From Holophagae bacterium (GTDB taxonomy: Bacteria; Acidobacteriota; Holophagae; Acanthopleuribacterales; Acanthopleuribacteraceae): 64,000 nt of DNA. The stretch spans positions 310,001-374,000 of the forward strand of contig JAJCXM010000004.1 of assembly GCA_029263455.1 (NCBI GenBank). The letters are read 5' to 3'. Position 1 is the first letter of the stretch, and every line of letters starts with the position of its first letter. Shown piece after piece: positions 1 through 64,000 of the stretch. A program made the position numbers and the translations under genes. The notes beneath the pieces are model-generated. The model made no database searches, was not told the DNA's origin, and was given only the letters and a program-made list of their open reading frames with translations.

Positions 1-227
1 CCTCCGCCGGAGATGGGTGCCAACGACTTGTCGTACTCTTTACGTTGGCGATCGTCTTTCAAGCGGTTATAGGCCTTGACGATCAGCTGATATTCCTTTT
101 CTGCCCTTGGACGAGACTTGTCGTCAAAGCGATCAGGATGCATCTTTCTGGACAATTCACGAAATGCGTGGTGAATTTCCGCAGCTGAACAAGTTTGTTG
201 CAAACCGAGTAGTTGATAATAGTCCAT
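1..227 (-). CDS. J-domain (DnaJ-like) protein, C-terminus cut by window edge
   Basis: Seventy-five codons are visible from ATG at 227 and the frame stays open to base 1, so the C-terminal part lies outside the window. The visible residues form a J domain starting at residue 2: helix II is basic, the HPD tripeptide that stimulates Hsp70 ATPase is at residues 30-32, and helices III-IV carry the usual KAYNRL and RKEYD patterns. A Gly-Gly stretch at the window edge may start a linker. J domains recruit DnaK-type chaperones; whether this is DnaJ itself or a J-domain fusion protein cannot be told, because the zinc-finger and client-binding regions are not in view. Confidence 0.85.
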   Translation of the reverse strand, partial: MDYYQLLGLQQTCSAAEIHHAFRELSRKMHPDRFDDKSRPRAEKEYQLIVKAYNRLKDDRQRKEYDKSLAPISGG

Positions 228-258
228 AGACAACCGTGTTAAAGACAGCAGTATACGA

Positions 259-288
259 ACTCTAACTGTTCTATTCTGTTTTTGTCAA
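259..288 (-). promoter_or_regulatory. candidate sigma70-type promoter of the J-domain gene
   Basis: On the minus strand a perfect TTGACA (283-288) is followed after 18 bp by TAGAGT (259-264), about 30 bp upstream of the J-domain ATG. It sits directly behind the stop of the next minus-strand gene (291). A TATACT hexamer slightly closer to the gene is an alternative -10. Seen in sequence only. Confidence 0.4.
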
Positions 289-290
289 TC

Positions 291-1340
291 TTAGCCTCTG
301 CCCCCGCGTACAAACCGTTTCGCTAGTTTCCGCAAAACATCCGGTACGCCTTTGTCCATCACCAGAAATTTCAAATCACGTTTATTCAATTGAGGAACAA
401 ATCGAGTTGTAAAAGCCAGTGGTGCACGGGGGTTGCGTGTTAGATTTAACAGGATTTTGTAATTTTTTGTCCACTCCCGATTCATGCAAATGATGCGCAG
501 CACCTCGCCTTGCACATTTCTCAAATTTGAATAGAATTCTATCTCGGCTTCCGTGATGCGTGGCGAACGGACGACGGCAGAACAAACGAGTTTATTGGCG
601 TCACGCACCAAAACACTGCGGATCTCTCGATTTCCCTTTATCGCCGCTTGAACTTTTTGTGGAACCGACATCCTAGCAATTTGTTTTAAGACATTTGTGC
701 CAGGGTCGTCTTCATCTTTCTTCACTTCTGCGACGAAGTCTTTGGCGGTAAGTTTCTCCTGACCAAAGACTTCTACGAATTCCTTAGCCTCTGCGATCGC
801 CTGTTTTTGTACTTCCTCGATGCTAAGCGACTCCAGCTCTTCTGCCGGCGACACAAGATCGCGTAGCAACAAGCGTTCATAGTCATCAAGTTTCTGCGTT
901 TGATTGATCGACAGCGCCGGATTGTCGCGAAGAGCTTCGACAATCGTTGGTTCTTTGAGAATCTTTACTTGGTTGTTTACAACCAGATCCAGAAGTTCGG
1001 CTTCAACGAATGGAGCAATAATCAATATGGTTGAGGGTCTGACGGCCGGGTTAAGCAGCGCGGCTGATTTGGCTTTTAACGGTAAGCTGATTTTTTGAAG
1101 GTAAAAATCAAGTGCGTCCGGTTCGCATTCTTTGTCCTCAAGAAACGACTTAAACGCCGCCTCAGGCATCGTTGCCAACGTAGCCTTGGCATCGGTTAGT
1201 AGTTCATTTCGCTGAGTTACTATGACGCTAATGGCTGCAAATAGTTCTTCTGGCGGGACAGGTAAGAAGCCCTTAACCAAGGCCTCGCAGGCATGAGCGG
1301 GGAGCTCTCGGGACCTAATTCGATCGAGGATTGACACCAT
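291..1340 (-). CDS. conserved-looking hypothetical protein, helical
   Basis: I do not recognise this 349-residue protein. It is rich in helix-forming segments with repeating Leu/Ala patterns, has no signal peptide or membrane segment, and carries an acidic linker around residues 160-225; the pattern is reminiscent of HEAT/DUF2336-like solenoids, but no repeat is regular enough to claim. ATG at 1340 is preferred because AAGGA lies 8 nt upstream; an ATG at 1349 is also in frame but sits directly on that ribosome site. The 5' end overlaps the end of the RodZ-like gene by 26 bp, so the two are probably cotranscribed and coupled. Confidence 0.75.
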   Translation of the reverse strand: MVSILDRIRSRELPAHACEALVKGFLPVPPEELFAAISVIVTQRNELLTDAKATLATMPEAAFKSFLEDKECEPDALDFYLQKISLPLKAKSAALLNPAVRPSTILIIAPFVEAELLDLVVNNQVKILKEPTIVEALRDNPALSINQTQKLDDYERLLLRDLVSPAEELESLSIEEVQKQAIAEAKEFVEVFGQEKLTAKDFVAEVKKDEDDPGTNVLKQIARMSVPQKVQAAIKGNREIRSVLVRDANKLVCSAVVRSPRITEAEIEFYSNLRNVQGEVLRIICMNREWTKNYKILLNLTRNPRAPLAFTTRFVPQLNKRDLKFLVMDKGVPDVLRKLAKRFVRGGRG

Positions 1341-2343
1341 CAACGACATCCTTTCTCACCAACGATGAAGCGAGAGATTGTGCAAGGGTCCCGGGCTGAA
1401 AATTCACAAAACCCACATATGCCTTGCGTGAAGAGACCTGGCCCAAGAATTCTACGCCATCTTGAAATCGAAAATGAGAAATATCGCCTAGCTTTACACG
1501 ATTTGACTGACCATATTTATAAACTCTCAATTCGCCAGCCAACAACATGCGCCTGGTAAACTCTTGGCCATCAATATAGACCTCAAACCAGACGTCCTCG
1601 ATCGCTTCGACCGCAAACGTGCTTTCCAGTGCTGCAGATGACGCATTTGCAATCTCGACACCTTCAAGCGACTGTAGCGGCAGACTCAAGGCCGACGGTG
1701 CAGATATTGGTTCAAGCTCGTCGAGCAAAACGCGTTCAGCTTCTTGAGAATCCAGCACTGAAGTTTTATCTTGCATCGTTTGGGGCTTTTGATCAGGCTT
1801 CATCGTCGTGCTCGGGTTGTCGTTCAAGGCACCGACGTTCGACGAACCGAGCTGCTTGTCGTTAAGCTGTGGCTGAGGTACGACCGCAGCTGCGCGGAAC
1901 ATTGGGGAATATTTCCAGGTCACGTATCCCAGCGCCAACAAGACAATAACTATTAAGCCAATTATCCTTAAACTTCGTCGTTTCAGTCGTTTGAATTGAC
2001 GGTCGTCGTACTTAGTGCGTTCGTGCTGCACGATTGACTGAGGTTTAATATTAAATTGCTCATTGAATTGAGACGTAATGATGTCCTCATCAACGCCTAG
2101 GAAGCCGGAATACGCACGTAAGAAATTCCGCGTATAGATACCACCTGGCAACGCTTTCATATCGTCGTTCTCGATCGCAATTAGGAACATTTTTGCGATC
2201 TTAGTTTCCTTAGCGATTTCGTCTAACGATATGTCGCGTTTTGTCCGCTCACGCTTTAACATTTCACCGACACTATGGTCACGTGCTTCGTTTTTGCCGT
2301 TGGCGATGCTATCTTTTGTTTTGTGTTTATTCGTCTTACCCAT
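1315..2343 (-). CDS. RodZ-like membrane protein with N-terminal HTH
   Basis: The 342-residue product has the RodZ/HTH_25 architecture: a Xre-like helix-turn-helix at about residues 25-90 with the typical GEMLKRER start and the YTRNFLRAYS motif, a juxtamembrane basic patch, one transmembrane helix around 130-150, a Pro/Gln/Ser-rich periplasmic linker, and a C-terminal DUF4115-type beta domain at roughly 245-325. RodZ proteins link MreB filaments to the cell envelope, but many HTH_25/DUF4115 proteins outside Proteobacteria are uncharacterised, and no mreB is nearby. An ATG follows an in-frame GTG; the ATG is better placed behind GAAGAG. It is the first gene of a two-gene unit with the overlapping unknown gene downstream. 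Confidence 0.8.
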   Translation of the reverse strand: MGKTNKHKTKDSIANGKNEARDHSVGEMLKRERTKRDISLDEIAKETKIAKMFLIAIENDDMKALPGGIYTRNFLRAYSGFLGVDEDIITSQFNEQFNIKPQSIVQHERTKYDDRQFKRLKRRSLRIIGLIVIVLLALGYVTWKYSPMFRAAAVVPQPQLNDKQLGSSNVGALNDNPSTTMKPDQKPQTMQDKTSVLDSQEAERVLLDELEPISAPSALSLPLQSLEGVEIANASSAALESTFAVEAIEDVWFEVYIDGQEFTRRMLLAGELRVYKYGQSNRVKLGDISHFRFQDGVEFLGQVSSRKAYVGFVNFQPGTLAQSLASSLVRKDVVDGVNPRSN

Positions 2344-2483
2344 CACAACTCTTCTTATTTTATTAAGTGGAAGGACAGCGCGGTCTACTCACCCCGGCCC
2401 ATGCAAATTCACTAAGTCCATTTCAATCTATTCTATCGCTTTGCTGTCTGTAATCCACAAGACAAACTCAAAAACAAGGATTA

Positions 2484-2954
2484 GTGCTTGTTAAGTTATA
2501 CGCCTCCAACCGGAAATTCGAAATGAAATCTTCCACTCGCATCCTGAACTTAGTCCAATTAAGGGTCAGCGACACAAGCTACGAACCAAAAACAGAGTGG
2601 CTCTTTGCTAACCGAATCTCCAACGAGAAGACGGACTTCTTTCTGACAACTGGCCTGGACGGTGCCGGAGATGTAAGCATCGCCGAAGCTGGCAGATGGA
2701 TCCAAGATGTGTTAAACGGCCAATGTTCTATGGCTGCCATCGCACTGGTAGTCCAACAGTTGACATCGGACTACGGCAACAAGAAGGAAGCCTTGCAAGA
2801 AGAACGCAAACGCTTCAGTTGGCAATTTACTCAAACACAAGCGCTGGCAGGCTTAATGGGTTTTATCGACAAGAAAAAGCAACGCTTTCATTTACCAGCT
2901 AAACCTCGTCGAGAATTATTGAAGCTTTATCAATGGCTGAATTGCCAATCGTAA
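2484..2954 (+). CDS. hypothetical protein
   Basis: A 156-codon frame with no family I recognise. The GTG start has AAGGA very close upstream; an internal ATG at 2523 (143 residues) is an alternative with weaker ribosome-site context. The protein is mixed alpha/beta at the N-terminus, with a charged helix near residues 100-120 and a basic C-terminus. No signal peptide or membrane segment is visible. Its last 56 bp overlap the end of the convergent phosphorylase gene, which is the longest tail-to-tail overlap in the window and lowers confidence, but no better gene fills this interval. Confidence 0.5.
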   Translation: MLVKLYASNRKFEMKSSTRILNLVQLRVSDTSYEPKTEWLFANRISNEKTDFFLTTGLDGAGDVSIAEAGRWIQDVLNGQCSMAAIALVVQQLTSDYGNKKEALQEERKRFSWQFTQTQALAGLMGFIDKKKQRFHLPAKPRRELLKLYQWLNCQS

Positions 2955-4194
2955 ACAAGGCGGGAATGCGCTCTCGGTTCTGAGATAGCCAGGACTTGGC
3001 TTTTTTTCCGTAAACGAGCAGCAGGACATCGCCAGCCTTGACCTCGTCAGCAAGTTGTTTTTCCAAAATGAAACCAGCCATGGGATCAATTCGATCATTC
3101 TGAGTTATCCTTCCGGCGCCCAATTCTCGAGCGCAGAGGGCCAAGCCGTAACCGTCAATGTCATTGACAAAACCATCACGTGTCGAAGTCACGGCAACGC
3201 CTTCCTGTGTCAACTCCATCGACATGAGTTGGTCAATGGCTCGCACGTCGCCCCCACAAAAATCCAGATAACGACGTAAGGCCTCGATAGCTGCGCCTGA
3301 CTCAATAGCAGACATCAGCATCGCTGCACGTTTCTCTTCGTCGGGCATGTACATCTTTAACATATGGTCAGCTAGCGCCATGACAAGCTCGGCTAGCGGC
3401 GTTTTGGGCCATTCCGTCAAATAACGGACCGCTTCCCACATTTCGACATAATTACCGACAGCCTGTCCCAGAGGTTCCGCCATACGAGAGATGACGCCGG
3501 CCATCTTAAGGCCGCCCAGTATACCCACCTGCTTTAACGACGAGGCAAGCTTGCGGGCATCATCAAAATTCTGCATGAAGGCGCCGGGACCGCATTTAAC
3601 GTCCAAACACAGGTGTGTCCCACCTCCACACATCTTCTTCGACATAATAGACGCCGTTATGAGTGGAATTGAATCAACTGTTCCGGTTACGTCGCGTAAC
3701 GCGTAGAGTGCCCGATCGGCGGGCGCAATGCGTGACGATGGCTGCGCATTTACCCAGCCTATTTCCTGCATCATGCGCTGCAAGGTCAGGTCATCAAATT
3801 CGCAGGTCACGCCAGCTATCGATTCAAATTTATCGATAGTCCCGCCTGTAAAGCCTAGAGATCTCCCTGAAAGCATCGCAACTGGCACCCCGCAGGCAGC
3901 TACAAGTGGTGCCAAGATTAAGGTCACCTTGTCGCCGACACCGCCGGTGGAGTGCTTGTCCACAACAACGGGGAAACCCTTGTAGTGGACACGATCGCCA
4001 GAGTTAGCCATGGCACGGGTCAACAACCAAGTTTCGTCAAATGTCATGCCATTGAGGCGTATGGCCATAAGTAGCGAAGCAGATTGATAGAGTGGGATCG
4101 ATTCGTCAACGACGCCCCGCACCCAAGCTTCTATTTCCGATTCACCTAATTCTGAGCCCCGCTTCTTCGCTTCAATAATTTGAAGCATATCCAT
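2899..4194 (-). CDS. pdp: pyrimidine-nucleoside phosphorylase (thymidine phosphorylase family)
   Basis: This enzyme cleaves pyrimidine (deoxy)nucleosides with phosphate to free base and (deoxy)ribose-1-phosphate in salvage and catabolism. The 431-residue product matches the family length and carries the phosphate-binding KHSTGGVGDK motif at about residues 80-89, then the SGRSLGFTGGT and IDKFESI signatures and the GAFM pocket motif near residue 205. ATG at 4194 is chosen because GGAG lies 9 nt upstream and the residues that follow match the family N-terminus; an upstream GTG at 4209 would overlap the TPR gene. Whether it prefers thymidine only (deoA) or uridine too (pdp) cannot be fixed from sequence. 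It begins one base after the stop of the upstream TPR gene, so the two are likely one operon. Confidence 0.93.
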   Translation of the reverse strand: MDMLQIIEAKKRGSELGESEIEAWVRGVVDESIPLYQSASLLMAIRLNGMTFDETWLLTRAMANSGDRVHYKGFPVVVDKHSTGGVGDKVTLILAPLVAACGVPVAMLSGRSLGFTGGTIDKFESIAGVTCEFDDLTLQRMMQEIGWVNAQPSSRIAPADRALYALRDVTGTVDSIPLITASIMSKKMCGGGTHLCLDVKCGPGAFMQNFDDARKLASSLKQVGILGGLKMAGVISRMAEPLGQAVGNYVEMWEAVRYLTEWPKTPLAELVMALADHMLKMYMPDEEKRAAMLMSAIESGAAIEALRRYLDFCGGDVRAIDQLMSMELTQEGVAVTSTRDGFVNDIDGYGLALCARELGAGRITQNDRIDPMAGFILEKQLADEVKAGDVLLLVYGKKAKSWLSQNRERIPALFTIGNSAIDKASIILDEV

Positions 4195-4195
4195 A

Positions 4196-4945
4196 CTAGG
4201 AAGCTCCACCCGAACTGGCGGCTGTTTTTTGGTTGATTTCGTCTAGCATCGTTTTGGCTTGCTGAAAAATGGGTGCTTTGTCGTCAACACTTTCGTATTT
4301 GCCGACAATGGATTCCAGCTCTTCTCGTGCCGTATTCTCATCACCTTTTTCTTTGTAGCATTGAGCCATCTTGTACTTGATCAAATCTTCGTAGGCAGCT
4401 TTACCATCTGGCCGGGCAAGTACTTGGTTATAAAAATTCAGTGCTTCATCGGGTTGATTTGCTCCCAAGTAAAAGTCGCCTAGTCCGATCAGGGCAAACA
4501 GGCCCATTTCGCCGCTCCGGTTTGCAAGCCCCTTATAGGTGTCTAAGGCATCGGATTCGCGACCTAGATTCAAAAGGATCGCCACCTTATGAATTTGGGC
4601 CTGGTCGGCCGAGATGCCTGTTTGACCGCCAATAATAGCGTCCAGTTTACCTAAGACAGCTTCATTTTTTGCCTGCTCTGATTCGAATTTTTGATCCGCA
4701 TCAGGATCATCGTAGGCCTGAAGCATAAGTTGCTCGACTTCAAATAGCATTTGAGCGGCATTTTCGTGCTTGCTCTTGTTCCATTCAAAGATGCCAATGC
4801 CTATTCCAATCACCGCAAAAAACGCGACGACCAAGCCGACGGTTTGGCTTCGGTGGCTTTGTGCGTAACGGATGCCTCGTTCCATGTAGGAGAGAAATTC
4901 GTCTTCCTTGAGCAATTCTCGACGTTGTTCTTTACGTTTAGTCAT
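4196..4945 (-). CDS. membrane-anchored TPR protein, YfgM-like
   Basis: The 249-residue product has a charged cytoplasmic N-terminus ending in RSQTV, a single transmembrane helix at about 36-54 and a long periplasmic alpha-helical region with several TPR-like repeats between about 65 and 235. This is the layout of YfgM/TPR_21 proteins, which in Enterobacteria associate with the Sec translocon and periplasmic chaperones. Here no bamB or hisS neighbour is present, so the functional transfer is only inference. AAGGA lies 6 nt before the ATG. The stop lies 2 bp before the pdp start. Confidence 0.8.
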   Translation of the reverse strand: MTKRKEQRRELLKEDEFLSYMERGIRYAQSHRSQTVGLVVAFFAVIGIGIGIFEWNKSKHENAAQMLFEVEQLMLQAYDDPDADQKFESEQAKNEAVLGKLDAIIGGQTGISADQAQIHKVAILLNLGRESDALDTYKGLANRSGEMGLFALIGLGDFYLGANQPDEALNFYNQVLARPDGKAAYEDLIKYKMAQCYKEKGDENTAREELESIVGKYESVDDKAPIFQQAKTMLDEINQKTAASSGGAS

Positions 4946-5143
4946 TGGGAATCCTTAAGTCAGTGATCGTTATCGGCGGTTGCATAAAAATGGTGCCTTT
5001 TTGCGTTCTCGAATCGTCTTAGAGCAACGATTAGACGCAGAAAGGCTATCGCGTCGCCGTGCGGTAGCATATGATACACGAAATGTCAGATGATCCAAGA
5101 AAAACCTCATCGCAAAGGGCGACTTAGCTAAGGCTACTGCTTT

Positions 5144-7072
5144 ATGGTCAAGGTGTTAGGTAACGTCCGATTGCAATCTTTGTTGTGCGTGGTTTTTCAA
5201 GTATGCGTTACCTGTTGGATGGGTTTCTTAGCCGTTGACTTACCGCAAAACAACTCGATAAGTCATTTTACGGCTTCGTTCGACGTGTCATTGCCTCATG
5301 ATTATTTTGCCTTAGCTTTGCAACAAGACAAAGCCAAGCCACAGGCGGCCGCTCAACTCATCCAAGAAATCAAGGAAACGGCCGGTGTTCTATTTGCCGT
5401 TACCCCCAGTGACAGGCAAACGCCTATTGGTATCGCTCTGTCGGTACATTTTCCCCCTGCCCGATCGGGGGATTTTGACATTGCTTACTTTACGACCACT
5501 GCAGAGTCCGGAGCTCAGGTAGTAGCACAAATTCAAGAACAACTCGAAACCTATCGACGCCAACATGGACAGGTCCATTTAGCAGGCGACGCCGTTGTCA
5601 ACTACCATTTGGACCAAGAGTCACGCCAAACGCGAACCATCTTTTCTGTTTTATTAATCGCTTGTTTGCTCGCGTCTGCTTTGTTCTCTCGATCCCTAAG
5701 GGTAGCCCTGATTACCGCTGGCTCAATACTGACACCGCTTGCCGTCACGATGGGGACATACGGGCTATTAGGCTACCAATTGGACTTGCTAACGAATCTA
5801 ATCCCTGTGCTCATACTCGTGCTGAGTTTAGCCATGCAGATGCATGTGCATTTGTCGGTGATGCGACACGGGTGCGTTCTCAAGGGCCTGCGTTCCAAGT
5901 TGCGGGCGAATTTGTTGGTCACAACAACAACCTCAATCGGATTTATCTCTCTGGTTACATCCGAGCTCGCCCCAATCCGAACGCTTGGTATATTCATGGC
6001 TGTTTCCATGTGGCTGATTTTTGTTTGGGTTCATGTTTCATATCTCGGGATCGGTAGGATAGGCCAGGCCATTTATCCACCTGTTCCTAAAGGGTTCCGC
6101 ATATTACCGCTCCTGAGCGCTAGAAAAACCGGCGTAGCGCCCATCGGATTCACTCTTTTTGCCAGTGTGACCATTTTTTGCGGCGCTCTGGCCATTTATC
6201 ACACGCCTGTTCAATCCAACGGACTCTACTATTTCAAAGCCAACCACCCCGTTCGCGTGGACACAGACTTTTTTGAGCATCACGTCACCGGCTCCTGCGC
6301 GCTGACCATCGATCTTCCCCAAAATGTCGATTCTGGGTCCGTCAACCAATTTATGGACAGGATGCGGGCATTGGACCAAATTCGACACGCATTCATCAAT
6401 CCCAACCCAACTAGTCGCCAAATGGTCCTGATGGTCAATTCAATCGACAGCCAATCCTACAAACAACTGGTTGAACAGCTAGATCTGGAATTCTATAAAC
6501 ATTTTTCACCAACACAAGCGCTTAAGGTTGGCGGTCCACTTGCCGCCGTTTCTTTGGTGCAAGAACAGCTTTTACAATCTCTTGGTCGAAGCATCCTCAC
6601 ATCATTCGTATTTATCAGTTTGCTCATCATGTTATTAGTACCGCGACGGGTGGGCTTTGCCATCGCGTGGTTACCCAACTTATTTCCGCTCGCTTGCATG
6701 GCGCTGTTCATGTGGGTGGCCGGCATTCAGCTATCAGTTGCCACCATCCTTGTCTTCTCGGTTGCCTACGGGGTTGCCGTAGATGATACGATTCACTTGA
6801 CCCAGAAGTACCTCACAGCACCTGACCCGGCATTTTGGCAGCAGGTCGTGCGCACCGAAGGCTTGGCCGTACTGATGACGACGACGATTCTGGTGGTCGG
6901 CTTCGCAGCTATCGGGCTATCGTCTTTCCAACCGCTTTCGCATTTTGGTATGCTGCTGTCGGTTGGTATGTTAACGGCTTGGTTAGGCGATTTATGGATT
7001 CTGCCAGCGGTTCTGGGCTGGCTAAAACCCAAACATCAACAAGGAGTACTTCATGGCCCTGCAGATCGGTGA
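5144..7072 (+). CDS. RND superfamily (MMPL-type) membrane transporter
   Basis: The 642-residue product has an N-terminal membrane helix, a first extracytoplasmic loop (about 30-165), a bundle of helices, a second extracytoplasmic loop (about 355-480) and a second helix bundle. This is the duplicated RND/MMPL plan. The second half holds the conserved VAYGVAVDDTIHL segment, whose acidic pair normally relays protons. It is shorter than many MMPL proteins because the loops are compact. Family members export lipids, hopanoids or hydrophobic compounds; the substrate here is unknown. The 3' end overlaps the peroxiredoxin gene by 20 bp. The 198-bp divergent gap upstream (4946-5143) probably holds promoters for both directions, though I see no convincing pair of hexamers. 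Confidence 0.85.
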   Translation: MVKVLGNVRLQSLLCVVFQVCVTCWMGFLAVDLPQNNSISHFTASFDVSLPHDYFALALQQDKAKPQAAAQLIQEIKETAGVLFAVTPSDRQTPIGIALSVHFPPARSGDFDIAYFTTTAESGAQVVAQIQEQLETYRRQHGQVHLAGDAVVNYHLDQESRQTRTIFSVLLIACLLASALFSRSLRVALITAGSILTPLAVTMGTYGLLGYQLDLLTNLIPVLILVLSLAMQMHVHLSVMRHGCVLKGLRSKLRANLLVTTTTSIGFISLVTSELAPIRTLGIFMAVSMWLIFVWVHVSYLGIGRIGQAIYPPVPKGFRILPLLSARKTGVAPIGFTLFASVTIFCGALAIYHTPVQSNGLYYFKANHPVRVDTDFFEHHVTGSCALTIDLPQNVDSGSVNQFMDRMRALDQIRHAFINPNPTSRQMVLMVNSIDSQSYKQLVEQLDLEFYKHFSPTQALKVGGPLAAVSLVQEQLLQSLGRSILTSFVFISLLIMLLVPRRVGFAIAWLPNLFPLACMALFMWVAGIQLSVATILVFSVAYGVAVDDTIHLTQKYLTAPDPAFWQQVVRTEGLAVLMTTTILVVGFAAIGLSSFQPLSHFGMLLSVGMLTAWLGDLWILPAVLGWLKPKHQQGVLHGPADR

Positions 7073-7517
7073 ATCAGTTCCACATATATTGGTGAATGAT
7101 CAGGACGGCAACGAAACTAGCTTTGCCGATTTGTCAGGTAAAATCATTGTCCTCTACTTCTACCCAAAAGATTCCACCCCAGGTTGCACCTTGGAAGGTC
7201 AAAACTTTCGCGATCATTACGCGACATTTGAAGAGCTGGGCGCCGAAATCATCGGGGTTTCAAGAGATTCGGTCAGATCGCACAAGAACTTCTCAACGAA
7301 GCAGGGTTTTCCGTTCCCATTGTGGTCGGACGTTGATGAGTCCATTTGCCGCGCATTTGATGTTATTCAAGAGAAGAAACTATATGGTCGTCAATATATG
7401 GGAATCGTACGTTCAACCTTTATTATTGACGCGGCTGGGATCCTGCGTTTCGAAATGCGAGGCATCAAAGTTAAAGGACACGTAGACAAAGTTTTAGAGG
7501 CTATTCGAGAACTCTAA
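7053..7517 (+). CDS. bcp: BCP/PrxQ-type peroxiredoxin
   Basis: Thioredoxin-fold peroxidase that reduces H2O2 and organic hydroperoxides in the cytoplasm. The 154-residue length is typical. The peroxidatic Cys45 lies in the PGCT motif, with the conserved FRD helix after it and the YGRQYMGIVRSTF segment that supplies the active-site Arg. The resolving Cys found five residues later in E. coli Bcp is Gln50 here; the only other Cys is Cys99, so the enzyme may be 1-Cys or use a different resolving residue. AAGGAG lies 7 nt upstream of ATG. The gene starts inside the end of the RND transporter, suggesting coupled expression; its stop interlocks with that of the convergent helicase gene (CTAA, 7514-7517). 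Confidence 0.92.
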   Translation: MALQIGESVPHILVNDQDGNETSFADLSGKIIVLYFYPKDSTPGCTLEGQNFRDHYATFEELGAEIIGVSRDSVRSHKNFSTKQGFPFPLWSDVDESICRAFDVIQEKKLYGRQYMGIVRSTFIIDAAGILRFEMRGIKVKGHVDKVLEAIREL

Positions 7518-10500
7518 TTACCTTGAATAAGAGCGATCATGTCATCGACGGTAAGCCTTGACGGTTGATCGTGGCCTGCCAACAAGCCGTTAACTATTTC
7601 CTTTTTCCTGTCATGAATCTTTAACATCGCCTCTTCAATTGTTTCCTTAGCGATCAACCGATAGACCGTTACTGCTTCTGTCTGACCGATCCGATGTGCG
7701 CGATCCGTCGCTTGATCTTCGACAGCGGGATTCCACCATGGATCCATATGGAACACATAGTTGGCGTGCGTAAGGTTGATGCCTGTTCCACCTGCCCTTA
7801 ACGACACAAGGAATACGGGCACTTCGCCATCTTGGAAACGTTTAATCAGACCTTGCCTATGTTTGACAGGGGTTTCGCCTGTCATGGTCAAGTAAGGCAT
7901 ACGGATACGGTTGAGTTCTTTGGAAATTAGATCCAGGAATGAGGTGAATTGGCTAAACACAAGTGCCCGATGAGACTCGCTTGCAACCTCTTGCACCAAT
8001 TGCGAGAACAGAGCAAGTTTTGATGATTCGCCCTTATATCGTTCGTCGACTAACGACGGATGGCAAGCCAACTGTCGCAGACGCAAGATGCCCGTTAACA
8101 AGCGCAAACGCAAGTTTTCGGCATTGTCATCCACCTGGCGCAAGATCCTATTTCGTTCTTCCAAGTATCTAGTGCGTTGACTATCTGTCATTTCAACTTT
8201 AACAATGATTTCCGTACGGTCGGGCAAATCGCTTAACACTTCGCTTTTGGTACGACGCAATATAAAGGGTCGTATCATGAGTCGTAGGGCTTCCATGCGT
8301 TCACGATCACGGTTCTTTTCGATGGGCGTCATGAAGTTCTGCCTAAAGGTAGACCAATCACCCAATACGGCCGGATCAACCATGCGAAAAATACTCCACA
8401 ACTCGCCCAAATGATTCTCTAACGGTGTACCTGTAAGGGCCAATGTCCATTTACGTTTCAGCTGAGTCGCTGCTTGTGCAGTCTGTGACAGTGCATTCTT
8501 GATGAATTGAGCTTCATCTAAGACCAACGTCCCCCAGACACGTTTCGCCAGCATCTCAATATCGCGCAACAACAATGCATAGCTTACGATTACTATGTCG
8601 CCTAACTTCAACCTTCCTAGTCGTTTACCACGTCCATCTTCGGCATAAATTACCGCATTGAGTGAAGGCGCAAAACGCTCTATTTCTTCACGCCAATTGA
8701 AGACAACGCTTGCCGGTGCCACGATTAACGCAGGCCCTGTAGGTACCCGATCTAATAAGATAGCCAGCCCTTGGATCGTCTTGCCCAGGCCCATGTCGTC
8801 TGCTAGACAAACCCCAATCTCTAGATCGGACATGCGACGTAACCAACGATAGCCTTCCAATTGATAACTTCGTAGTTCGGCATTGAGTTTCGGACTGGGA
8901 TCAAAAGTTTGATCGCCCAAGTTCCGCCATCTCTCTATCTTTTTTTGAAATTCTCCCGCTCCAGACCATTCGATATCTTCTAAGTCAGAAAGGATGGGGA
9001 TAGCCGCGTTTTTCAAAGGTGATTTTGAGCCATCAGGCTGAACGGCTAATTTAAGTCTGCCGAGCTGATTACGCAGCTGAGCATTGATTTGGAGCCATTC
9101 ATGATCGCCTACCGCTACATAATTGGAAGACAGCGAATTAAGGTCTGATAGTGACTGAACGTCCAGTTCAAATTCCTGATCTTCGGTGGTAAGGAAAATA
9201 CGCAGGAAACCATGGGTATCCGTGTGTAGCCTCAGCCGCGGTTGTTTTTCTATGCGGTTGACCCTTGGCTTCCTTTTCAGCCATTCAAGAGACCATTTCC
9301 TTTGTTTTTTTAGCGCCTCAAGGGCCGAAAATGCTTGGTCCAACTCCCTAATCTGAATTAGATCCGCATTAACCGTACCTAGTTCAATGGGGAACCAAGC
9401 TCTGAATCGCTCAAACAAAGCCTCTTCCTGCTCATGATTGCGCCTAATAAGTTGGCCCGCCTGAGATACCAAATAGATGGCATCGTCGGTGACGGCAAGG
9501 CGTTCGCTGACACCTTCGTATTGAATGCGAGGCTTCAAGACCAGCCCATCAAGCGGGTTCAATTCCAGCATGAGCACCAGCGACGGCGCTACAACCGCAA
9601 TAGATGCCTCAACAAGGGCTGGTAATTCAAAATTGAAAAGCGATTGAAGACGCTCAAGACGCTGAATATTACGCATAAGTTCGTTTCTAGTCAGCGCGGG
9701 TCTAGCTTCGATGGTCTCGCGGACGATCTGAAGTCGAAAAGGATCAACTTGGCAGACCACCATTTGTGCCGTTAAGTGATCGACAAACATCAACCCACCG
9801 TCAACCGCATAAACAGAAATATCTGCATGACTGATCTCTTTTGGGACGACACATACATGGAAACGATCATCTCGTTCCTCAAACCGAAAATCTATGTCGC
9901 CTTGACTGACTTTCACTCGTTTATCGTCCCAATAGACGCGAGGATGGCCCAATAAACTCAGCCAAAATCCCCAGGGGTATTTCTTGGCTGACGGATAACT
10001 CGAATAAAAGACGACCTGTCGAAAGTTTTTCAGGTACTCCAATAGATGCTGGTCGTAGGGACCTACATGGGTGAGTTTATATGAATCATTGGCGGTAAAA
10101 CGGCGCACTCTGGCAAAATCGCCGTCACTATTAGGTCGTTCGACATGTATTTCTGGTAACAATTGACCCATTTGCTCGGAGATTTGGACAGCAAGACGTA
10201 CATGGCTTTCGCCGATGGCGGCGCCGCCCAAGTATTTTTCCAAGTACTCAAGCGGATCATTGAGTTGCTGCGGCGACATCTCATCCACTAGCTGCAAGAC
10301 CAAGCCTGTGATGTGCTTGCATATCGACCCTTTACGACCTACCGCGCATGAGCAGGTACAGCGAGTCATCAAAGACGACAAGGGGTCAAAGTCAATCTCG
10401 ACGTTTGACTTACGGCCGTTTGGCGCGACGTGAATGGCATTGACGCTTTCACCCTGGTGAGTGACATCAAATTCAAGCCTATTCTTTTTTACTTGTTTTA

Positions 10501-10561
10501 CCAAACGCTCTGGGATCTGCTCAATAAAGCCAAGAAGTGCGTCGGCTGGACGTTGGTTCAT
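7514..10561 (-). CDS. SWIM-domain SNF2-family helicase/ATPase
   Basis: About 1015 residues. The N-terminus carries a SWIM zinc finger (C68, C70, C81, H83 by the chosen start). After a long beta-rich middle region come the two RecA-like lobes of a SWI2/SNF2 ATPase: DDMGLGKT Walker A near residue 590, DEAQ box near 680, the LTGTPLENHLGELWSI motif III region and the C-terminal QATDRAHRIGQ motif VI. Such proteins translocate on double-stranded DNA and are thought to remodel DNA-protein or RNA polymerase complexes; bacterial SWIM-SNF2 proteins are mostly uncharacterised. ATG at 10561 has GGGA 5 nt upstream; a GTG at 10591 is an alternative. It follows epmB by about 40 bp on the same strand. Confidence 0.9.
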   Translation of the reverse strand: MNQRPADALLGFIEQIPERLVKQVKKNRLEFDVTHQGESVNAIHVAPNGRKSNVEIDFDPLSSLMTRCTCSCAVGRKGSICKHITGLVLQLVDEMSPQQLNDPLEYLEKYLGGAAIGESHVRLAVQISEQMGQLLPEIHVERPNSDGDFARVRRFTANDSYKLTHVGPYDQHLLEYLKNFRQVVFYSSYPSAKKYPWGFWLSLLGHPRVYWDDKRVKVSQGDIDFRFEERDDRFHVCVVPKEISHADISVYAVDGGLMFVDHLTAQMVVCQVDPFRLQIVRETIEARPALTRNELMRNIQRLERLQSLFNFELPALVEASIAVVAPSLVLMLELNPLDGLVLKPRIQYEGVSERLAVTDDAIYLVSQAGQLIRRNHEQEEALFERFRAWFPIELGTVNADLIQIRELDQAFSALEALKKQRKWSLEWLKRKPRVNRIEKQPRLRLHTDTHGFLRIFLTTEDQEFELDVQSLSDLNSLSSNYVAVGDHEWLQINAQLRNQLGRLKLAVQPDGSKSPLKNAAIPILSDLEDIEWSGAGEFQKKIERWRNLGDQTFDPSPKLNAELRSYQLEGYRWLRRMSDLEIGVCLADDMGLGKTIQGLAILLDRVPTGPALIVAPASVVFNWREEIERFAPSLNAVIYAEDGRGKRLGRLKLGDIVIVSYALLLRDIEMLAKRVWGTLVLDEAQFIKNALSQTAQAATQLKRKWTLALTGTPLENHLGELWSIFRMVDPAVLGDWSTFRQNFMTPIEKNRDRERMEALRLMIRPFILRRTKSEVLSDLPDRTEIIVKVEMTDSQRTRYLEERNRILRQVDDNAENLRLRLLTGILRLRQLACHPSLVDERYKGESSKLALFSQLVQEVASESHRALVFSQFTSFLDLISKELNRIRMPYLTMTGETPVKHRQGLIKRFQDGEVPVFLVSLRAGGTGINLTHANYVFHMDPWWNPAVEDQATDRAHRIGQTEAVTVYRLIAKETIEEAMLKIHDRKKEIVNGLLAGHDQPSRLTVDDMIALIQGN

Positions 10562-10597
10562 CGCGATCCCAATGCTCCCAATTTCTTGCACACAATG

Positions 10598-11638
10598 TCA
10601 CCCACGCAATGAACGGCTGTCGATGTCTTTGAAACGCGTCAAACGGCCATTCGGGTGCTGGTAACCATACCACCCTTCACCCAAGTCATCCAGTTGAGAG
10701 ACGTCTACTTTGCCGGTTCCATCGGGCAAATCAATAACATAGCGAGGGATGTTGACCGAATTCAAGCGAGCCTTGGTAACCAGACTCAATCCCTGTTTAA
10801 GCGTCAGTCGAAAACGAGCGTTCCCGTTCACGCGATCAGGATGGTGCAAATAGTGTCCACTAACACCCATGTCCACCAACCGATCCCAAAGTTGCACCTG
10901 TTGCGTAGAGTCGTCATTGACCGACCTCAAAAGCACGGCCTGGTTCAAGTAAGGCACGCCCACCGATTGCCACATCTTTGATATCCTTGCCGACTCGTCG
11001 GTTATTTCGCTTACGGAGTTGTAATGAGTCACCACCCGTAACGGCAGGTATTGGCTGATTTGACTAATCAAAGATTGCGTCACACGGGCTGGAAAATGAA
11101 CCGGAGCACGGGTATGAATGCGCCATGTCTCAACCTGAGTCCTTGTCTGCAACTGTTCGCCCATCAAACACAATCGCGAATCGGACAGAGTTAGCGGATC
11201 TCCTCCCGAAAGAATGACCTCTTTGATTTCCGGGTTCACATTCAGATAGCCTAACAAAGCTTGCCAATCCGACTCGGAAATGGCGCCCGACGGCGGTTCG
11301 TCGCGTCTAAAACAAAAGCGACAATAAAAATGACAGGATTTGGTCACCAAAACGATGATTCGATCGGTATGTTTGCGGACCACAAAGGGTAAAGACCTTT
11401 GCTGCAAGTCGCCGACGGGATCAATCAAGTCTCCTTCGTCGCTGGCCCATTCTTCTGGCAAGGGCGTCCCCATTCGAGCAATGGCGCTAGAAGGCGAAGT
11501 AGCGAGATCAAGGTAGGAAGTTGGCCACTTCACTGGAAATATGCGACGTACTCGGTCCAACCATTCAGGTTGGATTTCGAGGCGTTCAGCAATTTGATTG
11601 CGTGTCGCAAAGTGTGTCTTCCTATCAGTCACTGACAC
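10598..11638 (-). CDS. epmB: EF-P (R)-beta-lysylation radical SAM enzyme EpmB (KamA family)
   Basis: EpmB is a lysine 2,3-aminomutase that converts (S)-alpha-lysine to (R)-beta-lysine for transfer to EF-P. The radical SAM cluster motif CxxxCxxC (CHFYCRFC) is near residues 101-108, followed by the SGGDPLTLSD motif, and the PLP-binding Lys lies in the GTGKV motif near residue 310. At 346 residues it matches E. coli EpmB rather than the longer clostridial lysine aminomutases. GTG at 11638 is chosen because GGAGG lies 5 nt before it; the frame also contains upstream GTG codons to 11662. It is divergently paired with efp and epmA, which completes the modification pathway and supports the EpmB call. 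Confidence 0.92.
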   Translation of the reverse strand: MSVTDRKTHFATRNQIAERLEIQPEWLDRVRRIFPVKWPTSYLDLATSPSSAIARMGTPLPEEWASDEGDLIDPVGDLQQRSLPFVVRKHTDRIIVLVTKSCHFYCRFCFRRDEPPSGAISESDWQALLGYLNVNPEIKEVILSGGDPLTLSDSRLCLMGEQLQTRTQVETWRIHTRAPVHFPARVTQSLISQISQYLPLRVVTHYNSVSEITDESARISKMWQSVGVPYLNQAVLLRSVNDDSTQQVQLWDRLVDMGVSGHYLHHPDRVNGNARFRLTLKQGLSLVTKARLNSVNIPRYVIDLPDGTGKVDVSQLDDLGEGWYGYQHPNGRLTRFKDIDSRSLRG

Positions 11639-11691
11639 CGGTTCCTCCAGATAGAACACCACTTATAGGCGCTGTTATCATAGAATAGGTC

Positions 11692-11706
11692 GTTTGGCGG
11701 CCAAAC
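11692..11706. promoter_or_regulatory. short inverted repeat in the epmB-efp divergent region
   Basis: GTTTGG-CGG-CCAAAC forms a perfect 6-bp inverted repeat with a 3-nt centre in the roughly 100-bp divergent gap. It lies just after a TAGAAT hexamer (11681-11686) reading toward efp. It could be a 5' leader hairpin of efp or an operator; the sequence does not decide between them. Confidence 0.35.
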
Positions 11707-11746
11707 AGAAACAGCCACTCAATTATTCGACAGGGAAAACGAACTC

Positions 11747-12322
11747 ATGCTACGAACAGATCAATTTAGAAAAAAACTAAAAATAGAGATCGACGGTGAT
11801 CCTTGGATGATGATCGATGTGGATCATGTTAGACCGGGCAAAGGCCAAGGTTTTACGCGCACCAAGATGAAGAACATGGTAACAGGCCAAGTTGTTGAGC
11901 GTACCTTTAAAAGTAACGAAACGGTGGCACAAGCCCGCATCGACTCGGTAACGATGCAGTTCCTCTACCAAACCGGACCTGACTACACGTTCATGAATAC
12001 TGAGACCTACGATCAAGTGAACTTGACCGCTGAACAACTAGGCGATGTGGCAAATTACATTTACGAGAGCTTGGAATGCGATGTCGCCTTTTTCAACGGC
12101 CTCCCCATTACTTGTGATATGGCCAATTTTGTTGAATTAGAAATCGTCGATTGTGAGCCCGGAATTAAGGGCAACACGGCTACCAACGCGCTCAAACCGG
12201 CGGTGGTAAGTAGCGGATTTCGCACCCATGTACCTTTATTCGTTGAACAAGGCGATTGGATCCGCATTGATACCCGGAACGGCGCCTACGTTGAGCGCTG
12301 CAAGAAACCAGAAGGGCGATAA
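11747..12322 (+). CDS. efp: elongation factor P
   Basis: EF-P binds stalled ribosomes between P and E sites and rescues polyproline synthesis. The 191-residue product has the three-domain length. The modified loop reads RPGKGQGF, which places the acceptor lysine at residue 32, equivalent to E. coli Lys34, and is of the KPGKGQ type that is beta-lysylated. The C-terminal domain ends with the GDWIRIDTRNGAYVER signature. AGGGA lies about 10 nt upstream of the ATG. The modification enzymes flank it on both sides (epmB divergent, epmA one base downstream), so the acceptor, the beta-lysine synthase and the ligase are in one locus. Confidence 0.97.
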   Translation: MLRTDQFRKKLKIEIDGDPWMMIDVDHVRPGKGQGFTRTKMKNMVTGQVVERTFKSNETVAQARIDSVTMQFLYQTGPDYTFMNTETYDQVNLTAEQLGDVANYIYESLECDVAFFNGLPITCDMANFVELEIVDCEPGIKGNTATNALKPAVVSSGFRTHVPLFVEQGDWIRIDTRNGAYVERCKKPEGR

Positions 12323-12323
12323 C

Positions 12324-13529
12324 TTGACCCAATGGATCGGGTCATTTAGGGACCGGATCCCGCTCTCAGAATTCAATAACCAAGAAGAAGGACTCATTGC
12401 CGGGTTAGCCGTATTTGGGTCAACCCAATGGCGCCTCCACGACCATAGCGGTTCCATAGTCATCAGTCATCCGCATGTCGTTAAACAGCTACCGCTACAG
12501 CAATCGGTGTGGCTTGCACTGCGCTATCACGCAGGCGAGCCCAACATCGTCTATATACAAATCAGACACGTTAAGGACGAGCAAGAGCGTTTATGGAGCA
12601 AACGCAATCAATTGACCAGTCGTTGGCAAATCGCCAGAGCGCTGCGCACGTTTTTTCTTAAGCAAGGATTCATGGAAGTAGAAACACCCGCTCGCGTGTT
12701 AACGCCAGCTATTGAGCCCTTTTTAGAGGCAATTCCCAGCGCAGACCAATGGCTTAGAACTTCACCGGAACTGCACATGAAGCGCCTCTTGGCGGCTGGT
12801 TTCGAACCCATCTTTCAGCTTGCTCCCGCTTTTCGAGATGAGCCACGAGGCCGAACACATCGTGAAGAATTTCAGATGTTGGAATGGTATCGTGTTTTTG
12901 CTGATCTGCAGACGATTATTGACGATGTTGGTGGCCTATTAGCAGCGCTAGCGGACTATGCAGCGGATCCCGAATGGTTTCGTCAAGATATTGAGGTCTT
13001 GTCAGTCAAACAACTCTTTTGGCAGCGTTTGAAGCTGGACCTAGGCAATCGTCAAGACAAATCTATTCTGACCGGTTATTGTGAGGAGAATCAGATCCAT
13101 CATCAGGAAGACGATTCTTGGGACGATCTGTTTTTCAGAATTATGCTCGGCAAACTTGAGTCAGGGCTGGGAACAGAACGGCCACTAATACTGACCGACT
13201 ACCCGGCAAGTCAATGTGCATTGGCGAAATGCGCTGAGGTCCAAGAAGACAAATTTCCCACTTGCCATCGTTTTGAACTGTACATGCGCGGCATTGAGTG
13301 TGCCAACGCCTTTTATGAGTTGGTAGATCCCGTGGAACAAGAAAAACGCATCCACCAAGCCCAAAAAGAACGAACGCATTTACAGCGACCGATTTTCCCA
13401 ACCGACAAGTCTTTCCTGGCCGCACTCGATAGTGGGCTACCTCCTTCGGCAGGGATCGCCTTAGGTTTTGACCGTCTGGTGATGGTTCTGTTGGGCCAGT
13501 CTTCGATCGACGAAGTGACCCCCTTTTAG
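12324..13529 (+). CDS. epmA: EF-P--lysine ligase EpmA (LysRS-like class II enzyme) with N-terminal extension
   Basis: EpmA activates beta-lysine with ATP and attaches it to the EF-P lysine. It shows class II synthetase motif 2 (FRDEPRGRTHREEFQMLEWY, near residue 170) and motif 3 (GIALGFDRLVM, near 385), plus the TSPELHMKRLL segment typical of LysRS/EpmA. The start is TTG at 12324, one base after the efp stop, with GAAGG 8 nt upstream; this gives 401 residues. E. coli EpmA is about 325 residues and begins right at the catalytic core. Here about 90 extra N-terminal residues are predicted beta-rich with a LHDHSGSI-type strand pattern, resembling a reduced OB fold like the anticodon domain of LysRS (inference). 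The stop abuts the convergent pheA stop with no spacer. Confidence 0.93.
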   Translation: MTQWIGSFRDRIPLSEFNNQEEGLIAGLAVFGSTQWRLHDHSGSIVISHPHVVKQLPLQQSVWLALRYHAGEPNIVYIQIRHVKDEQERLWSKRNQLTSRWQIARALRTFFLKQGFMEVETPARVLTPAIEPFLEAIPSADQWLRTSPELHMKRLLAAGFEPIFQLAPAFRDEPRGRTHREEFQMLEWYRVFADLQTIIDDVGGLLAALADYAADPEWFRQDIEVLSVKQLFWQRLKLDLGNRQDKSILTGYCEENQIHHQEDDSWDDLFFRIMLGKLESGLGTERPLILTDYPASQCALAKCAEVQEDKFPTCHRFELYMRGIECANAFYELVDPVEQEKRIHQAQKERTHLQRPIFPTDKSFLAALDSGLPPSAGIALGFDRLVMVLLGQSSIDEVTPF

Positions 13530-14594
13530 TCATCGCGATCTTGGATATGAGCCCAATATTTTGAGGAAACTGCAATAGGGTTTCAACTCATTAATGGCGT
13601 CGCCCAACAAAACGTCTTCAACGTGTCCTTCAACGTCCAAAAAGAACATGTACTCCCACATTTTCCCCTTCACCGGACGACTCTCAATTTTCATCAAATT
13701 AAGACCTCGCCGACGAAAAGGCTCTAGCATCAAGCTCAAAATGCCCGTTTCATCGCGAAAACTGAATAACAAAGACGTTCTGTCTTTACCACTGGACGAG
13801 GGACTGTTTTCACCAATGACTAGAAATCGCGTGTAGTTATCGTGGTGATCTTCGATTTTGTTGGCGACCACCTGCAATCCATATAGATTGGTGGCCTGAC
13901 CACAAGCAACGGCGGCGGCCGTATCGTCTTCAGACGCGATTTGGGCTGCTCTTGCAGTACTGGCGACATCGATGCAGGGTATCTCAGGTAAATGATCATC
14001 TAGCCAACGCCGACACTGAGCAAGGGCTTGACTATGGGAATACACCGTCTTGATATCGCTCATCTTGCCCGACTTCGAGAGCAGATCATGGGAGATTTCC
14101 AAATAATTTTCGGAAATGATTTGCAGCGGCGATTCTAAGAACATGTCTAGCGTATGTGTGACTGCCCCCTCGTTTGAGTTTTCAATCGGGACGACTCCGT
14201 ATTTGGCCCGTTTGCAACTTACTTCCTCAAAGATAGACGGAATACTTTTTGCCGGCACCAACATGGCGGAATGCCCAAACTGTTGCATCGCGGCAACATG
14301 GGTGAAAGTCGCTCGCGGCCCTAAAAAGACAACGATAATTGGATGCTCTAGTGACAGCGAAGCCGAGATAATTTCGCGAAAAACTTTACGGATTGAATCG
14401 CTTGGAAAGGGACCGGGATTATGAGCGCTCAATCGTTCAAAAATAGTTCTTTCGCGACTGGGAACGTAGAGTTCTTGTTTAGCTTTGGTTTTGATCTTGC
14501 CAACATCAACCACAACCGCCGCTCGCTTGTTAAGCAATTCAAGAATTTGATCATCAATGCGATCGATCTTATCTCGAAGTTCGTCGATACTCAT
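13530..14594 (-). CDS. pheA: bifunctional chorismate mutase / prephenate dehydratase
   Basis: Converts chorismate to prephenate and then to phenylpyruvate for phenylalanine synthesis. The 354 residues hold an AroQ-type chorismate mutase domain (1 to about 85), a prephenate dehydratase domain (about 88-275) with the VPIENSNEGAV motif and the catalytic TRF motif, and a C-terminal ACT regulatory domain (about 283-354) with the ESRP motif for Phe binding and feedback control. The layout is the standard P-protein. The ATG overlaps the TGA stop of the upstream methyltransferase gene (ATGA, 14591-14594), so translation is likely coupled. It is the last gene of the metG-trmH-like-pheA run. Confidence 0.95.
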   Translation of the reverse strand: MSIDELRDKIDRIDDQILELLNKRAAVVVDVGKIKTKAKQELYVPSRERTIFERLSAHNPGPFPSDSIRKVFREIISASLSLEHPIIVVFLGPRATFTHVAAMQQFGHSAMLVPAKSIPSIFEEVSCKRAKYGVVPIENSNEGAVTHTLDMFLESPLQIISENYLEISHDLLSKSGKMSDIKTVYSHSQALAQCRRWLDDHLPEIPCIDVASTARAAQIASEDDTAAAVACGQATNLYGLQVVANKIEDHHDNYTRFLVIGENSPSSSGKDRTSLLFSFRDETGILSLMLEPFRRRGLNLMKIESRPVKGKMWEYMFFLDVEGHVEDVLLGDAINELKPYCSFLKILGSYPRSR

Positions 14595-15382
14595 GTTGCC
14601 TCTTTTTTCCCTGGTTCTTTGTTAGACGCATTATCACAGAATTGCCTATCAAACCAGCTCACCGCATGAAAGGCAAATACTGAAAGAGCTGAACTCACAT
14701 TCATGGAACGCTTATGACCAGACATAGGAATAGAAAGCACTGTTTGGCAGCGCTCTTTCAGGTTCTTAGCCAAACCAGATTCTTCGTTACCTAGCAACAC
14801 AGAAACAGGTCCAGTCGGTTTCCAGTCAAAAATGCTATTTGATTCGTCGTCAAGTTCAAGGGCAATGCATTCACGCTCGGAGGCCTCGAGGTAGGCCAAT
14901 AAATCGGGTTCGTGAATCAGAGGCACCCAATTTTCAGCTCCTCGTGCTGTTCTCTTGAATTGGGCATGGTCGGGCGAGAACCAACTGGCGCCGTAAATGA
15001 GACGTTCCATGCCGAAATTGTCAATCAGCCGGACAAAACTGCCCATATTGTGAGGACTGCGAACCTGGTCTGCAATGACTTCAATCGGATAGCTTGGCTG
15101 CCAACCTATCTGTAAAGGCGCGCTACTGATTTGGGGTAGCCCTGCCTGAAGACGATGAAACGCCGAGAAATCCGCAAGTTTTTCATCATCTGCTTGCCAA
15201 CTCGGAGGCCTGTAGACATCAAGTTCGACCAGCTTCTGAAGTCTCTGATAGTGAGATAAAAATCGATTAATATCGTGTGATTCCAGGCAAATATCGGCCC
15301 ACTGCGCGAGGATGCGATGCTGTTGTCGCGCGCTTAAGCCGACAAACTTGCGTTCTGATATCGTCTCAGCGGACTTTTCCAC
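14591..15382 (-). CDS. TrmH/SpoU-family (SPOUT) RNA 2'-O-methyltransferase
   Basis: The 263-residue product has all three SPOUT motifs in its C-terminal 170 residues: motif 1 NMGSFVR, motif 2 VLLGNEESGL and motif 3 SIPMSGHKRSMNVSSA, which together form the knotted SAM site and dimer interface. About 90 N-terminal residues are a charged helical extension that could bind RNA. The target (tRNA Gm18, 23S rRNA or another site) cannot be assigned. The GTG start lies within the end of metG (17-bp overlap) and the end overlaps pheA by 4 bp, so the gene is expressed as the middle of a tightly coupled trio. Confidence 0.9.
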   Translation of the reverse strand: MEKSAETISERKFVGLSARQQHRILAQWADICLESHDINRFLSHYQRLQKLVELDVYRPPSWQADDEKLADFSAFHRLQAGLPQISSAPLQIGWQPSYPIEVIADQVRSPHNMGSFVRLIDNFGMERLIYGASWFSPDHAQFKRTARGAENWVPLIHEPDLLAYLEASERECIALELDDESNSIFDWKPTGPVSVLLGNEESGLAKNLKERCQTVLSIPMSGHKRSMNVSSALSVFAFHAVSWFDRQFCDNASNKEPGKKEAT

Positions 15383-17489
15383 GTTCCATCGATTCCGTTC
15401 TTAGAGGTTGCCCTTTCAGTAAGACTTCATTTTCCTCATATAGTAAGCGTCCGTTTTGAATTGACAACGGTACCGCAGAAAACTGGTCAAAGGTCAATTC
15501 GTCTTTATGGGTCGAAGGGTCATTTACGGATGTGCCGACGGCCACTTCGGACAGCTCAAATAGATCCAACTGTTTCTTGCGTTCACCGGTCAGGATCATC
15601 CCGCAGGATTGAACGCCACGTAAATCAGCTGGTTGCAAGTTAGCCACAACCAAGACTTTGCGGCCTAGCAACTGGTCAGGCGAATAATGCGCCACCAAAC
15701 CTGCGACGATCGTCCTGGCCGCACCTTCTCCCAAATTCACTTTCAATACGTACAAGCGATCCGCTTGTGGATGGTTTTCAACGGCAACTATTTCGCCTAC
15801 CCGTAAATCAACGGTCTTGAAATCAATCCATTCACCGGAAAACCGACGTTGCCATTGTGGCGCTTCTTTGGGGTCTAATTTCCGAAACAGGATTTCCGGT
15901 TCGCCAATACAATGAGCGAAGGGAAAAGCAAAACGGGTCCCCATTTCCCAATTATCCACCGAACAATTCAACATACGGCCCATGCGCTCTGCAGTAGTTG
16001 GCATAAACGGTCTCAACATGGTCGCTATCGCCTGCACCACACCCGCCAAAGTCGACACCGTTGCCTGCGCCAACGCAGCGTCCGTTTTGATTTGTTCCCA
16101 AGGTGCCATGTCCTGAAAAAACTTATTACTGGCATTGCCCAACGAAAGTATTAAACGCATGGCCTCACGAATCTTAACCGCCTCCAAGGCCTGATCCACT
16201 TGCTCGCAAATTACACGGGCTTGTTCGATGAAAACCTGATGTTCGTCGGTTGCGGCGTCCATGTTTATCTCACCGGCAAAGTTCTTCTTTAGATAAACCA
16301 ACGTTCGGTTGACTAGATTGCCTATGTTGTCGATGAATTCTGAATTCACCTTCTCATAAAAGTCTGCCCAGACAAACGCGGAATCATTGCGCTCCGGTCG
16401 AATCGCAAGTAAATGGAAGCGCCACAAATCGATATCAATGCCAGTCGTTTGCACGTCGGTGCCAAAAACACCAATGTGACGCGATTTAGAGAACTTCGTA
16501 TCCTCGTAATTCAAGTACTCCGTGGAATTGATGTGGTGTAACAGCGTCCAAGGCTGGCCAGACCCAATCAAGGAGGCAGGAAAAACAACGGTATGAAAAG
16601 GAATATTGTCTTTGGCCATGAACTGGTATAGCTGAACATTATCTGGCGCTTGCCACCACGTCTTCCAGTCCTCTCGCGCCGCCGCCGTTATCGAGATATA
16701 CCCAATCGGCGCATCAAACCAAACATAAAATACCTTGTCTTCGAATCCTGGCTTAGGGACTGGAATGCCCCACTCCAGATCCCGCGTAATAGGACGAGCT
16801 GCGAGTCCTTTGTCTAGCCAAGCTTGAGTAGTTTGAATCGCATTCTTGCTCCACTGTCCGCGCTCCGACGATTTCTTGAACCATTTCGCCAATTGAGGTT
16901 GAATCTTGTCAAGATTCAAGTACAGGTGCTTCGTTTCTTTAAGTACGGGTGTCCTTTGACATAACTTGCAACGCGCATTCAAGAGACTTTCAGGGTCCAA
17001 TAGTTTGCCACATTGATCACATTGATCACCGCGCGCATCTTCGTAAGCGCAATGAGGACATGTTCCTTCGACATAACGGTCGGCCAAAAACATCTTGTCG
17101 AAATCGCAATAGGTACGATCAGAACTGGTTTCACTAATAAGACCTCTTGCATCTAAATCTTTAAATATGTCCTGTGCAACCTTGGTCTGGGTAGGTGTTG
17201 AGGTCCGGCCAAAAATATCAAACGAGATATGAAATGCCTCATAAATGTCCCGATGGATGACAAAATACTTATCACATATTTCTCGCGGACTTAGGCCTTC
17301 CTCGCGGGCTCTATTCTCAGTCGCAGTCCCATATTCATCCGTGCCACACACATACAGTGTTTCGTACCCTTTGGCACGACAAAACCGTGCATAAACATCC
17401 GCTGAAAGGACACAGCCGATGATATTGCCCAAGTGAGGCACATTATTGACGTATGGAAGCGCCGATGTGATGAGTTTACGCAAAGCCAC
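15366..17489 (-). CDS. metG: methionyl-tRNA synthetase with C-terminal tRNA-binding domain
   Basis: Charges tRNA-Met. The 707-residue product has the class I HLGN motif at 19-22, a four-cysteine zinc knuckle pair at about 144-177 (CPHC, CDQC, CKLC), the second signature as KFSKS near 331-335 in place of KMSKS, the helical anticodon domain, and a C-terminal EMAP-II/Trbp111-like OB domain from about residue 590 that aids tRNA binding and dimerisation. The GTG start lies directly on the GGGAGG ribosome site; a TTG two codons later is better spaced and may be the real start. The upstream 104 bp to moaE holds a TTGACA hexamer but no well-spaced -10. Confidence 0.96.
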   Translation of the reverse strand: MALRKLITSALPYVNNVPHLGNIIGCVLSADVYARFCRAKGYETLYVCGTDEYGTATENRAREEGLSPREICDKYFVIHRDIYEAFHISFDIFGRTSTPTQTKVAQDIFKDLDARGLISETSSDRTYCDFDKMFLADRYVEGTCPHCAYEDARGDQCDQCGKLLDPESLLNARCKLCQRTPVLKETKHLYLNLDKIQPQLAKWFKKSSERGQWSKNAIQTTQAWLDKGLAARPITRDLEWGIPVPKPGFEDKVFYVWFDAPIGYISITAAAREDWKTWWQAPDNVQLYQFMAKDNIPFHTVVFPASLIGSGQPWTLLHHINSTEYLNYEDTKFSKSRHIGVFGTDVQTTGIDIDLWRFHLLAIRPERNDSAFVWADFYEKVNSEFIDNIGNLVNRTLVYLKKNFAGEINMDAATDEHQVFIEQARVICEQVDQALEAVKIREAMRLILSLGNASNKFFQDMAPWEQIKTDAALAQATVSTLAGVVQAIATMLRPFMPTTAERMGRMLNCSVDNWEMGTRFAFPFAHCIGEPEILFRKLDPKEAPQWQRRFSGEWIDFKTVDLRVGEIVAVENHPQADRLYVLKVNLGEGAARTIVAGLVAHYSPDQLLGRKVLVVANLQPADLRGVQSCGMILTGERKKQLDLFELSEVAVGTSVNDPSTHKDELTFDQFSAVPLSIQNGRLLYEENEVLLKGQPLRTESMERGKVR

Positions 17490-17593
17490 CCTCCCGAAAA
17501 CGTAAAGCCAAGACTATAGCAATTAACTGAAAGTGATGGGTGTCAAATCGAGCTGCAAACCGCGTTTTCACGCTGAACCAATTTGGTCAGCTT

Positions 17594-18049
17594 CTACTCA
17601 CTTTGCTGCTGCCCATCATGAACGACACAGCAGCCATCGTCTGGATGAAGCCACTGCGTTTCACCATCTTCATAAAACTCTTTTTTCCAAATCGGGACAC
17701 GTTGTTTCAACGTGTCGATAAGAAACCTTAAGGTAGCAAATCCCTCAACTCGATGAGGCGAGGAAACGGTTATGAAGACGCTTGAGGCACCCACATCCAT
17801 TTCACCTAGCCTATGAACAAGCTGCACCCGCCTTACGTCGGGCCATTTCAAAAGGGCCTCATTGGCCACACGCTCAAGCTCCGATTGAGCCATCGGTTCA
17901 TAAGCTTCATAGGCAAGTCTAATAACTTTCCGGCCTTCGTGATGGTTGCGCACTGTGCCCGAGAAACTCAATACCGCCCCACATTCAGGATGTTGGGCCT
18001 GTGCCAAAAGGTCCTGTTCCCGTATGACATTCCGTGTCAGTAAAATCAA
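17594..18049 (-). CDS. moaE: molybdopterin synthase large (catalytic) subunit
   Basis: MoaE takes sulfur from the thiocarboxylate of MoaD and converts cPMP to molybdopterin. The 151-residue length is typical. Conserved elements are GTVR (31-34), SPHR (97-100) and the VPIWKKE motif with Lys122/Lys123 for the active site. The start codon is TTG at 18049, separated by one base from the moaD stop and preceded by GGAGGA that is also the 3' end of moaD; translation is therefore coupled. No other moa, moe or mog gene is in the window, so the rest of the pathway must lie elsewhere. Confidence 0.94.
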   Translation of the reverse strand: MILLTRNVIREQDLLAQAQHPECGAVLSFSGTVRNHHEGRKVIRLAYEAYEPMAQSELERVANEALLKWPDVRRVQLVHRLGEMDVGASSVFITVSSPHRVEGFATLRFLIDTLKQRVPIWKKEFYEDGETQWLHPDDGCCVVHDGQQQSE

Positions 18050-18050
18050 C

Positions 18051-18299
18051 TCATCCTCCAGAAACGGGCGGTATCAGTGCTAGCTCGTCGCTACCAGAAA
18101 TGGTTCGTTGCGGCGTGGCAAACTCACAATTTACAGCCAAACGACTGAATTCACGAAAACCAGCTAGATCCGGGTAACAATCAAAAAAGTGATCTAAACA
18201 CAATCGGACGGTCCAAGACTCGGGACCGTCCATAGCGACGACGTCGCAACCAACGCGCTCGCGAAATAAAGCAAAAAGGCGCAGATTATATTGAGACAT
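18051..18299 (-). CDS. moaD: molybdopterin synthase sulfur-carrier subunit
   Basis: An 82-residue ubiquitin-fold protein that ends in the diagnostic Gly-Gly whose C-terminus is adenylated and thiocarboxylated. The open frame extends upstream to 18461, but ATG at 18299 is chosen: it gives the family length, begins with the MSQYNLRLFALFRE beta-strand pattern and has AAGGGGGG about 10 nt upstream. It is immediately followed by moaE. The divergent pdxS promoter lies about 70-90 bp upstream, so the 143-bp gap serves both units. Confidence 0.88.
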   Translation of the reverse strand: MSQYNLRLFALFRERVGCDVVAMDGPESWTVRLCLDHFFDCYPDLAGFREFSRLAVNCEFATPQRTISGSDELALIPPVSGG

Positions 18300-18364
18300 G
18301 TCGTCGTCGCCCCCCTTTTGAGGCATTCTAACCTGTACCCTAGATATTGAGGAACCGCTGTGTA

Positions 18365-18393
18365 TTGCAACATACAAGCATTCAAGCGATAAT
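18365..18393 (+). promoter_or_regulatory. candidate sigma70 promoter of the pdxST operon
   Basis: TTGCAA (18365-18370), a 17-bp spacer and GATAAT (18388-18393) match the sigma70 pattern at 4/6 and 5/6. Transcription would begin near 18400, leaving a leader of about 40 nt with GGAGGTAA at 18431-18438 before the TTG start. Confidence 0.55.
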
Positions 18394-18442
18394 GTGCGGC
18401 CCATACGCGGGAAGGGGCATACACGCTCTTGGAGGTAATACC

Positions 18443-19327
18443 TTGAAAAAGACAGGTACACTCGAGGTCAAAACTGGCCTCGCAGAGATGTTAAAAGGCG
18501 GCGTCATTATGGATGTCGTCACCCCGGATCAGGCGAAAATCGCCGAAGATGCAGGCGCTGTCGCGGTTATGGCTTTGGAACGCGTTCCCGCCGACATTCG
18601 TAAACATGGCGGTGTGGCGCGCATGTCACCGCCAGAATTGATCTATGCGATAAAAGAAACCGTCAGCATTCCTGTGATGGCCAAAGTGCGAATAGGTCAT
18701 TTCGTCGAGGCTCAATTACTCGAGTCGATAGGCATCGATTTCATCGATGAAAGCGAAGTCCTTACTCCGGCAGACGAAGACCATCATATTTGGAAACACG
18801 ACTTCAAGACACCATTCGTTTGCGGTGCAAAGAATCTAGGAGAGGCCCTCCGTCGTATTGCTGAAGGCGCGGCGCTAATCCGTACAAAAGGCGAGCCAGG
18901 CACGGGTAATATCGTCGAAGCAGTCAGACATATGCGGCACGTCAACCGCGAGATTAGACGCCTGCATGGACTCCGAACTGACGAATTGATGACGGCAGCA
19001 AAAGAAATGGCAGCGCCCTTTGAGCTGGTCAGATGGGTTTCAGAAAATAACTGTCTCCCAGTCCCAAATTTTGCGGCTGGCGGCATCGCAACCCCAGCTG
19101 ATGCGGCACTGATGATGCAATTAGGCGCAGAATCCGTCTTCGTAGGTTCAGGTATTTTCAAATCCGGAGATGCGGCCAAACGTGCCTATGCCATTGTGCA
19201 GGCGGCAACTCACTACGACGATGCTGAAATACTTGTGAAAGTATCTCGCGACCTAGGTGAACCTATGGTCGGCATCGACATTCACGAGATTCCTGCCAGT
19301 GAGATCATGGCTGATCGAGGTTGGTAG
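18443..19327 (+). CDS. pdxS: pyridoxal 5'-phosphate synthase, PdxS (Pdx1) subunit
   Basis: Makes PLP directly from ribose 5-phosphate, glyceraldehyde 3-phosphate and ammonia supplied by PdxT. The TTG start at 18443 follows GGAGGTAA by 4 nt and gives exactly 294 residues, the usual family length; with this start the two sugar-binding residues fall at the canonical Asp24 and Lys81 positions, which supports the choice over the longer upstream frame. The GEPGTGN phosphate-binding segment and the [10 protein letters not shown] barrel end are intact. The downstream pdxT begins on the base after the stop. This is the DXP-independent route for vitamin B6. Confidence 0.96.
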
Positions 19328-19897
19328 ATGATTGGCGTACTCGCCTTACAGGGCGGGTTCGATCGTCACGCCAAAGCCCTTAAGCAATTAGGCGTTGACC
19401 ACCGCTTGGTCAAGTTACCTCGTCATCTCAATGGGTTGACAGGTCTCATTATTCCTGGCGGTGAGTCAACAACTATGTTGAAACTAATGGATGCCAGCGA
19501 GTTGTTCGAGCCTTTAACGGAGTTCTGCCAAACGGGCGTACCTGTCTTGGGCACTTGTGCAGGGTCAATTCTCCTCTGCCAAAAAGTCACCCACCCCGAC
19601 CAACGTAGCTTGAACGCCATACCAGCGACCATCGAACGAAACGCTTATGGCTCGCAGAGAGAGAGCTTTTGTGCCGACGTAGACATTCCAGCTTGGGACT
19701 TACGGCAAATGCCCGTCTTTTTTATCCGTGCACCACGGTTCTTGGCAACCGACGAAGGCGTTGACGCCTTGTGTCATTACCAAGGCGATTTGGCTGGTAT
19801 TCAGTATCGTCAATTCGTGGCCGTTAGTTTTCACCCTGAACTGGCTAACCACACACACTTCCACCGAGCTTGGATGCAGCGTTACAATTTATCTTGA
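19328..19897 (+). CDS. pdxT: pyridoxal 5'-phosphate synthase glutaminase, PdxT (Pdx2) subunit
   Basis: Class I glutaminase that channels ammonia to PdxS. The catalytic triad is visible: Cys77 in the GTCAG nucleophile elbow, and His169 with Glu171 in FHPEL. The PGGEST oxyanion motif is at 43-48. The 189-residue length is normal. Its ATG directly abuts the pdxS stop with no spacer, consistent with stoichiometric production of the two subunits. The next gene starts 13 bp later. Confidence 0.96.
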   Translation: MIGVLALQGGFDRHAKALKQLGVDHRLVKLPRHLNGLTGLIIPGGESTTMLKLMDASELFEPLTEFCQTGVPVLGTCAGSILLCQKVTHPDQRSLNAIPATIERNAYGSQRESFCADVDIPAWDLRQMPVFFIRAPRFLATDEGVDALCHYQGDLAGIQYRQFVAVSFHPELANHTHFHRAWMQRYNLS

Positions 19898-19910
19898 AAG
19901 ATTAGACACT

Positions 19911-20786
19911 ATGACCGACGACCAATACTTGTATGAAGACTTGCTGCGTGGACAAACGTGGATTGATTTTGGTCCGAATCAGTTCCTTGATTTCAAGGGT
20001 CCGGATTCAAAGTCATTCCTTCAAGGACTGATCACACAAGATGTGTACAAAGCGACGGCTGATAGATCAGAGCCGACCTGTGTCCTCGACGTTAAAGGCG
20101 GTTTAATTGCCTATGGGCATATTCACGGCATCGATCAGGGGATTCGACTCATGGCGCCCGGTTGTGAACCGTCCACTCTCTTCAAACATTTCGATAAATA
20201 TAAGATCATGGAAGACCTCAACATATCTATCACAAATCCCTTACGCCTGTTTCACACACTGCACTTAGACAAAGATCATAATCTAGAAGGTATCGTCAAA
20301 TGTGCCCGCATACTTAGGCAGCAGGGGTATGATTTATGCCTGACGCAAAGCGAGTATGACAAGCGTGAAACCGATATGAAAACAGTTCCTTCAGATCACC
20401 AAGTGGTTAAACAGTTGCGCATCGAAGCGGCGATGGCCCATTGGCAATGCGACATGAAAATGGGCGACAATCCTCTTATTTATGGACTTAGCGATGCAAT
20501 CAGCCGTCATAAAGGGTGTTATATTGGTCAGGAGACCGTTGCCATGACACGGGATCGCGGCAGACCGCCTCGCCGGTTTGTCGTTTTAAGTGGACAGCCA
20601 ACCAATCACCCTGATCGATCTGTCTTAATACGCAATGAACGAGAAGTCGGTGCGATGACATCACTTACGCCAGCATCACCATCTGATTGGCTTGCGCTTG
20701 CGGTGATCAAAACAACACATGTAGCTTTAGGTGAAAAATTCACAGATGCCCAACAAAATCTTTGGACCATTACTGCGATAGCCTAA
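19911..20786 (+). CDS. ygfZ: folate-binding YgfZ/CAF17-family protein (GcvT-like)
   Basis: YgfZ-type proteins bind tetrahydrofolate and help repair or assemble certain Fe-S enzymes such as MiaB. The 291-residue product starts at ATG 19911, right after pdxT; an open frame reaching back inside pdxT is a shadow. The family signature KGCYIGQE is near residue 200, with the redox-relevant Cys, and the GcvT-like N-terminal folate pocket precedes it. The position in a cofactor operon (PLP, pterin) fits a folate-linked role. Confidence 0.9.
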   Translation: MTDDQYLYEDLLRGQTWIDFGPNQFLDFKGPDSKSFLQGLITQDVYKATADRSEPTCVLDVKGGLIAYGHIHGIDQGIRLMAPGCEPSTLFKHFDKYKIMEDLNISITNPLRLFHTLHLDKDHNLEGIVKCARILRQQGYDLCLTQSEYDKRETDMKTVPSDHQVVKQLRIEAAMAHWQCDMKMGDNPLIYGLSDAISRHKGCYIGQETVAMTRDRGRPPRRFVVLSGQPTNHPDRSVLIRNEREVGAMTSLTPASPSDWLALAVIKTTHVALGEKFTDAQQNLWTITAIA

Positions 20787-20802
20787 GCAAATTGGATTTA
20801 AG

Positions 20803-21255
20803 ATGCTAGTACACGGAAACGCTTACGAGATTGATATTACCGTCAGTCACCAGTTCAATGCTTCGCATAGTTTGCCCATGCGACCTGAACTCCATCATCA
20901 TGACTGGGAAGTCGAATTCACTATTTCAGGAAAGATAAATCCGCTGACAGGTATGGTCTGTGACATGCTCGAACTATCTGAGTTTTTTCAGCCCTATGTT
21001 GAAAAACTCAATCGTCAAAACCTTCACGAAGTCGATGATTTTGCTCAAGACAATGAATTAGTCAAGGTCACCAAGCGTTTCCCAACCTGCGATACACTTG
21101 CCCACTATTTCATGTGGCGCACCGTTCCAAATTTTAATCATGAACCTAGGTTTCGGGGCTTGACGATCAGCAAAATCATGGTGAAGATTGCTGAACCAGA
21201 TGATCACGAACCCTGGGGCTGGGCCACAATCCGACCAACGAATTTGACGTCATGA
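20803..21255 (+). CDS. 6-pyruvoyl/6-carboxy-tetrahydropterin synthase-like protein lacking the catalytic Cys
   Basis: T-fold (PTPS/QueD) protein of 150 residues. The three zinc ligands are visible as His22, His31 and His33 (FNASH and HHHDW), and the GMVCDM and PTCDTLAHYF segments align with the family. The cysteine that QueD and PTPS-II carry just before the HxH pair is absent; the nearest acidic residue is Glu29, recalling PTPS-III enzymes in which Glu replaces Cys and which can supply 6-hydroxymethyl-dihydropterin in place of FolB. That analogy is inference. The stop overlaps the Nudix start (ATGA). The gene could belong to folate, queuosine or another pterin pathway. Confidence 0.85.
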   Translation: MLVHGNAYEIDITVSHQFNASHSLPMRPELHHHDWEVEFTISGKINPLTGMVCDMLELSEFFQPYVEKLNRQNLHEVDDFAQDNELVKVTKRFPTCDTLAHYFMWRTVPNFNHEPRFRGLTISKIMVKIAEPDDHEPWGWATIRPTNLTS

Positions 21256-21683
21256 TTCAGGTACGAGTCGCTGGCGTACTGCAGCGAAATGGCCAGACGT
21301 TAACGTTGCGATACCGTTATCCCGAGGGCGATGTTTATGCATTGCCAGGTGGAAGCCTCGAAGAGGGCGAAATGCTAACTGATTCATTGATAAGAGAATT
21401 TGACGAAGAGCTCGGCATTCAGGTGACGGTCGGCCGACTACGTTTTGTCGGTGATGCCATGTCCAACAAGTTCTTACGTCAGACCTTACATGTGATTTTT
21501 GATGTTCACTCTAATGATTCACCCTGCATAAACGCCAGCCAAACATCCGCAGAAGAGATTTGCTGGCTGGCCTCAGACACCATAAAAGAAGTCAGCCTGT
21601 ATCCTTCCATTAATCAGGCGCTCATCGACAATGAAATCAATGCACTATATATTCCCGATTGTCTGAATCGGCCATGGCTGTAA
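21252..21683 (+). CDS. Nudix hydrolase
   Basis: The 143-residue product has a perfect Nudix box, G34-x5-E40-x7-R48-E-F-D-E-E-L-G-I56, with Glu52/Glu53 as metal ligands. Nudix enzymes hydrolyse nucleoside diphosphates linked to another moiety. Substrate is not evident; the neighbours (PTPS-like protein, YgfZ) make dihydroneopterin triphosphate a reasonable guess, as in FolQ-type Nudix enzymes. The start overlaps the PTPS-like gene by 4 bp, so the two are translated together. Confidence 0.9.
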   Translation: MIQVRVAGVLQRNGQTLTLRYRYPEGDVYALPGGSLEEGEMLTDSLIREFDEELGIQVTVGRLRFVGDAMSNKFLRQTLHVIFDVHSNDSPCINASQTSAEEICWLASDTIKEVSLYPSINQALIDNEINALYIPDCLNRPWL

Positions 21684-21702
21684 ACACAAAGGAGTTCTTC
21701 AA

Positions 21703-22920
21703 ATGACCCGACTTGGTACGTCAGCGCAAGTGATCTTAATCCTGCTTATCTCAACCATCTTGGGTCTGTTGAATAATCTGCAATCGTCTCGTTCGATTGA
21801 TTGGGTTAAACGTTGGCCTCCCTATTCGGAGGTTTCAGCGAAGGCTATGCTGGACGAGAATGTCCCTGAAACGGAACCAGAGACAGGTGTACCGGTCAAC
21901 CAGGAGACAGAGTTAATAGCCACAGAAATAATGGTGACTGGAAACCAAGGCATCACAGACATTGAAATCGCCACGGCAACAAAGATCCATCAATACACGA
22001 AAGATCTCACCTTATGGCTCGATGCCCGCGACGAAGAGCTCTTTCTCAAAGGCCACATCGAAGGCGCATATCTGCTGAATTATTATGAGCAATCGAACTA
22101 TATGGATGCAGTGCTCGAAGTCATTGCCCAGCTTAATCCGGTTTCATTGGTAGTCTATTGTAAAGGCAAAGATTGCACCGATTCTCACTTTCTTGCGGAG
22201 GATTTATTCAATCAAGGGTTCAACAACATTTTCGTTTATCGAGGAGGCTTCGACGAATGGTTCAAGGCAGGTTTTCCCGTAGAAGGTGAGCTTGCTGAAG
22301 CTGCCACGTCGTTGCCGCCACAAGCCAGCAGCGAATCGGCAGCTAGTCGTGCGCAGCTCCTCGACGAAAAGCCGCCCGGCATGTATTTGGAACACGTCAT
22401 CCGCGATTTGCTGCCATTCTTCATGGGCATACTGATCTTAATTGCTTGGAAAAAAGTAAAAGCTAGGAAAGCAACCGTCTTTTTGTCGGCCATCGTGGTT
22501 GGTTTGTTCTTCATTTGGGCAGGTGTGCCCAAAATTCTGGGACCCTTGGCCTTCGCAAAATCAATCTGGAACTATGATCTTGCGCCACCAGCCACGATTA
22601 ATTTAGCGGCACTTATCATGCCTTGGCTTGAGGTAATAGGTGGCGGCTGTTTAGTCTTGGGTGTATATCGTCAAGGCGGACGCTGGGTCACTTCAGCATT
22701 GCTTGTCTTATTCATTGTCGCGGTTGGCCTAAACCTACTGCGTGGTCACGAATTCAACTGTGGTTGTTTAAGTGCTTCTACCTACTTTACAGATCAATAT
22801 TTGGTGGGCTGGAATGATAAATATCTGCTATTACTTCGTGATATTGGCCTTTTGGTTTTGGCGGTATTAGGTGTGAAAAAGATAGGTACAGAAACGCGAT
22901 TAGAGTGGCCTAAACCTTAG
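21703..22920 (+). CDS. rhodanese-MauE/DoxX membrane fusion protein
   Basis: A 405-residue protein with, in order, an N-terminal membrane anchor (about 8-25), an extracytoplasmic rhodanese domain (about 100-195) with the active loop beginning at Cys153 and a second Cys at 158, a short linker, and a C-terminal four-helix MauE/DoxX-like membrane domain (about 225-400) that has a CGC motif at 353-355 near a predicted membrane edge. MauE-type proteins are linked to periplasmic disulfide or quinone-coupled redox steps; rhodaneses carry sulfane sulfur. The fusion suggests membrane-coupled sulfur or thiol redox chemistry (inference). GGAG lies 9 nt before ATG. It closes the pdxS-headed operon. Confidence 0.82.
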   Translation: MTRLGTSAQVILILLISTILGLLNNLQSSRSIDWVKRWPPYSEVSAKAMLDENVPETEPETGVPVNQETELIATEIMVTGNQGITDIEIATATKIHQYTKDLTLWLDARDEELFLKGHIEGAYLLNYYEQSNYMDAVLEVIAQLNPVSLVVYCKGKDCTDSHFLAEDLFNQGFNNIFVYRGGFDEWFKAGFPVEGELAEAATSLPPQASSESAASRAQLLDEKPPGMYLEHVIRDLLPFFMGILILIAWKKVKARKATVFLSAIVVGLFFIWAGVPKILGPLAFAKSIWNYDLAPPATINLAALIMPWLEVIGGGCLVLGVYRQGGRWVTSALLVLFIVAVGLNLLRGHEFNCGCLSASTYFTDQYLVGWNDKYLLLLRDIGLLVLAVLGVKKIGTETRLEWPKP

Positions 22921-22931
22921 ACTCAAATTGC

Positions 22932-23351
22932 CTACTTGTTGTATTTCTTGACCATATCGGTGTAGGACTTCATGACAAGTTCGCGTAATACATCCATATC
23001 TACATCCGCTAATTTATTGATGTACAAGCACGAAGATCCGGTTTTGAATTTGCCCAGCCTCGCCAGAATGGCGTCGTATTTCTTGAAGCCGGGTATGATG
23101 TAAATGGTTAGATTCTGCTTTCGAGGCGAAAACCCTGCCATCATGAAATCGCCCTCCCGACCACTTTCATAGACATAATGGTAAGTCCCGAATCCGACAA
23201 TACTGGCTCCCCACATACAGGCTTCTTCACCTGTTAATTCGGTCATCATGTCCAGTATTTGAAAGGCCTCTTCCCGTTTGCGCGCATGCTCAATTGAAGA
23301 GAGAAAAGCCTTAACATCAGTTCGGTTTTTTTTGGTTTTTGCTTCAGCCAT
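22932..23351 (-). CDS. DUF1801 (YdhG-like) protein
   Basis: The 139-residue product matches DUF1801 proteins: an EEAFQILDMM start helix, the CMWGASIVGFGTYHY motif, the FSPRKQNLTIYI strand, the KYDAIL / LGKFKTGSSCLYINKL pattern and a final DMDVLRELV helix. The family has a frataxin/YjbR-like fold and no firmly assigned function. AGGAGG lies 7 nt before ATG. The gene stands alone, 11 bp from the end of the convergent rhodanese-MauE gene. Confidence 0.88.
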   Translation of the reverse strand: MAEAKTKKNRTDVKAFLSSIEHARKREEAFQILDMMTELTGEEACMWGASIVGFGTYHYVYESGREGDFMMAGFSPRKQNLTIYIIPGFKKYDAILARLGKFKTGSSCLYINKLADVDMDVLRELVMKSYTDMVKKYNK

Positions 23352-23473
23352 GCCACCACCTCCTAAGATTTGTTGCCTTTATTAAACAACAACCGCGTAC
23401 GGACGCGCACCCTCATGATTGATTTAAGTCACTCTGCAATAACCACCTAGCAATGAAGGAATTTCGCGATAAG

Positions 23474-23502
23474 TTGGATAAATTCAAAAGATCCTGTATT
23501 CT
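23474..23502 (+). promoter_or_regulatory. candidate promoter of the PhoD-like lipoprotein gene
   Basis: TTGGAT (23474-23479), 17 bp and TATTCT (23497-23502) lie about 35 bp upstream of the ATG at 23538, with AGGAAGGA as the ribosome site. Moderate match to sigma70 hexamers (3/6 and 4/6). Confidence 0.35.
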
Positions 23503-23537
23503 TGCGCGACGTAAGGACGGCCCAATCAGGAAGGATC

Positions 23538-24671
23538 ATGCTGTACAGATTCGTCGCAATATTCGCATTGGTCATCATCAATGCCTGTGTGAAGCAGGTT
23601 GCGCGAGATGACGCCACAAAACAACCCGACCAAACAATACCCATCACATCTAAAGCCTTAGACACAGAAAAGCCCATATCGGCAATCGTATTCGGCTCCT
23701 GTTATGCCCCTCAGCTTGAGTCAAATGGCATTTGGAATGGGATTCAACAAGTTTCGCCGGACCTCTTGCTGCTCATTGGTGACAACGTCTATCAAAGCGA
23801 AGAAAAGAGTGAACCAGAGCTGGTCGAACTTCGGGAGGCATACTCGTTGTTGGCGTCAGATAAGGAATTCAAGAAGATTCGCGCATCAATACCCGTACTG
23901 TCGGTTTGGGATGACCACGACTACGGGCTCAATGATGCCGGTGGTGATTGGCCAATCAAGACCTATTCGGAACGTCTTTTTGAAGATGTGTGGGCGATAC
24001 CTGTGAATGACCCCCGGCGAAGTCGCGAGGGTATCTACCACGCACAGACGATTGGGCCTGTCGGCCAACAAGTTCAGATCATCATCCTAGACACGCGTTT
24101 TTTTCGTTCGCCTCTGAAAGCAACCGACGAGAAGAAGCCCGGCAAGGAGCGTTACATCCCCGATGATGATCCATCAAAGACTATGCTCGGTAAAGCTCAA
24201 TGGCAATGGCTCGGCGAGCAATTAAGTGAACCCGCCGATATCAGGATTCTTGTTTCTTCTGTTCAAGTAATATCCGAAGGACACGGTTTCGAAGCTTGGA
24301 AGATGTTGCCCATTGAACGCCAGAAACTTTACCAAATGATCGACGAAAGCAAGGCAAACGGCGTTGTATTTATCAGCGGGGATCGCCATTTTGGGGGATT
24401 CTATCGCGAACATGATGGGCTCCCCTACCCAATTACCGAAGTCACCTCCTCGCCTCTCAATATCCCCCTTAAGGGTGATGCCGTAGGGCAAGCGTTTGAC
24501 GAGCAAGGCCCTAAAAGACTGGGACCCATCTATACACAACCTAATTTTGGTCACATCCAAATTGATTGGCAGTCAGGTTCGATCGAATTCCAGTTACGTG
24601 ACACAAATAGCCAAACGATTAAATCAGAAACTATTCGCATTTCAGATTTGCAACCAAAACCAACCCAATAG
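23538..24671 (+). CDS. PhoD-like metallophosphatase, predicted lipoprotein
   Basis: ATG at 23538 gives 377 residues beginning with a lipoprotein signal whose lipobox ends at Cys17 (VIINAC), so the protein is probably exported and lipid-anchored. The metal-binding motifs of the PhoD/alkaline-phosphatase-D superfamily are present: GDNVYQ, WDDHDYG with adjacent NDAGG, and SGDRHFGGFY. Family members are Ca/Fe phosphodiesterases or phosphomonoesterases acting outside the cytoplasm; the substrate is unknown. It has its own promoter-like element and no operon partner; the next gene starts 190 bp later. Confidence 0.88.
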   Translation: MLYRFVAIFALVIINACVKQVARDDATKQPDQTIPITSKALDTEKPISAIVFGSCYAPQLESNGIWNGIQQVSPDLLLLIGDNVYQSEEKSEPELVELREAYSLLASDKEFKKIRASIPVLSVWDDHDYGLNDAGGDWPIKTYSERLFEDVWAIPVNDPRRSREGIYHAQTIGPVGQQVQIIILDTRFFRSPLKATDEKKPGKERYIPDDDPSKTMLGKAQWQWLGEQLSEPADIRILVSSVQVISEGHGFEAWKMLPIERQKLYQMIDESKANGVVFISGDRHFGGFYREHDGLPYPITEVTSSPLNIPLKGDAVGQAFDEQGPKRLGPIYTQPNFGHIQIDWQSGSIEFQLRDTNSQTIKSETIRISDLQPKPTQ

Positions 24672-24861
24672 ATTGCACCTGGAGCAAAAAGACCTATTGA
24701 ACACGCTTGATCAAGCTTCTATTAGCTCATATTGAACTCCGATACCCACTGGAACGACGGCGTTTAGCTTTCAAAAGAGCAAATTCCTGAGATTAGCTAA
24801 CCTAACGGATCGTCACCCGTAATGGGTGTGTTACATTCAAGCACTTATCTTTGAGGTTGAT
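24672..24861. other. 190-bp gap before pnuC
   Basis: The gap holds a 12-bp perfect palindrome GCTTGATCAAGC (24705-24716) and a small hairpin CACCC-gtaat-GGGTG (24814-24828) about 35 bp before the pnuC start. Neither has a T-run that would make it an obvious terminator, and I cannot match the leader to a known riboswitch. Confidence 0.4.
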
Positions 24862-25449
24862 ATGGACTGGACAGAGTGGCTTGGCTTCATTACCGGCCTT
24901 ATTTGCGTCTACATGGTCGTGAAGCAGAACCCTCTAAACTGGCCCATTGGCATGCTCAATGCCATATTCTTTTTGGTCTTGTTTTGGCGCGCGGGCCTTT
25001 ATGCAGATTCCATGCTGCAGATATTCTATTTCATCATCGGCGCTTTTGGCTGGTGGAACTGGAAATTTGGAGGCACGAACCACGGAGAACTGACGGCAAC
25101 TAAATCTACATTGAAACAGCTGGCAGGATACAGCCTTGCTATCATCATCGTTACTTTTATCCTCTATCAGATCCTTATTAGGTTTACACCAAGTACCGTA
25201 CCTTTTTGGGATGCACTGACGACGTCACTAAGCTTGACAGCTCAATACATGCTGACGCGCAAACGTTTAGAAAATTGGTATGTGTGGATCCTCGCTGACA
25301 TAATTTACATTGCACTATACATACATAAAGATCTCATACTAACTGCCATACTATATGCGGTCTTCATGGGCCTCTGCGTGATGGGCGTCGTGACCTGGCT
25401 CAAGTCCATGAAAGGACGCCCCGAACACCAAGACGCGGTTTCAGTATGA
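24862..25449 (+). CDS. pnuC: PnuC-family vitamin transporter (nicotinamide riboside-type)
   Basis: A 195-residue membrane protein with about seven helices. The hallmark NWPIGMLNAIFF segment (residues 27-38), the GWWNW motif and the WYVWILADIIYIALYIHKD end segment are PnuC features. PnuC proteins facilitate diffusion of nicotinamide riboside, with relatives for thiamine and riboflavin; the substrate here is not resolved by sequence. ATG at 24862 with GAGGTTGAT upstream is preferred over an upstream start. The stop overlaps the ATG of a 38-codon ORF that in turn overlaps putP. Confidence 0.92.
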   Translation: MDWTEWLGFITGLICVYMVVKQNPLNWPIGMLNAIFFLVLFWRAGLYADSMLQIFYFIIGAFGWWNWKFGGTNHGELTATKSTLKQLAGYSLAIIIVTFILYQILIRFTPSTVPFWDALTTSLSLTAQYMLTRKRLENWYVWILADIIYIALYIHKDLILTAILYAVFMGLCVMGVVTWLKSMKGRPEHQDAVSV

Positions 25450-25562
25450 GGGACATTTTGGTGGCACTTGGAGAACGCATACCCATTCGTCCTCAAAGTA
25501 AATATTGGCCCCTCGAGAACAGCCTGTTTGTTAAGGACCAAAGCTCTGGGGGACAGTCATGA
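25446..25562 (+). CDS. 38-residue bridging small ORF between pnuC and putP
   Basis: ATG at 25446 overlaps the pnuC TGA (ATGA) and its own TGA overlaps the putP ATG (ATGA at 25559-25562), so the frame exactly tiles the gap. The peptide starts MRDILVALGERIP and has no clear membrane segment; I recognise no homolog. Double ATGA coupling is what an authentic short cistron would show, but chance or a decayed longer gene are possible. Translation through it would deliver ribosomes to putP. Confidence 0.4.
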   Translation: MRDILVALGERIPIRPQSKYWPLENSLFVKDQSSGGQS

Positions 25563-27001
25563 ATACACAAACGATCGTTGTTTTGTGGACCCTTATCTTT
25601 TATAAAATTCTTCTTATTCTGATTGGTATATGGGCAAACCGGCGTACGCACGGACAAGCTGATTTTTTTCTAGGTGGTCGGAAACTGGGTCCGTGGGTCG
25701 CGGCGATTAGTGCCTCGTCCAGTTCATCGAGTGCGTGGACACTCTTAGGCGTCAGCGGGGCAGCCTACTCTTGGGGTCTCAGTGCCGTATGGCTGTTTCC
25801 AGCTTGCATGGGCGGTTTCCTGATCAATTGGTATTTGATTGCGCCCAAATTGAGACGCCTCAGTGAAGAACAAAGTTCACTAACGTTGACGGATGCGTTG
25901 GTGGACGGAATTAGTGGCCGCTATCGCAACGCAATCGTTTTGAGCGCCTCTGCCATCATCCTATTCTCGCTCCTATTTTACGTAGCTTCGCAGTTTCAGG
26001 GAGCCGGGAAAACCTTCGTTGCCTCTTTCGGATTTTCCTTGACCGAGAGTGTTGTCGCAGGTGGACTGATCGTGCTTATTTATACCGTATTAGGAGGGTT
26101 CTGGGCGGTAAGTGTCACTGATACTCTACAAGGTCTGTTAATGGCGGTCACCGCTTTGATCTTACCTATCGTCATGATTGCAGCGATCGGAACACCAAGT
26201 GATTGGCTAGAACGATGGCAAGCCTTCGTCGGCGAGGACTTCCATGACCTGTTTCGGTATGGGTGGAGTATGGCGGGCGTTGGTTTTTCAGTGGGGTTAC
26301 TGGGTATTGGGCTAGGTTATCCCGGGCAACCACACGTAGTAAATCGGTTCATGGCGCTTAAAGACGAAACATCCGTCGCTCAGGCAAGAAAGATTGCCAT
26401 TGGCTGGGCACTTATTATTTATCCAGGGATGCTGTTAACGGGATGGTCTGGGCGTTTGCTATTTCCCGCTATTGCTGATTCGGAAACCGTGTTCATCCAC
26501 GCCGCAAATGCGCTGTTCCACCCCATATTTGCCGGGATCATGATTGCTGCTGTTTTGTCTGCCATTATGTCAACGGCAGACAGCCAGCTCTTGGTCGCTG
26601 CTTCGTCAGCAACCCATGATTTGAGAGACATATACGCCCAAAAGAAGGCCTCATTATTTAGCTCAAGAATCGTGGTAGTTATTTTATGTGTCGCGGCAAT
26701 CTGGATTGCACTAACAGGTTCACAAAAAATATTCTCCAAAGTCTTATTCGCGTGGTCAGCCATGGGAGCAGCCTTTGGGCCGGCCTTAATCGTACGTTTG
26801 TGGCGTGGCCCTATCCGAGGTCCTTGGCTCTTAGCGGCCATTTGGTCTGGATTCGCATTAAGTGTGGTCGCCAGTAATCTCGATCCCAATGTGAAACTGG
26901 TTTACGGCGGAGTCTTGGAACGTATTGTCCCTTTTGTGATCGCTGGCATGATTGCTTATTGGGGTGCGTTGGGCCCGCTTAAGAGCAACTCAGATGCGTG
27001 A
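25559..27001 (+). CDS. putP: sodium/solute symporter, PutP-like (SSS family)
   Basis: The 480-residue product has the 12-13 helix LeuT-fold layout of the sodium:solute symporter family. Typical features are the DFFLGGRKLGPW segment, the Ser-rich SASSSSSSAWTLLG stretch in helix 2 that contributes to Na/proline binding in PutP, the GYPGQPHVVNRFMA loop and the AVLSAIMSTADSQLLV helix with the second Na-site serines. Proline is the most likely substrate. A GGGGGA ribosome site lies inside the preceding small ORF. Its 3' end overlaps the convergent phosphatase gene by 23 bp. Confidence 0.9.
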   Translation: MNTQTIVVLWTLIFYKILLILIGIWANRRTHGQADFFLGGRKLGPWVAAISASSSSSSAWTLLGVSGAAYSWGLSAVWLFPACMGGFLINWYLIAPKLRRLSEEQSSLTLTDALVDGISGRYRNAIVLSASAIILFSLLFYVASQFQGAGKTFVASFGFSLTESVVAGGLIVLIYTVLGGFWAVSVTDTLQGLLMAVTALILPIVMIAAIGTPSDWLERWQAFVGEDFHDLFRYGWSMAGVGFSVGLLGIGLGYPGQPHVVNRFMALKDETSVAQARKIAIGWALIIYPGMLLTGWSGRLLFPAIADSETVFIHAANALFHPIFAGIMIAAVLSAIMSTADSQLLVAASSATHDLRDIYAQKKASLFSSRIVVVILCVAAIWIALTGSQKIFSKVLFAWSAMGAAFGPALIVRLWRGPIRGPWLLAAIWSGFALSVVASNLDPNVKLVYGGVLERIVPFVIAGMIAYWGALGPLKSNSDA

Positions 27002-27587
27002 GTGAAGCTCGGTCGCCCTGAATCTCAATCCAGGTGTAAGTGGCCGTTTGCAAGCGATAAGGCCATCGATTCGATAACGGTGTGCCAACTAAGCAACAAA
27101 TGACGGCTTGCAAAAAACCTGCATGAGCAACTAACGCAACCTTTTCACCACCTGTGAATTTCGATTTTAGCTGATCCACAACCCGCGAGGCGCGTTTATG
27201 TACGTCAATTAATGACTCCCCTTTTGGAGGCGCGAGCCCCGGATCACCATTCATCCAGGCTTGAAACTCGGAATCATAACGGCGTTTGACTTCAGAAAAA
27301 CACAGCCCATCCCAAAGACCATAGTCTTGCTCAATGAGGTCCGGCCATGGGTTGGCCGTGAGTCCACAAGCCGATGCAATGCTGTCCGCCGTTCGTTTCG
27401 CACGGATCAAAGGTGAAGAATAGATATATGAAAGGCCATGTGCCGTCAACTTTTGAGCCAATTGTTCGACTTGATTCTGACCATTTACGGTGAGATCAAA
27501 GTCCATCCGTCCCGCAAAACAACCTTTAGCATTGGCAACAGATTCCCCATGACGTACAAGAATCAGGTTCAGATCGACGGCAAACAC
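26979..27587 (-). CDS. histidine phosphatase family protein (phosphoglycerate mutase-like)
   Basis: The 202-residue product has the catalytic RHGE motif at 12-15, the second Arg in SSPLIRAKRTAD, Glu in the EQDYG loop and the C-terminal His in VAHAG. Family members dephosphorylate small metabolites, for example alpha-ribazole phosphate (CobC). The GTG start lies 3 bp beyond the ribH stop, making it the last gene of the riboflavin run, where a phosphatase for ARPP is biochemically needed; that role is inference, since known ARPP phosphatases are HAD enzymes. The 3' end overlaps putP. Confidence 0.88.
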   Translation of the reverse strand: MFAVDLNLILVRHGESVANAKGCFAGRMDFDLTVNGQNQVEQLAQKLTAHGLSYIYSSPLIRAKRTADSIASACGLTANPWPDLIEQDYGLWDGLCFSEVKRRYDSEFQAWMNGDPGLAPPKGESLIDVHKRASRVVDQLKSKFTGGEKVALVAHAGFLQAVICCLVGTPLSNRWPYRLQTATYTWIEIQGDRASLTHLSCS

Positions 27588-27590
27588 GTT

Positions 27591-28058
27591 CTATTTGATG
27601 CTCTTAAATAAGTTAGCCATTTCAATTGCGGCAAGAGCGGCTTCGGCACCTTTGTTGCCAGCCTTCGTTCCCGCCCGTTCGATGGCCTGTTCGATCGTCT
27701 CGGTTGTAATGACTCCAAAGGTGACTGGAACACCTGATTCTTGACCAACCTGTGCAATCCCCTTGGTAACTTCAGAAGCGATAAGCTCAAAATGTAGGGT
27801 TCCTCCCCGAATGAGCGCGCCTAAGCACACGACCGCATCGTACCCGCCTTTCGAGACCAGGGCTTTGGCCGCAATCGGTATTTCAAAACTACCAGGTACT
27901 TTGACAACATCAATTTGGGACTCATCGACACCGTGCCTAATTAACGTGTCCAAAGCGCCTTCCAAGAGACTTGTACAAATGAAATCATTAAAACGGGCTT
28001 GAACGATGCCAATACGCAAACCGGTGCCGACTAAATTGCCGCTATAGGTCGTGACCAT
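27591..28058 (-). CDS. ribH: 6,7-dimethyl-8-ribityllumazine synthase
   Basis: Condenses 5-amino-6-ribitylaminouracil with DHBP to lumazine. The 155-residue protein has the family motifs RFNDFI near the N-terminus, VPGSFEIP, the [14 protein letters not shown] substrate loop with catalytic His, and [21 protein letters not shown] lies 8 nt before the ATG. It follows ribBA by 11 bp and precedes the histidine phosphatase by 3 bp. Confidence 0.96.
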
Positions 28059-28069
28059 TTCGATTCTCC

Positions 28070-29290
28070 CTAGGATTTTCCAGGTAAGGTGGGCTCCCCG
28101 ATTAAGTGCCCTAGTTTTTCAACTTTAGCGCGCAAATATCGGCGGTTATCCTCATGTTCGGTAACGCAATGTGGCACTCGTTTTGCCACACGAATTCCGC
28201 AAGACTGCAGTTCTTCAACTTTATCGGGATTATTGGTTAACAGGCGCACCGAATGAATACCGAGGTCACGCAGGATCGCTGCGCCAACGTCGTAGGTTCG
28301 GGCGTCATCTGGTAAACCTAACGATCGATTAGCTTCAACCGTGTCCATTCCCTGCTCTTGAAGGGCATAAGCTCGAATCTTATTTGCCAACCCGATGCCA
28401 CGACCTTCCTGTCGCAAATAGATAATCATTCCGGCACCTTCATCCTCAATCAAGGACAAGGCTTGCTGCAACTGTTCTCCACAATCGCAACGCCGAGAAC
28501 CGAACACATCACCCGTGAGGCATTCCGAATGCAATCTCACCAATACATTCTCGTTGCCAGGATGGCCTGTCACCATTGCCATATGTTCCAATCCACGATG
28601 ATCCACATACGCAAATGCGCGATAGATACCATGTTCCGTGGGTATTCGAGCTGTTTCAATACGTTGAACGAGATCCTCATGTTGGTGCCGATAGGCAACC
28701 AAATCGGCAATGCTCACGATATGTAGCCCGTGTTTTTCAGCAAATAGCTCTAACGCTGGCATCCGTGCCATGGAGCCGTCTTCATTCATGATTTCACAAA
28801 TAGCGCCAGCAGGCACATAACCAGCCAAACGCGCCAAGTCGATGGCGGCCTCCGTATGACCTCGGCGCCTCAATACCCCACCTCGTTGCGCTTTCAACGG
28901 AAAAACGTGACCTGGCATCGACAAGTCGCTTGGTTTTGATTCTGGATCAGCGATGATCTGAATCGTGCGCGCTCGGTCATGAGCTGAAATACCAGTGCTG
29001 ACGCCCTCCGCAGCTCCCACAGAGACACCAAAACCTGTCTGATACTTAGAGGTGTTTTGTTCGGGCCTAACCATCATGGGAATCTGTAAACGCGTGAAGG
29101 CTTCCTCATCTAACGCTGTACAGATCAATCCCCTGCCATAACGAGCCATAAAGTTAACGTGTTCCTTGCTCACGCAAGTTGCCGGAATGAAAAGATCACC
29201 TTCGTTTTCACGATCATCATCGTCTACGACGATTAACATTTTGCCAGCACGCAATACTTCTAGCGCTTTTTCAATAGGGATCAATGCCAT
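28070..29290 (-). CDS. ribBA: bifunctional DHBP synthase / GTP cyclohydrolase II
   Basis: Supplies both riboflavin precursors: 3,4-dihydroxy-2-butanone 4-phosphate from ribulose 5-phosphate (N-terminal half) and 2,5-diamino-ribosylamino-pyrimidinone phosphate from GTP (C-terminal half). The N-terminal [11 protein letters not shown] metal/substrate motif and [13 protein letters not shown] are intact; the C-terminal half has the zinc-binding Cys set within [17 protein letters not shown] and the RQEGRGIGL catalytic loop, so both halves should be active. ATG at 29290 gives 406 residues, the usual length; the frame runs further upstream into ribE. Confidence 0.96.
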
Positions 29291-29367
29291 GTCTACTCCA
29301 CGCCTCAATCTAGGGCAGAAGCCGAGTATAACGGAATTTAACGCTTCCTTGTACCCCGGCTCTCGTT

Positions 29368-30012
29368 TTAGGCGTTGTAACCCCAACTGCGCAAGGTTTC
29401 ACGGTTAAGAGGATCGCTTGTCTTTGACAAGCCCAGTATTCGCTCAACATATTTACCTAAAATATCAACCTCCAAATTGACGCTATCTGCAACCGCCTTC
29501 TGCGCCAAGGTTACGTGCGTCTGCGTGAAAGTGACCAACATGATCGAAAAGAGATCATCCTTCACGTCCACAACGGTAAGACTGATACCGTCAATCGCGA
29601 TAAAGCCTTTGGGCACAATATATTTCATCAGTGGTTCTGGCGCTTTGAATTCAAACCACAACGACGCATTTTCGTGGCGGCGTGCCATGATTTGGGCCTT
29701 GCCATCCACGTGGCCTTGCACAAAGTGGCCACCCATTCGGCTACTGGGTGTTAAGGCCCGTTCCAGATTTACCTTTTGATTTCGTATCATCTCGCCAAGA
29801 TTAGTTTTCCGCAATGTTTCAGGCGCTACTTCTACGGTGAATGTCGATTTATCAAAGCTTATCACCGTCAAACAAACACCATTAATAGCAATACTGTCGC
29901 CTAGCTGTGTTCCTTCGAGAACTTTTTGACACGCCACGCTCAATGTCATTGAGCCTTTGCTTGGACCGTTATGTACGACACGACCTATTTCTTCGACGAT
30001 TCCTGTAAACAC
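29368..30012 (-). CDS. ribE: riboflavin synthase alpha chain
   Basis: Dismutates two lumazine molecules to riboflavin. The 214-residue product is the normal tandem of two lumazine-binding beta barrels, beginning MFTGIVEE and repeated from about residue 100 (GGHFVQGHVDGKA), with the catalytic IAINGVCLTV / IAIDGISLTV pair. The start is GTG at 30012, 3 bp after the ribD stop. An untranslated gap of 77 bp separates it from ribBA. Confidence 0.95.
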   Translation of the reverse strand: MFTGIVEEIGRVVHNGPSKGSMTLSVACQKVLEGTQLGDSIAINGVCLTVISFDKSTFTVEVAPETLRKTNLGEMIRNQKVNLERALTPSSRMGGHFVQGHVDGKAQIMARRHENASLWFEFKAPEPLMKYIVPKGFIAIDGISLTVVDVKDDLFSIMLVTFTQTHVTLAQKAVADSVNLEVDILGKYVERILGLSKTSDPLNRETLRSWGYNA

Positions 30013-30015
30013 CCA

Positions 30016-31125
30016 CTACCTCTCAATCGCTTTTAATCGCGCCTTAATCAGCAAATCAGGTCCCACCGCTTGCCAGCTCCGCCATTCAAGGGGTAAGGCA
30101 TGTTTCAAGTTCAAGATGCCGACCCCATCACACATAGTGGGTGCTTGTGAGCCACCGATCAGTTTCGGTGCCACAAATGCCCATATTTCATTGGCTAGAC
30201 CGGCCTGAACGAGTGCATCAACTAGGGTGCCACCTGATTCGCAAAGAAGGTGAACAACTTTTTCTCGGTGCAATCGCTCGAGCAAACCTACAAGGGCGAG
30301 CTGCCCTGAATCATCTCTAGGCATTTGCCAGATTTCGACGCCTTTTTCGGCCACTAAGGATCTTTCTTGCGAGTCTGGTTGATCACATATGGCCCATATA
30401 ACTCGCTCTTTATTCTTTTTTTGGAAGATGCGCGCATCATGGCGCACGCGCGCTCGGCTATCGGCGATAACCCTCATCGGATTACTGTGTGAGTGTCCGT
30501 CGACACGAACGTCGAGCCGAGGGTTATCGGCCAGGACAGTGCCTGATCCCACTAGAATTGCCCCAACCTCCGCTCTTAGTTGATGTACTAACGCTCGAGA
30601 TTCGGTACTGGTGATCCACTTGCTTTCCCCTGCCTGCGTGGCGGTTTTTCCGTCAAGCGACATGCCAACTTTTATCGTCACGAAGGGTAGGTCGTGGCAG
30701 GTGCTAAACAGGAACGCACGGTTCAATTCTCGTGCTTCCTCTGCCAACAACCCGGATTCAACTTCAATGCCGTAGTTGATGAGGGCTTGTCTTCCGCCAC
30801 CATCGACTAGGGGGTTCGGATCATCGACCGCATAAACGACTCGACTAATACCAGCCTCGCGGATGGCAACCGTGCATGCGGCCGTGCGGCCCACATGGCA
30901 GCAAGGTTCGAGTGTGACATAAAGGGTTGCACCTTGGGTTGATTCACGGCATGCACTTATGGCCTCGACCTCGGCATGGGCTTTGCCAGCTTGAGCGTGG
31001 TAGCCTTCGCCAATCACTTCATCTCGTTTGACTATGACGCATCCCACCATAGGGTTTGGTGCCGTGGTACCTCTACCCTTGGTTGCTAAATCCAGGGCGC
31101 GCTGCATGTAGGTCAAGTCCTTCAT
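30016..31125 (-). CDS. ribD: bifunctional riboflavin deaminase/reductase
   Basis: Carries out the deamination and side-chain reduction steps after GTP cyclohydrolase II. The 369 residues contain an N-terminal CMP/dCMP deaminase-type zinc site (HAE near residue 50, PCCHVGRTAAC near 75-85) and a C-terminal DHFR-like NADPH reductase domain from about 150 (GMSLDGKTA, WITS, RVIADSRARV). It heads the rib genes ribD-ribE-ribBA-ribH. There is no recognisable FMN riboswitch between it and the upstream membrane-protein gene (11 bp away), so the rib genes appear to be read through from an upstream promoter. Confidence 0.96.
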   Translation of the reverse strand: MKDLTYMQRALDLATKGRGTTAPNPMVGCVIVKRDEVIGEGYHAQAGKAHAEVEAISACRESTQGATLYVTLEPCCHVGRTAACTVAIREAGISRVVYAVDDPNPLVDGGGRQALINYGIEVESGLLAEEARELNRAFLFSTCHDLPFVTIKVGMSLDGKTATQAGESKWITSTESRALVHQLRAEVGAILVGSGTVLADNPRLDVRVDGHSHSNPMRVIADSRARVRHDARIFQKKNKERVIWAICDQPDSQERSLVAEKGVEIWQMPRDDSGQLALVGLLERLHREKVVHLLCESGGTLVDALVQAGLANEIWAFVAPKLIGGSQAPTMCDGVGILNLKHALPLEWRSWQAVGPDLLIKARLKAIER

Positions 31126-31136
31126 GGCTGAGCAGC

Positions 31137-31571
31137 CTATCTAAGCCAATTACGAAAAACCATCACAGCGGTGAGTGCGGTGATAAGTGAATGGTGGATG
31201 ATTGAGAATACGACAATTCTTTTCCTCAAACTCTCAAATGAATGAACGGGACCCGTCTTTGATAATCCCCGTTCTAAACCGAAATAGATGTTTATTCCTA
31301 CTAAGAAACTAGCCGTGACTATGCCGTGGCGCCACATGGCGCCATAAGATGAAGCCACCAGTGAAAGTAGATAGAGTCCGGTCAACAAATTGGCAGCCCA
31401 CGACAAATACAGGTACCTATGGGTCAATATTCGCAGAGTTCCGGCTGTTGCAGCCGCATCCCTGTCACCAAGCCTCATGGTGACGCCCAAGAAGCGTCCA
31501 AACGCTAACGGCAACCCGAATAGCACCATGGCCGAGATCAGGTGTACAAAAACAACCGAGTCGCGTATCAA
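31137..31571 (-). CDS. small integral membrane protein, unknown
   Basis: A 144-residue protein with four hydrophobic helices and a basic cytoplasmic loop (FESLRKR). The best start is TTG at 31571, which overlaps the permease TGA as TTGA and has GAGGAA 6 nt upstream; an ATG at 31595 inside the permease gene is also in frame. The helix pattern recalls CopD/DUF2269-like membrane proteins, but I cannot assign a family. It is cotranscribed between the ABC exporter and ribD. Confidence 0.65.
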   Translation of the reverse strand: MIRDSVVFVHLISAMVLFGLPLAFGRFLGVTMRLGDRDAAATAGTLRILTHRYLYLSWAANLLTGLYLLSLVASSYGAMWRHGIVTASFLVGINIYFGLERGLSKTGPVHSFESLRKRIVVFSIIHHSLITALTAVMVFRNWLR

Positions 31572-32377
31572 TTCAGTTTCCTCGCAATCACCCATCTAGC
31601 TAAGAATCCCACCAATATTTGGCAAGCGAGTAGTCCAAGTAGGCAACGAGTGATAGTAAATGCTCCTAAAGGCGACTCGTGAATAACACCAGACCACGTC
31701 CAATCGGTATTTAACACAACCGCTCTTATGGGTTCCACAGCAAATGTGACCGGATTAAGCGAAACCAGGAATTGTAACCAGTCTGGCATGAATTCAACAG
31801 GCGCAAACGCGGTGGAAACAAATACCATAGGTAACGATACGATCATGACAATTGCCAATAACTCAAAGTGGTATCGCAACGCAAAGGCCAACAATAGGCT
31901 AATCGTCGTAAAAATCATGGTTATTAAGATTAGGGCAGTTGTAAGAACCAATATTCCATTAATTCCGCCTTGAAAGCGGACGCCCATAAACCAAGTGACA
32001 ATCAAAATCACACAGCATTGCAGCAAGGTCATGGCAAATATATGAATCCCAGTTGACCAAATGATTGAAAACCGAGACACAAGTGGCGCAACTAAGAGTC
32101 GATCCAGGAAACCAAGCTCACGATCAAACAAAATCGGTACACCACCATTGAGAGCACCAGAGAAAGCAGTAAATACCAAAGCTCCCGGTGTAATGAAAGC
32201 GAGATAAGAAGCGGCACCTTGAAGCTGCGCCATCGGACTATTTTTGAAGACCGCCGAGAACAGAAGCAGCCAAATAAACGGCTGTAAGAGTCCAGAAATC
32301 AGCACGATGGGCCGCCGCTTGGTTTGAATAAAACAACGCATCGACATGGCTTGGATCTCAAGCCACTGGTTCATCAT
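31568..32377 (-). CDS. ABC-2 type exporter permease (DrrB-like)
   Basis: A 269-residue permease with six membrane helices of the ABC-2 family: an N-terminal amphipathic segment, the RPIVLISGLLQPFIWLLLF helix, the FDRELGFLDRLLVAPL coupling region and the FVSTAFAPVEFMPDWLQ loop before the last helices. It overlaps the ATPase gene by ATGA, indicating a one-ATPase/one-permease exporter. Relatives export drugs, polysaccharide or lipids; the cargo is unknown. Confidence 0.9.
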   Translation of the reverse strand: MMNQWLEIQAMSMRCFIQTKRRPIVLISGLLQPFIWLLLFSAVFKNSPMAQLQGAASYLAFITPGALVFTAFSGALNGGVPILFDRELGFLDRLLVAPLVSRFSIIWSTGIHIFAMTLLQCCVILIVTWFMGVRFQGGINGILVLTTALILITMIFTTISLLLAFALRYHFELLAIVMIVSLPMVFVSTAFAPVEFMPDWLQFLVSLNPVTFAVEPIRAVVLNTDWTWSGVIHESPLGAFTITRCLLGLLACQILVGFLARWVIARKLN

Positions 32378-33321
32378 AGTGACCCCCCAACTGCAAATCG
32401 ATAGACATCTTCCAGAATCGGTATTTGCATGCTCATTGACATCAATTTCAGTTCTTTACGATCAAAGGCACTGGCAACCATGTCCTGTGTTTGATGCAGA
32501 CTTGCCGACGAGCGCAACGTGAAGTGAGTGCCATCTTCGATTTCCATGACTCGATTTAAGCCATCAAGATCCGTAAGCACGGATTGTATCTGTTGGTGAT
32601 GGTCGTTTGTTGAAGAATCATCTAATTTGGCCTTCACGACATAGTCACCAAGGTCTCGCTGTAAGTTTTCTAATGGGCCTTGAACAGCTGTGACCCCTTT
32701 ATTCATGATCAAGACTTCATTGGCTAACTCTTCCACTTCACGAAAGTCATGGCTGGCCAGGATCACGGAGCCTCCATCGGCACGATACTGATGAATCAAC
32801 TGCCAAATCTGTTCACGACCTTCGACATCCAGGCCAGTGGTGGGTTCGTCCAAAATCAGAAGCTTAGGTTTGTTAAGCATAGCTGCTGCAAGGTCCAAGC
32901 GTCTTTTCATGCCTCCTGAATAGCCCTGAACCCGCCTATCCTTATCATCGAACAAATTAACGGCCCGTAACAATTCGATGGCCTGATCAGCGACAGTCTT
33001 CCATTTCAGATGATAAATACCAGCCTGGAACTTCATAAACTCAGTCGCCGTGAGCGCCTTATCTAAGGCCAACTCCTGAGACACATAACCCATCAACGAC
33101 CTAAGACGACGTGTTTCTTTCAGAAGATCCACTCCTTCAAAGGTAAAAGAACCTGTATCTGCCTTTATTAGAGAGGCCAGGATACGAATCGTCGTCGATT
33201 TCCCGGCACCATTTCGTCCCAATAAGGCGATCACTGATCCTTTTTTGAGGCTGAACTTCAAATCACTAACCGCTTCAATATCGTCAAACCGTTTAGCGAT
33301 GCCTTTTGCGACCCAGTCCAT
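32374..33321 (-). CDS. ABC exporter ATPase (DrrA-like)
   Basis: Nucleotide-binding subunit for the adjacent ABC-2 permease. ATG at 33321 with AGAGG 8 nt upstream gives 315 residues. Walker A GRNGAGKST, Q-loop GYVSQE, signature YSGGMKRRLDLA, Walker B LLILDEP and the H-loop SHD are all present, so it should hydrolyse ATP. The C-terminal 90 residues are the DrrA-type extension. It begins 68 bp downstream of the membrane-protein gene. Confidence 0.93.
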   Translation of the reverse strand: MDWVAKGIAKRFDDIEAVSDLKFSLKKGSVIALLGRNGAGKSTTIRILASLIKADTGSFTFEGVDLLKETRRLRSLMGYVSQELALDKALTATEFMKFQAGIYHLKWKTVADQAIELLRAVNLFDDKDRRVQGYSGGMKRRLDLAAAMLNKPKLLILDEPTTGLDVEGREQIWQLIHQYRADGGSVILASHDFREVEELANEVLIMNKGVTAVQGPLENLQRDLGDYVVKAKLDDSSTNDHHQQIQSVLTDLDGLNRVMEIEDGTHFTLRSSASLHQTQDMVASAFDRKELKLMSMSMQIPILEDVYRFAVGGSL

Positions 33322-33389
33322 ATCAACTACCTCTGTTAGAATCCGCCGGATCATAACATTTCCACCCGTGCTTGGGGTCGATAAACGAG

Positions 33390-34022
33390 TTAAATGACTT
33401 CGTCAGCTGAAGACGCTAGGCGCGCATAACGACGAAACGATCGCCACAAGAAAAGTAAATTCGCGCACAAAAATGTAAGGGCCGCTGCGACTACAAAGGG
33501 TGAAGGTTTATCGTCAATTTCAAGCGTTTTCTCCCGTGACACAAAAGAGTTCACCGTCGCTCTAAAGTCCGGTTCCGCAGCTTCAAAATCTCCCTCCACG
33601 CCCATTAGAAAAAAGTGAACATGTTGATTCGCAATTTCCCGCGTGACCCATAGTAATCGTGTCAGTTGAGCTTGAGGATCGTCTTCATCTGGGACCACGA
33701 TTGCCCGGTCAGACGCAATCGGTTTCAGATTAAGATTCTCATCGTTCAAGACCAACCTCAACTCCGCGACCGGATCTAATTCATGTTTGTTTAAGGTTGA
33801 ATCGATAACCACCACAAACAACACCTGCATGACGGAATGGCCCACAATCACTGTACGTTCAGGTCGGTTTTCCTGAATGTCGATACTGCGGAAGCTACTG
33901 GTAAAAATGAGTGAAGATCCATCTTCCAGTTCCAGCCTTGTATCAGCAAAGAGCGCAAGGCTATACAAAGCTGCGATGGCGAATGGCGCGAAGTGCTTCA
34001 GCAAATTCAGTCTCCGAGACAT
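33390..34022 (-). CDS. exported membrane protein, unknown
   Basis: A 210-residue protein with an N-terminal signal sequence (about 8-26), an extracytoplasmic domain of mostly beta character (about 27-175) and a C-terminal transmembrane helix (about 178-197) with a short basic tail, i.e. a type I topology. No family recognised. ATG at 34022 lies 62 bp inside the end of the deoxyribosyltransferase-like/XRE gene, an unusually long same-strand overlap that argues for coupled expression. An upstream in-frame start at 34064 is less likely because it would precede the signal peptide with a charged tail. Confidence 0.65.
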   Translation of the reverse strand: MSRRLNLLKHFAPFAIAALYSLALFADTRLELEDGSSLIFTSSFRSIDIQENRPERTVIVGHSVMQVLFVVVIDSTLNKHELDPVAELRLVLNDENLNLKPIASDRAIVVPDEDDPQAQLTRLLWVTREIANQHVHFFLMGVEGDFEAAEPDFRATVNSFVSREKTLEIDDKPSPFVVAAALTFLCANLLFLWRSFRRYARLASSADEVI

Positions 34023-35025
34023 GATTGACGACTCTAGAAGGGTAACTTGATTCCAAAACTTCATCTACAAGGATCTGTCTCAACTCATCGTATTCTCGAT
34101 AGGTAATATCGTATTGATGGGCACGCATCTTTAAGCTTTCTAGTCGCGCATCTCGGAGTTGGCCTTGGTATGCGTTCAAGACTTTAGCCGGACCCTGAGC
34201 TGGAATCTGGTCAGACGTTTCGCCAACCAGTTCCGCAACCCCAACATCTAAAGTGAAACACAGACGATGAATCGCATCGAGTCCAGGGTTAGCCAATTGC
34301 TCCAATTGGCGGAAATTCAATGATATTTCACCTATATCGCTTGCATCATCGCCTTGATAGACTTCGAATTCAGCTCGAACTTCATCAATATGCATTTCCC
34401 ATAATCGGATTTGGGCTGGCCATAAACCCGCTCTCAACGCTAACTGCTCAGGAGACATCCCATGATTTTTGCGCAATGTCTGAAGTCTCTTTCCAATGTC
34501 CCAATGCGGAATGTGAAATGTTTGAGACTGTCCTAATCTAGCGATGACATCTTCGACAAGTGTTAGCAATTGTGGTTTAAGATCACGCCAATCTCGATAA
34601 CGAATGAAATCTCGTTTTTCGGGTTCTAGTCGGGTCACATTCACGGGAGTCCCAATCAGGAATCGTGATAATTTTTGTTCACGTGTGAAGAAAATGACAG
34701 GTTTCCCGAGCGAGGTTGCCAATTCAACTTCACCGCCAATACCAAAACTCGTCTGGTCGGCTACAACCAAGATATAGTCCGCTTCGACGATTCGAACACG
34801 ATCCAAAAGGTAAACGTGTTCGGGCGTCATATTTGATCGTTTCTCAGGAGAAGTGACCAAAGACGGAATGTAAACGGAAGTGAGATAAGGAGGTAATTTT
34901 AAAGCCTCAGCTATCTTCTGAACTAGCGTTTGAATACGACCTTTTTCGCGTTGTGGACAGCGCGTAATGGGTTCACTCAAGTAGGCACGGAATCGCGCCG
35001 GTTCGTACGCTTGGAAGGATGCCAC
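33961..35025 (-). CDS. nucleoside 2-deoxyribosyltransferase-like / XRE HTH fusion protein
   Basis: A 354-residue protein with two parts. Residues 10-150 have the Rossmann-like layout of nucleoside 2-deoxyribosyltransferase and related proteins: AYLSEPITR, VYIPS, the ADYILVVAD strand and SFGIGGEVELATSLGKPVIFF, where the Glu of GGE aligns with the catalytic Glu. Residues about 178-275 are an XRE-type HTH (IGKRLQTLRKNHGMSPEQLALRAG) in which about 35 residues are inserted before the last helices (LDAIHRLCFTLDVGVAELVGE). The C-terminal 80 residues are helical. A cytoplasmic regulator that senses or processes a nucleotide-like ligand is a reasonable inference. The start is GTG at 35025. The 3' end overlaps the membrane-protein gene. 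Confidence 0.72.
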   Translation of the reverse strand: MASFQAYEPARFRAYLSEPITRCPQREKGRIQTLVQKIAEALKLPPYLTSVYIPSLVTSPEKRSNMTPEHVYLLDRVRIVEADYILVVADQTSFGIGGEVELATSLGKPVIFFTREQKLSRFLIGTPVNVTRLEPEKRDFIRYRDWRDLKPQLLTLVEDVIARLGQSQTFHIPHWDIGKRLQTLRKNHGMSPEQLALRAGLWPAQIRLWEMHIDEVRAEFEVYQGDDASDIGEISLNFRQLEQLANPGLDAIHRLCFTLDVGVAELVGETSDQIPAQGPAKVLNAYQGQLRDARLESLKMRAHQYDITYREYDELRQILVDEVLESSYPSRVVNHVSETEFAEALRAIRHRSFV

Positions 35026-35030
35026 TTCTT

Positions 35031-35095
35031 TGTTCGATCCTTTTCGTCAGTAATACTTATCTTCCATCTAATACATAATATCGAACAGGGGTCAA
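35031..35095 (-). promoter_or_regulatory. promoter and inverted-repeat operator candidate of the XRE-fusion gene
   Basis: Reading the minus strand, TTGACC (35090-35095), 16 bp and TATTAG (35068-35073) form a promoter. Two perfect 8-bp arms, TGTTCGAT (35031-35038) and ATCGAACA (35080-35087), face each other; one lies in the -35/-10 spacer and the other just before the GTG start. The upstream arm also overlaps the region expected for the divergent comF promoter (TATGAT at 35105-35110). The placement suits autorepression by the XRE protein. Confidence 0.45.
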
Positions 35096-35150
35096 CTAAT
35101 CGAGTATGATTCCTTACGAAGCATAGTATGAAATAGCCAGGCTGACAGCC

Positions 35151-35852
35151 ATGTCATTTATTCAATTTTTGAAAACGAGAAACCCGATGCGACTTCTATT
35201 TCCGCATCAATGTTTGCTGTGCCAAGCTTCGCCCTCTAGCCCTCTCTGCGAACTCTGCCTGTTGGAGTTAGAGGCGGCGGGTCGAGGATGCGCAAAATGC
35301 GGCAACCCCGCAGCTGCAACGGCAATTGAAGGCTGTCCTTGGTGTGCGAGATTGCGCGTGTTGCCTCAATTACTTTGGTCACCCCTAATATTTCGGGCCA
35401 CAGGCAGACAAATTTATCATTTGGTCAAGTATCAGCACTATTGGCGCCTGATCCCAGAACTGATAGACCAGGCACTCACTCGCCAACCATTAGATCGTTC
35501 ATGGTTCACATTTGATTGTCTGGTGCCCATTCCTGAGGTCATAGGCAGTCAGTTCAAACGGCCATTTAACCCGTCTAAGACGTTAGCCACAAGTTTGGCT
35601 CGTCGCACCAGCATCGAGGTGAGACAGTTGTTAAAGATACGTCGATTTGGGGCACATCAGGTGGGTCTGGGCCTAAAGGAACGCAGGGCCAATATGCGCG
35701 GTAGATTTAGTGTTCAGGTTGAACCCCCAGAGTCTGTGCTTTTGGTTGACGACGTATTGACCACAGGCGCTACACTTGAATCAGCCACACTAGCGCTCAC
35801 CAAAGCTGGCGTTAAGCGCATAGGATGGTTGGTCCTGTTTCGGACAATCTAG
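35151..35852 (+). CDS. comF: ComF-family phosphoribosyltransferase-like protein
   Basis: The 233-residue protein has the ComF plan: two N-terminal Cys pairs forming zinc ribbons (CLLC, CELC, then CAKC, CPWC), a linker, and a type I phosphoribosyltransferase domain with the PRPP loop VLLVDDVLTTGAT near residue 195-207. In competent bacteria ComF acts in DNA uptake, and homologs (GntX) are found widely without competence. Transcribed alone, divergent from the XRE-fusion gene. Confidence 0.9.
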   Translation: MSFIQFLKTRNPMRLLFPHQCLLCQASPSSPLCELCLLELEAAGRGCAKCGNPAAATAIEGCPWCARLRVLPQLLWSPLIFRATGRQIYHLVKYQHYWRLIPELIDQALTRQPLDRSWFTFDCLVPIPEVIGSQFKRPFNPSKTLATSLARRTSIEVRQLLKIRRFGAHQVGLGLKERRANMRGRFSVQVEPPESVLLVDDVLTTGATLESATLALTKAGVKRIGWLVLFRTI

Positions 35853-35895
35853 CTTAGGCTATGCTATAACAGGACAAAACGACCGGAGCATCAAA

Positions 35896-36258
35896 ATGAG
35901 TGCACACGTTCAAGTCTACAATCCGGTGATGAACCAAAAGGTGAACAAACAGAAGCTAAACGTCATGGGTCGAGTTATTACTAAGGGCGTGCAGAACTTA
36001 GGCGTTTACCTAAATAACTACTTGATTCGACGCGTGAAACCTTCGGTAACCGGAGCTTTCGAATGCCACCTCGACCTCTCAGAACTGCCAGAAGGTGAGC
36101 ATCTTATTGAAATTCGCGCAATTATCAAACACAGCACACACCGCATGCGCGTTCCATTCAAACGAGTCATTGATGCGTCGGTTAACCAAAATGACGCAGA
36201 GGATCCGGCTCCAGACCAAGAAGTAACGGAAGCTGATGAACCAGAAGCAAGCAGCTAA
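35896..36258 (+). CDS. small hypothetical protein
   Basis: A 120-residue protein with a basic N-terminal half of beta-strand character (residues 1-95, ending with an EGEHLIEIRAIIKH strand pair, reminiscent of an Ig-like sandwich) and a very acidic C-terminal tail (about 96-120). No signal peptide. GGAG lies 8 nt before ATG. Its stop interlocks with that of the convergent HEAT-repeat gene (CTAA, 36255-36258). Function unknown. Confidence 0.7.
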   Translation: MSAHVQVYNPVMNQKVNKQKLNVMGRVITKGVQNLGVYLNNYLIRRVKPSVTGAFECHLDLSELPEGEHLIEIRAIIKHSTHRMRVPFKRVIDASVNQNDAEDPAPDQEVTEADEPEASS

Positions 36259-37964
36259 AGTGTTTTTGAAGCTGGCATTAAAACTCGGCTGGCGATTAGC
36301 TTAACCTGCTTGTCCTTGTCATTTAAGTGCCTTGAAAGAATGGCTTTTGCCTTAGAGTTGCGTGCCTGAAGTAATGCTTCTGCCGTGAGTACGCGAAGGC
36401 TGTTATGCAGTTTGTTCATCAGACTAGCGCCGCTGCCTAACAGACCTGCTAAAAACTCGTTTCCCTGTTTGGAATCAAGTCGTGCTAAAGCCTTAATGGC
36501 GGCTCTCTTGATCGCCTCAGAAGTTTCCCCTTCAACCAATTCACACAGAACTGGCGCATAAGCACTGACACCGTTGGCAGCCAAATAAGATATGGCCTGG
36601 ACTCGTTGATCGTCGCTACCGCTCATGATCAGTGATTTGCCAAGCCGAAACGCATCCTGATCGGAAATATTGAGAATGCATCGATGGACCAGTTCCCTAA
36701 CTTTCGGGTGAGCGTCATGTAAGTTAGTTTCCAGAACGGGAATCAAGGTTGCTGGCGGGCTTTCATACAACAATCTCAACAGATTTCGTTTTACGTACCA
36801 GGGCTGGTCCTCGCCAAATGCTTTAACAAGATCATCCGTCAGATCTGGGTAGATAACGGGGCCCATGCTTTGCAGGACGCTCATAAGGCCACGCCGAACA
36901 TGACGGTCCGAAGAGGCGTAAAGCGCATTTAACATGGGTTGCAAGAACAAAGCCCCGTAGGCGCTTAGCAATTTATTGAAATGAGCTTTATGAGGTGTGT
37001 TGCGATCTTGGTTGTCAATCACAAGACTCATGCATTCTTCGTCAAAGGCCAGTGCGATTTGTTCCTTGGCGAGATCTTGCTTGATGGGGTTGTCGTGGCG
37101 TGCGAGAACAGCTAAGGTGTTCAATCCGAAGGCCACGGCACCGCTATGTTTATGCTGACGACAGTAAATCAAAACTTGCGAAAACGTACGTAGGTGAAAG
37201 CCAAACACATCCAATGCGGCCAGATCCTTCAACTCTTGACCCATCGATCTTAGAACTTGATGAAGCGGTCGGTCTTGCTTTGTTTCGATCAAGATCTCAA
37301 TGACGATTCGATAGCTTGGAAGCGCGAGTTCGACAAGTTCTCGGTCCTTCGAGTTGAGGTCTTGGGTAATTAAGTTCAACGTCTCAGCGACCAAATTCAA
37401 TTGTCGATTCTGTATCCGCTTACGCAATTCCTTTACTAGTGACGATTTCTCCTCAAGTGGCAATTGAAACTCAAATTGTCGTGTTTTGTCTAAAGACTTG
37501 GGTTCAGTTAGGGGATTTGCCCGCGAAACCTCTTTGATTGCCTGCTTGCGCTCATTGAACGAAATGTTATCGACCTTAGATTGCTCTAACATGCGTGGCC
37601 CATCAGCTGGTGAAGCAAATTGATGTGGCAGTTGATTGAGGACTAAGGCAAGGTGTTGCAGGTCCTTTACGGTCGTTGCTCGTTCAAAAGTCAATCGTGA
37701 GATTTTGCGTTCAAAGCAAATCTTGCTTAGCCAAAGTTGGCCAGGCATGCGCGCCACGCGGTCATTAATGACCTCTTCGTTGAGGAGGATGTGCCCATTC
37801 AACAGCTGAATATCAACACTCGCCACCTCCAAGAACACCTTTTGCAACAATTGATGGAACGTTTTGAGCAGACGCTCAACCATCGGGTTTCCAGGCGGGT
37901 ATAGACCTAGACTATCAACACAGGATTTGAGTAAATTAATAAAGTGAGGAAAATCCATAGTCAT
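36255..37964 (-). CDS. HEAT-repeat-containing protein
   Basis: About 569 residues. The C-terminal 270 residues contain successive helical pairs of the HEAT/Armadillo type (for example HVRRGLMSVLQ, WYVKRNLLRLL, HPKVRELVHRCI, DDQRVQAISYLA, SEAIKRAAIKALARL and DKQVKLIASRVL). The N-terminal 120 residues form a separate domain beginning FPHFINLLKSC with a LYPPGNPMVERLL motif that recurs in HEAT proteins from Acidobacteria and Deltaproteobacteria (recollection, not checked). A scaffold or binding protein in the cytoplasm. ATG at 37964 preferred; a TTG at 37988 is possible. Confidence 0.78.
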   Translation of the reverse strand: MTMDFPHFINLLKSCVDSLGLYPPGNPMVERLLKTFHQLLQKVFLEVASVDIQLLNGHILLNEEVINDRVARMPGQLWLSKICFERKISRLTFERATTVKDLQHLALVLNQLPHQFASPADGPRMLEQSKVDNISFNERKQAIKEVSRANPLTEPKSLDKTRQFEFQLPLEEKSSLVKELRKRIQNRQLNLVAETLNLITQDLNSKDRELVELALPSYRIVIEILIETKQDRPLHQVLRSMGQELKDLAALDVFGFHLRTFSQVLIYCRQHKHSGAVAFGLNTLAVLARHDNPIKQDLAKEQIALAFDEECMSLVIDNQDRNTPHKAHFNKLLSAYGALFLQPMLNALYASSDRHVRRGLMSVLQSMGPVIYPDLTDDLVKAFGEDQPWYVKRNLLRLLYESPPATLIPVLETNLHDAHPKVRELVHRCILNISDQDAFRLGKSLIMSGSDDQRVQAISYLAANGVSAYAPVLCELVEGETSEAIKRAAIKALARLDSKQGNEFLAGLLGSGASLMNKLHNSLRVLTAEALLQARNSKAKAILSRHLNDKDKQVKLIASRVLMPASKTL

Positions 37965-38087
37965 TTTCTGTTCAAGATGATTCGTCAAGCTATGGTATCA
38001 CAACATAAAATCAACATTAACCACTGACCACGATGAGTAGTATTCAAATCCAAATTGATCGACCACTGTGTTGAGAACAAACAATGA

Positions 38088-38116
38088 TTGACCCCAAATT
38101 TGCTGCGGGTTAGTTT
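38088..38116 (+). promoter_or_regulatory. candidate promoter for a leaderless transcript
   Basis: TTGACC (38088-38093), 17 bp and TAGTTT (38111-38116) end only 6 bp before the ATG at 38123, so the transcript would begin at or next to the start codon. No ribosome site precedes the ATG. Confidence 0.4.
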
Positions 38117-38122
38117 ATTCGC

Positions 38123-38551
38123 ATGTTAAGTAACCCTCAAAAATGGACCCGCAGATTGTTAATTGCAGCCGGGTCATTCATGACTCTAGCCTTCTTGGCG
38201 ATGCTAATGCCCACCTCGTGGATGGTGAAGAGCCACGCATTGATGGGCATGGGCGAATTCCCTAATCACCCTTTAATTCAATATTTGTCACGTTCAGCGT
38301 CTGCTCTTTACGGCATCCACGGTACTTTGTATCTGGTCATGGCAAGAGATGTTGAGCGCTACCAACCAATAATCAAAGCCATATCGCTTTTAAACATATT
38401 ATTTGGCTTCGCGATGATCTTCGTTGATTTCCATGCCCAAATGCCGCTCTTTTGGACGTTATCTGAAGGGCCACCAGTCATCTGCTTTGGCGTTCTCATC
38501 TATTGGTTAAACCGTATTCCAATCTCATCTAATTCCGCTACCCAGCCATAG
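38123..38551 (+). CDS. small integral membrane protein, unknown
   Basis: A 142-residue protein with four predicted membrane helices (about 13-33, 56-75, 87-105, 112-130). No catalytic motif and no family recognised. It stands alone between the HEAT-repeat gene (divergent) and the TonB-dependent receptor, with a possible leaderless promoter and a terminator-like hairpin behind it. Confidence 0.7.
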   Translation: MLSNPQKWTRRLLIAAGSFMTLAFLAMLMPTSWMVKSHALMGMGEFPNHPLIQYLSRSASALYGIHGTLYLVMARDVERYQPIIKAISLLNILFGFAMIFVDFHAQMPLFWTLSEGPPVICFGVLIYWLNRIPISSNSATQP

Positions 38552-38564
38552 TAACCATGGCTAT

Positions 38565-38586
38565 CTGAGGTCGGCGACTCAGTTTT
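38565..38586 (+). terminator. terminator-like hairpin
   Basis: CTGAGGTC-GGC-GACTCAG forms a 7-bp stem with one bulged G, followed by TTTT, 14 bp after the stop of the small membrane-protein gene. Short but correctly placed. Confidence 0.45.
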
Positions 38587-38665
38587 AGCCGCATGTAAGT
38601 CACGTCTGTATAACGGGCAGAATGCACAAAAAAAGGGGCGATTTAGTTAGATTGAGATTAGTGAC

Positions 38666-38695
38666 TTGATTGTTGCGACACCCAGCTACTAAATT
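38666..38695 (+). promoter_or_regulatory. candidate promoter of the TonB-dependent receptor gene
   Basis: TTGATT (38666-38671), 18 bp and TAAATT (38690-38695), followed by a GGAGTGGA ribosome site (38738-38745) ahead of the ATG at 38749. No Fur-like or riboswitch element is evident. Confidence 0.35.
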
Positions 38696-38748
38696 ACCCT
38701 AAAGTGACTCAATCATCGGCTATAGATCCCAACATCTGGAGTGGAACC

Positions 38749-41700
38749 ATGACCATTACCCGTCTTCGCATACTTGTAATCCTGTGTCTCTTACATGTTT
38801 ATTCAATGGGACAAGGTGTCACTCTTGGCGCCATAAGCGGTGTGGTGTCCGACAGTTCGGGGTCGGCCTTACCTGGCGTTGTCATTACCGCAACTCACGA
38901 GCCTAGCGGCACATTGTATTCTGCTGTATCTCGTGAAAAAGGAACATTTGATATTCCCAATATGCGTGTCGGTGGGCCGTATACTGTGACCGCAACGCTC
39001 TCAGGTTTCCAGACCCAAAAGCAACCCAACGTCATCGTTAGCCTGGGTCAGACTTTTCAAATGAATTTCCTGCTGGCGGTTGAAGCTGTAGCCGAAGAGT
39101 TGGTGGTCACCATTCAACAAGACGACGTCTTTAACGCAGACCGGACCGGGGCAGCGACATTTGTCGCGACCGATCAAGTTGAAACCCTGCCTTCGATCAA
39201 ACGCAGCACCCGTGATCTCGCGCGCGTTGACCCTCGCAGTGATGGAAACTTCAGCTTCGGTGGTCGGAATTGGCTTTACAACAACATTTCACTGGACGGT
39301 TCCTACTTTAACAATCCGTTTGGACTGGATGACCCCGCCCCGGGCGGCCAAGCCAATGCGGAGCCTGTCCCATTTGATGCCATTGAACAAGTTCAAGTAT
39401 CATTGGCACCTTTTGATGTGCGTGAGGGCGGGTTTACCGGTGCCGGCATAAATTCTGTTACCAAGAGTGGGACCAATTCGTTTGAAGGTTCGATTTACAC
39501 CTATAACCGTAACGAGAGTTTGATTGGCGACGAAGTAAACGATCAAAACGTACTCAACCCGAACCTTGATTTTCAACAGACAGGTATCCGGATTAGTGGT
39601 CCAATCATCAAAGACACGCTCTTTTTCTTTGCCAACGGTGAATTGGTGCGTCGAGATGATCCGGCCAGTAATTTCGCGGCTTCGCGTACCGGCGACAGTG
39701 GGGTCACAGTGTCCCGCGTTCGTGCAGCCGATATGGAAGCCATACGTCAACGCATGCTGGATGTATATGGCTATGACACAGGTGCCTTTGAAGATTACAT
39801 TCACGCGACAGACAACGACAAATTCATTTTTAAGTTGGACTGGAACATAAACCTCAACAACCGGTTGAGTTTTCGCTATAGCCAACTTGATGCTGTTCGT
39901 GACTTGCCACCACACCCCTTTGCGATCAGTGTAAACAACACAGGACGCGGGCCCAACGAGAACTCGTTACCCTTCCAAAATTCAGGGTATGCCATAAATA
40001 ACGAGCTCCAGTCATACGCCTTAGAACTAAATACATTTATGGATAGCGGCGCCAATCGTTTCTTTGTTAGTTACAATCGTTTTCGTGATTTCCGAACGGC
40101 TTTCAGCGAACCATTTCCCACGTTGGAGTTAGGTGTAGACGGCATCACCTATACGACGATTGGGCACGAACCCTTTTCGATTAACAACGTCCTTGATCAA
40201 GATGTTTGGCAAGTGACAGATAACTACTCGTTATTCCGCGGCAATCATGTGCTGACAGCGGGCTTCAACTACGAATCCTTCTCGTTCTTCAATTCGTTTA
40301 ATTTGTTCTATTACGGCTTGTTTCCAGCGCCGGCCTTTCTAGGACCCGAGGTCGGCGGCACCACTTTCTTCTCGCTGGAAGAGTTTTTCGACATTACTAA
40401 TCCTGACAGCCCTAATTTTCGAGACTTCAATGCTGAGGTTGCTGCTGCATCGCAGAGACCATTTAAGGGTGACGATGTAGATGTCAGCCAGCTTTCGTTG
40501 TACATGCAGGATGAATGGCGTTTTAATCAAGGCCTAAATCTGACCTACGGGGTACGTGTTGATATTCCTATTTACGACACCAAGTTGACTAGTAACGCGT
40601 TCAGCCAGTCCCTCACACTTTTGGACGAGAATGGTAATCAAGAGACGATTGATGCTGCTAAGTTTCCTTCCACCGATCCTCTCTTCTCGCCTCGTATTGG
40701 ATTCAACTGGGACATCAAGGGCGACCAATCATCCAAATTACGTGGGGGCACAGGCATATTTACCGGAAGACTCCCATTTGTCTGGATAGGCAATACGGTT
40801 TCCAATCAAGGACCTCAAGCAGAATTCCCCACGCAAGATATCGCCGCGACAGACCCTGGTTTTGAATGGCCGCAAGTATGGACGACCGACATTGCCTTTG
40901 ATCAAAAAATGCCCTGGGACATTCAAACTACGTTCGAAGCCATTTATGGCAAAGACATCAACTCAATTTACATCCGAAACGCAAACTTAGCTGCGCCTGT
41001 TGATACGATCCCGGGGCCTGACGGCCGTGTACGGTACGATGCCGCTAATAACGCGCTCAACGATTTAGGTGGGGGCGGCGTCTATGTGCTTGACAATACC
41101 AGCGAAGGTTATAATTTTAGTTTTACAGCTCAAGCGCGCAAAACATTCGAGTCTGGACTCCATACCAGCCTCTCCTACGCCTATCTTGAGGCAAAAAACC
41201 AACTAAGCTCCACAGAGATCGCTAGTTTCCTGTGGCAATTCAATGCCATAAAAGGGAACCCCAACCAACCAGATCTCAGTTACTCGGAATTCGGTAATCC
41301 TCACCGAATCGTGGGCACCTTAAATTATCGCCATGCTTGGAATTCCACCTTTGGAACCAGCATCGGCATCTTCATGGAAATCGCTGAGGGCAGTCAATCC
41401 ACAGCGAGTCGACGGTCGCGCTTCTCATTTGTTTATGCAGGAGACGTTAACGGTGATGGGCAGGGCGGCAACGATCTCATTTACATACCCACAAATGCTA
41501 ACGAGATTAATTTTGACCCCATCGTCGACTCAAGCGGCCAAACCGTCGCAACTGCTGACCAACAGTGGGCGTCTTTTAACGCGTTCATCGAGCAGGATGC
41601 TTACTTGAGTTCCCACCGCGGACAAATTGCAGATCGGTTTGGCGGCGTCAATCCATGGTTTTCAAACTTCGATTTACGCATTCTGCAAGACATCCATTTC

Positions 41701-41955
41701 GGATCAGGCAGCGGTAGACACCTAATCCAGGTAAGCCTAGACATCCTCAATCTAGGTAATTTCCTCAACTCAGATTGGGGTGTTCGTGAAGTTGCCAACA
41801 CGGGCGCCACCGCTCCACTGATATTCGTACGCAACAATGAGCAAGACGAGCCCGTTTTTCAGTATCCGGGAACGACAGATTCCACCTTCGTTGACGATGT
41901 CAGTCTTGCTTCCCGTTGGCAGGCACAGCTTGGCTTACGTTACGTGTTTAAGTGA
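38749..41955 (+). CDS. Oar-like TonB-dependent outer-membrane receptor with carboxypeptidase-regulatory domain
   Basis: A 1068-residue protein starting at ATG 38749 with a signal peptide (about 5-25), then a carboxypeptidase-regulatory-like (transthyretin-type) beta domain (about 32-125; GVVSDSSGSALPGVVITAT), a TonB plug domain (about 130-245; LPSIKRSTRDLARVDPRSDGN, GGINSVTKSGTN-like motif) and a long beta barrel that ends in Phe-Lys after LGLRYVF. This is the Oar family typical of Acidobacteria, Myxococcota and Bacteroidota, involved in uptake of large substrates, adhesion or development signalling. No adjacent SusD, ExbB/ExbD or TonB gene, so the energy system lies elsewhere. Confidence 0.93.
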   Translation: MTITRLRILVILCLLHVYSMGQGVTLGAISGVVSDSSGSALPGVVITATHEPSGTLYSAVSREKGTFDIPNMRVGGPYTVTATLSGFQTQKQPNVIVSLGQTFQMNFLLAVEAVAEELVVTIQQDDVFNADRTGAATFVATDQVETLPSIKRSTRDLARVDPRSDGNFSFGGRNWLYNNISLDGSYFNNPFGLDDPAPGGQANAEPVPFDAIEQVQVSLAPFDVREGGFTGAGINSVTKSGTNSFEGSIYTYNRNESLIGDEVNDQNVLNPNLDFQQTGIRISGPIIKDTLFFFANGELVRRDDPASNFAASRTGDSGVTVSRVRAADMEAIRQRMLDVYGYDTGAFEDYIHATDNDKFIFKLDWNINLNNRLSFRYSQLDAVRDLPPHPFAISVNNTGRGPNENSLPFQNSGYAINNELQSYALELNTFMDSGANRFFVSYNRFRDFRTAFSEPFPTLELGVDGITYTTIGHEPFSINNVLDQDVWQVTDNYSLFRGNHVLTAGFNYESFSFFNSFNLFYYGLFPAPAFLGPEVGGTTFFSLEEFFDITNPDSPNFRDFNAEVAAASQRPFKGDDVDVSQLSLYMQDEWRFNQGLNLTYGVRVDIPIYDTKLTSNAFSQSLTLLDENGNQETIDAAKFPSTDPLFSPRIGFNWDIKGDQSSKLRGGTGIFTGRLPFVWIGNTVSNQGPQAEFPTQDIAATDPGFEWPQVWTTDIAFDQKMPWDIQTTFEAIYGKDINSIYIRNANLAAPVDTIPGPDGRVRYDAANNALNDLGGGGVYVLDNTSEGYNFSFTAQARKTFESGLHTSLSYAYLEAKNQLSSTEIASFLWQFNAIKGNPNQPDLSYSEFGNPHRIVGTLNYRHAWNSTFGTSIGIFMEIAEGSQSTASRRSRFSFVYAGDVNGDGQGGNDLIYIPTNANEINFDPIVDSSGQTVATADQQWASFNAFIEQDAYLSSHRGQIADRFGGVNPWFSNFDLRILQDIHFGSGSGRHLIQVSLDILNLGNFLNSDWGVREVANTGATAPLIFVRNNEQDEPVFQYPGTTDSTFVDDVSLASRWQAQLGLRYVFK

Positions 41956-41971
41956 TTATTAGCCAATTTCC

Positions 41972-42313
41972 ATGGTAACCATCGAACAGGCGCGGCAACT
42001 GGCTCTTTCGCTTCCTGAAGTGATAGAGCAACCCCATTTCCAGCGGGCGTCATTCCGTGTAGGAAAAAAGATCGTTGCCACGCTGGACGAAACGGGCGCA
42101 TCTGCCGTGCTCAAGCTGAACCAGGAGGATTTAGAAATCATGGTCGCGGGTGATCCGATCACCTTCTCCAAGACATCATGGTCTCATCAAGGCTGGGTCG
42201 CCATTGATCTGAATCGTATTCAAGCTGACCAATTTGAGGCTTTATTGTGGGATGTATGGCGCCGAGTCGCACCCAAGAAACTCGTCAAATCTATCGACAG
42301 CCAAACCACGTAA
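41972..42313 (+). CDS. MmcQ/YjbR family protein
   Basis: A 113-residue protein of the MmcQ/YjbR family: QARQLALSLPEVIEQPHF start, the FRVGKKIVATLDE strand, and the HQGWVAIDLNRI and LLWDVWRRVAPKKL elements. The family has a double-wing CyaY-like fold and is thought to bind DNA or partners, without a firm function. It starts 16 bp after the receptor stop, so it may be cotranscribed. Confidence 0.9.
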   Translation: MVTIEQARQLALSLPEVIEQPHFQRASFRVGKKIVATLDETGASAVLKLNQEDLEIMVAGDPITFSKTSWSHQGWVAIDLNRIQADQFEALLWDVWRRVAPKKLVKSIDSQTT

Positions 42314-42319
42314 CCTATC

Positions 42320-43174
42320 TTATGGCAAGGGGATCCGTTCCAGGTCATCGCCGGGGACACTTGGAAAATCACCATCTCGCCACTGCTGTTTGGCACGCTC
42401 GATGCGTTCTTTGTCAAAGGCGACAAAATTCCAAAATAGATGAGGCACTTGGGCCATCGGTTCACCGCCAAACAATAGGAAGCGAGTATCAATCGACGCC
42501 CCAATTTCAGCATCGTCAGCTTCCAGTAAGACGGACTCGCCTGCAGCAAAGCATTTTTCACCAACGATCAAGTCACCATAAATAACACACGCCACCACTT
42601 GCCAGTCTGTATGCGGCCTATCAATTCGAGATTTTGCGGCTAAGACAACATCCAGAATGATCATCGGCGAGTGCGTGGTAATCGGTGACTCACAGCCAGC
42701 GTGTTTACCGACAATTAATCGAATCATCACGTTGTCTTGAATGATATGCGGAAGTTGACCCGCCTTGACATGGTGAAACGAGGGTTCGATCTCACTTTGT
42801 TCGCGTGGCAATGCGACCCAAAACTGGAATCCATGCAGTTGGTGTCGCGACGCGCGGACCTCTAAGGTCTCTCGTTCAGAATGGACGATTCCCCTTCCAG
42901 CCGTCATCCAGTTCACATCGCCGGCCACGATTTCCTGGACCGAGCCAAGGCTATCTCTGTGGAGAATGCTGCCGCGGGTCAAGTATGTAACTGTAGCTAG
43001 TCCGATATGTGGGTGGGGGCGAACATTGACGCCATGTCCAGGTTCGAACTCAGCAGGACCAATGACGTCAAGAAAGACGAAAGGGCCCACGGCACGTTGC
43101 TGCCGATGGGGTAATAGCCTGTTAATACTAAATCCGCCCAGGTCCTTTACTTGACCATCTAGTGTTATCGCCAT
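42320..43174 (-). CDS. pirin family protein
   Basis: A 284-residue bicupin. The metal site of the N-terminal cupin is visible as HPHIGLATVTY, with the following H-x-D-S-x-G and AGRGIVHSE motifs giving the His/His/His/Glu set. Bacterial pirins include quercetin 2,3-dioxygenases and regulators of metabolism; the role here is unresolved. The ATG shares one base with the DUF1622 stop (TGATG) and AAAGGTGA provides the ribosome site, so the two genes are coupled. Confidence 0.92.
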   Translation of the reverse strand: MAITLDGQVKDLGGFSINRLLPHRQQRAVGPFVFLDVIGPAEFEPGHGVNVRPHPHIGLATVTYLTRGSILHRDSLGSVQEIVAGDVNWMTAGRGIVHSERETLEVRASRHQLHGFQFWVALPREQSEIEPSFHHVKAGQLPHIIQDNVMIRLIVGKHAGCESPITTHSPMIILDVVLAAKSRIDRPHTDWQVVACVIYGDLIVGEKCFAAGESVLLEADDAEIGASIDTRFLLFGGEPMAQVPHLFWNFVAFDKERIERAKQQWRDGDFPSVPGDDLERIPLP

Positions 43175-43569
43175 CAGGTCACCTTTGGGACGGTCGATTC
43201 GGTATTTGATTCCAACGATTCCAGTTCTTTACCTAGGAAAAAACCTATCCCGGTACGAATGACAACGATGCCAGCCAACTCATACAAACTCTCCAAATTG
43301 GGCTTAAGAAAGCTGTGAATGATGTCACTCACGATCATGAACTCCAAGCCCATCAAGATATAGTGACCAACCAACATACGAACCTGTTTCATGTGTGACC
43401 AACGGTTGCTATTAAACTGGCCCATAGACCGAAATTCAAGTTTGATCCAGCGAAACGAGGCAAAAATGAAACCTAGAGAGATGATGGCCATACCGACTAA
43501 ATCTGACGCGGTCTGTAAATACTCAAGAACCTGAACAACCCAGTTAGGGCAATGCGTCATACTTTCCAT
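43174..43569 (-). CDS. DUF1622 membrane protein
   Basis: A 131-residue membrane protein with three helices; the conserved LGHYILMGLEFMIVSDIIHSFLKP-type block (about residues 65-90) and the final VIRTGIGFFLGKELE segment identify DUF1622. Function unknown. AAGGA is 6 nt before ATG. The gene is followed directly by the pirin gene and preceded by the beta-lactamase-TPR gene after 32 bp on the same strand. Confidence 0.88.
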   Translation of the reverse strand: MESMTHCPNWVVQVLEYLQTASDLVGMAIISLGFIFASFRWIKLEFRSMGQFNSNRWSHMKQVRMLVGHYILMGLEFMIVSDIIHSFLKPNLESLYELAGIVVIRTGIGFFLGKELESLESNTESTVPKVT

Positions 43570-43601
43570 GGTTTATCCTTGCTTTGTCTCTTCGACTCAA
43601 G

Positions 43602-45107
43602 TCAATCTTTGGATGATTCCTCGGCTTTAAGTCTAATTATTGTTTGAGCAGCATGATGGTTTGAAGGGTCCAGCTCCAACGATTTACTGTAGTTGACAAT
43701 GGCAAGTGCCTTGTTCCCTTGGTTCATGTAGGCTTCTCCTAGACTGTCGTAGGGGTTTGAAGCTTCCGGAAACGATTCAACATTCAACTTAAATATTTCG
43801 GTGGCATCCTCGATGCGACCCCGACCCATTAGCTGATAGCCCAATCTATTTAGTTGCCCCTCATCCATCGAATCGCGCCCGCCATCTTGATCACGAATGT
43901 TGCGGTACTGACGAATAGCGGCTTCCACACCATCTTTTAACAACGAAGAAACAACCTGCATCGTGATGGGCAATTTGCAGCCGTCGTTTGGCTGCGTTCC
44001 CGACAGCCATGACTCCCAAATACATTGTATCTGGCCAATAACTGCACCACCATTTGATCCATTAGTCACAATGACCAAACCATCTCCAAGCTCAAGTGTT
44101 ACTTTGAAATTAGCTTGCCAACCACGATTTGAACCTCCATGGCCTACTGCAGTCTGGCCATCGGCCAGTTTGTGGATGCCATAACCCAGGCCGTAGCGCC
44201 CCTCTGATGCTGCTGCAGGTGTTGTCATCTCTTTCGTACTCTCTAACGACAATACACCTCGACCAGGTTTCAGGTTTTTAGGACCCTCCACAACGGCTAA
44301 TGCAAAGGTTGCTAAATCGGTGATGGTGGTGTGCAGACCGGCCGCTGCTTGAGCCGAGAATCGCGGATTCGCGGTCACTTCCCCAAATTCGTCATAGGCA
44401 ACCGAGGAGGCAGCCAGAATCGGCGCCGACAATTGATAATCGCTGTGATTCATCGCCAAAGGCTTGAGAATTTGTTCGCGCATGAAGTCACTGAACGACA
44501 TGTTGCTTACCTCTTCCACCAATAGCTGCGCAATCGTGTATCCACCACCCGAATACTGCCACTTGGAACCCGGCTCCATCATCAATCTGACTTCGCCAGA
44601 ACCGTTCGTCACACCATTCAATGAAGCTTCCAGCGTTGGTAAATTGTCTGTCGGGCCAAATCCCGGATAGCCGTGTAACGAAAGGCCCGCGGTATGACTC
44701 AAGAGTCGCCGAAGCGTAATCCCTGTCTCATCAAATTCTGACTCAGGAATTTGCCAACGTTTAAGGTAGTTAGAAATAGGCTTGTCTAAATTTAGTTTTC
44801 CCTGTTCCACTAACTTCATGAGTCCCCAGGCTGCGACCGTTTTAGAAATCGACCCGATATTGAATCCCGTTTCCAGTGTTACCTTCGACTGCGAAGCTAA
44901 ATCTGCAAATCCATACGGTCGCACGAAGACAATTTCGCCCTTGCTAATAACGGCAATAGCTGCGCCGGGCACGAGGCACTTCTTCAAGAGTTCAGGCAGT
45001 TCTTCGTCAAGTTGCCGGCTTAAAGAATCAAGATCACGAACAGGGTCGTTCACAAGTTCGTTGCTAGGAGAGAAACTCAGGATCAGACAAAAAGCTACCA
45101 ACAACAT
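43602..45107 (-). CDS. beta-lactamase-fold serine hydrolase with C-terminal TPR region
   Basis: A 501-residue exported protein with signal peptide (1-15), a class C beta-lactamase/penicillin-binding domain (about 25-370) and C-terminal TPR repeats (about 420-495; NPYDSLGEAYMNQGNKALAIVNYSK). The nucleophile motif is S86-I-S-K89, the YxN position is replaced by YSGGGY, and the third box is HGGSNRGW. Such proteins are usually esterases or D-aminopeptidases, not true beta-lactamases. The TPR tail suggests protein contacts in the periplasm. AAGGAG lies 9 nt before ATG and the gene follows the TPR sensor gene by 14 bp. Confidence 0.88.
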   Translation of the reverse strand: MLLVAFCLILSFSPSNELVNDPVRDLDSLSRQLDEELPELLKKCLVPGAAIAVISKGEIVFVRPYGFADLASQSKVTLETGFNIGSISKTVAAWGLMKLVEQGKLNLDKPISNYLKRWQIPESEFDETGITLRRLLSHTAGLSLHGYPGFGPTDNLPTLEASLNGVTNGSGEVRLMMEPGSKWQYSGGGYTIAQLLVEEVSNMSFSDFMREQILKPLAMNHSDYQLSAPILAASSVAYDEFGEVTANPRFSAQAAAGLHTTITDLATFALAVVEGPKNLKPGRGVLSLESTKEMTTPAAASEGRYGLGYGIHKLADGQTAVGHGGSNRGWQANFKVTLELGDGLVIVTNGSNGGAVIGQIQCIWESWLSGTQPNDGCKLPITMQVVSSLLKDGVEAAIRQYRNIRDQDGGRDSMDEGQLNRLGYQLMGRGRIEDATEIFKLNVESFPEASNPYDSLGEAYMNQGNKALAIVNYSKSLELDPSNHHAAQTIIRLKAEESSKD

Positions 45108-45121
45108 TCAGCTAGACTCCT

Positions 45122-47425
45122 TCATGTATTTGCAATCAATTCAACCAAAACAGGCAATTGCAGGCCAATTGAATACGTATATTTTCCTTCAGCTGCTACA
45201 AGCTTAAGCGAACCGTCCATTTCAAGCAAAACGTTGGCCGCGTCGTGCAGCGTAATCAATTCACCCCGACCACTGGGCGCAGCAAATGCGGTCGCGTCTG
45301 AGAGGTGACGCATAGATTTACCCCCTAACAAACATACAAGCGAAAGGTGTCCGTCAACACATGTAGCCCGAATCATCAGGCGACGAGTTGACTTCACCGC
45401 ATACGAGAGCTCACTTACTGCAAAGGACAAAAGATCGCTCAAAACACGAGAAACCTTCACGCCTTGAATGGTGGCTCGCAAATCATTAGGGCAATCCAAT
45501 TCAAATTCGACTCCCAACTCGAGGAATCGTTCCACAAATGGCGTGTATATCTGCTGTATGAATTGCGCAAATTCTACTTCTTCATATAACCAATTTACCT
45601 TGGCATTAATTTGCTGAGCGCGCAAAGAGCCCGTCATTTCATGAATAGCTTGCATCAATGATTGCGCTTCCTGCTTTAGATCAAGATGTTCAGTTTGTAT
45701 CTTGTCCACTAAACGTCTTAGTGCATGTGGCAGCTTCTGTCCTCTGGGGTCCCTCTCCAAAAATTCTGTCATCCGATTTTGTTGCTCAGCGAGGAGATTT
45801 GCGATGTCTCCCAGTAGCCGGGATGACTTACGTATATCCAAACTTTCGCACAGAACGCTAGCTGATATATTCACGCTATTAAGTGAATTGCCCAGGTGAT
45901 GAAGAACGCCCATCGCCAATTCGGCTTTGCCGGCATGATGCGCTGCTTCAACCAGCTTTTGATGCATCTCTGCCACCTGACGAGACTTGGCTAATAAGTG
46001 CAGAGTTCTCTCTGAAACCATCGATTCCAATCGCGCATTTAGTTGACGCTGTCGACTCCTGTTCCATAACAAAAAAAGGATCAACACCATCAGCACACTG
46101 ACGCAAAGTCCCGCTATCCAGCCATTGCGAACCCACACCTTGCGTTTCAACTCGAGTGATTCAATCTGTGTATCGCGGCGCAAAAGTTCCAATTCTCGGC
46201 TCTTTTGGTCGGCGTCAATTTGACCTTGCAGGTCAGCAATCTTTAGTTGGGTATCTTCGTCTAGAATGCGTTCTCGAGTTTCCTTAAATCTACGAAAAGC
46301 TAGCAACGCACCTTCATAATCCCCATTCATTTCTAAAATCAAAGATCGTTCTTCTAAAACGCTAGCGAGCATCGACTCGGTGCCAGTTTCATTGATTATT
46401 TTTAACGCTCTGTCACTGGCTGCGAGAGCTTCGTCACCACGTTCCGACATCCTTAGCAGGCCACTCAATACGAGCAAGGAATCAATTTCATCGCGCGCCA
46501 AGCCTCGGCTCGCTTGAATCTTGAGCGCTTCTCTGAGATAACGTTCAGCTTTTTCGATTTGGCCTAGCTTACTGAGCACGCTGCCCAAGCTGCACATGGT
46601 GATGGCGGTTGATTCGTCATTTCCAGCCTGCTGCTTGATTGCTAGAGCTTCCTCAAGGTAGCTCATTGCTACTTCAAGTTCCCCTAATTCCGTGTAGATC
46701 GAGCCAATGTTGCCTAAAGCGATGCCGATGTCGTACGGAACACCATCTAAGCGCTTAATCGCCAAAGACTTCTGTAAATACTGCAACGACTTTTCAAGAT
46801 CGCCAATACTGCTGTAAATACTAGCAATGGAGTTTAAGGTATTGGCGATCTTTGAACGATCACCTTTTTCTTCACGTCGCCGCAACACTTCCATATTGTA
46901 CTCAAGCGCTAAATCGAATTTACCCATTCGCAGGTAAACAATCGAAATGTTGTGCATCAAGTTAAGCTCTTTGCTTTCGGAGTCTAGAGATCGGGACAAC
47001 GGAATCGCGTCTTCAAATACCCTTGCTGCTTCACGAAGTCGCCCCATTTTGGCGTATAAACTTCCCTGAATCGTCCGTAAGTCTAAAAGGCTTTCTGATT
47101 TCAGCGTCGTATCGGTGAGGAGAAGCACGGATTCTGTCTGTTCAAGTGCTCGACCAGTTTGGCCACTGCGGAAATAGGCAAGAGCAAGCTGATAGCCGGT
47201 ATCGGTGGTCAATTCGACGTCATTTATTTGTTGCGCCAACTCAAAAGCTTTGAGCGCAGGATCAATTGCCGATTTCGGGTCCTGGCGGAGGGTATTGGTT
47301 ACTTTTTGTCTAAGTTCTTTTATTTCGAGGCGCACGGCTTCTGTATCTACGGACGCGAATACCCACAGGCCCGTTAACCAGCAGACACACAATCTTGTCC
47401 AAGAAGGAATCAAGAAGCCAACCAA
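45122..47425 (-). CDS. TPR sensor protein with histidine-kinase-like, apparently degenerate, C-terminus
   Basis: A 767-residue protein: TTG start with a signal peptide or anchor (about 8-28), about nine TPR repeats (50-390), a charged coiled coil (395-440), one transmembrane helix (about 445-463), a second coiled coil and a DHp-like helix with GVLHHLGNSLNS, the variant H-box of TPR-kinases. The ATPase part (about 640-765) lacks the usual N-box Asn and the DxGxG loop (LLGGKSM and GRGELITLHD in their place), so ATP binding is doubtful. No response regulator is adjacent; the downstream gene is a serine hydrolase with its own TPR. Probably a membrane signalling protein that relays by contact (inference). 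Confidence 0.78.
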   Translation of the reverse strand: MVGFLIPSWTRLCVCWLTGLWVFASVDTEAVRLEIKELRQKVTNTLRQDPKSAIDPALKAFELAQQINDVELTTDTGYQLALAYFRSGQTGRALEQTESVLLLTDTTLKSESLLDLRTIQGSLYAKMGRLREAARVFEDAIPLSRSLDSESKELNLMHNISIVYLRMGKFDLALEYNMEVLRRREEKGDRSKIANTLNSIASIYSSIGDLEKSLQYLQKSLAIKRLDGVPYDIGIALGNIGSIYTELGELEVAMSYLEEALAIKQQAGNDESTAITMCSLGSVLSKLGQIEKAERYLREALKIQASRGLARDEIDSLLVLSGLLRMSERGDEALAASDRALKIINETGTESMLASVLEERSLILEMNGDYEGALLAFRRFKETRERILDEDTQLKIADLQGQIDADQKSRELELLRRDTQIESLELKRKVWVRNGWIAGLCVSVLMVLILFLLWNRSRQRQLNARLESMVSERTLHLLAKSRQVAEMHQKLVEAAHHAGKAELAMGVLHHLGNSLNSVNISASVLCESLDIRKSSRLLGDIANLLAEQQNRMTEFLERDPRGQKLPHALRRLVDKIQTEHLDLKQEAQSLMQAIHEMTGSLRAQQINAKVNWLYEEVEFAQFIQQIYTPFVERFLELGVEFELDCPNDLRATIQGVKVSRVLSDLLSFAVSELSYAVKSTRRLMIRATCVDGHLSLVCLLGGKSMRHLSDATAFAAPSGRGELITLHDAANVLLEMDGSLKLVAAEGKYTYSIGLQLPVLVELIANT

Positions 47426-47468
47426 CCAGTTCAGAAAATTGCGCTGATCATAACATGCGCTTTAGTAA

Positions 47469-47485
47469 ACTAGTTTGCGACTAGT
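47469..47485. repeat. paired ACTAGT palindromes
   Basis: Two ACTAGT hexamers with 5 bp between them (centre spacing 11 bp) lie in the 106-bp gap between the TPR sensor and the upstream unknown gene. On the minus strand they can form a 6-bp hairpin followed by TTT. They may be an operator or a weak terminator. Confidence 0.35.
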
Positions 47486-47531
47486 AAGCCCCTATTCACA
47501 ACGCATCAAATCTGAATTATGCCGCCCTCCA

Positions 47532-48554
47532 CTAAACGACATGCTTGGCAACAGGTGACCAATCACACAATTCTGCTTTCAACTTGGTTTTCATCTCAAC
47601 CAGAACACCTAGTAGATTGCGAGCAACGGGTACCGTAGCGATCACAAATCTGTCTAATTTGGCCGAACGGCCAATTAAGTCATGTAGCAATGAGGGGACT
47701 AAATCAAGTCGGCCAGTATCAATCGCTTCAATGCAAGCGTGTATGCGTTGTAGATCGTGCTCCATCAACTCCTGTCGATGGTTAATGTCCATGATCAATG
47801 AGGCGGTATTCTGAATTTCTTCCAATAGGTGGAGTCCCGTATCATCCGTGCATTTTGAAGAAAGAACCTGAGTCATTCTTTGTTTCAAGACAACTAGGTG
47901 GCGGCGATCGGAGAACCGCATATATTCGTAAGCATCGAGCCTCAGCATCATCGAGATGTGGTGGCGAGCAACACGCACCACTTCCTGCGTTCCAACACGG
48001 CCAATAAGTTGTTGTATCGCGTAACGATAATCAGCGTAAAGTCTTCTGACGATTAGTCCTCTGTTCACTTCTGACTGGAAATTGAGTTCTGGTTTAACGT
48101 TAATGAGTTCAGCCAGGCTGTTTTCCAGTGCAACTGCAGCTTTCATAATGCATCGCCTAGCACTCGCTAACCTTTCCAAAAAATCAAGCCAGGGCATGTT
48201 GGCCGGCAATCCTTGAATTTGCTTGAGCTTATACAAAAAGACGCCTTCGGTCATTTCAGCGATTACCGCCAATCGCTTCAAATGCGACTCTGACTCCATT
48301 GCGCGGTCGGCTTCTTTGTTAAACGTTCCTGTATCAAGCATATCGGACGTATACTCGCTGTCGCGCCAATAGGTTCTCAATAGACCACAACCGCGATTGA
48401 TGTAGTCCACGATTTGGGTATTCAAAAAGAAGTAGAAATCGTGCGCGTTCTGCGCCACATAGGGGTGCAGATCAAATTCGCGAAGATCGCGATGCAAGTC
48501 TATCCAACCTTGCCTGAAATGGAAAAAATTCAAAGCCACGGTTCCCCCAACCAT
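47532..48554 (-). CDS. hypothetical helical protein
   Basis: A 340-residue protein predicted almost wholly alpha-helical, without signal peptide or membrane segments and without a motif I recognise. Its N-terminal part is aromatic-rich (NFFHFRQGWIDLHRDL, FYFFL). A near-leaderless promoter seems to drive it from the divergent 584-bp region shared with the propeller kinase operon. The next minus-strand gene is the TPR sensor after 106 bp. Confidence 0.7.
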   Translation of the reverse strand: MVGGTVALNFFHFRQGWIDLHRDLREFDLHPYVAQNAHDFYFFLNTQIVDYINRGCGLLRTYWRDSEYTSDMLDTGTFNKEADRAMESESHLKRLAVIAEMTEGVFLYKLKQIQGLPANMPWLDFLERLASARRCIMKAAVALENSLAELINVKPELNFQSEVNRGLIVRRLYADYRYAIQQLIGRVGTQEVVRVARHHISMMLRLDAYEYMRFSDRRHLVVLKQRMTQVLSSKCTDDTGLHLLEEIQNTASLIMDINHRQELMEHDLQRIHACIEAIDTGRLDLVPSLLHDLIGRSAKLDRFVIATVPVARNLLGVLVEMKTKLKAELCDWSPVAKHVV

Positions 48555-48568
48555 TTGCTAATAAACAA

Positions 48569-48596
48569 AATATACGCCCTTAAAAATACAATTCAA
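48569..48596 (-). promoter_or_regulatory. candidate promoter of the unknown helical protein
   Basis: On the minus strand TTGAAT (48591-48596), 16 bp and TATATT (48569-48574), with the ATG at 48554 only about 15 bp downstream of the -10. No ribosome site precedes the ATG, so the transcript is probably near-leaderless. Confidence 0.4.
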
Positions 48597-48634
48597 GGAG
48601 ATCGGAAAATTAGATACAAAGCGCATTAATGAGC

Positions 48635-48701
48635 GTGACAACTGTCACTCCATGACAAAACATGTCTCACTAGAGATGGTTACTTGCGAAACTCGAGTTT
48701 C
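48635..48701. promoter_or_regulatory. cluster of palindromic operator-like sites
   Basis: Three dyads within 67 bp: GTGACA-AC-TGTCAC, a TGACA/TGTC pair with a 5-bp centre sharing the same half-site, and GAAACTCGAGTTTC. The repeated TGACA half-site suggests a dimeric regulator binding in tandem upstream of the minus-strand gene. Confidence 0.45.
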
Positions 48702-48823
48702 CGATTCTAGCTGCGTAGTATGAGTTAGAGTCGCAAAAGAATCACTTGTGGCTCAACGAGAATTCGTCCTGCGCGAATCCTTGACCGCACGGAATATCCT
48801 CGAACATTTCCGGCGGCATTAAA

Positions 48824-48904
48824 CAGGCGGCTGGAAGAGAAACGGGGGAGCTTGGCGACCTTCTACTCAACCCTTCTTCTTTGAATCTCTTTCCAGCCAG
48901 CCTG
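48824..48904. repeat. large imperfect inverted repeat (possible structured RNA)
   Basis: CAGGCGGCTGGAAGAGA (48824-48840) pairs with TCTCTTTCCAGCCAGCCTG (48886-48904): 17 base pairs with two single-base bulges around a 45-nt loop. It lies upstream of the kinase promoter at 48941, so it is not part of that leader unless transcription starts earlier. Confidence 0.5.
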
Positions 48905-48940
48905 CATTTAACACAATAGCCCTCTTACTCATTCGAATCT

Positions 48941-48969
48941 TTGACAGCGTGCGAGATACCAGATAGATT
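48941..48969 (+). promoter_or_regulatory. candidate sigma70 promoter of the propeller-kinase operon
   Basis: A consensus TTGACA (48941-48946), 17 bp and TAGATT (48964-48969). Transcription from about 48976 gives a leader of roughly 160 nt before the ATG at 49139. Confidence 0.5.
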
Positions 48970-49138
48970 AATAGTCACGCACTAGGTCACTCATTCGCAA
49001 CACTTGCAACGAGGATCAATAAAGCGCTAACCATGAATCAACTAGATGGAAGTACAAGCTATTTAGGCTTTTCAATTCCTCGACTAGGCGGTTTCATTCG
49101 GCTTGTTACCACACTGAACTTAATTGTAGGGCTGTTTG

Positions 49139-52100
49139 ATGTTGGTCGCTTTTCTATTTTCACTATGTGCCTTCGAGCACCCAAGTGCATTATGGCGATT
49201 CATTGGAGGTCCTAACGATGCGTTGCCAGAAGCTCAAATTCTGTCTATCCAACAGGATTCCTACGGGTTCATGTGGTTTGGAACTGGCCGAGGCATTATC
49301 CGTTATGACGGTTTTGAAGCGCGATGGTACCGACACGATCCAGACAACCCGAATTCACTTACGCCAGGAACCGTTCGTGTCGTAATGGAAGACAGTCAAA
49401 GGCGTCTTTGGGTGGGTACAAATGGCGGACTAAACTTGTTAGATCGCGTCACTGGTTTGGTTACCTCATTCACAATTCAAACGCATAGTTTACGGAGCAA
49501 CAATATTTGGTCATTACTGGAAGACCAACATTCACGCATTTGGTTAGGCAGCGACCAAGGATTACAAGTCATGGACGATCAGTCCTTTACGACCATCGCC
49601 GACATTCATGTTGGTGTTACTTCATTGGTACAAGATCAAGATGATCTTATCTGGATAGCTGCCGAAGATAGGGGCTTATTCTTCTACGATGGTGAGCACG
49701 TCAGGTCTGAGGAGGCATTCAAGGACATTCAAGTTCGGACGCTATATTGCGACCAAGAGGGGCTCCTTTGGTTGGGGACGACGGATCGCGGACTATGGGT
49801 TCGCGGAAAGCATGGCAACTTTGAACAGGTAAATTTGCATGGGAATCCAGCCCACAATAGTCATGTGACCTCCATTCACAAAGACGCCAATGACAGTTTA
49901 TGGGTAGGTACGGTTGATGGTCTTTATCAGCAAAACAGTGTTGGATTCACCTTGCACCGGCCAACAGAACAGAACAATGGCCTAAATGATTTAAGAATTA
50001 GGCGCGTCTTTTGCGATGATTCAGGACTTGTATGGGTGGCCACCGAAAAGCCGGGTGTTCATGTATTAGACCGAATGAGGGAAAGATTCGAATTCTCGCC
50101 GGTAAATTCTGGAGGCGCTTGGTCTCTATGGCAGGGTCAAGAAAACGAGCTTTGGATTGGCACAAAAAAGGGCTTACAACTCTTGCAGTTAGACAACTTG
50201 AATCGACAGACCTTTATGAGCGATCAGAGTATCCGGTCGATTTATCCCATTGACGAACAGAATCTCTTAGTTGGAACCGATGCAGGTCTATTCCGGCTGA
50301 ATCATCAAGCGAATCAGGTACAAACGTTACTTGACGGGGAGAGAGTTTGGGTAATTGTCGAATTTGAGGGCCAATTTTGGTTGGCAACTGACCGAGGACT
50401 CATCCTATTCGATATCGACAAGAGCGTGGTCATGCGATTGACGCCCGAAGCAGAGGCCCCTTATCAGATCAGTCACCGTGTGGTGACCTCGATTTGTCGC
50501 GGCAACGATCGCGACATTTGGGTCGGAACCTTTGGCGGCGGGCTCATCCATGTCCACTCAGATGGCACCATTATCGAGGTAATGCGTAACCAGACTCAGC
50601 GTGAAAGTCTCAGCGCGGATGATGTGATTGACGTCTTTATGGACCACAATCAGACATTGTGGGTTGCCACTTTAAGTGGCGGTCTCAATCGCATGATTAG
50701 CCCCAACAGATTTGAGCGTTTCACAAGTCGATCTGGCCTGCCAGACAATGCGGTCGTAGCGATCACCCAAGATAATAACGACGGCTATTGGATTTACACA
50801 GCAGCAGGTATCGCTTCTTTTGACCCTGATGCACGCAGCTATTCTTTGTTTCGGGACGAACACGGCGTGATGGTTGGGAGTGCGATCCCGGGATCTGTTG
50901 CAATGTTCGACGACCATTTATGGTTTGGGGGCACAAATGGCGTGGTTAAGATCAAGCCGAGCTTACAGGGGAATGAATCAATTCCACCCATCATGATCAC
51001 AGACGTGATGGTCGACAACATCCGGCGCCAACACATGCTTCCACCCGGTAGTGATCTCCATTTACCTGCCAATGAAAAGAGTTTTTCGATTAGGTTTGCT
51101 CGACTAGATTTCAGGTCACCCGCCACGATTCGTGGCGCGTACCAACGTGTAGATATTGACCAAGACTGGGTGCAATCAACAGACGTAAATTACACGCAGT
51201 ATCTCCCTTTCGGCGGGGTCGGCAAATTACGTATGCGGGCAGCCGATACTTATCAACGTTGGATCGACGATGAATTAGTTATCCACGTTGAGACGCCTTG
51301 GTGGGTAAGCTGGCTGCCGCTGTGGATAATCATTGGGCTGTTACTAATTACCTCACTTACCTATGTCATCATGGCGAGGATTCATCGCGCCAAACAACGT
51401 AAACTCATCGAACAGGCGCAACTCGCGAAGCAGCGAGCTCTGTTGGCAGAACGCCAACATGAGGTCGAGATCAAGGCTCGACAAATCCAGGAAGAACATA
51501 ATCAAATCATGCAGGAGTATTTGGAGCAATTATCTAACGAGATAGCAAACGAACTACATGACGGCCCTCTCGGCCGCATTACGGGCTTGGGTTTTCAAAT
51601 TCACCATCTCGGAGCAAGCCAAGACGAAGGTGAAATTCGCAAGCAGTTACAGCAAGTTGCTCAAGAGGATATTCCCCAAATCTGTGACGGCTTGCGCAAT
51701 CTGTGTGGTGAACTATTGTCACCTGACTTAAGGGAAGGACTGATCGCCGAAATGTCTCAATATGCTGAGACCGTGTGTGCACAAACACCCGGACTAACTT
51801 TAGTGACAGATTGGCAGGCGCAGATAGACGGCTTAAGCGACGAAGAACAGGGCACTCTCTTTCGCATATTCCGAACTCTGGTTAAGAATGTCAGTAAACA
51901 TGCACAAGCCAAGACACTTAAATTGTCATTGACACGAGATCCTTTGCAATTCATGTTAAGGATAGTGGATGACGGTTGTGGATTCGAGCCACCTGAAACA
52001 TGGGACGATCTAAAGGCCAAGCGCCACTACGGAATGTATCTTGCCCATTACTTCTGCACGTCGCTTGGAGGAACAATGCAAGTTGAATCTATTCTCCAAC

Positions 52101-52153
52101 GGGGAACCACCATAAATATTCGAATACCCAGAAAGTCATCGGTGGCCATATGA
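49139..52153 (+). CDS. two-component-regulator-propeller sensor histidine kinase
   Basis: A 1004-residue membrane sensor. After a signal/anchor (1-14) come about a dozen Reg_prop blades (30-630, each with a SLWVGT/IWLGS-type strand), a Y_Y_Y domain (about 640-715), one transmembrane helix (about 724-745), a coiled coil and a HisKA_3-type kinase. The phospho-acceptor His807 is in ELHDGPLGRI; the N-box (LVKNVSKHAQA), DDGCGF loop near 943 and the YGMYLAHYF / RGTTI G-boxes are intact. This is the NarX/DegS-like class that pairs with LuxR-type regulators; the large periplasmic propeller resembles those that sense oligosaccharides. ATG at 49139 is preferred to the TTG just before it. The end overlaps the regulator gene by ATGA. 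Confidence 0.93.
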   Translation: MLVAFLFSLCAFEHPSALWRFIGGPNDALPEAQILSIQQDSYGFMWFGTGRGIIRYDGFEARWYRHDPDNPNSLTPGTVRVVMEDSQRRLWVGTNGGLNLLDRVTGLVTSFTIQTHSLRSNNIWSLLEDQHSRIWLGSDQGLQVMDDQSFTTIADIHVGVTSLVQDQDDLIWIAAEDRGLFFYDGEHVRSEEAFKDIQVRTLYCDQEGLLWLGTTDRGLWVRGKHGNFEQVNLHGNPAHNSHVTSIHKDANDSLWVGTVDGLYQQNSVGFTLHRPTEQNNGLNDLRIRRVFCDDSGLVWVATEKPGVHVLDRMRERFEFSPVNSGGAWSLWQGQENELWIGTKKGLQLLQLDNLNRQTFMSDQSIRSIYPIDEQNLLVGTDAGLFRLNHQANQVQTLLDGERVWVIVEFEGQFWLATDRGLILFDIDKSVVMRLTPEAEAPYQISHRVVTSICRGNDRDIWVGTFGGGLIHVHSDGTIIEVMRNQTQRESLSADDVIDVFMDHNQTLWVATLSGGLNRMISPNRFERFTSRSGLPDNAVVAITQDNNDGYWIYTAAGIASFDPDARSYSLFRDEHGVMVGSAIPGSVAMFDDHLWFGGTNGVVKIKPSLQGNESIPPIMITDVMVDNIRRQHMLPPGSDLHLPANEKSFSIRFARLDFRSPATIRGAYQRVDIDQDWVQSTDVNYTQYLPFGGVGKLRMRAADTYQRWIDDELVIHVETPWWVSWLPLWIIIGLLLITSLTYVIMARIHRAKQRKLIEQAQLAKQRALLAERQHEVEIKARQIQEEHNQIMQEYLEQLSNEIANELHDGPLGRITGLGFQIHHLGASQDEGEIRKQLQQVAQEDIPQICDGLRNLCGELLSPDLREGLIAEMSQYAETVCAQTPGLTLVTDWQAQIDGLSDEEQGTLFRIFRTLVKNVSKHAQAKTLKLSLTRDPLQFMLRIVDDGCGFEPPETWDDLKAKRHYGMYLAHYFCTSLGGTMQVESILQRGTTINIRIPRKSSVAI

Positions 52154-52821
52154 CAGACAGGCGCGTATTGGTCGCTGAAGACGAGTTCTTCACGCGAGAA
52201 GGCATTGTCAAGTTGGTTAATGACTTTCCCGGATTCAAGGTCATCGGCCAAGCGAAACAAGGTAATGACGCAATCGAGATTGTCAGACGCGAGCAACCTG
52301 ACCTGCTTTTACTTGACATCCGCATGCCCCCTGGCCCAACAGGCATTCAAGTCATTGAGACGCTTAGATCACAACAATCCACCATATCAATCATCGTTCT
52401 GACCAACGAGAAACGTTATATCAAAGCCGCGCAAGAGGCTGGCGCAAACGGCTATGTACCTAAAGACAAATATCAAATGTTTCTGCCGACACTGCAATGC
52501 GTCATGGAGACAGGGAAACAGGTTTTCATTAATCCTGAATTTTCTGAAAACTACCTGGCTCTAAAACGGCGAGTCGAAGCAGCTGAACTCAACGAATCCG
52601 AACGTACGGTTTGGCGACTTCTTGCCTATCGAAACGAAGAAATATCTAGACGATGCCACAAGGCTGTCGGACGTGTACGAAACATTGTCACTGAAATCTA
52701 TTTCAAACTAGATATTCCCAAGAATGGGGAATTGTCGCAACGATTCCAGGCCGTAGAAATGGCTCGCATCCTCGGCACTCTTGAGGAACCCGAGCGTGAT
52801 TATTGTCACGAATATTGGTGA
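52150..52821 (+). CDS. NarL/FixJ-type response regulator
   Basis: The 223-residue partner of the propeller kinase. The receiver domain (1-125) has the acidic pair Glu10/Asp11, the phosphorylated Asp56 in LLLDIRMP and Lys105 in YVPKDK. The LuxR-type HTH (about 150-210) shows LNESERTVWRLLAYRNEEISRR and the recognition helix before FKLDI, slightly divergent from the consensus. The ATG overlaps the kinase TGA. Its targets may include the palindromes upstream of the operon or the secreted-protein gene that follows. Confidence 0.92.
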   Translation: MTDRRVLVAEDEFFTREGIVKLVNDFPGFKVIGQAKQGNDAIEIVRREQPDLLLLDIRMPPGPTGIQVIETLRSQQSTISIIVLTNEKRYIKAAQEAGANGYVPKDKYQMFLPTLQCVMETGKQVFINPEFSENYLALKRRVEAAELNESERTVWRLLAYRNEEISRRCHKAVGRVRNIVTEIYFKLDIPKNGELSQRFQAVEMARILGTLEEPERDYCHEYW

Positions 52822-52918
52822 CTTTAGACACCTGATTTCATGCGAATTGTCATGCATACTCTCTTGACGATACAGCGATTCCAGGCACGTAGCTCGGTTT
52901 CGAACGGGAGACAATATC

Positions 52919-53734
52919 ATGACAAACAGCCTCAAGTTCTTTTCCTTATTTACCATCCTCACATGTCAATCATTTGCACAAACAGTCATAGACGGCAATT
53001 TGACCGATGACTTTTCTAGCGCCATGGCTGCCGTTCAAGTTAATGCCGTGAACGAAGCCGGTACTATCTCTGCCACACTTTCCGACAGCTCTGGATTCTA
53101 TTCGTTTAGCGGATTAGCAGAAGGCACCTATGTGGTTTCAGCCGTGGCACCTGTCAACTATGAAGTAATGGCACCTGAATGTGGCTATGAGATTGTGTAC
53201 GTCGATTCAAGTGGCGTTGTCGCCGTTGACTTTTCGTTCGCACAGCGAACTGGTGGTGTCGCCGTTGATTTCGGTACCCCAAATGGAAGTGGTGGAGGAG
53301 GTAACTTGTTGGCCTTTGATGGCCAATCATTTGACGTCACCCTTTATGCCAGTAACTTGCTGACGTCTGGAACAGCACCACAGACCCTATCCGTTAGTGG
53401 GTACTGGTATGTTCCTGGTGTCGACTTGATCTATGCAGAAGCCTCAAATGGAAACCCTGCAGGGAGTTATGCGGCTGACTACATGGATATTTCGTTCACT
53501 AACTATTCCGACGGCAGAACAGAGATCGTGATGGAGAAAACCGACACGCCAAACCTAAATGTGGACGGTGCTATCGCAACCTTTACGTTTAACGTTAGCA
53601 AAGCGGACGCTGGTTTGTTGACAGAGGGAAACCATAATCTAGCCTTCTGCGTGGAGTCCGTTGAAGTCATAACTGCGACTGCGACCATTGATAGTTACGC
53701 TAACGCATGGGTCGGTAAGTTATTACCTTTATAA
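52919..53734 (+). CDS. secreted carboxypeptidase-regulatory/cohesin-like protein
   Basis: A 271-residue exported protein with signal peptide (1-20, ending SFAQ), an N-terminal transthyretin-like beta domain (about 22-110; DSSGFYSFSGLAEGTYVVSA) and a C-terminal beta-sandwich (about 115-265) with alternating strands and a Gly-rich hinge, resembling cohesin-type modules. GGGAG is 9 nt before ATG. It starts 97 bp after the response regulator on the same strand, so it is a plausible target or cotranscribed output of that system. The stop overlaps the convergent transglycosylase gene by 6 bp. Confidence 0.75.
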   Translation: MTNSLKFFSLFTILTCQSFAQTVIDGNLTDDFSSAMAAVQVNAVNEAGTISATLSDSSGFYSFSGLAEGTYVVSAVAPVNYEVMAPECGYEIVYVDSSGVVAVDFSFAQRTGGVAVDFGTPNGSGGGGNLLAFDGQSFDVTLYASNLLTSGTAPQTLSVSGYWYVPGVDLIYAEASNGNPAGSYAADYMDISFTNYSDGRTEIVMEKTDTPNLNVDGAIATFTFNVSKADAGLLTEGNHNLAFCVESVEVITATATIDSYANAWVGKLLPL

Positions 53735-54484
53735 GGCACTGTTATTAGCACTCATTGTTTGTAATCGTTGATAAACGGCCAGAACTTTGTCCGCATAACC
53801 GTTATTGTAGTCTTTGCCATTCATGAGGGCCATATCAACAGGACCGGGACCACGGTTATAGGCAGTGAGTGCCATTTGGTTGTTCTTGTACATCTCTTGA
53901 TAGAAACCCAATATTTGCAATCCGTACTTTAATGAAATCTCCGGATCCGTTAAATCCCCAGACATTCCAAGCACTTTTTGCCATTGGGGCATCACCTGCA
54001 TGAGCCCCAATGCGCCTTTATTTGACTCTGCCTTGGGGTCGAACCTTGATTCGATGTGCATGATGGCCAGTATTAAATCGGTATCTTGAGAGTAAATGCT
54101 GGCATTGCGATGAATGACCTTTGCGATTGAGGCAGCTAATTCTGGATCAATATCTGGTTTCAATATATTGATCTTTAGGTAGATCACATCTTCTGATGTC
54201 TTGCTGCCTACAAACTGTCTTAGCCTGACTAACTCGTCGTTGAGCGCATCCGTTTTGCTCTCTAAATGGACGACCTGATTGCTTTGAATCGCTATCGATT
54301 GTTCAGTCATACGACTGTAATAAACAACAAACGCGCAGGCTGTAACCACTGCAATTTGACCGACGAAATAGATCATGACTAACGGAGATGTCCAAGTAAG
54401 TACTACATCCTCTCGTTTTGATAAGGCTCGGCGACTGGGTCGATCCCCGGCTGATTCTTGGGTCAGTTGATCAACGGCTTCCAT
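53729..54484 (-). CDS. membrane-anchored lytic transglycosylase (SLT domain)
   Basis: A 251-residue protein starting at ATG 54484 (GGGAGG 6 nt upstream). A cytoplasmic tail of about 40 residues is followed by one membrane helix (about 45-65), a coiled coil (about 68-95) and a C-terminal SLT lysozyme-like domain (about 115-240). The catalytic Glu is in HIESRFDP, with the GALGLMQVMP and TAYNRGPG motifs. These enzymes cleave peptidoglycan glycan strands to 1,6-anhydro products. An open frame extends about 53 codons further upstream but lacks a signal or ribosome site. Confidence 0.9.
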   Translation of the reverse strand: MEAVDQLTQESAGDRPSRRALSKREDVVLTWTSPLVMIYFVGQIAVVTACAFVVYYSRMTEQSIAIQSNQVVHLESKTDALNDELVRLRQFVGSKTSEDVIYLKINILKPDIDPELAASIAKVIHRNASIYSQDTDLILAIMHIESRFDPKAESNKGALGLMQVMPQWQKVLGMSGDLTDPEISLKYGLQILGFYQEMYKNNQMALTAYNRGPGPVDMALMNGKDYNNGYADKVLAVYQRLQTMSANNSAL

Positions 54485-54777
54485 GTTGGCCTCCCATACT
54501 CGATTTGTTGTGAGTCGTACCTGGAATCTGCAACCTAAACAGCAATATCGCAAGTTTTTGCGGGCTAACAGTGGTGGGTTTGGAAACAAACGAATGAGAT
54601 CGATTGCGGGTATCACTGCTTTTGCGAAAGAAAAAAGCGTCAATTCGTTTTTTTTGAATCCGCACGACGTTGGTTGGCGTATGGGGGTCGAACAGTCGAA
54701 TAGGGAAAGATGCGAAAATGAGACTTTCTAGTCAATCGCCCTGTCATCATCGGAGAATGGGGAACAAGATATACACT
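54485..54777. other. 293-bp divergent gap between transglycosylase and sigma factor
   Basis: No gene or clear sigma70 promoter is visible. Two GTCGAA hexamers 8 bp apart (54687-54692 and 54695-54700) lie about 80 bp upstream of the sigma-factor start and could be an activator or autoregulatory site. A short A/T-rich hairpin followed by eight T is at about 54616-54655. Confidence 0.35.
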
Positions 54778-55341
54778 ATGACCACCGAACCCATGATTGA
54801 ACGACAATGGCTACCTGCACATATTGCAGGCGACCCCGATGCGTTCCCGGCCCTAATGAAGGCTTACAAAGGACCTATCTATAGCTTCTTGATGCGCTGT
54901 CAGGTCAACGATCTAGTTCGTGATGATCTATTTCAAGAGATCTTCATTAAGGTTCACCAAAACGCCCAATCGTACGATCCAGGTCGCGCACTTAAACCAT
55001 GGATATTTACGATTGTTGTCAATACCGTTCGCTCTCATTTCCGCAAGAAAACACCACAGGGACCTGTCGCCGTAGATATCCTCGCAGATGATGCACCTTC
55101 AAGTCAGCAGATCGTTGAAGCGAACGAGACACAGCGTTGGCTGACCAAGCAATTGAAATCCTTACCCGACCCACAGAGAGACGTCGTCCTTCTTCATTGT
55201 TTCCAAAAGCTGACCACGGTTCAGATAGCCGACATACTGCATAAACCCTTGGGCACAGTAAAAACACATCTGCGGCGCGGTCGCCAAGCCCTAATTCAAG
55301 CTTTCTCACGCCGTGAACCGCGAACGGGAGGTAGGTCATGA
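54778..55341 (+). CDS. ECF-type RNA polymerase sigma factor
   Basis: A 187-residue sigma factor from ATG 54778 (GGGGAAC upstream; an ATG at 54757 is possible). Region 2 (about 20-85) has DLVRDDLFQEIFIKVHQN and ALKPWIFTIVVNTVRSHFR for -10 recognition; region 4 (about 125-180) has LPDPQRDVVLLHCFQKLTTVQIADIL and the GTVKTHLRRGRQAL helix for -35 recognition. The last 4 bp overlap the start of the fusion gene with a ZAS-like anti-sigma N-terminus, the classic coupled sigma/anti-sigma arrangement. Confidence 0.93.
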   Translation: MTTEPMIERQWLPAHIAGDPDAFPALMKAYKGPIYSFLMRCQVNDLVRDDLFQEIFIKVHQNAQSYDPGRALKPWIFTIVVNTVRSHFRKKTPQGPVAVDILADDAPSSQQIVEANETQRWLTKQLKSLPDPQRDVVLLHCFQKLTTVQIADILHKPLGTVKTHLRRGRQALIQAFSRREPRTGGRS

Positions 55342-58037
55342 AACCTAAATGTTCCCAACTTCAAGATAAATTGAGCATCGGCGATCAAAAACTGAATGAC
55401 AACGAGAAAGAGCATCTCGATAGTTGTCCTATGTGTCGACTTTTTGTCACGTCAGCAGATTCATTCGACGAGTTCATCTCACAAACGCCTGAAACACAAC
55501 CTGACGACGAATTGGTTGCCCGCACACTCGCTGCAGTCCAGGACACACCCCTCTCTGCCCGGCCAAAGACAAACGGGAGACGATTCATGCGTTCTCATAA
55601 AGCTGGCATCGTGGCCATGTTCGCTGTCGCTGCGACGCTTTTGCTTGCCATTTTCTTGCGGCCGTCCCAAGTCACACTTAGCACGCCTGATACGGAACTG
55701 CTCAGGGACTTAGAAAACGCCCAGCCTGCAAAGCTCAACTTTGAGAAGACAGGCAGAATCGAAGCAGGTTCAGAGACAAATGAGCTACCCATGGAGAGCG
55801 ATCTCGTTGAGGGCGAACGATTGGATCATGATGTCAGACGTCGTCGCGACAATTCGGACAAGAAAGACAAACCCGCACCTTCCCTCGAAAACGGTTCCTT
55901 TTTTGATCGAAACAGCGGACTCGTAAGTGCTGACGAGGACGCGCTCCGAACATTAGGTAAATCCAAGCAAGAGGGTGCCGCGGAATCAACGACATCTGAT
56001 CGACCGGAAGTTGCCTTAGAGGCAAAACTTGAGAAAGGCACGCGCCAAAAAGCAAAACCGCAGAAGTCGGATCGCAGTGATAGACCTGTAGATCAGCTTG
56101 AACAACAACAGGCACTAAACGAGCTCAGGTCCATTGCAGAAGACACCGCCAGTCGACAACTAGTTATCACTAGGCGCACAAGACCGTCCTATCCAGATAG
56201 CGCGGCCCGGCTTTCCATTTCAGGTACTGTCGTACTTGAGGCAATCTTTGCCAAAGATGGAACTATTCGCGATATCCGAGTGATTCAATCAATTGGCGAA
56301 GCTCGATTTGGATTCGAAGAGGCTGCCATCAAATGCCTCAAGAGCTGGGAGTTCACACCCGCCCACGTGAACGGAAAGCCTATTGACAGGAAAATGACGA
56401 TCCCAATCGACTTCACTTTGAGCAATGTTCACGAGGCCGAAGAAAGTACGGACGACAAAAAGTTACCCCAGTTACCTGGGCCAGTGCAGTCATTCATGGA
56501 TGACTATCAATCCATAGACGACATCGTCACCTATCCTAACGACGGTTTTTGGGCTAACACATACATCCCTGGCGATCCCGCGTTCCGCGCCCTTGCCGCA
56601 CAGCTAACCGAACAAATCGCATCGCTGCCAGCGTTTATGCTGCCCATGCTAGATCCATCCATTTTCCCGGCGAGAAAACCATTCGACGCCCCTTCAGATA
56701 GAGCGATGTCACTATCCGTGAGCGCGAACAAAACTTTTGCTCAAGGCCCACAACGCACCCTTTTACAGATTGGATTGCAAGGTGCTGCATTTGGCCAAGG
56801 TCATAAACCCAAATTACATACGGCAATGATTTGGGACTTACCGCCAAATTTGGAAACACATGAACGCGCCAATTTTGAAGCCTTGCTAGCCGCTATGCTT
56901 AAGTCAAAAGGCAGTGAAGACCAATGCGCCCTATTCATCGCAGGCCGAAAAACTGCCATCGACGTTCCCCCTCAATCGTTCAGGTACGGCACACTAGAGA
57001 TTGCCAAACGAAAGGCGTTTTCAACTGATCCTATTGGCAACCCTGTATCTTTAGCCACGCAAATAAAGCAAGCCGCTCGATCTTTTGGCGTTGATCAGAA
57101 CGAGTTGACCTTGTGTCGATCAATCTTGATCGTTAGCACGAGACCCTTTGATGAATTAGCGACAATTGAACTTATCGCCCAAGAATGTGCTCGCGTCGGG
57201 ATCCAAGTAAGCGTTATTTCTGCGGGAAACAAAGTGCCCGTTGAACATCTCGATCGCGTGGCTTTGGCAGGCCGAGGTTTTCGTCGTCTGATCAACGATC
57301 CTCACGAGGCCGAATCATTAATCAACCGTCAAATCCATGCAGTCAGTCAAGTAATCGCACGTGGCTTAAGTCTGAGAATAAAACTAGCTGAAGGCGTGAA
57401 ACTTGTCCAGATTCTAGGTTCTTACCCGCTGAACCAAGTGCAAACTGAACACGTTAAGGCCGTCGAAAAAGACATTGACCGGCAGATGGCTGTAGAGTTA
57501 GGGATCCCAGAGGATAGGCATCTAGACGAAGACGGTATTTTGATCCATTTGCCATTATTCATGGCAGGCGATCAGCACATTATTTTGTTGGACCTCGTCA
57601 CCTCTGAGGCCGGAGCAGTCGCCGACGTGGGTTTACGTTACAAAGATCTTATTTGGTCAAGAAACACGATTGATCGCGACCACTTTTCCTTGTCCGCCAC
57701 ACCCAAATCCACAACGCCAAGCGAATTCCAGGTTCACAAGAATCTCTACACCTGGCATCTAAGCAGTACATTACGACAGGCACATAAATCTGTTTGTAAC
57801 CAAGACTATGCCACAGCCCTTGAGCTGATCTCGACATTCAAGCAGCAAACCGAAACCTTTATGTATACAACCAAGGGCTTTAAGTACGACCAAGAAATGC
57901 CCCACTATTTGTCTACACTAACCGCTCTTGAGACGATCATATCGACGGCTCACACATTGAGCCAACCCAACCTAACACACGTTTTGGCCTATTCAAGCAT
58001 GGCGATTAACCAACGTCCCATTCCTCTCTCTTTTTAG
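55338..58037 (+). CDS. anti-sigma (ZAS) / TonB C-terminal / degenerate VWA fusion protein
   Basis: An 899-residue membrane protein. Residues 1-40 have a zinc anti-sigma motif HxxxCxxC (His26, Cys30, Cys33). A transmembrane helix follows at about 88-107, then a charged disordered linker (110-270), a TonB_C domain (about 274-360; YPDSAARLSISGTVVLEAIF, EEAAIKCLKSWEFTPA) and a region (about 385-720) laid out like YfbK-type VWA proteins, where the MIDAS DxSxS is replaced by DLPPN around residue 500. The C-terminal part is helical. ATGA overlap with the sigma gene. Probably holds the sigma factor at the membrane and responds to an envelope partner (inference). Confidence 0.75.
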   Translation: MKPKCSQLQDKLSIGDQKLNDNEKEHLDSCPMCRLFVTSADSFDEFISQTPETQPDDELVARTLAAVQDTPLSARPKTNGRRFMRSHKAGIVAMFAVAATLLLAIFLRPSQVTLSTPDTELLRDLENAQPAKLNFEKTGRIEAGSETNELPMESDLVEGERLDHDVRRRRDNSDKKDKPAPSLENGSFFDRNSGLVSADEDALRTLGKSKQEGAAESTTSDRPEVALEAKLEKGTRQKAKPQKSDRSDRPVDQLEQQQALNELRSIAEDTASRQLVITRRTRPSYPDSAARLSISGTVVLEAIFAKDGTIRDIRVIQSIGEARFGFEEAAIKCLKSWEFTPAHVNGKPIDRKMTIPIDFTLSNVHEAEESTDDKKLPQLPGPVQSFMDDYQSIDDIVTYPNDGFWANTYIPGDPAFRALAAQLTEQIASLPAFMLPMLDPSIFPARKPFDAPSDRAMSLSVSANKTFAQGPQRTLLQIGLQGAAFGQGHKPKLHTAMIWDLPPNLETHERANFEALLAAMLKSKGSEDQCALFIAGRKTAIDVPPQSFRYGTLEIAKRKAFSTDPIGNPVSLATQIKQAARSFGVDQNELTLCRSILIVSTRPFDELATIELIAQECARVGIQVSVISAGNKVPVEHLDRVALAGRGFRRLINDPHEAESLINRQIHAVSQVIARGLSLRIKLAEGVKLVQILGSYPLNQVQTEHVKAVEKDIDRQMAVELGIPEDRHLDEDGILIHLPLFMAGDQHIILLDLVTSEAGAVADVGLRYKDLIWSRNTIDRDHFSLSATPKSTTPSEFQVHKNLYTWHLSSTLRQAHKSVCNQDYATALELISTFKQQTETFMYTTKGFKYDQEMPHYLSTLTALETIISTAHTLSQPNLTHVLAYSSMAINQRPIPLSF

Positions 58038-58094
58038 TCAAAACCTAACTGCCTAATTGCGACGAGTTCCTAACTCGTATGCCAGGAGTGCGTC

Positions 58095-61000
58095 ATGTTC
58101 CCTAGAAAACCAACTTTGCTGTCGGTTCTTATTATTTTTGTTGGCTTCAACCAGATTTTGGCCCAGGAATCCAATGAGGAGGGAACGGTCGAGTTACCAC
58201 TCTCTAGCTATAACCAAATGCTGCAGACCGTTCAGATTGCATCGCGCCCCCACGCTACACCAGCCCCATACGCGCTTTCAAGCGGCACAATGACAGTTGA
58301 TATCTCGGCAACAAAATCGGCCTATCACGCCACCGTGACGACAACTTTTACCGCACGCATATTTGAGGATGAATGGGTTCTGGTTCCGGTTTTACCGCTG
58401 GGAACCGCCGTCGAATCTGCGACCGTCGACGGACAAGTGGTTGCCCTAGTTCAACATCCGGGCGGACTGATGTGGAACACGAATAAAAAGGGTCAACATA
58501 GCCTAAACCTAACTTATCGACAGCCAGTACAATCTGTGAACGATAATTCCTCTTTAACTATTCCTAGTCCGCTTTTGCCAGCCATTCAGTTGCGTCTTCG
58601 TCTAAATAAAGCCAACCAAGATATACAAATCATGCCTGCGATTTCGCGGACCACTAAATTTGACCCACACATGACTGAAGTCAATGCTTCCATTCCAACC
58701 ACATCAACCATTCAGGTTCACTGGCAAAACCCAGGTGGTCGTCAGTATCGATTTACCCAGGCTAAGTACATTGCTGAGCAGGAAGGCAACCAACTCAAAA
58801 TACGCGGCGAAATTTATCTACACCTAAATGACAAACAATCGCTGGATTTGCCCTTACTTCCCGATAGCGTCACGCTGAATAAGGTTACCGTCGACGGAAG
58901 AGCTGCTTTGGTTGACGTGGTTGACGGAAAATTCACCGCCGAAATTAAGGGCGTGGGCGATCACCGTGTAGATCTTGTGTATCAAGTTCTCATTCGATCC
59001 GACCAAGATCCACCAAACATAGAAATTGCTCTGGTTGAGGTCCCTATTAGTGAAATAAAGCTCACACTGAACGGGCACAAAGACATCAAATCTAATCCAA
59101 ACACAACCCTTGCGGGGACCTTTGAAAAAGACAAGACATCAGTCACGCTGTTTACGCCTATGAGCAACGTTGCCGCTTTCTCTTGGACAGAAGCCGTGCC
59201 CGAAAATCTCACCCAAGAGTTTCGTGCCAACGCCCACGCGGTACATGCCGTTCACGTTGATGAAGGCGTCTTAATGATCAATGCCTGGCTGGATATTGAA
59301 GTCACCCGTGGAGAGAGCTCAACGTTAGATATTCTGTTGCCAAGAGAGACCCTTATCAATGACGTTGTCGGTAGTCAGCCAAGTGTCTCCGAATGGACGC
59401 TGATGGAATCAAATGATCCTAAGAAAATTAAGCTGCGCGTTTTTCTGAATCGTAAATTGAGTGATCGTGGTTCTTTAAAGTTAATTTATGAATTGCCCTT
59501 GTCCGAAAATGACCAGGTCAACGTACCGTTAGTGCAAGTATTGGGCATGAATCGGCAACGAGGGATGATTGCGCTTTTATCCAACCGAGTTTCCGCCATG
59601 ACGCCAACCGTAGAAACTAACTTGTCAGCTGTGGGCGAAAACCAAATACCAGCTGCCATTCGAGAGAGTATTGAAATGGTTATCGCCCATACGTACAAAT
59701 ACACTCAAGAAACACCCGTTTTGTCTGTAGAGCTAGCAGAACCGGAATGGGTCCAGGCAAAGTTCAACATCTCAGCCGACACCTTAGTTTCGTTGGGGGA
59801 CGTTTCTTTGCACGGCTCATCCAGTATTGATTGTCACATCAAATCCGGACAGGTTGAATCGCTGAAATTCAAACTGCCAAAGGAAGCCACTCTATTGCAC
59901 CTTTCAGCGCCCTCGTTGCGGGACTACAAGACAGAACTTAACGAGACAGACCTGTTGGTCACCTTGACATTTACGCAGGCCCTAAAGGGCCAAATCCGCA
60001 TAGATATGGACTACGAGCAAATCACAGACAATCAACAGCATCTGCTAATCCCGAGTCCCATTTGCCTAAACGCAGATATTCAACAGGGTCGCGTAGCTGT
60101 GGAAGCCTTATCTGCTGTTGAGGTACAAACCAGTAAGATGGTGAACTTAACCGCTTTAGATTTGCATGAGTTACCCCAGCAGCTCATTCTCAAAACAACC
60201 AACCCTATTCTTGCCGCATATAAATATGTTCGAGTGGTGCCAGCGACCCAGCTTGTATTAAGTGTTAAACGTCATCAACAGTTAGACGTCCATTCGGCAA
60301 GTATCGATCAATGTCATTACACAACGCTGGTTACTAGCGACGGATTATCGGTCAACCATGCGGTGTTTAAGATGCGGAATCGCAGCGAACAATTCTTACG
60401 ACTGGCGATTCCAAAAGAACTCGAGATATGGTCGGTCTTCGTTGCAGATCAAGCCGTTAAACCCGCTATCATTGAATCCAACGCCACGGCTGGTTCTGAA
60501 AATGAGCTGCTAATCAAAATCATCCACTCGTCGAACCCATTCGATATTGATATTGTTTACGCGTTACCTATCGATAAGCTCGATCGATTGGGCCTCATAT
60601 CTGAGAAATTGCCTCAGCCAGATATCAACGTTACTCAGACCTATTGGGATCTCTATTTACCCTCTCAAATGCGTTATGGTCGGGTGGATAGCAATATGGA
60701 ATTATCGCAGGAAGCAAGAATCCTGCATGAGCAGGACATGCATAAGGCGCTAAACGCCACATTCGCGCAAAACACAGACGCCTTGCAACTCAATGTTCCA
60801 CGCACCGGTGTACACTTTCAATTGCATAAGCTATATGCCAATCGCGCTGAAAAAGCCCCGTACTTTCAGGTAACCTACTTAACTGGCACGGGATCGGGTA
60901 CGAGTCAGATCCTAAATTTGTTGGCCATTATCACCTTGTGGCTGACCATAACGGGCCGTTTCAACATCAGATCCCGCCCCATACATATATCGACGATCAC

Positions 61001-61154
61001 AGCTTGCATTCTCTATTTGTGCTTAACGATCTTGGTGCTAAAGGTGAGGTTGGCACCCGCTCTAGGGTTAGCGGCAATACTCGCTATTTTCACCTTGTTG
61101 AGACGTTTTGAAATCAAGCTACCTTGGCTAAATCGTTCCAAATGGCACAGCTAG
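58095..61154 (+). CDS. giant exported membrane protein of unknown family
   Basis: A 1019-residue protein with signal peptide (about 8-26, ending ILAQ), a very long extracytoplasmic region (27-920) of repeated beta-sandwich character with recurrent L-x-Y-x-L-P strand pairs, and two to three C-terminal membrane helices (about 930-990) with a short basic cytoplasmic tail. The N-terminal VELPLSSYNQML / YALSSGTMTVDI pattern recalls large hypothetical proteins in Planctomycetes and Myxococcota (memory only). CAGGAGT lies 8 nt before ATG, 57 bp after the fusion gene. Likely a structural or sensory partner of that protein. The stop interlocks with the next convergent gene (CTAG). Confidence 0.75.
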   Translation: MFPRKPTLLSVLIIFVGFNQILAQESNEEGTVELPLSSYNQMLQTVQIASRPHATPAPYALSSGTMTVDISATKSAYHATVTTTFTARIFEDEWVLVPVLPLGTAVESATVDGQVVALVQHPGGLMWNTNKKGQHSLNLTYRQPVQSVNDNSSLTIPSPLLPAIQLRLRLNKANQDIQIMPAISRTTKFDPHMTEVNASIPTTSTIQVHWQNPGGRQYRFTQAKYIAEQEGNQLKIRGEIYLHLNDKQSLDLPLLPDSVTLNKVTVDGRAALVDVVDGKFTAEIKGVGDHRVDLVYQVLIRSDQDPPNIEIALVEVPISEIKLTLNGHKDIKSNPNTTLAGTFEKDKTSVTLFTPMSNVAAFSWTEAVPENLTQEFRANAHAVHAVHVDEGVLMINAWLDIEVTRGESSTLDILLPRETLINDVVGSQPSVSEWTLMESNDPKKIKLRVFLNRKLSDRGSLKLIYELPLSENDQVNVPLVQVLGMNRQRGMIALLSNRVSAMTPTVETNLSAVGENQIPAAIRESIEMVIAHTYKYTQETPVLSVELAEPEWVQAKFNISADTLVSLGDVSLHGSSSIDCHIKSGQVESLKFKLPKEATLLHLSAPSLRDYKTELNETDLLVTLTFTQALKGQIRIDMDYEQITDNQQHLLIPSPICLNADIQQGRVAVEALSAVEVQTSKMVNLTALDLHELPQQLILKTTNPILAAYKYVRVVPATQLVLSVKRHQQLDVHSASIDQCHYTTLVTSDGLSVNHAVFKMRNRSEQFLRLAIPKELEIWSVFVADQAVKPAIIESNATAGSENELLIKIIHSSNPFDIDIVYALPIDKLDRLGLISEKLPQPDINVTQTYWDLYLPSQMRYGRVDSNMELSQEARILHEQDMHKALNATFAQNTDALQLNVPRTGVHFQLHKLYANRAEKAPYFQVTYLTGTGSGTSQILNLLAIITLWLTITGRFNIRSRPIHISTITACILYLCLTILVLKVRLAPALGLAAILAIFTLLRRFEIKLPWLNRSKWHS

Positions 61155-61510
61155 TGTTTCGGTTTCGATTTAAAGATAGGCGTGAATTTCTCACGAACGC
61201 CATCCAGGGATATGCTTTCCACATAATAAAAATAGGCCTTGCCGGGTTCAATCGACAAATCATCGTATTGGTAGACACTCGTTTCATCAGTGTTGCCAGC
61301 ACCCGTAATTGGATCCTTGTTTAGCTGTTGGAAAGGACCTTCTTCACTGTCACCGCGGTGAACGTTAAAGCCAAAGTTGTTCTGCTCACTTGCAGTGGAC
61401 CATTTAATGGAATTCTTAATGGGTTCTTTCTCGGGAGCATCCTGAGCAATCAGTCCAATTCCACTTAATGTAAAAAAAAGTAGGATTAGATTGAGGTTCT
61501 TCTTAGGCAT
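61151..61510 (-). CDS. small exported fibronectin-III-like protein
   Basis: A 119-residue protein from ATG 61510 (GGGAG 10 nt upstream) with a signal peptide (1-22, ending LIAQ) and one Fn3-like domain: IKWSTASEQNNFGFNVHRGDSEEG-type strands, then YYVESISLDG. Fn3 modules of this kind often occur in surface proteins and next to sorting domains. It lies 45 bp downstream of the C25 peptidase gene on the same strand, so it is probably cotranscribed and may be a partner or substrate. Confidence 0.72.
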   Translation of the reverse strand: MPKKNLNLILLFFTLSGIGLIAQDAPEKEPIKNSIKWSTASEQNNFGFNVHRGDSEEGPFQQLNKDPITGAGNTDETSVYQYDDLSIEPGKAYFYYVESISLDGVREKFTPIFKSKPKH

Positions 61511-61555
61511 GATTACAAGCTCCCTTTGAGAAAAGAATTTAGACATTATCAATTT

Positions 61556-64000
61556 CTAGCGCCCGGATTCCAGCGCTGGCGTACTTACTTGTTTGTTAGC
61601 TAATTCTTTGAGATCCAACCCACCAACGGCCTCGTTTTGTGTCTCAGAATCCCACAAATAGACCCGCAAGTACCGTGTCTCTTTTTCAAGATCTGCAGGA
61701 CTGTACTGTATCTCAAATCGTCCTTCGTGAAGCGCAAATTCCTCACTGCGGATGGTATCGCCTTTGTTATCTAACCAATCCAAAACACCGTGCCCTTCTT
61801 GTAAGCAACTCGCAACGCCGTGAACCGATCGGTTCGATTCTCCTATAGAAACTTGGTCCAGAACGACACATTTGGTTGGATGAGCCAGAGGAACCGCAGG
61901 ATCACCTAGCAAATTATAGGTTTCAACCAAGGTGCGATTCTTAATTTTGCGTTTCGCGTTATTCATCGCTTCGCCAACCGTACCCGGTTCCGAAAACGCT
62001 TCCATATACGGGATTTGCATGGCCATATGCGGGCTGTTACGCCAGGAGGCGCCAATGACGGCAATGGCGCCCTTATCTGGCAAGCGCAGGAATTTCTCGC
62101 CTATGGAGTCTGCGCCCGGATGATCGAATGGCGCTGAAAAACAAGTAAAACTCAAGACGATTGGCGTGGCCTTGGTTGGCGCCAATTGGTCAAGGTCGGC
62201 AAGGGTGAACAAATCGTGGTTCTTTTTGGGATCTGGTGGACCGGTACGCCAGATGAAACGGCCACCGTGTCCATAAAAATAGACTAGGTATTGACCTTGG
62301 TCAAACGCATCCAGTATACGCCTGGTATTGGCTTCGTTACCGGCTTCGGTCGAGTCTGGATAAACTTTGTCCGAAACAAAATCTTTCTCCATCATTTGAG
62401 CGACCAGGCGGTCACTTTGTGATTGAAACGATTTCATATCGTTGGTGATCCATAACGCGTTACGTCGCCACGGCCCAACGTTCTTTTGTTCCATGTAACT
62501 CAACGTCTTGTCAACAATGGCGCGAACCTCATCCGGTTGCGTGACCGGGAAGCGACCAATCGCAATATCGGGATAAAAATCATTACCATCCACACAGGCA
62601 AGACCGCTATCGCTGGCGGAATGCCCACTCGAGTTAAAGAAATCGAGCGTCGGAATTAGGTTACGGGAATTTGAGCGTTCGCCTTCATAAGGCGTACTTG
62701 GGATAGAGGCAAGGATTAGGCCCGAATTGCGCGGGTGATCCGCATAATTTTGGTCTATGACCTCAGCGTTTTTCGTGTCCCAACTGGCATCACCCACCAA
62801 CAACGCATACCGCGGCGCCGGTTCTTGCCACTGGTGATAGGCATAGCTCATGAATGAACGGATGGCATTTGGATGAATAATGCCATGATTGAAAGCATTG
62901 TAGATATCCTGGATATTGACGGCTTTTACAGTCAAGCCGCGTTTTCGATGTGCTTCGATTAATGGTTGGACCGGTTCAAGCAAACGCGGGTGATAGACGA
63001 CGATGTAATCGGCTTGATTCTTCTCATCCCTGAGATCGTTCGCTTCTATTTTCTCGATATGATCGAGTCGGTATAGGTTTTCTTGTGTGCTGGTTGTGAA
63101 CGTTTCTTGGGTAGGTACCTTGAATCTCCAAGCCACGTCTTCCTTATGTTCCCGAGGCGCTTTGACCACGTATTTATGGCCGAGATCCGTGTAAAGTCCT
63201 AGTTCCTTCCCTCGGGTTTCTATCCATTTTTTTTGCCCTATTTTCGCTTCCGAAAGGAAGAATCTATCTTGCCCGATCTGGTTGGCAATCGCGCTCTTCG
63301 GATAGGAAACTTCAAGGCTATTCAGAATGGCCACATCGATCATCCACTTGTCCGCTTTGTCTTTGCGAATAGGAATCTGCAGCGAGATGGTGTTGGCCCC
63401 TTTGTTCAACAACGACACCGGAATGTCACTAACGGCAAAAGAATAAGGCTGCTTACCGTCCCAAAGTTCTTCGCGGATCTTTTTGTCGTTTAAAAACACA
63501 TTCAAGTGATGGTCTTTGACCTCTTGGCCAGGAATACTCGACCAACCTCGCATGTTAAATGTCAGGCTACAAAGGCTGTTACTTGTTTCAAGTAAATCGT
63601 CGAAGTTCAAAGTGACAGAGAACGGCTCTTTGTCATTGCAAGCAAGTTTATGCCAATACCAAATTTCGTGTGCTTCATGGCTAGAACTATTGAACCGCAT
63701 TAATACCGTGTCAACTTCATGATGTTGCTTGGACAAAAACGCTGAATCCAGCAATTCCACATGACCGATCTTGCGTGCCTGTTTGATTTTCGTTTTCGCC
63801 TCTATGCTTGGCGATGTATCGAATTTCAACAGATACACATTGTGAGCTGAGTATTCGTGAAAATGACTGACAGCTCCTTTCAAGGTTTCAGCTCTAAACT
63901 CGAGGCTATCGCCAGGACCGAATTTCGAGCCATCGCTGCTGTTAACCCAGAGCGGCACGCCGTTTCCACCCTGCTCTAATGATATTTTGCGTGCATCCCA
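61556..64000 (-). CDS. C25-family (gingipain-like) cysteine peptidase, 5' end outside window
   Basis: At least 815 residues; the frame is open through base 64000, so the start and signal peptide are missing and a GTG at 63958 is internal. After a beta-rich pro/accessory region (to about residue 320 of the visible part) comes the peptidase C25 fold with DYIVVYHP, LLVGDASWD, GRFPVTQPDEV, the catalytic His in YFYGHGG and the catalytic Cys in SFTCFSAPF, then a short C-terminal beta domain (YSPADLEKETRYLRVYLWD). Gingipains and PorU are of this clan and act at the cell surface in adhesion or secretion. The Fn3-like protein follows. No Por/T9SS genes are in the window. Confidence 0.9.
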   Translation of the reverse strand, partial: WDARKISLEQGGNGVPLWVNSSDGSKFGPGDSLEFRAETLKGAVSHFHEYSAHNVYLLKFDTSPSIEAKTKIKQARKIGHVELLDSAFLSKQHHEVDTVLMRFNSSSHEAHEIWYWHKLACNDKEPFSVTLNFDDLLETSNSLCSLTFNMRGWSSIPGQEVKDHHLNVFLNDKKIREELWDGKQPYSFAVSDIPVSLLNKGANTISLQIPIRKDKADKWMIDVAILNSLEVSYPKSAIANQIGQDRFFLSEAKIGQKKWIETRGKELGLYTDLGHKYVVKAPREHKEDVAWRFKVPTQETFTTSTQENLYRLDHIEKIEANDLRDEKNQADYIVVYHPRLLEPVQPLIEAHRKRGLTVKAVNIQDIYNAFNHGIIHPNAIRSFMSYAYHQWQEPAPRYALLVGDASWDTKNAEVIDQNYADHPRNSGLILASIPSTPYEGERSNSRNLIPTLDFFNSSGHSASDSGLACVDGNDFYPDIAIGRFPVTQPDEVRAIVDKTLSYMEQKNVGPWRRNALWITNDMKSFQSQSDRLVAQMMEKDFVSDKVYPDSTEAGNEANTRRILDAFDQGQYLVYFYGHGGRFIWRTGPPDPKKNHDLFTLADLDQLAPTKATPIVLSFTCFSAPFDHPGADSIGEKFLRLPDKGAIAVIGASWRNSPHMAMQIPYMEAFSEPGTVGEAMNNAKRKIKNRTLVETYNLLGDPAVPLAHPTKCVVLDQVSIGESNRSVHGVASCLQEGHGVLDWLDNKGDTIRSEEFALHEGRFEIQYSPADLEKETRYLRVYLWDSETQNEAVGGLDLKELANKQVSTPALESGR

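Follow-up and report, generated by a model that had tools for sequence, protein, structure and literature searches.

Two overlapping genes of an acidobacterial genome, one encoding a DNPH1/NDT-like domain joined to an XRE helix-turn-helix and the other a predicted single-pass membrane protein, occur together across their order, and their features, as read from sequence and models, suggest a gene switch responsive to nucleotides and not a defense against phages. The interpretation that we favor, and that we put forward tentatively, is a vertically inherited two-gene regulatory module made up of a ligand-gated XRE regulator and an envelope partner. The locus lies in a window of 64,000 nucleotides (positions 310,001 to 374,000 of contig JAJCXM010000004.1, assembly GCA_029263455.1, 6.2 Mb) from a Holophagae bacterium. 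An initial annotation of this window had proposed either a ligand-gated regulator or a defense-linked module; the regulator stays the best reading in view of the fold, a pocket that is the most conserved part of the protein and a partner that is found at every homologous locus, and the defense alternative was not supported.

The sensor gene (33961..35025, minus strand) begins with GTG and encodes 354 residues organized as a DNPH1/NDT-like domain, a split XRE helix-turn-helix and a helical C-terminal tail; the coordinates and reading frames previously given for it and for the overlapping gene are correct. On the minus strand, the DNPH1/MilB/NDT-like domain covers residues 10-165 (34531..34998), the first half of the helix-turn-helix, with helices 1-3, residues 177-212 (34390..34497; Pfam and model), and the second half residues 247-270 (34216..34287; HTH_26 and model), while the conserved tail, which matches no known family, spans residues 283-354 (33964..34179). 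Between helices 3 and 4 lies an insert, at about residues 213-246 (34288..34389), that recurs in 7/7 orthologues. Because HTH_3 (positions 1-30, on sensor residues 181-210) and HTH_26 (positions 37-58, on residues 246-267) match separate halves of the motif in Pfam, the insert amounts to roughly 30-35 residues, in agreement with the earlier description of an XRE motif split by about 35. In the window's own protein the Pfam matches fall below their cut-offs, both for PF05014 (residues 34-118, E 0.0016, 19 bits against a cut-off of 28.8) and for HTH_3 (E 0.002); among the orthologues (n=7), HTH_3 is recognized in every member, with a best E of 1.1e-5, which identifies an XRE-type helix-turn-helix in the family, and PF05014 in two at E 0.01. 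The sensor shares helix-turn-helix sequence and fold with XRE regulators such as SinR, C.BclI and CapH, and departs from them in the insert and in its enzyme-like N-terminal domain. Identity to the window copy ranges from 47-71% among orthologues, and the helix-turn-helix residues are poorly conserved, 5 of the 36 positions in helices 1-3 being invariant.

That the N-terminus is NDT-like, as had been noticed from its sequence motifs, was settled by predicted structure even though PF05014 stays sub-threshold. The AlphaFold2 model, computed from the seven-row alignment, is of modest quality (mean pLDDT 64.6, pTM 0.55), and its residues 10-171 find their best structural match in MilB (VIA Z 15.6, 3.2 Å over 149 residues), with DNPH1 matching residues 11-158 at Z 14.1. 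Among the best 50 VIA matches listed, rows 1-48 are MilB, DNPH1/Rcl, NDTs, BlsM, BcmB and an unnamed E. faecalis protein, at Z 12-15.6, and rows 49-50 are SARM1 TIR. Foldseek returns nothing at E 0.001 or better; its ranks 1-17 are all NDT, DNPH1 or the unnamed E. faecalis protein, headed by a Chroococcidiopsis NDT (E 1.9e-3), and its best 50 listed rows include SinR, C.BclI and CapH. Structure prediction with Foldseek, the check suggested at the outset, did not assign the N-terminal domain to an unrelated fold, and both searches recover the NDT-type Rossmann-like fold of the NDT/DNPH1/MilB superfamily. In the VIA-align ranking, MilB and DNPH1, both nucleotide N-glycosidases, come closer to the modeled domain than classical NDTs do, although a classical NDT heads the list from Foldseek alone. 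Classical nucleoside 2-deoxyribosyltransferases (PF05014), which have an Asp six residues before the catalytic Glu, share the fold with the sensor, but the latter lies under the Pfam cut-off and carries, like DNPH1, a Ser at that position. Since an NDT-domain profile run against PDB sequences yielded only weak Rcl matches (E about 0.6), the fold assignment rests on the model together with the stand-alone relatives described below; chance similarity is ruled out by the structural match and by conservation in 7/7 sensors.

Conservation is concentrated in the putative nucleotide pocket: 71 of the 154 alignment columns of the NDT domain are invariant, as against 12-18% in the remaining parts of the sensor. 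Residues 75-118 align to rat Rcl without gaps, which places D75, S93 and E99 on catalytic and phosphate-binding residues of DNPH1; we take the rat Rcl residue numbers to correspond to those of the human protein. When ten stand-alone DNPH1-like proteins of a sister family are included, Y15 and S120 align too, and all five residues are invariant in 7/7 sensors, among them the catalytic Glu and Asp (E99, D75) that mark the NDT/DNPH1/MilB superfamily. In human DNPH1, Y24, D80 and E104 form the triad, S98 and S128' contact the phosphate, H56 serves the first chemical step and E55 the second (PMC10603095). The sensor thus resembles DNPH1 (Rcl) in fold (Z 14.1) and, by alignment, in the triad and both phosphate serines, but differs from it in carrying a helix-turn-helix and a tail, in a first loop with about six extra residues, one of them an invariant Cys, and in the LTEHV motif that holds E55 and H56, which is found in none of the seven sensors: in an alignment that is gapped there, the E55 position is Ser in 7/7 and the H56 position Leu or Gln in 7/7. 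Because the H56 position is changed throughout, the ligand of the sensor, judged from sequence, may differ from a dNMP. With the CMP-type N-glycosidases MilB and BlsM, from antibiotic clusters, the sensor shares the fold (MilB, Z 15.6) and, in BlsM, the catalytic Glu and the Ser preceding it; BlsM has no Ser at the S120 position, and MilB has Phe17 where DNPH1 has Y24 and lacks an equivalent of S128' (PMC10603095). Tyr15 of the sensor, at the place of MilB Phe17, hints at deoxyribose; a further difference from both enzymes is the presence of the helix-turn-helix in a locus that, as far as seen, lies outside any nucleoside-antibiotic cluster.

The stand-alone proteins offer a natural comparison for the fused sensor. 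Outside the window's genus, the NDT-domain matches in 297 phylum genomes are ten DNPH1-like proteins (L049-L058), from ten genomes that all belong to one sister family within the same class; eight have 136-161 aa and two are longer, perhaps through a wrong start. One of them aligns to the sensor with an hhalign probability of 94%, the three compared with PF05014 score 44.8-51.2 bits, and the His of DNPH1 is kept in 10/10, the Glu preceding it in 2/10. A PF05014 search of the seven genomes of the order detected no stand-alone DNPH1-like protein, the fused form being there instead; its matches, in 5/7 genomes, are the sensor itself in three and other proteins (L060, L063) in two, which we judge unrelated to the sensor, that of L063 belonging to PF15891. 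At L060:223-1047 (genome G300), a 274-aa ORF reaches the PF05014 cut-off only together with its in-frame neighbors.

The sensor and membrane genes are each present in one copy and adjacent to each other in 7/7 Acanthopleuribacterales genomes (Acidobacteriota), namely that of the window and those of six related loci, in Acanthopleuribacter pedis, Sulfidibacter corallicola and four MAGs, which emerged from an alignment scan of genome contigs; a single-sequence scan of the contigs confirmed no relative. As the genes are adjacent in every genome, the pairing exceeds chance, with the proviso that the data consist entirely of seven genomes from a single order, which are not independent of one another. 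Conservation of the neighborhood had been named as a check, and the membrane partner is indeed present at every homologous locus; with this and with an NDT-type fold, both points on which the initial annotation could have failed came out in its favor. In a sample of 396 phylum genomes, the sensor profile at E 1e-5 has two matches, both in the genus to which the window belongs, and so far as the matches tell, these two are the order's only representatives in the sample. Four sensor matches came from a protein-level search of 297 genomes of the phylum: the two species belonging to the window's genus, an ORF in L004 that looks antisense or due to chance, and a different protein in L003, in which an NDT is joined to a thymidylate-kinase-like part. 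The latter, 372 aa long with an NDT-like domain (L003:1363-2481, genome G070), lies on a 4.9 kb contig that may be a contaminant, and its second part is presumably a thymidylate kinase, a label given from motifs. No match to the sensor was obtained in 50,697 phage records, 72,556 plasmid records or viral contigs, and the membrane protein was detected, among the 297 phylum genomes, in two of the window's genus, with one weak match out of the order (G009, E 2.1e-4). In the reading that we favor, the pair is inherited vertically.

The membrane partner (33390..34004, minus strand) comprises an N-terminal hydrophobic export stretch, a PsbP/Mog1-like outer domain from predicted structure (residues 19-158 of the 204-aa form, 33531..33950, minus strand), one predicted C-terminal membrane helix (residues 168-186 of the same form, 33447..33503, minus strand) and a short tail. 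It is 204 aa long if translated from TTG 34004 and 210 aa from ATG 34022. The 62 bp overlap with the sensor gene originally reported holds for the ATG; the TTG looks likelier, because GGAG precedes it and because the resulting overlap, 44 bp, is also that of L010, the sister species. With preferred starts the two frames overlap by 32-44 bp in 6/7 loci, L013 having a gap of 8 bp. The description of an exported single-pass protein is borne out in prediction by two hydrophobic stretches, one towards either terminus, in 7/7, with 19-residue maxima of 1.85-2.56 for the C-terminal stretch; the N-terminal one is weak in L015 (0.53). The outer domain, modeled at pLDDT 75.2, has PsbP at Foldseek rank 1 (E 6.7e-4) and VIA matches in the range of Z 9-10.5 (best 10.5, PsbP 9.7, Mog1 9.6), a likeness to the PsbP/Mog1 fold that entails no common sequence family; with the membrane protein as query, neither Pfam nor the PDB sequences yielded a credible match. 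From PsbP, Mog1 and DcrB-type envelope proteins, whose fold the outer domain has, the partner differs in its C-terminal membrane helix and its co-encoded regulator. Mog1p/PsbP proteins are described as functionally diverse and perhaps linked to membrane-anchored complexes (PMC7716261). Identity to the window copy is only 17-38%, with 6 invariant alignment columns; leave-one-out profiles nevertheless recover each of the seven proteins at E 1.5e-6 to 4.1e-39, with best non-members at E 0.87, among the 662 ORFs of the seven loci, the same-genus sibling being left out as well in 4/7. On this profile evidence, the homology of the seven proteins is real despite their low identity.

The computed results support the fold, the conserved active-site core, the helix-turn-helix and the pairing throughout the order. 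As we infer them, the ligand, the DNA binding, the contact between the two proteins and the target genes would fit together as follows. A cytosolic sensor, presumably dimeric, would hold in its DNPH1-type pocket a nucleotide-like ligand that carries a 5'-phosphate and probably a deoxyribose. Occupancy of the pocket, whether or not the ligand is cleaved, would alter the state of the XRE helix-turn-helix and hence the transcription of target genes, which are most likely those of the sensor's own operon plus the ABC exporter in loci where it is adjacent, and the single-pass PsbP/Mog1-like protein would be the envelope partner that tethers the regulator or supplies an envelope signal. Counting against the regulator are the poorly conserved helix-turn-helix residues, an operator search that came up empty, the changed H56 position and the low confidence of the model. 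A ligand-gated regulator should display a constrained nucleotide pocket together with a helix-turn-helix, and the membrane partner found throughout the order adds a connection to the envelope, but a working enzyme would display the same pocket, so that the high active-site conservation fits the latter just as well. It is conceivable, though less likely, that the protein is a functional nucleotide N-hydrolase, a DNPH1-like pool sanitizer in which helix-turn-helix and tail provide oligomerization or localization instead of sensing and whose fused form takes the place of the enzyme that stands alone in the sister family. The invariance of all residues aligned with the triad and phosphate serines agrees with it, as do the ten stand-alone proteins outside the genus and the failure to find any with PF05014 in the seven genomes of the order; helix-turn-helix fold and family matches in 7/7 argue against it, and so do the first-loop insert and the loss of the H56 equivalent in 7/7, given that mutation of H56 in DNPH1 slows the first step about 120-fold (PMC10603095). 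The same source reports that mutation of Glu55 leaves the first step intact, with the base released and the sugar-phosphate held on the catalytic Glu, and slows release about 150-fold (PMC10603095). Triad and phosphate serines being kept and the Glu55 position being Ser, one could imagine a covalent single-turnover sensor that cleaves one deoxynucleotide, keeps the sugar-phosphate on E99 and switches the helix-turn-helix and membrane partner as a memory device; we regard this as the least probable of the readings considered, since the His56 position is changed as well and 8/10 stand-alone relatives also lack the Glu.

Compatible with either a regulator or an N-hydrolase, and rather improbable in our estimate, is an independent envelope function for the membrane protein, merely co-translated and exchanging no signal with its neighbor; its fast evolution relative to the sensor speaks for this, but the pair is intact in 7/7 even where no exporter is adjacent, with overlapping frames in 6/7. 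Improbable to a greater degree is an anti-phage or abortive-infection effector of retron type II-A likeness, in which the helix-turn-helix would aim an NDT-type N-glycosidase and the membrane protein would serve as partner or guard. Retron-Eco1 is reportedly NAD+-hydrolyzing, as the title of a study has it, which would lend such an effector some plausibility. In the open-access literature searched, the retron NDT effector is the nearest published layout (PMC8989520, PMC12548924, PMC12887533), the accessory proteins of Retron Eco1, Eco9 and Sen2 combining an N-terminal NDT-like domain with a DNA-binding one (PMC8989520). The type II-A effector nonetheless has an NDT of family PF15891 (a weak match) and a winged helix, whereas the sensor has an XRE motif and no reverse transcriptase partner; kinship is rejected, there being no recognizable sequence relation (hhalign probability 0.6%) and a different NDT family, helix-turn-helix type and gene partner. 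Defense is further disfavored because the sensor is single-copy in each of the seven genomes, keeps a comF-type gene (35151..35852, plus strand, divergent) nearby in 6/7 loci and has no reverse transcriptase close to it, the genome's only such match (RVT_1) being on contig C21 and the window on C4. PADLOC gives neither an NDT nor a retron match for any of the seven sensors, its NDT_II-A model finding 0/7, with the BL21 retron effector as positive control at E 2.7e-94, and the phages, plasmids and viral contigs searched lack the gene. Retron-Eco1 structures are not among the best 50 Foldseek or VIA matches listed, which excludes nothing. An NDT-plus-HTH layout is therefore not by itself grounds for calling a protein a retron effector. 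The open-access literature searched yielded no NDT/DNPH1-XRE fusion, and if the regulator reading is true, the DNPH1-type nucleotide pocket would join the ligand domains that control XRE regulators and provide a case for testing the recruitment of an N-glycosidase fold as a transcription switch.

The surroundings of the pair are less constant than the pair itself. The ABC-2 exporter expected downstream is there, a DrrAB-type set that begins 35 bp after the membrane gene and consists of a DrrA-type ATPase (32374..33354, minus strand) and a DrrB-type permease (31568..32377, minus strand), each a neighbor in 5/7 loci. Six of the seven genomes have an orthologue of the permease, which in G300 lies on a different contig; in G299, a genome of 3.5 Mb, the search found none. 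Membrane gene and exporter are separated by 35 and 62 bp in the window's genus, against 246, 325 and 606 bp in three further loci; given this variable spacing and adjacency in 5/7, the exporter is only loosely linked, and the conserved unit is the sensor/membrane pair. Riboflavin genes further along are neighbors in the window's genus only. The 125 bp gap between sensor and comF would be a natural place for an operator, and no inverted repeat common to the seven sensor upstream regions was found. A candidate operator is the inverted repeat TGTCTCAC-N2-T-N-AGACA (L012:9144-9160 and L014:7939-7955), which stands out amid poorly conserved upstream DNA in two species that share a genus; it is absent from the window, and its shuffle count of 1/200 ignores the same-genus kinship of the two species and is no proof. 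Two further genes flank the locus: at 31137-31595 (minus strand) a gene for a DUF2269-like membrane protein (E 0.0077, sub-threshold; 63% identity in the sister species) shares 28 bp with the end of the permease gene, and at 35896-36258 (plus strand) a 120-aa protein with a weak bacterial Ig-like Pfam match has 70% identity in the sister species.

Follow-up and report, generated by a model that had tools for sequence, protein, structure and literature searches.

The ECF factors form the largest group of alternative sigma factors, yet few of the anti-sigma factors that control them have a signal-receiving part that is understood. YfbK is a widespread protein whose role is unknown. The layout of ArnB, which combines a VWA domain with a beta-sandwich and a helical part, has been noted also for the predicted YfbK of E. 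coli (PMC12852372). Inner-membrane-tethered vWA force transducers comprise a transmembrane (TM) helix, a long linker and a vWA head (PMC12204202), and in the FoxA/FoxR system, a periplasmic partner protects the anti-sigma factor from proteolysis (PMC11637429).

The locus described here belongs to a Holophagae bacterium and lies in a stretch of 64,000 nucleotides of contig JAJCXM010000004.1, which is denoted the window. An ECF sigma factor gene, the gene of an 899-aa fusion protein and the gene of a 1019-aa giant protein follow each other on the + strand (the trio). The features of the locus are:

54654..54681, + strand: putative ECF-type autoregulatory promoter, TTGAATCC-N14-GGCGTA (match to the block that precedes the orthologous gene in G001, another species of the genus)
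54718..55341, + strand: ECF sigma factor gene, with in-frame ATG codons at 54718, 54757 and 54778 as candidate starts (Pfam, orthologs)
55338..58037, + strand: fusion gene, encoding an anti-sigma domain, TM helix, linker, TonB_C and YfbK-like pseudo-VWA part (ORF, Pfam, hhalign)
55338..55592, + strand: predicted ZAS anti-sigma domain, residues 1-85, with ligands C5, H26, C30 and C33 (ligand alignment, PDB profile matches)
55602..55658, + strand: TM helix, residues about 89-107 (hydropathy)
56181..56420, + strand: TonB_C domain, residues 282-361 (Pfam E 7e-18)
56478..58034, + strand: YfbK-like part with a VWA domain without MIDAS, beta-sandwich and helical tail, residues 381-899 (hhalign, Foldseek)
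58095..61154, + strand: giant exported membrane protein gene, 1019 aa (ORF, alignments, profile comparisons)

The original prediction for this locus, made from the sequence alone, placed the three ORFs where they lie and noted the ATGA overlap between the sigma gene end (55341) and the fusion start (55338). The sigma gene was located and identified correctly, with the start to be chosen among the three ATG codons. Its product matches the Pfam families Sigma70_r2 (E 7e-14) and Sigma70_r4_2 (E 2e-13), and thus contains regions 2 and 4 but lacks region 3, the composition that defines ECF factors; orthologs were found in nine other trio loci. Divergent from the sigma gene is an SLT transglycosylase gene (53729-54643, - strand), with the putative sigma promoter just beyond its start, and farther upstream, a Reg_prop two-component sensor (1005 aa) overlaps a response regulator gene (49136-52821, + strand). 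On the other side, the end of the giant gene has a 4-base convergent overlap with a gene for a small exported protein (61151-61552, - strand), located beside an 800 aa ORF encoding a Peptidase C25 (gingipain-type) protein (61556-63958, - strand, E 3e-78).

The co-conservation on which the idea of a three-gene unit had been staked was found. A profile search of genome contigs with a two-row alignment had the sister species (G001, contig JAGQSC010000027.1, 'Acidobacteria bacterium isolate HKST-UBA04') as its sole match; the trio order and the ATGA overlap are the same there, with identities to the window of 53% for sigma, 30% for the fusion and 41% for the giant. A profile of the two giants, run against 396 genomes of the phylum, detected four further full-length giants, and a six-row giant profile, run against the 149 genomes of one class (that of G401), another five. 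Among the 11 genomes with a full-length giant, all of them from one phylum, Acidobacteriota, the giant is encoded directly downstream of a fusion-type gene in every case (in G424, the adjacency is read across contig ends, C781 carrying sigma and the N-part of the fusion, and C39 its C-part and the giant). The sigma gene precedes the fusion in 10 of the 11, the exception being G386, and all three genes share a single contig in nine; in G453, the contig ends before the giant gene does. The ATGA overlap and the trio order recur in all nine loci that could be assessed. When the same 149 genomes were searched for the head of the fusion, full-length heads and full-length giants were found in the same eight genomes only. 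Within Acidobacteriota, the possibility that the three genes are not co-conserved is thereby ruled out.

In an all-against-all comparison of the loci, the trio genes, along with their antisense shadows, were the only consistently common genes, and no conserved flanking genes were detected beyond them. The trees of sigma, fusion and giant share their main split, which separates the window's genus from the rest, whereas the finer branches are mostly unresolved. Judging from these comparisons, the trio is a genuine unit whose genes have been inherited jointly in several families of Acidobacteriota. That they are a chance neighbourhood of unrelated genes has a negligible probability: we found no point in its favor, and the co-occurrence in the same 8 of 149 genomes, the kept order and overlap and the non-conserved flanks contradict it, so that it can be considered refuted within this phylum. 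Literature searches, with subscription journals mostly outside their coverage, yielded no paper on sigma-YfbK pairs or on the trio. Within that reach, and given the co-conservation, the view of the trio as a unit not described before is supported.

The genus form of the putative promoter, TTGAATCC-N13/15-GGNGTA, occurs once in each of two genus genomes. A related form, KGRAACC-N13-CGRGTA, lies at a fixed distance of 36 nt before the sigma start in G401, G453, G423, G424 and G425, with variants in G357 and G426. Genome-wide, this form produced 23 matches compared to 45 for the reversed control, that is, not above control, and was rejected as a marker of a genome-wide regulon; trust is therefore limited to the matches upstream of trio sigma genes. 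Because the patterns were derived from these same loci, their presence there is no independent evidence. Their non-recurrence elsewhere suggests that the sigma factor mainly serves its own operon.

The anti-sigma motif HxxxCxxC, recognized in the original prediction, turned out to be part of a complete set of zinc ligands, C5-H26-C30-C33, which we take to be of the ZAS type by comparison with RsrA/ChrR. These residues are invariant in eight of the nine aligned fusions, the zinc motif being lost in G357. The top three matches of the anti-sigma region profile in the PDB, all with weak E-values, are DdvA (E 0.012), RsiW (E 0.017) and RslA (E 0.064). Together with the ligand set, these weak matches lend support to reading residues 1 to about 85 as a class I anti-sigma domain. 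The TM helix, also anticipated, is the single one in the fusions and is followed by a linker of 177 to 362 residues. In G386 (L068:5362-7869), the fusion lacks both the sigma gene upstream and the anti-sigma domain, and retains the TM helix, linker and head, with the giant downstream.

The TonB C-terminal domain was likewise predicted and is present, but not as a core part of the fusion. It was also detected in the fusion of G001 (E 2e-11) and is absent from all eight fusions examined outside the window's genus; TonB_C is thus genus-specific. The fusion of G344 (L070:5468-8410) contains, between the TM helix and the head, CarboxypepD_reg (E 5e-11) and a sub-threshold match to Plug, which places an N-terminal piece of the receptor type within an anti-sigma protein. 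In the remaining fusions, this slot is a bare linker without any domain. Apart from TonB_C, the periplasmic part of the fusion matches no Pfam or NCBIfam family. A FecR domain had no Pfam match in the fusion, and no TonB-dependent receptor gene is conserved next to the trio, the neighbors in the window being other genes; the fusion is accordingly not of the FecR type, as originally argued. The suggested role in cell-surface signalling was not borne out, given that TonB_C is missing from the fusions examined outside the genus and that the putative promoter points to a regulon consisting mainly of the operon itself. In favor of a TonB-linked reading, which we regard as unlikely, are TonB_C in both species of the genus and CarboxypepD_reg in the same slot in G344 and in split relatives of the giant; the restriction of TonB_C to the genus and the lack of a FecR domain and of a conserved receptor gene nearby speak against it.

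The YfbK-like character of the C-terminal part, and its loss of MIDAS, were both borne out. In an hhalign comparison of 10 fusions with 17 Acidobacteriota YfbK proteins, the probability was 99.3 (E 5.9e-20), and a single-sequence phmmer search with YfbK already found the G344 fusion. An AlphaFold model of the fusion from two sequences has low confidence (pLDDT 48.7), and its top PDB matches in Foldseek are VWA proteins, with ArnB in first place. By profile and fold comparison, this part is a diverged YfbK/VWA. The DxSxS MIDAS is lost in all 10 fusions and intact in all 17 YfbK proteins; DVSA is all that remains of the metal site in G453. YfbK_C (PF12034) had no Pfam match in the window's fusion (P0002) or in its nine relatives.

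The giant contains the predicted signal peptide and C-terminal TM helices, with a conserved LPLxxYxxL-type motif right after the signal peptide and a beta-rich body. It matched no Pfam or NCBIfam family, and no PDB profile match was obtained at E-values of 10 or below. AlphaFold, run with two sequences, produced a model with a pLDDT of 38.8, which was for that reason excluded from the fold search. Within-family profile comparison resolved two tandem pairs, one at residues 52-372 (P 97.6 and 96.7), the other at residues 372-735 (P 95.8 and 94.7); residues 733-830 weakly resemble residues 215-304 (P 62). Internal duplication gave rise to the giant. Shorter relatives, often split into two adjacent genes, occur in other Acidobacteriota and in the window's own genome (L036:2279-6132, G000 C25), where P0008 matches the giant (P 91.7) and the match of P0007 is not significant. 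Further split giants are found in L073, L077, L081-L085 and L151-L153, often with the LPLxxY motif near the N-terminus. Some split giants contain CarboxypepD_reg, and they generally lack an adjoining sigma gene; no conserved neighbors were identified in 18 such loci, and no giant relative in a plasmid search. Identification of the giant with BatD was rejected (no Pfam match, hhalign probability of 0.5% or less).

We propose that the trio is a self-regulated envelope module, a reading to which we assign a probability of about one half. The zinc anti-sigma domain would hold the ECF sigma factor at the membrane; the fusion would cross the inner membrane once, its long, charged, proline-containing linker bearing the periplasmic pseudo-VWA head. 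This head most likely serves as a metal-free protein-binding surface, which may contact the co-encoded giant, itself a presumed periplasmic beta-domain protein anchored via its C-terminal helices. If the head were left unsatisfied, by too little giant or by envelope disturbance, the fusion would be cleaved or changed and the sigma factor released; by transcribing chiefly its own operon, the sigma factor would restore the complex. TonB_C in the linker of the window's genus, or the TonB-receptor N-terminal piece of one other lineage, would connect the module with TonB-dependent traffic at the outer membrane. Shielding of the anti-sigma factor by a periplasmic partner, as in FoxA/FoxR (PMC11637429), would be an analogy only. 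As no family match exists for the giant and its structural model could not be used, the contact between head and giant is a guess from gene linkage. As G386 keeps the TM helix, head and giant without sigma and the anti-sigma domain, head and giant are probably the functional core, with sigma control as an addition. That the two form an undescribed trans-envelope complex, which senses its own assembly via the fused anti-sigma domain and is linked to outer-membrane transport by exchangeable TonB-system domains (TonB_C, CarboxypepD_reg/Plug) depending on the lineage, is a tentative, possible extension.

The same genome, G386, can be read in favor of a structural or trafficking envelope machine made of head and giant, the dosage of which would be set by the sigma and anti-sigma factors with no outside sensing. 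The single occurrence of the genus promoter pattern per genome fits such a machine, as does the fact that in 11 of 17 loci, a canonical YfbK gene likewise stands behind an ECF sigma gene. However, a membrane-spanning ZAS anti-sigma factor with a periplasmic C-terminal half usually transmits a periplasmic state, and sigma and anti-sigma are retained together in 10 of the 11 genomes, so we consider pure dosage control somewhat unlikely. The "envelope machine" half of the original reading is plausible, as an inference.

Far less probable is the reading that the fusion works as a vWA transducer of force, tethered to the inner membrane and pulled by a motor of the ExbB/TolQ type. The TM helix, long linker and YfbK-like vWA head do fit the published outline (PMC12204202), but the SHLS motif, a mark of the TM helix of TonB as well as of these transducers, is absent from all 10 fusion TM regions examined, no ExbB/TolQ-type motor gene is present among the annotated neighbors within the window, and the cytoplasmic end is occupied by the anti-sigma domain. 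The self-regulated module remains our preferred reading. It presents an anti-sigma factor fused to a VWA head without a metal site and tied to a giant family without a Pfam entry, a concrete candidate for a sensor-partner pair, and G386 offers a natural deletion that would separate signalling from the core function.

Among known systems, class I ZAS anti-sigma factors (RsiW, DdvA, RslA, ChrR type) share with the fusion the zinc-ligand pattern, the TM helix and the adjoining ECF sigma gene, but not its extracytoplasmic part of about 790 residues with TonB_C and the pseudo-VWA. FecR/FoxR regulators combine, similarly, an anti-sigma function, one TM helix and a periplasmic domain, and in the window's genus, the link to the TonB system is common to both; the fusion differs in its lack of a FecR domain and of a conserved adjacent receptor. 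BatB/BatD resemble the trio in that a VWA protein has an exported, beta-rich partner, and BatB is the best PDB profile match (E 0.003), but the giant is not BatD by profile comparison, and separate batD genes are present in the six trio genomes searched.

The closest counterparts are the loci of canonical YfbK, where an ECF sigma gene lies directly upstream in 11 of 17 cases in Acidobacteriota, the window's own genome included (L032:6101-9189; also L157 and L160-L168), which suggests that YfbK often belongs to sigma-controlled envelope modules in this phylum. Such pairs of an ECF sigma factor and a transmembrane YfbK (for example, G000 C8, L032) exhibit the ATGA overlap, an anti-sigma-like N-terminal region, a TM helix, a linker and the YfbK VWA domain, as in the trio. 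Canonical YfbK retains the DxSxS MIDAS and YfbK_C, and L032 has no giant downstream, whereas the trio fusions have lost the MIDAS, give no match to the Pfam model of YfbK_C, have the zinc ligands and are followed by the giant. In the sigma tree, the sigma factors of the canonical pairs fall across a weakly supported branch (66/88) from those of the trio. The trio is therefore best filed, on present comparisons, as a derived variant of the sigma-YfbK arrangement, with an additional, undescribed family of giant proteins.
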